Source: a virus | Virus record (IMG/VR): IMGVR_UViG_3300006802_010838 | Span: 1 to 20,183 of that record | DNA length: 20,183 nucleotides | Strand: one strand, 5' to 3' | Part shown: piece by piece, positions 1-20,183 of the stretch | Layout: every line of letters starts with the position of its first letter | How positions within the stretch are numbered: the first letter of the stretch is position 1 | The notes under the pieces: generated by a model | Database searches by the model: none | What the model saw: only the letters and a program-made list of their open reading frames with translations | What the model was told of the DNA's origin: nothing | Translations under genes and position numbers: made by a program

Positions 1-235
1 CCGCACCGTTAGTTATGCTGATACCTGCTCCCTGTGTAAGAGTTGCTGCTACTGGGTCAGCACCTGTCGATCCTATTGCAAGCTGTCCGTTAGTAAGCGC
101 TACGCTTGTAATGCCGTTAGATGCAGCACCTACAAGAACGCTATGGTTAGTTACCGTGACTCCCGTCCAAGTGCCTGCGCCGTCGTAACGGGCTAAGCCT
201 GTGCTATTTGCATTTATACTGTTTGCAGTAACCAT
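1..235 (-). CDS. Tail fibre-like protein, N-terminal part (runs off the left edge)
   Basis: The ATG at 235 opens a frame that stays open to base 1, giving about 78 residues. The product is rich in Gly, Ala, Ser, Thr and Asn and contains phrases such as GLARYDGAGTWTGV, TNHSVLVGAASNGITS and GQLAIGSTGADPV. These are typical of the repetitive beta-rich N-terminal parts of phage tail fibres and adhesins. An AAGAGGTT Shine-Dalgarno lies inside the last codons of the upstream endonuclease gene, about 12 nt before the ATG, and the stop of that gene is only 3 nt away. The gene is therefore probably translated from the same late tail-fibre message. The receptor-binding C-terminus is outside the window. 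Identification as a fibre is by composition and context; I recognise no catalytic domain. Confidence 0.75.
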   Translation of the reverse strand, partial: MVTANSINANSTGLARYDGAGTWTGVTVTNHSVLVGAASNGITSVALTNGQLAIGSTGADPVAATLTQGAGISITNGA

Positions 236-238
236 AAT

Positions 239-754
239 TTATTTTAACCTCTTCTTTCTGCCTGTTTTGTCTCTTATTTTATGTAATGTTGAATGACAAG
301 ATTGACATAGTACTTGCCCATTAGTTTCATCAAATCTAAGATCAGGAAATTCATAAAAACATTTTATGTGATGCACATGAAGCCTTTTATCATTTCCGCA
401 TTTTTCACATTTTCCTTTTGCTCTTTCTAAAACTTTCTCTCGCCACATTTTATAATATATTGAGCATCTATCTTGATCTTTGTGACGGCTATCATTTTTT
501 TTCCAATGATGCCTCCCTTCATTTACTGCCTTTCTTTGCCCTGACGAGATCGCTAATCTCCATTCTAAAGAATGTTTTTTCCCTCTTTGAGCCCTTGATT
601 GGTTTAGTTTTTGTATAGGGTCTTGATTCCTATCCAAAAGTTTATTGTTTTCATAACAGTGTCTGCAAGTAACTGTTCTACCATCAGGCTGTCTTTTATC
701 TTTCTTAAACGCTGTTTCTTTTTTTTCTAAACCACATCTTCTACATTTTTTCAT
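239..754 (-). CDS. HNH homing endonuclease (free-standing)
   Basis: 171 aa. Residues 4-33 form a small zinc-ribbon-like element (CRRC and CRHC). Residues about 53-75 (RGKKHSLEWRLAISSG) resemble the NUMOD3 DNA-binding motif of homing endonucleases. The C-terminal HNH nuclease has CEKC at 116-119, HVHH at 126-129, Asn145, CQSCH at 150-154 and His158: a Cys4 zinc site around a beta-beta-alpha-metal fold, complete in its key residues. Such enzymes cut a homologous allele lacking the gene and spread by repair. The gene sits between two tail-fibre genes, 3 nt from the next start, and is visibly more A/T- and Lys-rich than its neighbours, consistent with later insertion. A stem-loop abuts its start codon and contains the Shine-Dalgarno. 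No intron is apparent: both flanking genes have their own starts and stops. Confidence 0.88.
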   Translation of the reverse strand: MKKCRRCGLEKKETAFKKDKRQPDGRTVTCRHCYENNKLLDRNQDPIQKLNQSRAQRGKKHSLEWRLAISSGQRKAVNEGRHHWKKNDSRHKDQDRCSIYYKMWREKVLERAKGKCEKCGNDKRLHVHHIKCFYEFPDLRFDETNGQVLCQSCHSTLHKIRDKTGRKKRLK

Positions 755-789
755 GCTACACCTAACTTTTATACAAAGTTTACTGTAGC
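755..789 (-). promoter_or_regulatory. Stem-loop at the HNH gene start, candidate translational control
   Basis: Read on the minus strand, GCTACA (789-784 complement) pairs with TGTAGC (760-755), enclosing AACTTT and AAAGTT with a GTATA loop. This makes two 6-bp stems separated by a symmetric 3-nt internal loop. The outer stem ends exactly one base before the ATG at 754. The only plausible Shine-Dalgarno (AGGTG) lies in the internal loop and outer stem. Folding would hide the ribosome site on long read-through transcripts. No T-tract follows, so it is not a typical terminator. The pairing is seen directly; the regulatory role is inferred. Confidence 0.55.
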
Positions 790-797
790 ACTTAAAT

Positions 798-1484
798 CTA
801 TACCATTGTTAAATTGCCTAAGCTTCCTGGACCTACTTGCCACAGAAGATTTGCTGTTCTACATATAATTCTTATCGCATCGCCCTGTTGAGTGCTTGAT
901 AAAGAGCCCCCAACGCCTGCAGTTGTAGAGGTGTTGGCGAGCGTAATCTGTTGACCCGCAGCTTGTGTCACAGTAAAGCTCGTAGAGCCACAAAGAAGCA
1001 CCTCTATAGTATCGCCTACTGCACTTGTAGCGGGAAGTGCAAGGCTTAAAGCTCCTCCAGAAGAACAAAAATACCCACTGTTTACTACAAGAGTTTGAGA
1101 AGCGGAAATATTTGACCAAGAAACACTGGATGGCCCTGTTATAGTAAGGGTATTACCAGACGCTGATGTAGTTATTCCCCCAGAGCCTACAACATTCAAT
1201 GTTCCACTAGATGGACTAGCCGTTCCTACATCTGCATCTACAACAAGCGTATCTACAATTCCTGAGCCACTAATTGTGATGTTAGGATTAGAGTAGCCTA
1301 TAGAAATGCCACCAGAGCCTACTAAGTGACCCACGGCGATTTGTTGTGCTGGCGCGACTCCACCTGTACCAATAGCTAAATCACCGGCAGCGGTAAATTC
1401 GCCAGCATGGCTAAATTGCGTTCCAGTTGGGTCACTAAAATTTTGATTTCCGCACCAAAGAACTTGGTTATCAAAGCCAGGCAA
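798..1484 (-). CDS. Tail fibre / adhesin-like structural protein, TTG start
   Basis: 228 aa, apparently starting at TTG (1484). An in-frame TAA immediately precedes that codon and no ATG occurs near the N-terminus. GGTGG lies about 6 nt upstream. The N-terminus (PGFDNQVLWCGNQNF) looks like a conserved docking region. The middle holds glycine-rich beta repeats (GSGGISIGYSNPNITISG, and a GTLNVVGSGGITTSASGNT module) common in phage fibre proteins. The last 110 residues resemble an independent domain: a GYFCSSGGALSLALP strand, then GDTIEV, TQAAGQQI, STTAGVGG and a terminal WQVGPGSLGN. That C-terminal plan recurs in the 120-aa protein at 2166-2528, suggesting paralogous modules. The gene lies in the tail-fibre operon between a C1q-like protein and the HNH gene. 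Fibre identity is by motif and context; the receptor is unknown. Confidence 0.75.
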   Translation of the reverse strand: MPGFDNQVLWCGNQNFSDPTGTQFSHAGEFTAAGDLAIGTGGVAPAQQIAVGHLVGSGGISIGYSNPNITISGSGIVDTLVVDADVGTASPSSGTLNVVGSGGITTSASGNTLTITGPSSVSWSNISASQTLVVNSGYFCSSGGALSLALPATSAVGDTIEVLLCGSTSFTVTQAAGQQITLANTSTTAGVGGSLSSTQQGDAIRIICRTANLLWQVGPGSLGNLTMV

Positions 1485-1497
1485 TTAATGCCACCAT

Positions 1498-2157
1498 TTA
1501 AAGAAGTTTTACTATGTTTAGGTAAGTGTAAAGTCCAAAACTGTCATTAAGAATATTTACAGTTTTAGTTCCGTTATACACGCCAATATTAATATAAATT
1601 GTATTAGTTGAAGAGTAACTATTTACTCCACATATAGGCAGCGTTACTAAGCCTGCTTCTGACATGGCATATGGATTGTAAACTTGCCTTGTAAAGGTTC
1701 CCGCATTAGAAACAACATTCATTTCACAAGCAGTATGTGATGCGCCAAGCCCTGATAAAGTAACCTGACCTGTGATTAAATAAATCCCGTTTGATGGGCA
1801 TGTAAAAACACCTGTTCCAGTATTAAAATTAGAACCTTGTTGAAATACTTGGCTATTAAATACTACTGTAACTACAGTTCCATCGCCTGTAGCATTGCTC
1901 ATGGCAGAAGAAACAAACCAACTACCAGCAGTTTGACTTGTGTTGCTATATACTCCGCCAGAACTTATTTGCGGGCCAGCATAATTTACAAGACTTGTAC
2001 CATTGTATGTAACCACACCATTGCTTTGAGTAAAGCTTGTGGCATTTGTGCCTCCGTTAGCTATAGGAATTGTCGTAACTCCTGAAAAAGAGTTTGTCCC
2101 ATCGAACTTAACAAATCCTGCGGCTGTGATATCAAGGGCGTTGGCTGGGGTTCCCAT
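1498..2157 (-). CDS. Tail fibre protein with C1q/TNF-like C-terminal domain
   Basis: 219 aa, start ATG 2157 behind AGGAG (spacing about 6). The N-terminus carries the fibre connector phrase IPIANGGTNATSFTQSNGVV, very common in modular phage fibres. From about residue 75 the sequence has the C1q-like pattern: FVSSAMSNATGDGTVVTVVF, then QGSNFNTGTGVFTCPSNGIY, a Tyr-rich middle, and a final TYLNIVKLL strand. C1q/TNF folds form trimeric jelly-rolls, which suits a trimeric receptor-binding tip. The stop is 13 nt from the next start. I rate the C1q-like call as likely rather than certain because it rests on motif recognition, not on a profile match. Confidence 0.7.
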   Translation of the reverse strand: MGTPANALDITAAGFVKFDGTNSFSGVTTIPIANGGTNATSFTQSNGVVTYNGTSLVNYAGPQISSGGVYSNTSQTAGSWFVSSAMSNATGDGTVVTVVFNSQVFQQGSNFNTGTGVFTCPSNGIYLITGQVTLSGLGASHTACEMNVVSNAGTFTRQVYNPYAMSEAGLVTLPICGVNSYSSTNTIYINIGVYNGTKTVNILNDSFGLYTYLNIVKLL

Positions 2158-2165
2158 AAAAGCTC

Positions 2166-2528
2166 CTAAGCTAGAACCCAGGTACCTTCTGTAGAAATAG
2201 AGTACCAGGATGTGTTTGCAGATCTATAAACTAAATAAACTGAATTTCCTGATGCAGAACTTGTAGCTGTTCCGCCTGCAGAAGAGGCTGTGCTACCCAT
2301 TCGGATAACATCTGTTCCTGAAGCATCGATTATTACATTACTCGATGTAGCAGTTTCGATAATAACAACTTGGCCTTGAGTTGCTCCTGTGGGCAAAGTA
2401 GCTGTAAGAGCTGCAGTGCAAAAATATCCATTATTAACAGATGCGGTGAAATCTGTACTTTTATCAGTAAAAGTGAAATTTGTTGCACTTCCCCCACTGG
2501 TTGATCCAATGCTTCCAGCTTGTGACAT
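2166..2528 (-). CDS. Small tail-associated beta protein with SQAG N-terminus
   Basis: 120 aa, ATG 2528 behind AAGGAT. It begins MSQAGSIGSTSGG, sharing the first residues with the next upstream gene (2538-2945). The remainder is one compact beta domain: NNGYFCTAALTATLP, GQVVIIETATSSNVIID, SGTDVIRMG, AGGTATSSASGNSVYLVYR and a C-terminal SWYSISTEGTW. This matches, in order, the C-terminal domain of the 228-aa protein at 798-1484 (GYFC, LP, QI, TTAGVGGS, WQV), so the two may be alternative presentations of the same fibre-tip domain. It lies 8 nt after the start region of its downstream neighbour, in the same message. I do not know a named family for it. Confidence 0.7.
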   Translation of the reverse strand: MSQAGSIGSTSGGSATNFTFTDKSTDFTASVNNGYFCTAALTATLPTGATQGQVVIIETATSSNVIIDASGTDVIRMGSTASSAGGTATSSASGNSVYLVYRSANTSWYSISTEGTWVLA

Positions 2529-2537
2529 TATAAATCC

Positions 2538-2945
2538 TTAAACTGTAAATCCAAAAACAATACATCTACCTGTACACACATCAGCAGTCACTCCTGAGGT
2601 GATATTTAACACTAATGCTGTCGAAGGCTGCAATAATGGATATCCGGCGGCTGCCCCAGGTTCATCAATTAAAAAACTGGAAAATTGATTCACGTCATCA
2701 AAACCAAATGCCACACTTTGCACATAGTCATCGTAAGCTGCTGCTGTAAACCCTATGTTAAAAGTTCCATCACCAGAAAAGTTTGTTACAGCATCTGTAA
2801 CAAAGGTATAGGCATAGGGAACGAACTCACTTGAACCATTAGTGAGCAATGTAGTGTTTCCTGTAGCTGTGAAATTGATAGTAGGTGAAACAAACTTCAC
2901 CATTTGCTGACTACTACTCCCTACAATTGCTCCAGCTTGTGACAT
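2538..2945 (-). CDS. Virion-associated protein of unknown function, SQAG N-terminus
   Basis: 135 aa, ATG 2945, only a weak GCGGTG upstream. It starts MSQAGAIVGSSSQQ, the same N-terminal tag as the neighbouring 120-aa protein; the first 15 coding bases are identical in the two genes. After that it shows alternating hydrophobic strands rich in Phe, Thr and Val (FTATGNTTLL, VPYAYTFVTDAV, GDGTFNIGFTAAAYDDYV) and a Cys-containing end (DVCTGRCIVFGFTV). There are no predicted membrane helices and no catalytic motif. The context between tail-fibre genes argues for a small tail or fibre component. I recognise no family. Confidence 0.65.
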   Translation of the reverse strand: MSQAGAIVGSSSQQMVKFVSPTINFTATGNTTLLTNGSSEFVPYAYTFVTDAVTNFSGDGTFNIGFTAAAYDDYVQSVAFGFDDVNQFSSFLIDEPGAAAGYPLLQPSTALVLNITSGVTADVCTGRCIVFGFTV

Positions 2946-2948
2946 GAT

Positions 2949-3281
2949 TTACACCGCATAGTAGGTTGATAAATAAACGGTTCCAGTGCCTGCTGCACCT
3001 TTTACCGATATTTGAACTCCTGCAGCCAAGCAAAATTCACTATCTGCAACTCTATCCGAAGTAACGTCAATTAATAAAAAAGATCCAGTAGGAATATACT
3101 CATGATCAGTGGTTCCCCCATCATATGATACAGTCACATCTACACTTGTGTTATTTGTGATCTTGAATATCCGAATAGGGTGCGCCATAACCGCGCCAAG
3201 AGTCTGATATGACCCTGTGAATGTAGAGGCTGCCCGTGACCGGAGAGCCTCGAAAGCTAGTTTACTTTGTACAGCGGGCAT
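2949..3281 (-). CDS. Small virion structural protein of unknown role
   Basis: 110 aa, ATG 3281 behind AAGAGGTT (spacing 3-5). The sequence is a compact beta protein: SRAASTFTGSYQTLGAV, HPIRIFKITNNTSVDVTVSY, a DHEYIPTGSFLLIDV strand pair, and the terminal VKGAAGTGTVYLSTYYAV. Proteins with this look, including the TFTGSYQ..G start and the GAAGTG.VYLS ending, recur beside tail genes of podovirus-like phages, where they are annotated only as virion proteins. The stop is 3 nt before the following start, so expression is coupled. It may be a tail decoration or fibre-attachment subunit; this is inferred from context. Confidence 0.7.
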   Translation of the reverse strand: MPAVQSKLAFEALRSRAASTFTGSYQTLGAVMAHPIRIFKITNNTSVDVTVSYDGGTTDHEYIPTGSFLLIDVTSDRVADSEFCLAAGVQISVKGAAGTGTVYLSTYYAV

Positions 3282-3289
3282 ATAACCTC

Positions 3290-4009
3290 TTAGTTAACAA
3301 TAAACCATGCAACAGTTGATGTATCAGTAGCATCTGCTGATGTGATAACAAAACTTGTTGATGCAGTTTTTGCAGTAACTGCCATGGCTTTAGCAACCGC
3401 AACAGTTCCTAAGGCCTGACATTGTAGAAAAATCATCGAGTTTGCTGTCACGGCAGTTGTAGCAACTGTAGCAGTTCCACCCACTAAAGCAACTGTACCA
3501 AAAGAGTTTGCTCCTGCTGTAGTTGTTGAACCTACGCTTGTTGAGCTAATCTTATTTCCAGCAGTTCCTAGAACAATGTTACCGTTAGTGGCTGTGATAT
3601 TGCCCAACGTTGCGGTAAGAGCGGTGGTAGTAGTCAAAGAGCCAGGTGCAGTTATTGCAGCAGGTAGGCTGAAGGTAGTTGTACCAGCGGTTTCAGCTTT
3701 AGATATTTGGTTCGCAGTGCCCGCAAGAACATAGTTGCCAGCTACTGGAGCGTTGCTGTTAATTGTGTTAATGTCGGCTGAGCTACCACCAACGACTGCC
3801 CATGTCGTACCACCTGCAAGACCTGTGCTTGCTACACATATGTATACACTAGATGCTGTCTTATTGACGTAAATATCGCCAATATTAGCATCACGCATGT
3901 TTGTAGAAGGTGCTCCAGCTTGTACAGTGACGTTTGACGGATTAGCGACTTGTGCTCCGCCAAAAAATGGAACTACCTTATTACCGCCTATACCACTATT
4001 AAAAGGCAT
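3290..4009 (-). CDS. Tail fibre-like protein, first gene of the fibre operon
   Basis: 239 aa, ATG 4009, the first gene downstream of the promoter element at 4041-4124; GGAG lies about 12 nt upstream. The N-terminus (MPFNSGIGGNKVVPFFGG) is followed by a segment resembling fibre head domains (GAPSTNMRDANIGDIYVNKTASSVYICVAS: the pattern of a short tag telling that a text-like beta strand is solvent exposed). The centre is a long low-complexity Thr/Ala/Gly/Asn beta repeat (TTTTALTATLGNITATNGNI and following). The C-terminus (STSFVITSADATDTSTVAWF) is a motif I associate with phage fibre C-termini. It is probably the shaft of a fibre or appendage. Leading the fibre operon suggests high or separately timed expression. 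Confidence 0.75.
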   Translation of the reverse strand: MPFNSGIGGNKVVPFFGGAQVANPSNVTVQAGAPSTNMRDANIGDIYVNKTASSVYICVASTGLAGGTTWAVVGGSSADINTINSNAPVAGNYVLAGTANQISKAETAGTTTFSLPAAITAPGSLTTTTALTATLGNITATNGNIVLGTAGNKISSTSVGSTTTAGANSFGTVALVGGTATVATTAVTANSMIFLQCQALGTVAVAKAMAVTAKTASTSFVITSADATDTSTVAWFIVN

Positions 4010-4040
4010 ATTTTTCTTGCTCCTAGATTAGGATTTGATT

Positions 4041-4124
4041 TAGTTAACACTATCGTATTATAAATGAGGAGAAACTGCAAAAAGAAAGATTGTATCTTGT
4101 GGTAAATTGTGGTTAATGTTAAGC
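4041..4124 (-). promoter_or_regulatory. Late promoter element, copy A (drives the tail-fibre operon)
   Basis: This non-coding 84-bp block aligns without gaps to 17216-17299, with about 60 identical positions. On the minus strand it carries TTGCAG (4080-4075), a 17-bp spacer and TACGAT (4057-4052), an upstream 11-mer TAACATTAACC (4121-4111) and a downstream TTAACTA (4047-4041). An overlapping TATAAT lies just upstream of TACGAT. The ATG of the first fibre gene is 32 bp beyond the block. A 13-bp palindrome, TCCTAgatTAGGA, sits at 4021-4033 in the leader. Conservation of both boxes with identical spacing in a second copy is the main support. Confidence 0.75.
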
Positions 4125-4154
4125 TTGGGGAAATAGGAAATTAATAAATGTCTA

Positions 4155-5642
4155 TTATTTGGTTTTTGATTGCTTGCTGGGTTTTTCTTTCTGCTCAGGA
4201 CGGATAGTTTCTATATCGAAATCTTTAGTTTCTTTATAAAAATCTGGTGCTTCTTCTTTAAGAGCTTCTCTAAGTTCTTGAAAAGACTTTTGTGCCAGAA
4301 TTATATTATTATTGTTTAAAGCATGAACAGTTTTTACACCCAAACTTTGATATCTTGGATTCATTAACATAGCGGTTGCGACTTGTTGAGCTCCCACAAA
4401 CTTGAGCACTCCTTTTAACATCCTATAATCTCCACTAAGAACACCCCAAATTGCTGCAGCACCTTTAACAATTGGTAAAACATTAGGTTGAGCAGGTGGT
4501 CTTAACATACGAGCAGTTCTATAGCGATTAGAAGCCAACTCATTAACTAATCTGAATTCCTCACCCAATTCTGGTGATATATGTTCTAAAGCTCTTCTTG
4601 TAACTTCTTGAAATCTTCCAATTATTCTATGGTTGTTTACTTCATGATTTACATGCTGATAAAACTGTATAAAATCTTCACCTAAACCCGGACTATTTAC
4701 TAAGTCTCTAAGGGAAGGTCGAATTTGTCTCCTAACAGATTCAGGCAAATTATGAAGCTCTTGCGCATAGTCCGTAAAAACCTGTCTCACATTATTTCTA
4801 GGTAAAGGTTGGGTAGCTCCAGGAGAATTTCTCAAAGAATCATATATTTGTCCTAATGCTTCACGGCTATCTTCTAATGCTTCTTGAGTTCGCTCACCTT
4901 TATTTGCAATTCTAGCAAGTGATCTTCTCCACCAATTTTGCTCTTTAACTGCCGGCACTAATTGTTGTTCTGTCATTCCCCTTGCACGACCAAAATTTAT
5001 TAATTCTTGTTCTCGAGGAGTTGATCCGACCAATCTTCTATTTAAGTTAGGAGCGGCAAATGCTAAAATTTCGGCAATTGTTTGAGCTCCAGGGCCAAAT
5101 CCTGCTTCTTCAGTTGCCTGTCCTAATCCTGCGGCTGCTAAAGTTCTTATGCCTTTGCCAACTATTCCTCCTGGGCCTAATAAAGCATTCGGTGCTATTC
5201 GTGTAGTTCTCTCAACTATCCTTTCTGGCAAACCTTCCTTAATGGGCAATTTATTTTCTAACTCTTGATCTAATTGCCCTTTTTCAAACTCATCCATAGG
5301 TTGAGGGGTTTGCTTCTCATCAGCAGTCAATGAGTCAAAACCGTATATTTTACCTATTTCCTTATCACCTTCTTCAAAAGCAGATGGCTTCATAGATTCT
5401 GCAATAAGATCACGAGTATCTGCTCCAAATCTTATTAATCCCCTACCAGCAGCATTTACAAGAGATTTGAATCTAGAGATATCTTGATATGTTGGAGCAT
5501 CCATAGAGGCTCTAGCGAAATCCATTTCTTCACTTGTTGGTGAATAGGTCGATTCCTGTTTATGTGAAACAGATCTAGAGGTAATAGGCCTGCTTTCTCG
5601 AGCAAAATCTAATTCGGATTCGGTAGGTGAATATTTACTCAT
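4155..5642 (-). CDS. Candidate internal virion / ejection protein
   Basis: 495 aa. Its ATG (5642) overlaps the stop of the preceding gene by 4 nt (ATGA). The N-terminus holds two copies of a 14-residue motif, YSPTESELDFARES (about 4-17) and YSPTSEEMDFARAS (about 33-46). A glycine/alanine-rich hydrophobic stretch follows near residues 150-200 (NALLGPGGIVGKGIRTLAAA, AEILAFAAPN). The rest is charged and helical, ending in a Lys/Glu-rich tail (EKPSKQSKTK). Large helical proteins after the tail tube genes are usually ejected internal proteins in podoviruses, and the amphipathic Gly-rich part could contact membrane. No lysozyme or transglycosylase motif is visible. It is the last gene before the fibre promoter; no terminator follows its stop. 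Confidence 0.6.
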   Translation of the reverse strand: MSKYSPTESELDFARESRPITSRSVSHKQESTYSPTSEEMDFARASMDAPTYQDISRFKSLVNAAGRGLIRFGADTRDLIAESMKPSAFEEGDKEIGKIYGFDSLTADEKQTPQPMDEFEKGQLDQELENKLPIKEGLPERIVERTTRIAPNALLGPGGIVGKGIRTLAAAGLGQATEEAGFGPGAQTIAEILAFAAPNLNRRLVGSTPREQELINFGRARGMTEQQLVPAVKEQNWWRRSLARIANKGERTQEALEDSREALGQIYDSLRNSPGATQPLPRNNVRQVFTDYAQELHNLPESVRRQIRPSLRDLVNSPGLGEDFIQFYQHVNHEVNNHRIIGRFQEVTRRALEHISPELGEEFRLVNELASNRYRTARMLRPPAQPNVLPIVKGAAAIWGVLSGDYRMLKGVLKFVGAQQVATAMLMNPRYQSLGVKTVHALNNNNIILAQKSFQELREALKEEAPDFYKETKDFDIETIRPEQKEKPSKQSKTK

Positions 5643-7069
5643 TCTATGAACTCATTAACTTGTGCATTATTATAAATCTTATATCCCTGCATTTTTGCTC
5701 TTTCTATGGTCTTTTTCTCCCTTTCTTCCATAGAGAGTTTTGGATCAGTTTTTCTATAAAGCACTTGGTACATCTGTCTTGTCAAAGGCGTTCCCTGAGG
5801 AACTTTCTGATTGGCAACTTTACTTAATCCTCTGTCACCTTTTTCTTTTTCCCAATAAACTCGTGTTCTATAAGATAATCTATCCAATATCTCTTTTGAT
5901 CTTGGTTGTAAAGCCTTTTCCACTCTAGAATCAATATCTTTACCAACATATCCAAGAGTAGCTCTATCTTGCTCTTCTAAGGCATTAGATATATCTAATT
6001 TAGCTTTAGCTAAATCATATGATGCCTGAACACCTTCCATAACAGTTTCATTTGCTTCTTGAGACTGACCAGCTCTCGGAAAAGCTGTAGACATAACCTG
6101 TTCTAACCATCTATTTTGAGCTCTAGCACTCACTTGAGAAAGATTTCCTACTAAGAATTCTTTTGCAGCTAAGTTTAATCCTGCACCTGCAGCAGATTCA
6201 AAGGCAGGAATCCCAGTAATTCTAGCTAAGTTTGATCCAGAAAATACTCCGACATCCCCTGATGATAAGGCTTGTCTAGCTAATTGTAATGCCTGTTCTT
6301 TAACTGGAAGAGATTCTCTTAATCCCTGAAGATTCTTTCTAAAACCTTCGGTTTCTTTTGATGCATAATCTCTTTCACTCGCAAAGATATCTCTTTGTAA
6401 CTTCTCATTAGCACGCAAGCTCTTCCTAATCTGATTAGCCTTATTCTGATAAAAATTCAACGCATCTTTATCATGAATCGCTGCCGCTTCTTGTGCTGCC
6501 TGTTCATATGCAGCTATTTCTTTCTCAGGAGCAATCTGTCTTTGTTGTAGCATAGGAGTAGCTTGTGGTGCACCCATAGGCACATTACCACCTTGAGGTA
6601 TTACTTGCGGCTGGTTAAGCGCTGTAGCATTTCTTGCTGCCATAGCTGGAGCGTTAGGAGTAAACCCTGGCTGAGTCAGTGTTCCTTGAGGCTCAGCACC
6701 TGGTTGTACTTGGTTCACAGGTTCATTAGGTCTAATTGTAGGCGTACGACCAGACATGTCAGGAACCCAACTTCTATCTCGCTGTTCTGGATTTGACATG
6801 CCAAGATTTCGGCTCAGGTTTTCTTGGATTTGCTGAAGTGCACTCTGATTTGCAGTTTGCTTCAGTATATCCGATCCAAGTTTCTCGTGGCCAAGTGAGG
6901 CCAATAACATTGCTTTTTGAATAGGCGTAGCTCTAGGATCATCTAATAATTTTTGAACTCTAGCAATTTGAACTTGTTTGCTAATTTCTTGAACTCCAGA
7001 CAATATACCCTGTTGAATAGGATTAACTTTTGGTTGGAGATATTCATTTCCCCCGACATATTTTGCCAT
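5639..7069 (-). CDS. Candidate internal virion / ejection protein (helical)
   Basis: 476 aa. I place the start at ATG 7069 (MAKYVGGNEYLQ) because GAAGGT lies 5 nt upstream and the gene then begins 7 nt after the preceding stop. A longer frame from 7099 would overlap that gene and has no better site. The protein is almost wholly helical: Q-rich amphipathic N-terminus (GVQEISKQVQIARVQKLLDD), a Pro/Gln/Asn-rich linker near residues 105-190 (QPGAEPQGTLTQPGFTPNAP), then heptad-like helices (QLARQALSSGDVG, NRWLEQVMSTAFPRAGQSQE). The architecture and place after the nozzle gene resemble podovirus internal core or ejection proteins. Function is inferred from position only. Confidence 0.62.
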   Translation of the reverse strand: MAKYVGGNEYLQPKVNPIQQGILSGVQEISKQVQIARVQKLLDDPRATPIQKAMLLASLGHEKLGSDILKQTANQSALQQIQENLSRNLGMSNPEQRDRSWVPDMSGRTPTIRPNEPVNQVQPGAEPQGTLTQPGFTPNAPAMAARNATALNQPQVIPQGGNVPMGAPQATPMLQQRQIAPEKEIAAYEQAAQEAAAIHDKDALNFYQNKANQIRKSLRANEKLQRDIFASERDYASKETEGFRKNLQGLRESLPVKEQALQLARQALSSGDVGVFSGSNLARITGIPAFESAAGAGLNLAAKEFLVGNLSQVSARAQNRWLEQVMSTAFPRAGQSQEANETVMEGVQASYDLAKAKLDISNALEEQDRATLGYVGKDIDSRVEKALQPRSKEILDRLSYRTRVYWEKEKGDRGLSKVANQKVPQGTPLTRQMYQVLYRKTDPKLSMEEREKKTIERAKMQGYKIYNNAQVNEFIE

Positions 7070-7076
7070 ATTACCT

Positions 7077-7682
7077 TCACATTTGATTTGTTGATCCAAT
7101 TTGAGTAGTAGCAGTTTCAGAAGGACTAAATTGCCCTAGTAGCTTTCTGCCCCATACTTCACCTGCACCACCTAAAGCTCCCCCTATAACTTTAGATACT
7201 CCCTCAATTGCTCCTCCTATCAATTGCTTACCAAAACCTGGCTGTCCGCTCTTAGGCTGGTAAACTTGTGTATTCATGGCATTCATACCTGCGTTGCCCC
7301 CATATTGAGCAGCTTGCATACGCCTATTGAGATCTCCTTCAGCTAATTGAGCAGCTAATTGTTGAGTTTGACCTGTCAATCTGTGATTGAGATTTGTTAA
7401 AGAAGCGGCTAGAGCTTGATTTAGCGCTGATGATGATTTAGCACCAGCACCTACCCCAAGATTTGCTATCAATTGGGGTGCTTCTTCTTGCTGAAATTGC
7501 CGTTTCATTTCTTGTGCTTGAGGCTGAAGCATTTGATTTGCTAATCCATATGCTTGCTCATATTGCTTAAGATTAGCCCCTGGTTTTAGTGAAGCTTCTA
7601 TTTCCTTTAAAGACTTACGTCCAGTTTTACTAGCCTGCTTATAAGTTTTCCATTGTGTTCCTGTAAGTGCTTTTCTTGGCAT
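7077..7682 (-). CDS. Virion protein, probable small ejection protein
   Basis: 201 aa, ATG 7682 behind GAGGTAAAT; the SD overlaps the upstream stop. The N-terminal half is helical and Gln/Lys-rich (MKRQFQQEEAPQLIANLGVG), followed by the phrase GAGAKSSSALNQALA that I associate with virion proteins located after tail genes in N4-gp56-type podoviruses. The C-terminus carries a Gly/Val/Ile-rich segment (GKQLIGGAIEGVSKVIGGAL, residues about 154-173) that could insert in or lie on a membrane, a common trait of ejected proteins. It is tightly spaced to both neighbours. The role in genome delivery is inferred from composition and synteny. Confidence 0.62.
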   Translation of the reverse strand: MPRKALTGTQWKTYKQASKTGRKSLKEIEASLKPGANLKQYEQAYGLANQMLQPQAQEMKRQFQQEEAPQLIANLGVGAGAKSSSALNQALAASLTNLNHRLTGQTQQLAAQLAEGDLNRRMQAAQYGGNAGMNAMNTQVYQPKSGQPGFGKQLIGGAIEGVSKVIGGALGGAGEVWGRKLLGQFSPSETATTQIGSTNQM

Positions 7683-7689
7683 ATTTACC

Positions 7690-8181
7690 TCAAAATGTTC
7701 CTTGAATGTTTACATTAAATGTTCCAATAATGTTTGGTATATTGTGTCTTATTGTAGTATAAAATTGCCCACTACCCGAAGGAAATTCTGCATAACTTAA
7801 TAAGAATCCTGCATTATTAAGGGTCGGACCTGTTCCGGGCTGTGATTGAGGTTCGGTGTCTAAGCCAGCAGCTGAAGGATCTGATTTAGTCACTAAAAAT
7901 ACGGAAGCTCCCCAAAAATTAATTCTACCTAATGAATCAACGTATGGGCCAGCACCACTAATATTAATGATGTAAGCTCCTGAACTATTCATATTTGGTA
8001 TTCTTACAAAACTATCACCAATAGACATCTGAAAGATACCATTGTCTTTAGAGTTAATAGCATAGGCCATCTGCTCATAAAGCCTCATCATGAACCAAGG
8101 AACATCTTCTTGATTCTCAGGCCAAATTATGCTCACAGGCAGGTTTGGGTACTGAAAATTGTTGTTAATATTCAGGGTCAT
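7690..8181 (-). CDS. Virion structural protein of unknown role
   Basis: 163 aa, ATG 8181 overlapping the stop of the nozzle-like gene by 4 nt. The N-terminus (NNNFQYPNLPVSIIWP, then DVPWFMMRLYEQMAYAINSKD) contains one helix; the rest is beta-rich with Gly/Asn loops (SSGAYIINISGAGPYVD, INFWGASVFLV) and ends in NIIGTFNVNIQGTF. There is no signal peptide or membrane helix. The overlap with the nozzle gene suggests it is made in proportion to it, for example as a tail-tip plug or nozzle accessory. I do not recognise a family. Confidence 0.62.
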   Translation of the reverse strand: MTLNINNNFQYPNLPVSIIWPENQEDVPWFMMRLYEQMAYAINSKDNGIFQMSIGDSFVRIPNMNSSGAYIINISGAGPYVDSLGRINFWGASVFLVTKSDPSAAGLDTEPQSQPGTGPTLNNAGFLLSYAEFPSGSGQFYTTIRHNIPNIIGTFNVNIQGTF

Positions 8182-10754
8182 TGCGTAATTCTTCCCGCTT
8201 CACGTGCCCAAAGTATTTGGCCAAGGATACGAAAGCTTGTTAAGCCATTATCTACTATCTGCCATTGAAGCTGAGAGGCTTGTATATTAACAAATATTCT
8301 TTGCCATCCGTAATCAGCTCCTGTAGTGCCTACCAGGGCAATATTTTGTGTGAGAGCCACTGCATTACTGTTGTTATCCACAAAGAAGTTAAAGGTTAAA
8401 GTCACTTCAGGATTTACAGTATAGTAAACATCAAGATATCCAAAATTAGCTCTCAGACCATCTTTTGCATAGGGATTGTACTTCTTAGTTAGGATGTTCA
8501 TGATAACGGGAGTGCCGTTGTCATCTGCGCCGTCATTCAGTTGCAGAACCTGACCTGCAAAATCGCCTCCAAGTAGTCGTAGGCTCTCTTTTTGCTCAAG
8601 GTATGAGTTCCATGGACTAGAAGCCTCTTCCCAGGGGAAAGTCATATCCGCCCAAGTATTATCTCGAACCCCGAATCCTAAACCAAGACACGATAGAGGC
8701 ATATTGAAAATTGCCCAAGAGTCTTCCATATAGTTATATAAGAGTACTTTTGTGGAGAGAGTGGCATTAGATACAGAGTCTGGATAAAGCATCCAGGACT
8801 GGTTTAGCGCATCAAATCTCTGTCCAAAACACTGTGTGAAGCTTGTGGCGTTGATATCTTCGAATTGATCAAATATCTTTAAGTCATAACGCTCTGTGGC
8901 GTTACCATCACAATAGGTTAGGCCTTTAGAGCCCATGGCAGTGATCATATCATCGAATTCTATAGATCCATATGGAGCTGAACAATTTTTAGTAGCGTTG
9001 AGCCTGAAAAATTGGAAGGGAGCAAAGGCGCTTCCGGTAAAGCGGAACGTCCAAGTCGAGTTCTGCATGCTTACGACTATGAAGTCCTTGAGAAACTTAG
9101 TACTCTGGATCCAATCAGAAGTAGCAGCTGATAGCTCGCCACCGCTTCCTGGGATGTCTGAAACAGTATTGGTAGGCTGAAATTGAGCGCTCCATCTAAT
9201 GCTTTGAGGATCAGGATTACCATTACTAATTGTAGTTGTAGGCCTGACTATTAGAAGTCTAGATGCAAATGTCTTAACATCAAGGGCTTTGGTGATTTCA
9301 TTTTTTCCTAAACCTAGATTAGCCTGCTTCACTGCAAAGGCTGGTCTTGATAAATCAGTGCCATTGAAGAGCGTTATCGGGTCTACATTATTGGTAAGAT
9401 ATAAAAATCCTTGCTGAAACTGAGTCGGATCTTCCGCATTTGCAGCACTTGTCACAATTCTATTGGTACTAGGTTCCCAATTTGTCCAGTTAAATAAGTT
9501 GGACTGGTCTCCAGAAAAGTAGTCATTCTGTAATGTTAAGCTTACATTTATGGCCCATCCAGATTGCCACGTAGTTGGAGCTGGATCAACAGTAGGAACT
9601 AAACTTATTTCAAATCTTCCTGTAGTATAGTCTACCTTACCACTGGCTAAATATGTCGCAGTCGGTGCATTTATTGTTCCCATACCATTATCTTGCCAAG
9701 TCTCTACTGTAGCTCCACTAAGTGTGTTAACTAATGTCATCGTGATTGATAGAGGAGCTATTAATGGGAATGTAGGCGTTATCCCTGTAGAGCCGTTGTC
9801 AAAAGAAACTACAGAACCATTAGAGGCATTAGGTGTAATAAACAAGGTCTCATTCACTGTGCAGACTGGATCGAAAGTTTGAGTGTTGATGTCATAAGTA
9901 GACATCCTTCGACAATCTTCTACGCACAGAGTGAAGGTATTATTGGCCTCATTATTCCACTGGTTAATTCCCATAATGGTTAATGTTGTGGAAGGCCCTG
10001 TAAATGAGATGGTTATGGGAGAATTGTTTACGATAGTGGCAGCACCAGCCGGATCGATAAACCATGCGCCAGTTGTGTAGTTTATGGTTCCTGTTCCCCC
10101 TGCACTTCCAGTGAGAACATTGGCGCCATTATCAGTGTAGGTTTCAGTACCATTACTTTGACGAGCGGTCATTATTACTGATCCAGCAGTCATCGGAAGG
10201 TTTTTAGTAAATGTTCCTGCTCGTGTGGCAGCACCAGTACCTAAAGCTGCGACAGATTTGTTTTTGTTTTGCCCTGTGGCTGAAGATGGGGTGTAGGTAT
10301 AGTCCATCATGATTGGAGAGCCATTAACTAAGGCCATAGTGACTACAGAGGTAATTGTCCAAGCACCTGTTGTATAATTTATAGTGCCTGCGCTTCCCTC
10401 GCTTCCTGTAAGAACTTGTGCTCCATTATCGGTATAAGTTTCTATTGTTCCGCCAGCATTAATGGTCTTTAAAACAACACTTCCCGCAAGAATGGTAAGG
10501 TGTGTATTCATAGTACCGCTGTAAGCTCCAGAAGCTCCAGTGCCGAAACCAACGACCTCATCACTACAGTACTTTAATACACCTAGAAGTGTCTGACCTT
10601 CTCTCTTCCAGATTTGCCCTCTGTTGATATAGGCGTCTTCAAGAGTATCGAAAGCATCTTCTGGCTTTACCCATGACTCTAGATATTGGAAAAAACCGGT
10701 CTTAGTCGTTCCACTACCAATCAAAAAAGGTTGAAAAGTCGAAAGGTTAGTCAT
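8178..10754 (-). CDS. Large tail nozzle / tail-hub-like protein with repeated beta modules
   Basis: 858 aa, ATG 10754 in a TAATG junction with the preceding stop. The start region (WVKPEDAFDTLEDAYINRGQ) is characteristic of nozzle or 'stabilisation' proteins of podovirus tails. Residues about 68-156 and 170-254 are two copies of a beta module with the core TYTDNGAxVLTGS and [10 protein letters not shown]; a third, more diverged copy spans about 318-410 (ETWQDNGMGTIN, KVDYTTGRFEIS). The remaining 450 residues show a propeller-like series of Trp/Phe-rich strands (SIRWSAQFQPTN, NSTWTFRFTGSAF, YMEDSWAIFNMP, YNPYAKDGLRANFGYLDVYY). Length fits T7 gp12-class nozzles (about 800 aa). It lies after the connector gene, as expected. 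The nozzle call is by synteny and architecture, not a direct homology match. Confidence 0.7.
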   Translation of the reverse strand: MTNLSTFQPFLIGSGTTKTGFFQYLESWVKPEDAFDTLEDAYINRGQIWKREGQTLLGVLKYCSDEVVGFGTGASGAYSGTMNTHLTILAGSVVLKTINAGGTIETYTDNGAQVLTGSEGSAGTINYTTGAWTITSVVTMALVNGSPIMMDYTYTPSSATGQNKNKSVAALGTGAATRAGTFTKNLPMTAGSVIMTARQSNGTETYTDNGANVLTGSAGGTGTINYTTGAWFIDPAGAATIVNNSPITISFTGPSTTLTIMGINQWNNEANNTFTLCVEDCRRMSTYDINTQTFDPVCTVNETLFITPNASNGSVVSFDNGSTGITPTFPLIAPLSITMTLVNTLSGATVETWQDNGMGTINAPTATYLASGKVDYTTGRFEISLVPTVDPAPTTWQSGWAINVSLTLQNDYFSGDQSNLFNWTNWEPSTNRIVTSAANAEDPTQFQQGFLYLTNNVDPITLFNGTDLSRPAFAVKQANLGLGKNEITKALDVKTFASRLLIVRPTTTISNGNPDPQSIRWSAQFQPTNTVSDIPGSGGELSAATSDWIQSTKFLKDFIVVSMQNSTWTFRFTGSAFAPFQFFRLNATKNCSAPYGSIEFDDMITAMGSKGLTYCDGNATERYDLKIFDQFEDINATSFTQCFGQRFDALNQSWMLYPDSVSNATLSTKVLLYNYMEDSWAIFNMPLSCLGLGFGVRDNTWADMTFPWEEASSPWNSYLEQKESLRLLGGDFAGQVLQLNDGADDNGTPVIMNILTKKYNPYAKDGLRANFGYLDVYYTVNPEVTLTFNFFVDNNSNAVALTQNIALVGTTGADYGWQRIFVNIQASQLQWQIVDNGLTSFRILGQILWAREAGRITQ

Positions 10755-11140
10755 TATTTACCTATTGCAAACCAATATATAGGTTCTGGCGTAGATGTAG
10801 ACACCAATTTTATTTTAAAGCTCGAAGTCGAAACGGTTCCTGGAACTACATAAGAGGTTCTGGCCGTACCTCCATCTCCAGTGCTTGTGTTATGTTGTAT
10901 TTGAGTAATAATGCTGTAAACAGCTGTGGTATAGGCCTGATTGAAAGATACTGTTGTTCCAGCGGCACTATTCGCCACATTAGCTGAACCCCAATTAAGA
11001 ATAAGACCATTGGGCATTTTGTAATAGCCATTAGCAGAGTTCCCAGTAACACTAGCTAAATAGGCAAAGTTACTCAATATTGTTGCCTGGCCAGAGGATA
11101 TATTCTGTGTAGGCTGTGGTTGTGTTGCATCAAAACTCAT
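10754..11140 (-). CDS. Receptor-binding protein with gp53-like C-terminal domain
   Basis: 128 aa from ATG 11140, preferred over an upstream in-frame TTG at 11155 because GGAAGAGG is correctly placed for the ATG and the ATG overlaps the stop of the HNH gene (TAATG). The N-terminus (QPTQNISSGQATILSNF) is short. Residues about 38-128 match the plan of the gp53-like tail fibre C-terminal domain: GYYKMPNGLILNWGSA, then a VSFNQAYTT strand with a loop, TSSFKIKLVST, and the final IYWFAIGK. This domain forms trimeric tips in many phages. Here it stands almost alone, without a long shaft, between connector and nozzle genes. It may be a small tail-collar adhesin or head decoration; the exact location in the virion is unknown. 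Confidence 0.72.
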   Translation of the reverse strand: MSFDATQPQPTQNISSGQATILSNFAYLASVTGNSANGYYKMPNGLILNWGSANVANSAAGTTVSFNQAYTTAVYSIITQIQHNTSTGDGGTARTSYVVPGTVSTSSFKIKLVSTSTPEPIYWFAIGK

Positions 11141-11481
11141 TAGAACCTCTTCCAAGTTTGATTAGTTACTATTTTTTGTATTGTCATAAGGTCTACATTA
11201 AAACAGTTAGCAATATTTTTAAGAGTCATCCCTTTTTTTCTTTTTTCTCTAATTTCATCTACTTGATTCCAATTTAATTTTGCAGATCCATTTTTTTCAC
11301 CTGATGTATCTTGATGTCTATCTTTTTTAACACAATCGAGCATGTTTTCGCTTTGAGTTCCAAGAAAAAGATGATCAAGATTGATACACGCTCTATTATC
11401 ACAGGTATGACATACTTTTATTTCTTTACAGCAAAATTTTGGACTAGATGTTCTTGGCTTATTACAATGTAAACAAAACAT
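11140..11481 (-). CDS. HNH endonuclease (HNH_3-like) with C-terminal helix-turn-helix
   Basis: 113 aa, ATG 11481 starting 1 nt after the stop of the connector gene, behind GAGG. N-terminal Cys pairs (CLHC, CC) precede the nuclease core [20 protein letters not shown] (residues 23-42), with His25, Asn34 and His37 of the HNH_3-type active site in place. A helix-turn-helix ([20 protein letters not shown] to [10 protein letters not shown], about 68-111) follows, the usual DNA-recognition part. It is shorter than typical HNH_3 proteins at the N-terminus but not visibly broken. The gene is Lys- and AT-rich compared with its neighbours and sits exactly between connector and gp53-like genes with overlapping junctions, so it looks like a recently inserted free-standing homing endonuclease that keeps the operon coupled. 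Confidence 0.83.
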
Positions 11482-11482
11482 T

Positions 11483-12628
11483 TCAAAACCTCGGAACTGA
11501 TTGACTGTTAGTAAATTGTTCTACATACCTTCCTAGAGCAACATTCTCGTAGCGCTTGAACATTGGCATAAGGTTATTGTAGGCCACAAGATCGCCTCTA
11601 TCTATGAAGATCTCAAGAGAAGCGCCTATCGCTAATAGCTCTCCCCACTCGGTAAATACAGGGGTATTACCTGGTTCGTCGAGCTGGGTAGTGGTAACAA
11701 ATCCTTGCATTGTGATCTGATAAACTAGATCTGGAATAGGCCTAAAAGTGAATTGGTTGTTATAAAACAACACACCTTGGGGTCTTGCTGGTTGATATGC
11801 TTGGTAATTATTATAAACTAGAACTCCCGTAGTAGGTGCAGAGTTAAAGGTTGCTGTAAAAGCGCCTGTCACATAGTTAATAGTGCCTGTGCCATTTCCT
11901 GAAAGAATGCCTGAAGTTGTAGGTAGAGAGTAATCGGCAAGGATTGGTTGACCAATAGTTACTGCGGAGTTAAAGGTAACTGAAAATGCTCCAGTAGTAT
12001 AGTTGATCGTTCCTGTTCCACCGGCACCACCAATCAAAGTTCCTAAACCGTCATCCAAAAATACTTCAACATTATTTGAAATCTGGAGCGATCCTGCCTG
12101 AATTGGGAAAAACCCTAAAACACCAGCATAAGGACCGGTAATACCTGTTCCTGTAGCTATTTGCTCATCGCTGACGGCGGATCCTACATCAGAAAGAACC
12201 TGAGTACCATCAGTAATAAAGAATGTCTTTGGAATAACTGGGGCAGCAAGTGTAGTTCCTGGGAAGGCTGTTTGAGCACCTGTTCCTGTTCCTACCTGAT
12301 CCTGAGTGTATTGCTGTGGCCAGTCTTGGAAGAAGATATCCCTATCTTGATAAAAGATTAAAGGATATCCATTCGCATAGGCCATGGGCTCATCTGTCTG
12401 AAAAGCCCCTGATACCGGATATACATCTACATTTGCCTGAGTCGTGAAGTTATAAGGTTGTAAATTAACCTGCTCTTTAAGCTCAAAAGGCATTGTGTAG
12501 GCATAATACTTGTTTATATAATCATAGATCTGATTATCGCTAAGCTGATTTACCGATGGCGTACCAGTAATCTTGCGTACTTTAGAAGCAATTTCGGCCA
12601 TCGTCCAATTACTGGGTGTTATAGTCAT
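11483..12628 (-). CDS. Head-tail connector / tail adaptor-like protein with nested beta modules
   Basis: 381 aa, ATG 12628. Residues 5-60 ([36 protein letters not shown]) are a helical adaptor signature seen in podovirus tail-tube A or gp4-like connectors; the C-terminal part ([39 protein letters not shown]) resumes the same helical body. Between them lies an inserted beta region, about residues 111-275, built from the [10 protein letters not shown] module also found in the nozzle-like protein. One whole module (about 151-238) appears to interrupt another, whose halves are about 111-150 and 239-275. The gene order capsid, small proteins, connector, nozzle matches podovirus synteny. The connector assignment is likely; exact equivalence to T7 gp11 is inferred. 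Confidence 0.7.
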
Positions 12629-12641
12629 AACTATTTAATCC

Positions 12642-13052
12642 TTATGCCCTTACAGAGCGACATTGAAAATAAGGCTTATATCCTGACACATAGTTTTCAG
12701 GTAATCCTTCATAGTTTTTGCGTGTTCCATAAATCCTTGAGTGGCAAGAATAAAGATCATTAGGCTTTTGGCCTTCTAGATGTTGTATAACTTCTACTGG
12801 CAGTTCATACTCAAGTCCATGCATCAAAGTGTAATGCTTTAGAGGATGGGTAGCGCTAGAATAATGAAAATATAGCGCGCAACCAGGATCACGGTTATTT
12901 ACAAAAACTATCTTTTCATACTTAGGTATTTCTTTTGCAATTACTACGAGATTTTCAGGTTGTGTGTCTGGACATTCTTGTAGAAAATTCTTTTCAATTA
13001 CTTCTTTTGATTGATCGTTTAATTTTGCAGGAGTTCTTTTTGGTCTTGCCAT
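12642..13052 (-). CDS. Conserved small virion protein, possible head-completion factor
   Basis: 136 aa, ATG 13052 behind GAGGTAACT. A basic N-terminus (MARPKRTPAKLNDQSK) leads to the segment EIPKYEKIVFVNNRDPGCAL, then LYFHYSSATHPLKHYTLMHG, EYELPVEVIQHLEGQ, a Cys/His-containing CHSRIYGTR and the terminal YVSGYKPYFQCRSVRA. I recognise this overall pattern from unnamed proteins next to capsid and connector genes of N4-gp56-type phages, but no biochemical role is established that I know of. The position between capsid and connector suggests head completion or capsid-tail joining. It may bind nucleic acid through its basic N-terminus. Confidence 0.68.
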   Translation of the reverse strand: MARPKRTPAKLNDQSKEVIEKNFLQECPDTQPENLVVIAKEIPKYEKIVFVNNRDPGCALYFHYSSATHPLKHYTLMHGLEYELPVEVIQHLEGQKPNDLYSCHSRIYGTRKNYEGLPENYVSGYKPYFQCRSVRA

Positions 13053-13059
13053 AGTTACC

Positions 13060-13431
13060 TCATGGATATGTATTTGTTAATGGATTTATGGGAGCTGGGC
13101 TCACGAGTACGTTTAAAAAACCTCCACTCGTATAGGCTGAATATTGGGAAGTATCAAGTGCTACGCGGATATTATCGGCATCAATTACGCTTGTTACAAA
13201 CGCTGATTGGCCATTAATTTGATACATGCCCCTAACTTGTGTAAAATCAACTCTTGGAGTTGATTGAGTTGATGATAGGGTTATGCCATGATCAGCCGCT
13301 GTTATCTGTGCTTGTGGCGATCTCGTAATTGCAGTAATGGCATAGACTGTGACTGGCCACTCATTAGGAGAAGGAAATGTCACTCCTCCATTGCCAGGCG
13401 GTATGCCTGTTCCAGCTAAATTCCTAGTCAT
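13060..13431 (-). CDS. Small virion protein sharing a beta module with the decoration protein
   Basis: 123 aa from ATG 13431. A GTG five codons upstream (13446) is possible, but GGAAGAGG is correctly spaced for the ATG and overlaps that GTG. After a Gly/Pro-rich start (GTGIPPGNGGVTFPSPNEWP), residues 31-113 form one module: AITAITRSPQAQITAADHG, RVDFTQVRGMYQINGQS, VTSVIDADNIRVALDTS, YSAYTSGGFLNVLV. The same order of phrases occurs in the protein encoded at 13512-14321 (GMTQINGLSG, TNFSAYANG, GFFNVITGAP), a pattern sometimes annotated as an E1 FCCH-like domain in phage proteins. The gene follows a terminator, so it is transcribed by read-through or from an unseen promoter. Likely a capsid or collar decoration subunit. 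Confidence 0.68.
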   Translation of the reverse strand: MTRNLAGTGIPPGNGGVTFPSPNEWPVTVYAITAITRSPQAQITAADHGITLSSTQSTPRVDFTQVRGMYQINGQSAFVTSVIDADNIRVALDTSQYSAYTSGGFLNVLVSPAPINPLTNTYP

Positions 13432-13444
13432 TTCACCTCTTCCC

Positions 13445-13470
13445 ACGCATTTTCAACGCATTTGCGACGC
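13445..13470. repeat. Short 11-bp tandem repeats beside the terminator
   Basis: Three ACGC cores occur at 13445, 13456 and 13467, exactly 11 bp apart. The units ACGCATTTTCA and ACGCATTTGCG share their first eight bases. They lie between the T-tract of the intrinsic terminator and the Shine-Dalgarno of the next gene, in non-coding DNA. They could be a protein-binding site on one face of the helix or just slippage. No function is shown by sequence alone. Confidence 0.45.
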
Positions 13471-13502
13471 AAAAAAAGGACGGGGACATAAAGTCCCCAC
13501 CC
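13471..13502 (-). terminator. Intrinsic terminator after the capsid/decoration genes
   Basis: On the minus strand GGGTGGGGAC (13502-13493) pairs with GTCCCCGTCC (13487-13478) through ten base pairs, two of them G-U in RNA. The loop is TTTAT and seven T residues follow immediately (13477-13471). This is a textbook rho-independent terminator, 10 nt beyond the stop of the 13512-14321 gene. It would cap an abundant scaffold-capsid-decoration message and reduce expression of the tail genes beyond. Confidence 0.9.
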
Positions 13503-13511
13503 TTTAGTTTT

Positions 13512-14321
13512 TTACGGTCCAGTTACTGGAGACTGTAGGATTGCTTCGTAGAACCACACGTCGGTAGTTGCTACGCCAGATCCGTTCGTCCAGCTTGTAC
13601 CTATAATCACACCAGCACTACCAAGATTTGCTTCTGCTGTTGGCAAGCTTACATTGCTGTAGAGCGTGTTAGCAGGAGCACCTGTAATAACATTGAAGAA
13701 TCCAGAATTTAGACCTTCAGTATTACCATTGGCATAAGCACTAAAGTTTGTAGTATTAATGTTTACTGTAAAAGTAGTAGTACTTGGCACAGATGTAATG
13801 ACTCCTGAGAGACCATTAATTTGTGTCATACCTGGAACACCATGGAATGTCACCACAGTTACTCCGACATCAGCTGCCGTTGTAAATGAGTGTGCTTGTG
13901 AGCAAGTCACCAAAGCTTGTGCTGCTTGAGTAATTGCTGCTGCTCCATTATCAATGACTTGTAGAGTTGATGCTCCAATGTATGCTCTTGTACCGCTTGT
14001 TCCGGTATAAGGAGCTTGGTTTGGAACATACAATGCGCTGTCGGATGTGCTGTAAGGAACAATACCTGTTGCGGTAGTTGTGCTACCGGAAGCAGTTCTT
14101 GACCATGTCGCAGTACCAGTTGTGTATGTAGCCAGCATAGAATATGGAGTTGACAAACCACCTAGGCTTGTGTCCCAATATCCTTCAATAACACCTGTTA
14201 CAGTGCCGCTAGCAAACACAGTTGTATCTCTAAGGCGAAATACTGATGGAACGAAGCCCAAGTTCAATTGATATTGAGCTGTAGTGCCTACAGTAAAAGT
14301 ACCTGTCTTATAAATAGCCAT
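13512..14321 (-). CDS. Probable capsid decoration protein
   Basis: 269 aa, ATG 14321 behind AAGGAG. The gene directly follows the major capsid gene (10 nt) and precedes the terminator, so it shares the most abundant message. The first 120 residues are beta-rich (KTGTFTVGTTAQYQLNLGFV, VIEGYWDTSLGG, GTSGTRAYIGASTLQVIDNG). Residues 128-216 form a module (AAITQAAQALVTCSQAHSFT, HGVPGMTQINGLSGVITSV, TFTVNINTTNFSAYANG, GFFNVITGAP) repeated in the next gene. The last 50 residues return to strands (GSAGVIIGTSWTNGSGVATT, VWFYEAILQSP). High Ser/Thr/Ala/Gly content with no catalytic motif suits a surface decoration or cement protein. This is an inference from place and composition. Confidence 0.7.
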   Translation of the reverse strand: MAIYKTGTFTVGTTAQYQLNLGFVPSVFRLRDTTVFASGTVTGVIEGYWDTSLGGLSTPYSMLATYTTGTATWSRTASGSTTTATGIVPYSTSDSALYVPNQAPYTGTSGTRAYIGASTLQVIDNGAAAITQAAQALVTCSQAHSFTTAADVGVTVVTFHGVPGMTQINGLSGVITSVPSTTTFTVNINTTNFSAYANGNTEGLNSGFFNVITGAPANTLYSNVSLPTAEANLGSAGVIIGTSWTNGSGVATTDVWFYEAILQSPVTGP

Positions 14322-14331
14322 AGTACTCTCC

Positions 14332-15276
14332 TTATAGTCTTAGCGTTGATATAATTCTTGTGATCCAGTTATCGTTTAAGATTCTGGTCGCAAAAGGATA
14401 TTTATAACCCACTGTACCACGCTGGTTAAGCGGGTCAGCTGTTCCACTAGCACCTAGCGGTTTGACGATAAACTCGGCTTCTTTCGCACCAAGTCTTACA
14501 ACGCCATATGCCTCTTGTCCAAGCATAAAGCTTGAATAAATAGGCGTTGCAGCTCCGTTATTGTAGCCGTTTGTATTTAGCAGCCATCGGCAGTTACGGG
14601 TTGATCCCCATTCTGCTTCTAGTGCATTCATTGGGTTTGGATAGTTAGCAACAGAAATGAAGCTAGATACAGCCTCTAGATCTTTTTGCATATCTACCGA
14701 CATAAAACCCCAATATGATGCACGTACAGGCGCTGTGCCAAACTTATTTTCGCCTGGTAGCGGGTTTGTCATAAGACGAGCGTTACCTTGACGAAGAGCA
14801 ACAATAGCAGTTTGGATATCTGTATCTGTGATCTCTGTAGGTGTTCCGCCGTTTACACCTGCTGTACAAGCAATAGTCGAAGCAGTCGAAACCATCATGT
14901 CACGGATTAGCGTGTCGATTGTCAACCCTAATTGTAAACTTAAAACTTTAGTTGCTTCATTAAGCACCCTATCTTGGACCACGAACTGAACTTGGTCTGA
15001 TATAGTGACGTAGTCGCCATACCAGCTGATAGCTGCTTTAAAGTCTGTTCTTGAAAGTTGTGAGCCGGCTGGAGTTTGTCCATCGGTTAGTGGGATAGTT
15101 GCTGCTGCTAGGGTAGAATATCTTGCAAAAACCATCTGATCGCCGGAATTAAGCGGAATTTGACGCTTTTGGGCGAACAGATCGTAGATGAAGTATGGTC
15201 TAGCTAGAGTCAACAACATCCTATCGAAATAGGTACGAACTTCTGGAGGAAGTTGCGTAAGTGTTGTAATTGCCAT
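14332..15276 (-). CDS. Major capsid protein, N4-gp56 family
   Basis: 314 aa, ATG 15276. The sequence is recognisable as an HK97-fold capsid protein of the N4-gp56 family: PPEVRTYFDRMLLTLARPYF and IYDLFAQKRQIPLNSGDQMV at the N-arm, TIPLTDGQTPAGSQLSRTDF, the conserved WYGDYVTISDQVQFVVQDRV, then ATKVLSLQLGLTIDTLIRDM, a P-domain with YWGFMSVDMQKDLEAV, and the A-domain end (GQEAYGVVRLGAKEAEFIVK, PFATRILNDNWITRIISTLR). Length is somewhat shorter than N4 gp56 (about 400) but normal for podoviral members of this family. The scaffold gene is 17 nt upstream. It assembles the icosahedral head. No cleavage protease gene is visible in the window. Confidence 0.93.
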   Translation of the reverse strand: MAITTLTQLPPEVRTYFDRMLLTLARPYFIYDLFAQKRQIPLNSGDQMVFARYSTLAAATIPLTDGQTPAGSQLSRTDFKAAISWYGDYVTISDQVQFVVQDRVLNEATKVLSLQLGLTIDTLIRDMMVSTASTIACTAGVNGGTPTEITDTDIQTAIVALRQGNARLMTNPLPGENKFGTAPVRASYWGFMSVDMQKDLEAVSSFISVANYPNPMNALEAEWGSTRNCRWLLNTNGYNNGAATPIYSSFMLGQEAYGVVRLGAKEAEFIVKPLGASGTADPLNQRGTVGYKYPFATRILNDNWITRIISTLRL

Positions 15277-15293
15277 TTAGATCTACTCTTTTA

Positions 15294-16058
15294 TTAGATC
15301 TGCTCTTGAATTTTGTTTACCATAGCTATAAATTCGGCATCCGACATAGTCGCATAATAGTCCGCTTTAGATAGATTGCCAGCACCACCAACTGAATTGG
15401 ATAAGGTACCTGGCTTCCTAGAGTTTTCTACTATGCGCTGCGCAGCTTGTGAAGGCTGTGGAGGCGCCGCTATAGGCTCTGGTTGTTGCCTTTGTTCCGC
15501 AAGCATTGCCATTTTCCCTAATTTATAGAGATAAGCAGCTTTGTTATTGGAGGCTAAAAATCCTTGTGCAAGATCAGGTTCTTTTTCAATAAGAGGCACG
15601 CCATACTTAGCAGTGACCTCGTCATAGTCGGGGTTCTGTGATTTGACTTGAAGCTCCCCAAGCATAAGCTGATATTCAGCTTCACGCTCGGCCATGGCCT
15701 GTTTGAATTGTGCACCTGTTACGAGATCATCAGGGTTGATGTCATCGATTACCCGCTTACGAGGCGGTTCTGGTTGACGTTGCACTTGATTTCGGCGGAG
15801 ACCTTCAAACTCATCGCGGAGTCTGTCCCGATCTTCTTTAATCTGTGCTAGTTCCTCGCGTAGTGCCCTGAAGTTGTATTCCTTATCAGATTCCACAGTT
15901 TCCACAGGTTCAACGGCCTGATCTACCATTTCCTCTTTAGGTTCTTCAGCTACTTGAGTAGTAGCTACCTGACCCCCGGCGACGGGATCTGTAACGCCCT
16001 GCATAGCTTCTTGCTGAGCTGTTAGCTCTGCAACGTAGTCTTGATCGTATATTGTCAT
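15294..16058 (-). CDS. Capsid scaffolding protein
   Basis: 254 aa, ATG 16058 behind TAGGAAAC. The composition is typical of scaffolds: acidic and Gln-rich, no Cys, little beta. Residues about 36-60 are Glu/Val-rich (AEEPKEEMVDQAVEPVETVE), 62-95 a coiled-coil candidate (FRALREELAQIKEDRDRLRD), then a Pro/Arg linker, a second helix (QFKQAMAEREAEYQLMLGEL), and helices with NNKAAYLYKLGKMAMLAEQ. The C-terminus (LSKADYYATMSDAEFIAMVN) could be the capsid-binding helix. It lies immediately upstream of the capsid gene, the standard place. It would organise procapsid assembly inside the shell and be lost or ejected later. The call combines composition and synteny. Confidence 0.85.
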   Translation of the reverse strand: MTIYDQDYVAELTAQQEAMQGVTDPVAGGQVATTQVAEEPKEEMVDQAVEPVETVESDKEYNFRALREELAQIKEDRDRLRDEFEGLRRNQVQRQPEPPRKRVIDDINPDDLVTGAQFKQAMAEREAEYQLMLGELQVKSQNPDYDEVTAKYGVPLIEKEPDLAQGFLASNNKAAYLYKLGKMAMLAEQRQQPEPIAAPPQPSQAAQRIVENSRKPGTLSNSVGGAGNLSKADYYATMSDAEFIAMVNKIQEQI

Positions 16059-16070
16059 AGTTTCCTACAG

Positions 16071-16134
16071 CCCGGCGACGGCTTGTGTAAAGTGTAACGC
16101 CCTTTTACTTGTCACTATGTTGCTTGTGTAAAGT
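16071..16134. repeat. Direct repeats and a scaffold-gene echo in the scaffold leader
   Basis: The 81-bp gap before the scaffold gene contains two identical 13-mers, GCTTGTGTAAAGT, at 16081-16093 and 16122-16134, start to start 41 bp (about four helical turns). In addition CCCGGCGACGG (16071-16081) and TGTAACGCCC (16093-16102) reproduce two blocks inside the scaffold coding region (15975-15985 and 15990-15999), separated there by 4 bp rather than 11. The extra bases are those of the 13-mer. I see no convincing -35/-10 pair or terminator here. Confidence 0.6.
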
Positions 16135-16139
16135 TGCCT

Positions 16140-16547
16140 TTACGATACAAGCGGTATCACTTTGTTCATTTGTTGTGCTTTGTTAGCTAAATCTACTGAA
16201 TAATCCTCTGATCGATTCGATAGCAAGCTAGGGTCAATTGGTATATCTGGTGGACTTGAAAGTGCAGGCACAAACTCAAACACTCCCAATGGTGCATTTA
16301 CGAACCAAACCAGCATCCCTAAAACAAAAGGCGGTCTTTCATAAGAAAGCTTAAACGACTGTCTAATACCACCAGCTACACGCTTGCCCCAGGCATCAGC
16401 TCCAGCTAAAGCAGGATCTACCTTGCCTACGTACATTATGTAAAATGGCTTAGGATCATTTCGTCGCTCTTCAGCTATTTTCTCTGCCATATTCCAGCAG
16501 TCAATAGCCATAGCTTCTCTAAGATTGCCTAAAGTTTCAGTTGCCAT
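16140..16547 (-). CDS. Conserved phage protein upstream of the scaffold
   Basis: 135 aa, ATG 16547, 2 nt after the preceding stop. Helical N-terminus (GNLREAMAIDCWNMAEKIAE), then strands with DPKPFYIMYVGKVDPALAGA, GKRVAGGIRQSFKLSYERPP, and VLGMLVWFVNAPLGVFEFVP. The C-terminus is helical (IDPSLLSNRSEDYSVDLANK). I have a sense of similar unnamed proteins between portal and scaffold in podovirus-like phages, where they are of unknown function. The hydrophobic stretch in the middle is too broken by Pro and Gly for a membrane helix. It could be a head protein made early in assembly. Confidence 0.68.
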   Translation of the reverse strand: MATETLGNLREAMAIDCWNMAEKIAEERRNDPKPFYIMYVGKVDPALAGADAWGKRVAGGIRQSFKLSYERPPFVLGMLVWFVNAPLGVFEFVPALSSPPDIPIDPSLLSNRSEDYSVDLANKAQQMNKVIPLVS

Positions 16548-16549
16548 TG

Positions 16550-16747
16550 TTAATACCCATCATCCTTATATGCACCAGAGAAAAACTGGCTCATAATTTT
16601 CTTATGATCTGCCATACAGCCGGATTTACCACCTTGGCCATAGGCTTGATCGGAGCAATCACGCTTAAAATCATTCATTGGGTGAATGTTCGAAGGTTTG
16701 ACGCCCATTGGTGCCTCTTTAGGCTTATCTACTTCATGTTCGTACAT
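16550..16747 (-). CDS. Small hypothetical phage protein (65 aa)
   Basis: 65 aa, ATG 16747 with AAGAGGTAGTT just upstream, overlapping the stop of the preceding 47-aa gene region. The product is hydrophilic, with Lys, Asp and Met (MYEHEVDKPKEAPMGVKPSN, SDQAYGQGGKSGCMADHKKI) and two Cys. No domain is recognised. Its coupling to neighbours on both sides (2-3 nt gaps) supports it as a real gene. A hydrophobic frame on the opposite strand across the same region has no such support. Confidence 0.6.
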   Translation of the reverse strand: MYEHEVDKPKEAPMGVKPSNIHPMNDFKRDCSDQAYGQGGKSGCMADHKKIMSQFFSGAYKDDGY

Positions 16748-16749
16748 AA

Positions 16750-16893
16750 CTACCTCTTATTTTTACTGGCTTTGCCAGGGTTTACAGGTGGAGGATTAGC
16801 CCCACCAGCATTATCCACGGATCTTTTACCGTGTAAATTAGGATCATTACCAAGTCTAGGCTTAGGTTTCTGATCGTTTAAGCTTTTTGCCAT
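16750..16893 (-). CDS. Small basic Pro-rich protein (47 aa)
   Basis: 47 aa. The ATG (16893) overlaps the stop codon of the 70-aa gene by one base (TAATG), and the TAG stop is 2 nt before the next ATG. The product is disordered-looking, rich in Lys, Asn, Pro and Gly (MAKSLNDQKPKPRLG at the start, GGANPPPVNPGKASKNKR at the end). No domain is visible. The coupled junctions, uniform direction and codon-like composition argue for translation. Such a basic peptide could bind nucleic acid or an acidic scaffold, but this is speculation. Confidence 0.55.
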   Translation of the reverse strand: MAKSLNDQKPKPRLGNDPNLHGKRSVDNAGGANPPPVNPGKASKNKR

Positions 16894-17105
16894 TATTTCA
16901 TCTCTTTCCAAGGCTGTTTTTGTGGCCTCATGGGAGTATTCTTATACTTATCATCGATTAAGCCTTGCATGCCGTTAGGATGCCCTGCAGGAGGCACTTC
17001 ACCTTCATAGCCATAAGGATATTCATCCATAGCAACTCTGCGATCTAATTGCCTTGAAAATGAATCTGAAGGGCCAAAGCCTTGATCATAAAAATTAAAG
17101 CTCAT
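16893..17105 (-). CDS. Small hypothetical phage protein (70 aa)
   Basis: 70 aa, ATG 17105 with AGAGGTAGATA upstream, coupled to a 24-aa reading frame by TAATG. The sequence is rich in Tyr, Gly, Pro, Asp and Arg (NFYDQGFGPSDSFSRQLDRR, EYPYGYEGEVPPAGHPNGMQ) and ends in a Pro/Gln/Lys tail (RPQKQPWKEMK). It looks disordered and has no hydrophobic core, membrane helix or catalytic motif. It is near the promoter, so among the first late products. Function unknown. Confidence 0.6.
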   Translation of the reverse strand: MSFNFYDQGFGPSDSFSRQLDRRVAMDEYPYGYEGEVPPAGHPNGMQGLIDDKYKNTPMRPQKQPWKEMK

Positions 17106-17179
17106 TATCTACCTCTAGGTGCGCCAGGAGATGGCTTAGGTTTAGGTTGTGATGGTTGACCAGGTTTAGGAAATCCCAT
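17105..17179 (-). CDS. Possible leader peptide gene, Pro-rich (24 aa)
   Basis: 24 aa, ATG 17179 behind TGAGGTTC, the first possible translated frame after the late promoter (-10 at 17232-17227). Ten of its residues are proline or lysine (GQPSQPKPKPSPGAPRGR makes most of it). Its TAA overlaps the next ATG (TAATG). It may act mainly as a translational leader for the 70-aa gene, or make a short basic peptide. The good ribosome site and coupling support it; the tiny size limits certainty. Confidence 0.42.
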   Translation of the reverse strand: MGFPKPGQPSQPKPKPSPGAPRGR

Positions 17180-17193
17180 ATGAACCTCATAGG

Positions 17194-17212
17194 TTAAGTG
17201 TTTGATACTTAA
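17194..17212. promoter_or_regulatory. Quasi-palindromic operator candidate in the divergent region
   Basis: TTAAGTGTTTGATACTTAA has 6-bp perfect outer arms (TTAAGT/ACTTAA) with partial inner symmetry over 19 bp, the size typical of dimeric repressor sites. It lies just downstream of the minus-strand late promoter start and overlaps the best plus-strand -35 (TTGATA, 17202-17207), so one protein could control both directions. No second identical copy was noticed. The repeat is seen; the operator role is inferred. Confidence 0.45.
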
Positions 17213-17228
17213 AACTAGTTAATACAAT
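17202..17228 (+). promoter_or_regulatory. Possible promoter for the plus-strand helicase operon
   Basis: TTGATA (17202-17207) and TACAAT (17223-17228) are good box sequences, but only 15 bp apart, less than the usual 16-18. The helicase start is about 75 bp downstream. No better pair was found before 17306. It overlaps the palindrome at 17194-17212 and the late promoter on the other strand. Confidence 0.35.
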
Positions 17229-17299
17229 CGTATGTTTTATGACAAGAAAAAGCAAAAATAACGCTTGTGATTAAATGTATGTTGCGGTTAATGTTATGC
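17216..17299 (-). promoter_or_regulatory. Late promoter element, copy B (drives the capsid operon)
   Basis: On the minus strand: TTGCTT (17255-17250), 17-bp spacer, TACGAT (17232-17227), upstream 11-mer TAACATTAACC (17296-17286) about 30 bp before the -35, and downstream TTAACTA (17222-17216). The whole block matches 4041-4124 without gaps at about 60 of 84 positions. The 11-mer sits near -70, where an activator could contact polymerase. Part of the block would be coding if the helicase began at GTG 17267, so its conservation also favours the later helicase start at 17306. Confidence 0.75.
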
Positions 17300-17305
17300 A
17301 CGATT

Positions 17306-18643
17306 ATGAAACTACGCGATTATCAAACAGAATGCATCGACACCATGCACAAGCACTTTAAGAGCTCAAATAGGCAGCTTATACAAATGCCTACAGGTGC
17401 TGGAAAGACTATTACTTTTCTTAAGTACATTTCTCTTTATTGCAAACGATCAATTATCATTGTGCCTACGAGAGAATTGCTTGAACAAGTTGAAGAGTCT
17501 TCTTGGAATTTCATGCATAAATCTGAGGTGTTTGCCAAACATAACAGCATTATAAATCTTAAGAATCACAATATCATAATAGCTGCAAGTCTAAACTCAC
17601 AACCGACTGTAAACAAGCTCCTGACTCATAATGCGGAGCTTATAATTATCGATGAGGCACACAGGGCTCAAAGTGCCACTTATCGAAACTTTATCGAAAA
17701 ATACGCAGATCGCAACCCTAATGTCAAAATATGCGGTTTTACTGCCACTCCTGAAAGATTGGATAAACAGCCGCTTCTTGAATTATTTGAAAAATTGACC
17801 TTTTCTCGGACCATTTATGACCTGGTAAAAGCTGGCCATTTATGTGACATGGGGTCTTACAGGATAAAAACTGGGCACAGGTTTAATGACAGAAGGATCA
17901 CATCAGGAGACTTTGCTCCCATAGCCATAAAAGAACTTAACAACGAGTCTAGAAATAACATTATATATAATACTTACAAAGAGAGTTGTATAGGTAAAAA
18001 GACTTTGGTTTTTTGCGTAAATGTGGAGCATGCACAATGCTTAGCTATTTTGTTTCAAAAGCAGGGAGTGAAAGCTGAGGCTATATACGGCAATATGCCA
18101 TTGAGTAAGAGAAAGAAGATCATAAAAGACTTCAGAAGTGGTGAAATTAATGTTCTATTGAACTGTCAGCTACTTACAGAAGGATTTGATGAGCCTTCTA
18201 TAGAGACCATAATCATAGCTAGGCCTACTAAATCTAAGTCTTTGTACTGCCAGATGATTGGGAGAGGACTTAGAAACTACCCCGGAAAGAAATTATGTTA
18301 TTTATATGAGCTTACTGATAATTCACATAATATCTGCACATTCACAGTGACCTCAGAGCGTGAAATTGAGCTTGAATATGAATATCAAAATGGGATTCGA
18401 CTTACTAAACTCAAAGAGACTTTAGAGGGGGTCAATTTAACTGACTTTGTACTATTAAAAGAAAAGATTTGCGTATTTGAGAACCAAAATGGCTATCTTG
18501 CTTCTCAAATGGCGACTGAATATCAGTTAAAGCAGCTTCAAGAGAATGGAATAAAATATATAGAACCAGTCACATTTTTAGAGGCTAGCTTTATGCTTTG
18601 GAAACATAGACTACAGGAGAAGTATGCCAAGAATAGACTTTAG
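17306..18643 (+). CDS. SF2 DEAH-box helicase (SSL2/COG1061-like)
   Basis: 445 aa from ATG 17306 (MKLRDYQTECID). This start is preferred over GTG 17267 or ATG 17291 because family members begin at the LRxYQ motif and the upstream bases belong to a conserved promoter block; no clear Shine-Dalgarno precedes any of them. Motifs in order: Q-motif DYQ (5-7), Walker A MPTGAGKT (28-35), VPTRELLEQ (Ia), DEAH (116-119), TATP (146-149), TLVFC (IV), LLTEGFDEP (V) and QMIGRGLR (VI, 316-323). All residues needed for ATP hydrolysis and translocation are present. The last 110 residues are an extra domain without a known motif. It probably acts in phage DNA replication, repair or recombination. It overlaps the next gene by 20 bp. 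Confidence 0.9.
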   Translation: MKLRDYQTECIDTMHKHFKSSNRQLIQMPTGAGKTITFLKYISLYCKRSIIIVPTRELLEQVEESSWNFMHKSEVFAKHNSIINLKNHNIIIAASLNSQPTVNKLLTHNAELIIIDEAHRAQSATYRNFIEKYADRNPNVKICGFTATPERLDKQPLLELFEKLTFSRTIYDLVKAGHLCDMGSYRIKTGHRFNDRRITSGDFAPIAIKELNNESRNNIIYNTYKESCIGKKTLVFCVNVEHAQCLAILFQKQGVKAEAIYGNMPLSKRKKIIKDFRSGEINVLLNCQLLTEGFDEPSIETIIIARPTKSKSLYCQMIGRGLRNYPGKKLCYLYELTDNSHNICTFTVTSEREIELEYEYQNGIRLTKLKETLEGVNLTDFVLLKEKICVFENQNGYLASQMATEYQLKQLQENGIKYIEPVTFLEASFMLWKHRLQEKYAKNRL

Positions 18644-19157
18644 AAATGGCAAATATCGAGTCAGGGTTTGCCAAAAAGGGCAAGATATTTCACATTCATT
18701 TCATGATAAAGAAACCGCTGAATTATGGGGATGGTACAAGGAATCTCTTTTGAATGAAATTGAGGCATTTAACCCTAATAGCAAAGAACTTGTGAGTTTT
18801 AGGGACGCTATTGATCTTAAAATAAGGCAAGCATTAAAGGAATCTTTATCTGATAGATCGGTTATCGATCTTCAAGCATTACATGTAGTGTTTGCAAAGT
18901 TTAAAGATAGATTAATAAATGAAATTACATATGATGAATTGGTGTTATTTTGTAAAGAATATTTGTCTACCCCGTTAACTAAAGGCGGTAGACAAAAAAA
19001 TGGAACTGGTAGACTCATTATGCCTTCAAAAATGACTCTCCTTAGCAAATTACGTAGACTTAGTAGCATATACAGCAATTTAATCGATAATGGAATACCT
19101 GTCGAAAACATAGCAATTAAAGTAGGAGCATGGTTAAATGGCCAAAAATCGGAATAA
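18624..19157 (+). CDS. Integrase-like protein lacking the catalytic domain
   Basis: 177 aa, ATG 18624 behind AGGAG, inside the end of the helicase gene. Residues 1-45 match the arm-type DNA-binding domain of tyrosine integrases (RNGKYRVRVCQKGQDISHSF, ETAELWGWYKES). Residues 75-172 resemble the SAM-like core-binding domain (EITYDELVLFCKEYL, then KMTLLSKLRRLSSIYSNLID and NGIPVENIAIKVGAW). The protein then stops where the R-H-R-Y catalytic domain would begin, and neither the next gene nor other frames show those residues. It is thus either a remnant or a DNA-binding protein made from integrase parts, perhaps a recombination director or repressor. The intact ribosome site and coupling to both neighbours favour a functional product. 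Confidence 0.7.
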   Translation: MPRIDFRNGKYRVRVCQKGQDISHSFHDKETAELWGWYKESLLNEIEAFNPNSKELVSFRDAIDLKIRQALKESLSDRSVIDLQALHVVFAKFKDRLINEITYDELVLFCKEYLSTPLTKGGRQKNGTGRLIMPSKMTLLSKLRRLSSIYSNLIDNGIPVENIAIKVGAWLNGQKSE

Positions 19158-19368
19158 CTTTTACACACGCATATTCAAAAAGCTCAATGATGAAATATCT
19201 AATTCAGAAAATGAAGTAGATGCTAATGATGACCTTGTAAATCCCATCTTTTTAGGACACCTAAAAGCTATTGAACACTATATGCGTGTTAAAGATAGAG
19301 AGAACGGCTTTTTTGCATGCCAAGTAATTATTGAGAACTGGTTTGAAAAAGAGAGAGCTACTTTTTAA
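19138..19368 (+). CDS. Small hypothetical protein (76 aa)
   Basis: 76 aa, ATG 19138, overlapping the integrase-like gene by 20 bp with TAGGAG about 10 nt upstream. Basic N-terminus (MAKNRNNFYTRIFKKLNDEI), acidic middle (SNSENEVDANDDLV), then a helical end (HLKAIEHYMRVKDRENGFFA, VIIENWFEKERATF). No known domain. The 20-bp overlap repeats the length of the overlap before it, suggesting a coupled early operon. It is not the missing integrase catalytic domain. Confidence 0.6.
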   Translation: MAKNRNNFYTRIFKKLNDEISNSENEVDANDDLVNPIFLGHLKAIEHYMRVKDRENGFFACQVIIENWFEKERATF

Positions 19369-19473
19369 TGAATAAATACCTCCTAACTATAAACCTATTG
19401 CATGGGCTATTGTGAATGGCTTATGTTCTTGGTTTTATGTGATTTATTGGTTAATTAGATTGGGGGATTGGTG
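19369..19473 (+). other. Short intergenic gap, possible tiny hydrophobic frame
   Basis: This 105-bp gap separates the 76-aa gene from the DUF551-type cluster. In one frame it reads a Trp/Ile-rich stretch (NGLCSWFYVIYWLIRLGDW) that could start at GTG 19411 and whose TGA overlaps the next ATG. There is only a weak TGGG ribosome site. GGGGG before 19474 serves the next gene. I see no terminator or clear promoter. Confidence 0.25.
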
Positions 19474-19716
19474 ATGACTGAATGGTTTTCGTTATATAGA
19501 AAATATCCTTCTGAAGATGAGTATGTTCTATGGTATATACCTTATCTAAATAGAAAAAATCAATTCTTTATTGGTAAGTTTGTAACCAGAAAATTTAGAG
19601 AAAATTATAATATAATTGTTACTGTAACACCTGATGGTGAATTGTCAGAATTGACTAATAGTTCTGTGAATAAACTATTTTGGTGCAGACTTCCAGAATA
19701 TGTTGAGGAATCATGA
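19474..19716 (+). CDS. DUF551-like small protein, diverged copy 1
   Basis: 80 aa from ATG 19474 (MTEWFSLYRKYP); TTG or GTG codons two and one positions earlier are possible but GGGGG is spaced well for the ATG. The N-terminus MTEW and the C-terminal FWCRLPE match the ends of DUF551 proteins (MTEWISV...HWxxLP), while the middle (YVLWYIPYLNRKNQFFIGKF) differs. It is the first of four tandem relatives. DUF551 proteins are short phage and prophage accessory proteins without known function. It overlaps copy 2 by 4 nt (ATGA). Confidence 0.62.
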   Translation: MTEWFSLYRKYPSEDEYVLWYIPYLNRKNQFFIGKFVTRKFRENYNIIVTVTPDGELSELTNSSVNKLFWCRLPEYVEES

Positions 19717-19907
19717 CAGAATGGATTAGCGTTAAAGATAGACTTCCAAATGAAAATCAATCAATAGCATTTAAAACTTCTAGATATGAATTTCCTTTAG
19801 CTGGTTATTACAGGGAAAATGAATTTAGTGAAGGAACAGGAAATTTATATATTCATCAATCGGAAGTGATTTATTGGATGCCATTACCAATGAGCCCAAA
19901 TGACTGA
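19713..19907 (+). CDS. DUF551 protein, copy 2
   Basis: 64 aa, ATG 19713. It shows the classic DUF551 layout: MTEWISVKDRLPNENQS at the start, a central glycine/tyrosine strand (LAGYYRENEF), and the ending VIYWMPLPMSP. Length is typical for the family. Start and stop overlap with neighbours: ATGA at the front and ATGACTGA, eight bases, at the back, where the last codons Asn-Asp-stop overlap the Met-Thr-Glu start of copy 3. Function of the family is unknown. Confidence 0.82.
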   Translation: MTEWISVKDRLPNENQSIAFKTSRYEFPLAGYYRENEFSEGTGNLYIHQSEVIYWMPLPMSPND

Positions 19908-20088
19908 ATGGATTAGCGTTAAGAATGAAACACCTAAAAAGACTAGTCGATACCTTACTTTTCATGATAATCTTATTTGCATAAAACTATTTCATTATGA
20001 AGAAAGAAATTTCCATGACGAATATGGCCATCGCTGTTCAAACAATATCACCCATTGGGCAGAATTACCGGAGCCGCCTCATGACTGA
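19900..20088 (+). CDS. DUF551 protein, copy 3
   Basis: 62 aa, ATG 19900, reading MTEWISVKNETPKKTSRY at the start and ITHWAELPEPPHD at the end, the conserved DUF551 termini. The middle (ICIKLFHYEERNFHDEYGHR) is unlike copy 2. Its first codons overlap the end of copy 2 by eight bases and its last codons overlap copy 4 in the same way. It therefore depends on translational coupling. Function unknown; a role as an accessory phage protein is all that can be said. Confidence 0.82.
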   Translation: MTEWISVKNETPKKTSRYLTFHDNLICIKLFHYEERNFHDEYGHRCSNNITHWAELPEPPHD

Positions 20089-20183
20089 ATGGATTAAGTG
20101 TAGCGATAGATTGCCTGAAGAATTTACTGCCGTTCTTGTCTATTTCAAAACTGGTGGCATAACTGTATGTGAACTTAGAGAAA
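20081..20183 (+). CDS. DUF551 protein, copy 4 (runs off the right edge)
   Basis: ATG 20081 opens a frame to the end of the window, about 34 residues: MTEWIKCSDRLPEEFTAVLV, followed by YFKTGGITVCELRE. The N-terminus is that of DUF551 (W, S/C, DRLP). It overlaps copy 3 by eight bases (ATGACTGA). The C-terminus with the HWxxLP motif is outside the window. Confidence 0.78.
   Translation, partial: MTEWIKCSDRLPEEFTAVLVYFKTGGITVCELRE

Follow-up and report, generated by a model that had tools for sequence, protein, structure and literature searches.

Phage P2 has four late operons, which carry a TGT-N12-ACA box and respond to the activator Ogr (PMC3931495). E. coli CRP activates transcription strongly from sites centred at -71.5 or -72.5, and it is a class II activator when its site is centred at -41.5 (PMC6301791). 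A late-operon switch that works through a shared box is a known way of working, and what is new here is the phage group. The late gene control of these uncultured phages appears to be undescribed, and our literature search for a late promoter of the kind reported below found nothing specific.

The stretch of DNA that we analysed (the window) makes up the whole of a 20,183-base IMG/VR record, a 20.2-kb contig that is probably a fragment. Its source phage is podovirus-like and belongs to an undescribed group of uncultured phages, which we refer to as soil phages. By the major capsid protein (MCP), the nearest named and annotated phages are the Bacillus phages Page, Pony and Pascal and the Paenibacillus phage API480, at 26–30% identity. 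The window gave no megablast match to annotated phages and no Rfam match, and an MCP-based search for prophage copies in bacterial genomes found none. Relatives were gathered by tblastn-confirmed scans that returned 46, 80, 68 and 7 loci. The genome of G001, a close relative, is about 40 kb long and encodes a P22-type portal, an O-like replication protein, Erf, RusA and TerL.

Two paired leader elements in the window

The elements under study and the genes around them are as follows, in window coordinates.

Fibre side:
4041–4124, minus strand: fibre/spike-operon leader element of 84 bp (box, -35, -10 and initial transcribed bases), 60 of 84 positions identical to 17216–17299
4111–4121, minus strand: box TAACATTAACC (extended TTAACATTAACC), putative activator site centred at about -72, found from the sequence and in portal, fibre and capsid leaders of relatives
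4075–4080, minus strand: -35-like TTGCAG, with TTGCAC at equal spacing in the G005 fibre leader
4052–4057, minus strand: -10-like TACGAT, 17 bp after TTGCAG, with +1 predicted near 4045 (-10 scoring)
4041–4047, minus strand: TTAACTA, initial transcribed region, identical in both blocks
3290–4009, minus strand: first ORF of the fibre unit, with a C-terminal K1-lyase_C tail-spike domain

Capsid side:
17216–17299, minus strand: capsid-operon leader element of 84 bp, 60 of 84 positions identical to the fibre block, its core kept in the capsid leaders of five relatives
17286–17296, minus strand: box TAACATTAACC (extended ATAACATTAACC), putative activator site centred at about -72
17250–17255, minus strand: -35-like TTGCTT
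17227–17232, minus strand: -10-like TACGAT, 17 bp after TTGCTT, with +1 predicted near 17220 (-10 scoring)
17216–17222, minus strand: TTAACTA, initial transcribed region, identical in both blocks
17105–17179, minus strand: 24-codon ORF MGFPKPGQPSQPKPKPSPGAPRGR that opens the capsid unit, with similar ORFs in relatives
14332–15276, minus strand: MCP gene of the capsid unit, matching the phrog_1357 major head protein (E 2.3e-41)
13475–13505, minus strand: intrinsic-terminator-like hairpin inside the capsid unit, 13 pairs followed by a T-run

The initial annotation had described an ungapped match of about 60 positions between the two blocks, and the count is exactly 60 of 84, compared with maxima of 45–49 identities per 84 in 60 block-wise dinucleotide shuffles of the window. 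This is the best non-coding 84-base pair in the window, and the single other pair at this level (10062/10359, score 61) lies inside coding repeats. The identities cluster at the box, the -35, the -10 and the +1, and the flanks fall to background similarity, just as the annotation had reported. The TTGC-type -35, the 17-bp spacing, TACGAT, the identical 11-mer and TTAACTA are likewise all present in register. The 11-mer TAACATTAACC is the longest identical string common to the blocks and occurs twice in the 20.2-kb record, both times within them, where about 0.02 occurrences would be expected.

We infer from sequence that the blocks are promoters. TTGCAG/TTGCTT-17-TACGAT has a moderate sigma-70 score and was not among the sites listed by a consensus promoter scan, and promoter-like hexamers are no commoner in the window than in shuffles. 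TACGAT is the top-scoring -10 of the capsid leader. When the fibre leader is scored alone, a TATAAT 5 bp upstream and a TACAAT at offset 28 outscore it, but an offset of 65 from the box gives the best mean -10 score across the two window leaders and the fibre leader of the relative G005. A reversed box in TACGATAGTGTTAAC was considered and rejected, as its score did not rise above the genome background.

The annotation's assignment of the first block to fibre genes is borne out, since the 3290–4009 ORF is followed in the same gene series by an ORF with a C1q domain, and it is reasonable to speak of fibre/spike genes. The second block precedes the 24-codon ORF, g16893, and then a scaffold-like gene and the MCP gene. 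This block sits between divergent genes, a setting that the annotation does not mention, and its box lies 13 bp from the start codon of a helicase (17309, plus strand). The division of the minus-strand series into two transcription units is unproven. Between the gene at 4155 and the fibre promoter we found nothing that resembles a terminator, and transcription of the capsid unit may therefore run on into the fibre genes. The strong hairpin at 13475–13505 lies between the second gene after the MCP gene and the next late gene, and may set a high ratio of capsid to tail proteins; it has a counterpart in L009 (9149–9168), and none was found in L004 or L011.

Some other features of these genomes deserve mention in their own right. 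The 24-codon ORF is rich in proline and lysine, and close relatives have similar ones (KPGQP...APG..RGR). Two HNH endonuclease-like ORFs lie within the late gene series (239–754 and 11140–11481, minus strand), the second with a relative in L004, L009, L015 and L020. The MCP gene is intact in the window; in seven relatives (L005, L007, L008, L013, L018, G055 and G056) it is interrupted near residues 56/58 and 87/93 by hundreds of bases of extra DNA, probably introns or inteins with homing endonucleases. At the far end of the window (19713–20182, plus strand) there is a row of small ORFs with MTEWISVKDRLP-like starts at 19713, 19900 and about 20080; they are apparently a tandem DUF551-like family, and DUF551 also matches two G001 proteins.

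The box in late leaders of related phages

Synteny maps of the relatives show virion-gene leaders at three places: upstream of the portal gene, upstream of the small first gene of the capsid-tail operon and upstream of the first fibre gene. The initial annotation described two late leaders; relatives have three, the portal leader included. We ranked the upstream regions of all genes of each relative by the window 12-mer TTAACATTAACC. The portal leader came first in G005 (57 genes), G014 (42 genes) and L225 (27 genes), and in G003 the first three places among 76 genes went to the fibre, portal and capsid leaders, the third of which ties in score with other genes. No late leader was prominent in this ranking in G001, L223, G007 or the outer genomes.

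The portal leaders carry TTAACATTATC followed by an extended -10, TGnTACACT, 35–36 bp from the start of the box, which places the box centre at about -42. A box 35–36 bp before the -10 is found in the portal leaders of G001, G005, G014, L225 and G007, and in the capsid and fibre leaders of G003. Being homologous, the portal leaders of relatives provide only partly independent cases. Both window leaders have a longer distance, 65 bp, and so does the G005 fibre leader, which independently keeps TTGCAC-17-TATAAA in the same place as the window's TTGC-17-(-10). When the window fibre 80-mer was searched in G005, this leader was the best of 69,054 positions. Two leaders have other spacings, 21 bp in the G003 portal leader and 18 bp in the G007 fibre leader. 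At least two late operons of one phage thus share the box at a fixed distance from the promoter both in the window (capsid and fibre, 65 bp) and in G003 (capsid and fibre, 35 bp). Separately, the end of a minus-strand gene in G005 contains a 27-base stretch (33607–33635), about 22 bases of which match the window's fibre box region; no plus-strand gene follows it.

The box recurs before the late operons of relatives, though not in every capsid leader. In the close group, TTTTTCTTG and TATTWACTAG, with 17 variable bases between them, are conserved in the capsid leaders, several of which lack the TTGC-17-TACGAT arrangement: TACGAT is replaced by TAAGAT, TGAGAT, TTATTT, GAAATT or TGCGTT. Four close relatives (G014, L225, L223 and G005) have no clear box in their capsid leaders and only a degenerate TACGAT there, and the G001 capsid leader has a displaced, box-like CATTAACC. 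We considered CATTAACC of L004 as the window's box moved one helical turn closer, and dropped the idea because it aligns better with a second segment of the fibre block. A profile built from the two 84-bp blocks found no full copies in the first 46 relatives beyond a weak match at the L009 capsid leader. The pattern proposed in the initial annotation, the 11-mer followed by 30 bp, TTGC, 17 bp and TACGAT, is therefore not a family-wide signature. Its box does occur in the late leaders of relatives, but a scan of viral_contigs for the exact, related pattern of box plus promoter found none. In the main, the results bear out the annotation's reading of late promoters that share an activator box; its distinct promoter class, as written, does not hold across the family.

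A leader resembles the other leaders of its own genome more closely than it does those of other genomes (portal-capsid, p = 0.0002; portal-fibre, p = 0.005; capsid-fibre, p = 0.0004). Pooling the comparisons gives p = 0.0002, a value that is the same when the window, G009 and G003 are left out, and the likeness holds in the close group without the window (p = 0.005) and in the outer group without G003 (p = 0.017). In a stricter test on -10-aligned leaders, only the window, G003 and G006 reached significance. The co-variation suggests that metagenomic phage sequence is enough to recognise late regulatory boxes.

A candidate activator and competing explanations

Matching promoters in the window, together with a box that recurs before the portal, capsid or fibre genes of relatives, point to what is probably one phage-specific virion-gene switch. 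On balance we think it probable that the two blocks are late promoters of one such regulon, driven through the box by a trans-acting protein. In this mechanism, host RNA polymerase would read both 84-bp promoters, and a trans-acting factor, encoded most likely by the phage and synthesised ahead of the late phase, would bind the box TTAACATTAAC centred near -72. The bound factor would recruit the polymerase to the weak TTGC-17-TACGAT promoter in a class I-like manner, and the same box at about -42 beside the extended -10 of the relatives' portal operon would act in a class II-like manner. That the factor acts positively, as an activator rather than a repressor, is suggested by the box lying upstream of the -10 in the portal leaders of close relatives, which is the place of an activator.

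The annotation had also called for a phage-encoded DNA-binding activator. A candidate exists in relatives, but its gene is not on the 20-kb window contig. A protein of 134–161 residues with two HTH_17 domains is encoded upstream of or adjoining rusA in 8 of 13 core genomes; in G001 its gene lies at 24452–24856. Its AlphaFold2 model (pLDDT 84) consists of two winged-HTH modules with the fold of BldC, excisionases and SoxR, and a module superposes on PDB 6ama and 4j2n with TMt 0.7–0.8 over about 50 residues. The structure comparison gave no whole-chain match with E below 0.001, and a PDB sequence search with the protein gave no meaningful match. Judged by position, predicted fold and conservation, it is the best candidate activator. 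Many genomes carry it and lack the window-type box. A tentative and rather doubtful extension is that a rapidly diverging pair of HTH_17 activator and box controls the portal, capsid and fibre operons, one protein acting with different strengths from about -42 at the portal and about -72 at the capsid and fibre operons.

The main rival to a positively acting factor, chiefly for the outer relatives, is that repressor operators keep the late promoters silent early, with the -10/+1 region as the main site. The outer relatives have another element, TGTAWAATTCAAATTTGAAAGTTAACAC, which is found at as many as three leaders in a genome. Many of these relatives carry a dyad-symmetric TGTATAATTCAAATTTGGTTTATACA-like element that spans -10 to about +15 and scores on both strands. 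In G002, G004, G008, G009 and G010 it measures 26–28 bp, covers the -10 and +1 of the portal, capsid and fibre leaders with as many as three occurrences in a genome, and looks like an operator. G001 has a perfect palindrome, ATTTACTAGTAAAT, at the -10/+1 region, and in outer genomes a small XRE-like HTH gene precedes the tandem HTH gene. The window argues otherwise: it is the upstream box that forms the longest stretch of identity, and in the fibre leader TTAACTA belongs to no good dyad. With the upstream position of the box in close relatives' portal leaders also against it, we regard repression as unlikely for the window.

Host-regulated sigma-70 promoters, with the box as the site of a host regulator, are a distinctly less probable explanation. 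The promoters do resemble sigma-70 sites, and a search for single-subunit, T7-like RNA polymerases (PF00940) found them in 0 of 14 relatives, a weak point since the control genomes were likewise silent. But the boxes change from phage to phage jointly across leaders, as in G006, whose three leaders all carry a different box, TTAGTTAT, 21 bp upstream of the -10, and this fits phage-encoded factors better than a host regulator. We had also noted a resemblance of TAATACGA to a T7 promoter and dropped it, since the sequence lacks the CACTATAG part and the search turned up no polymerase.

If recombination had recently duplicated one leader, the identity would reflect descent, with no shared regulator, and this would account for the ungapped alignment over 84 bp and for so strong a pairing being found only in the window phage. 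Such a duplication is nonetheless very improbable, as the matches are concentrated at the promoter parts and box rather than spread into the flanks, and box and promoter recur in the late leaders of other phages. Chance likeness of two AT-rich intergenic regions, in a sequence where promoter-like hexamers reach only shuffled frequencies, is refuted by the shuffle test and by the recurrence in relatives.

Comparison with known late-gene switches

The analysis of the 84-bp element offers a box that can be tested directly, predicted 5' ends and a candidate activator. If the activator mechanism is correct, TTAACATTA should lie about 35 or 65 bp before the -10 upstream of the phage's own portal gene.

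The arrangement resembles that of P2 and Ogr in that a single phage has a short upstream box common to several of its late operons. In P2 this box is tied to a small phage-encoded activator, whereas here the tandem HTH_17 protein is a candidate only. The window box TTAACATTAAC lacks the TGT-N12-ACA dyad of the P2 Ogr/delta family, which is absent from TAACATTAACC, and the candidate is a tandem HTH_17 protein rather than a zinc finger, so the system is not a member of the P2 Ogr family. The box also stands at two different distances here. Its geometry is shared with the class I and class II promoters of E. coli CRP, where the sites are likewise centred near -42 or near -72, some 30 bp from each other; the box is a different one and host CRP is not implied. 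The candidate module shares its fold with the MerR-like HTH_17 proteins of the BldC and excisionase type, from which the candidate differs in holding two such modules per chain.
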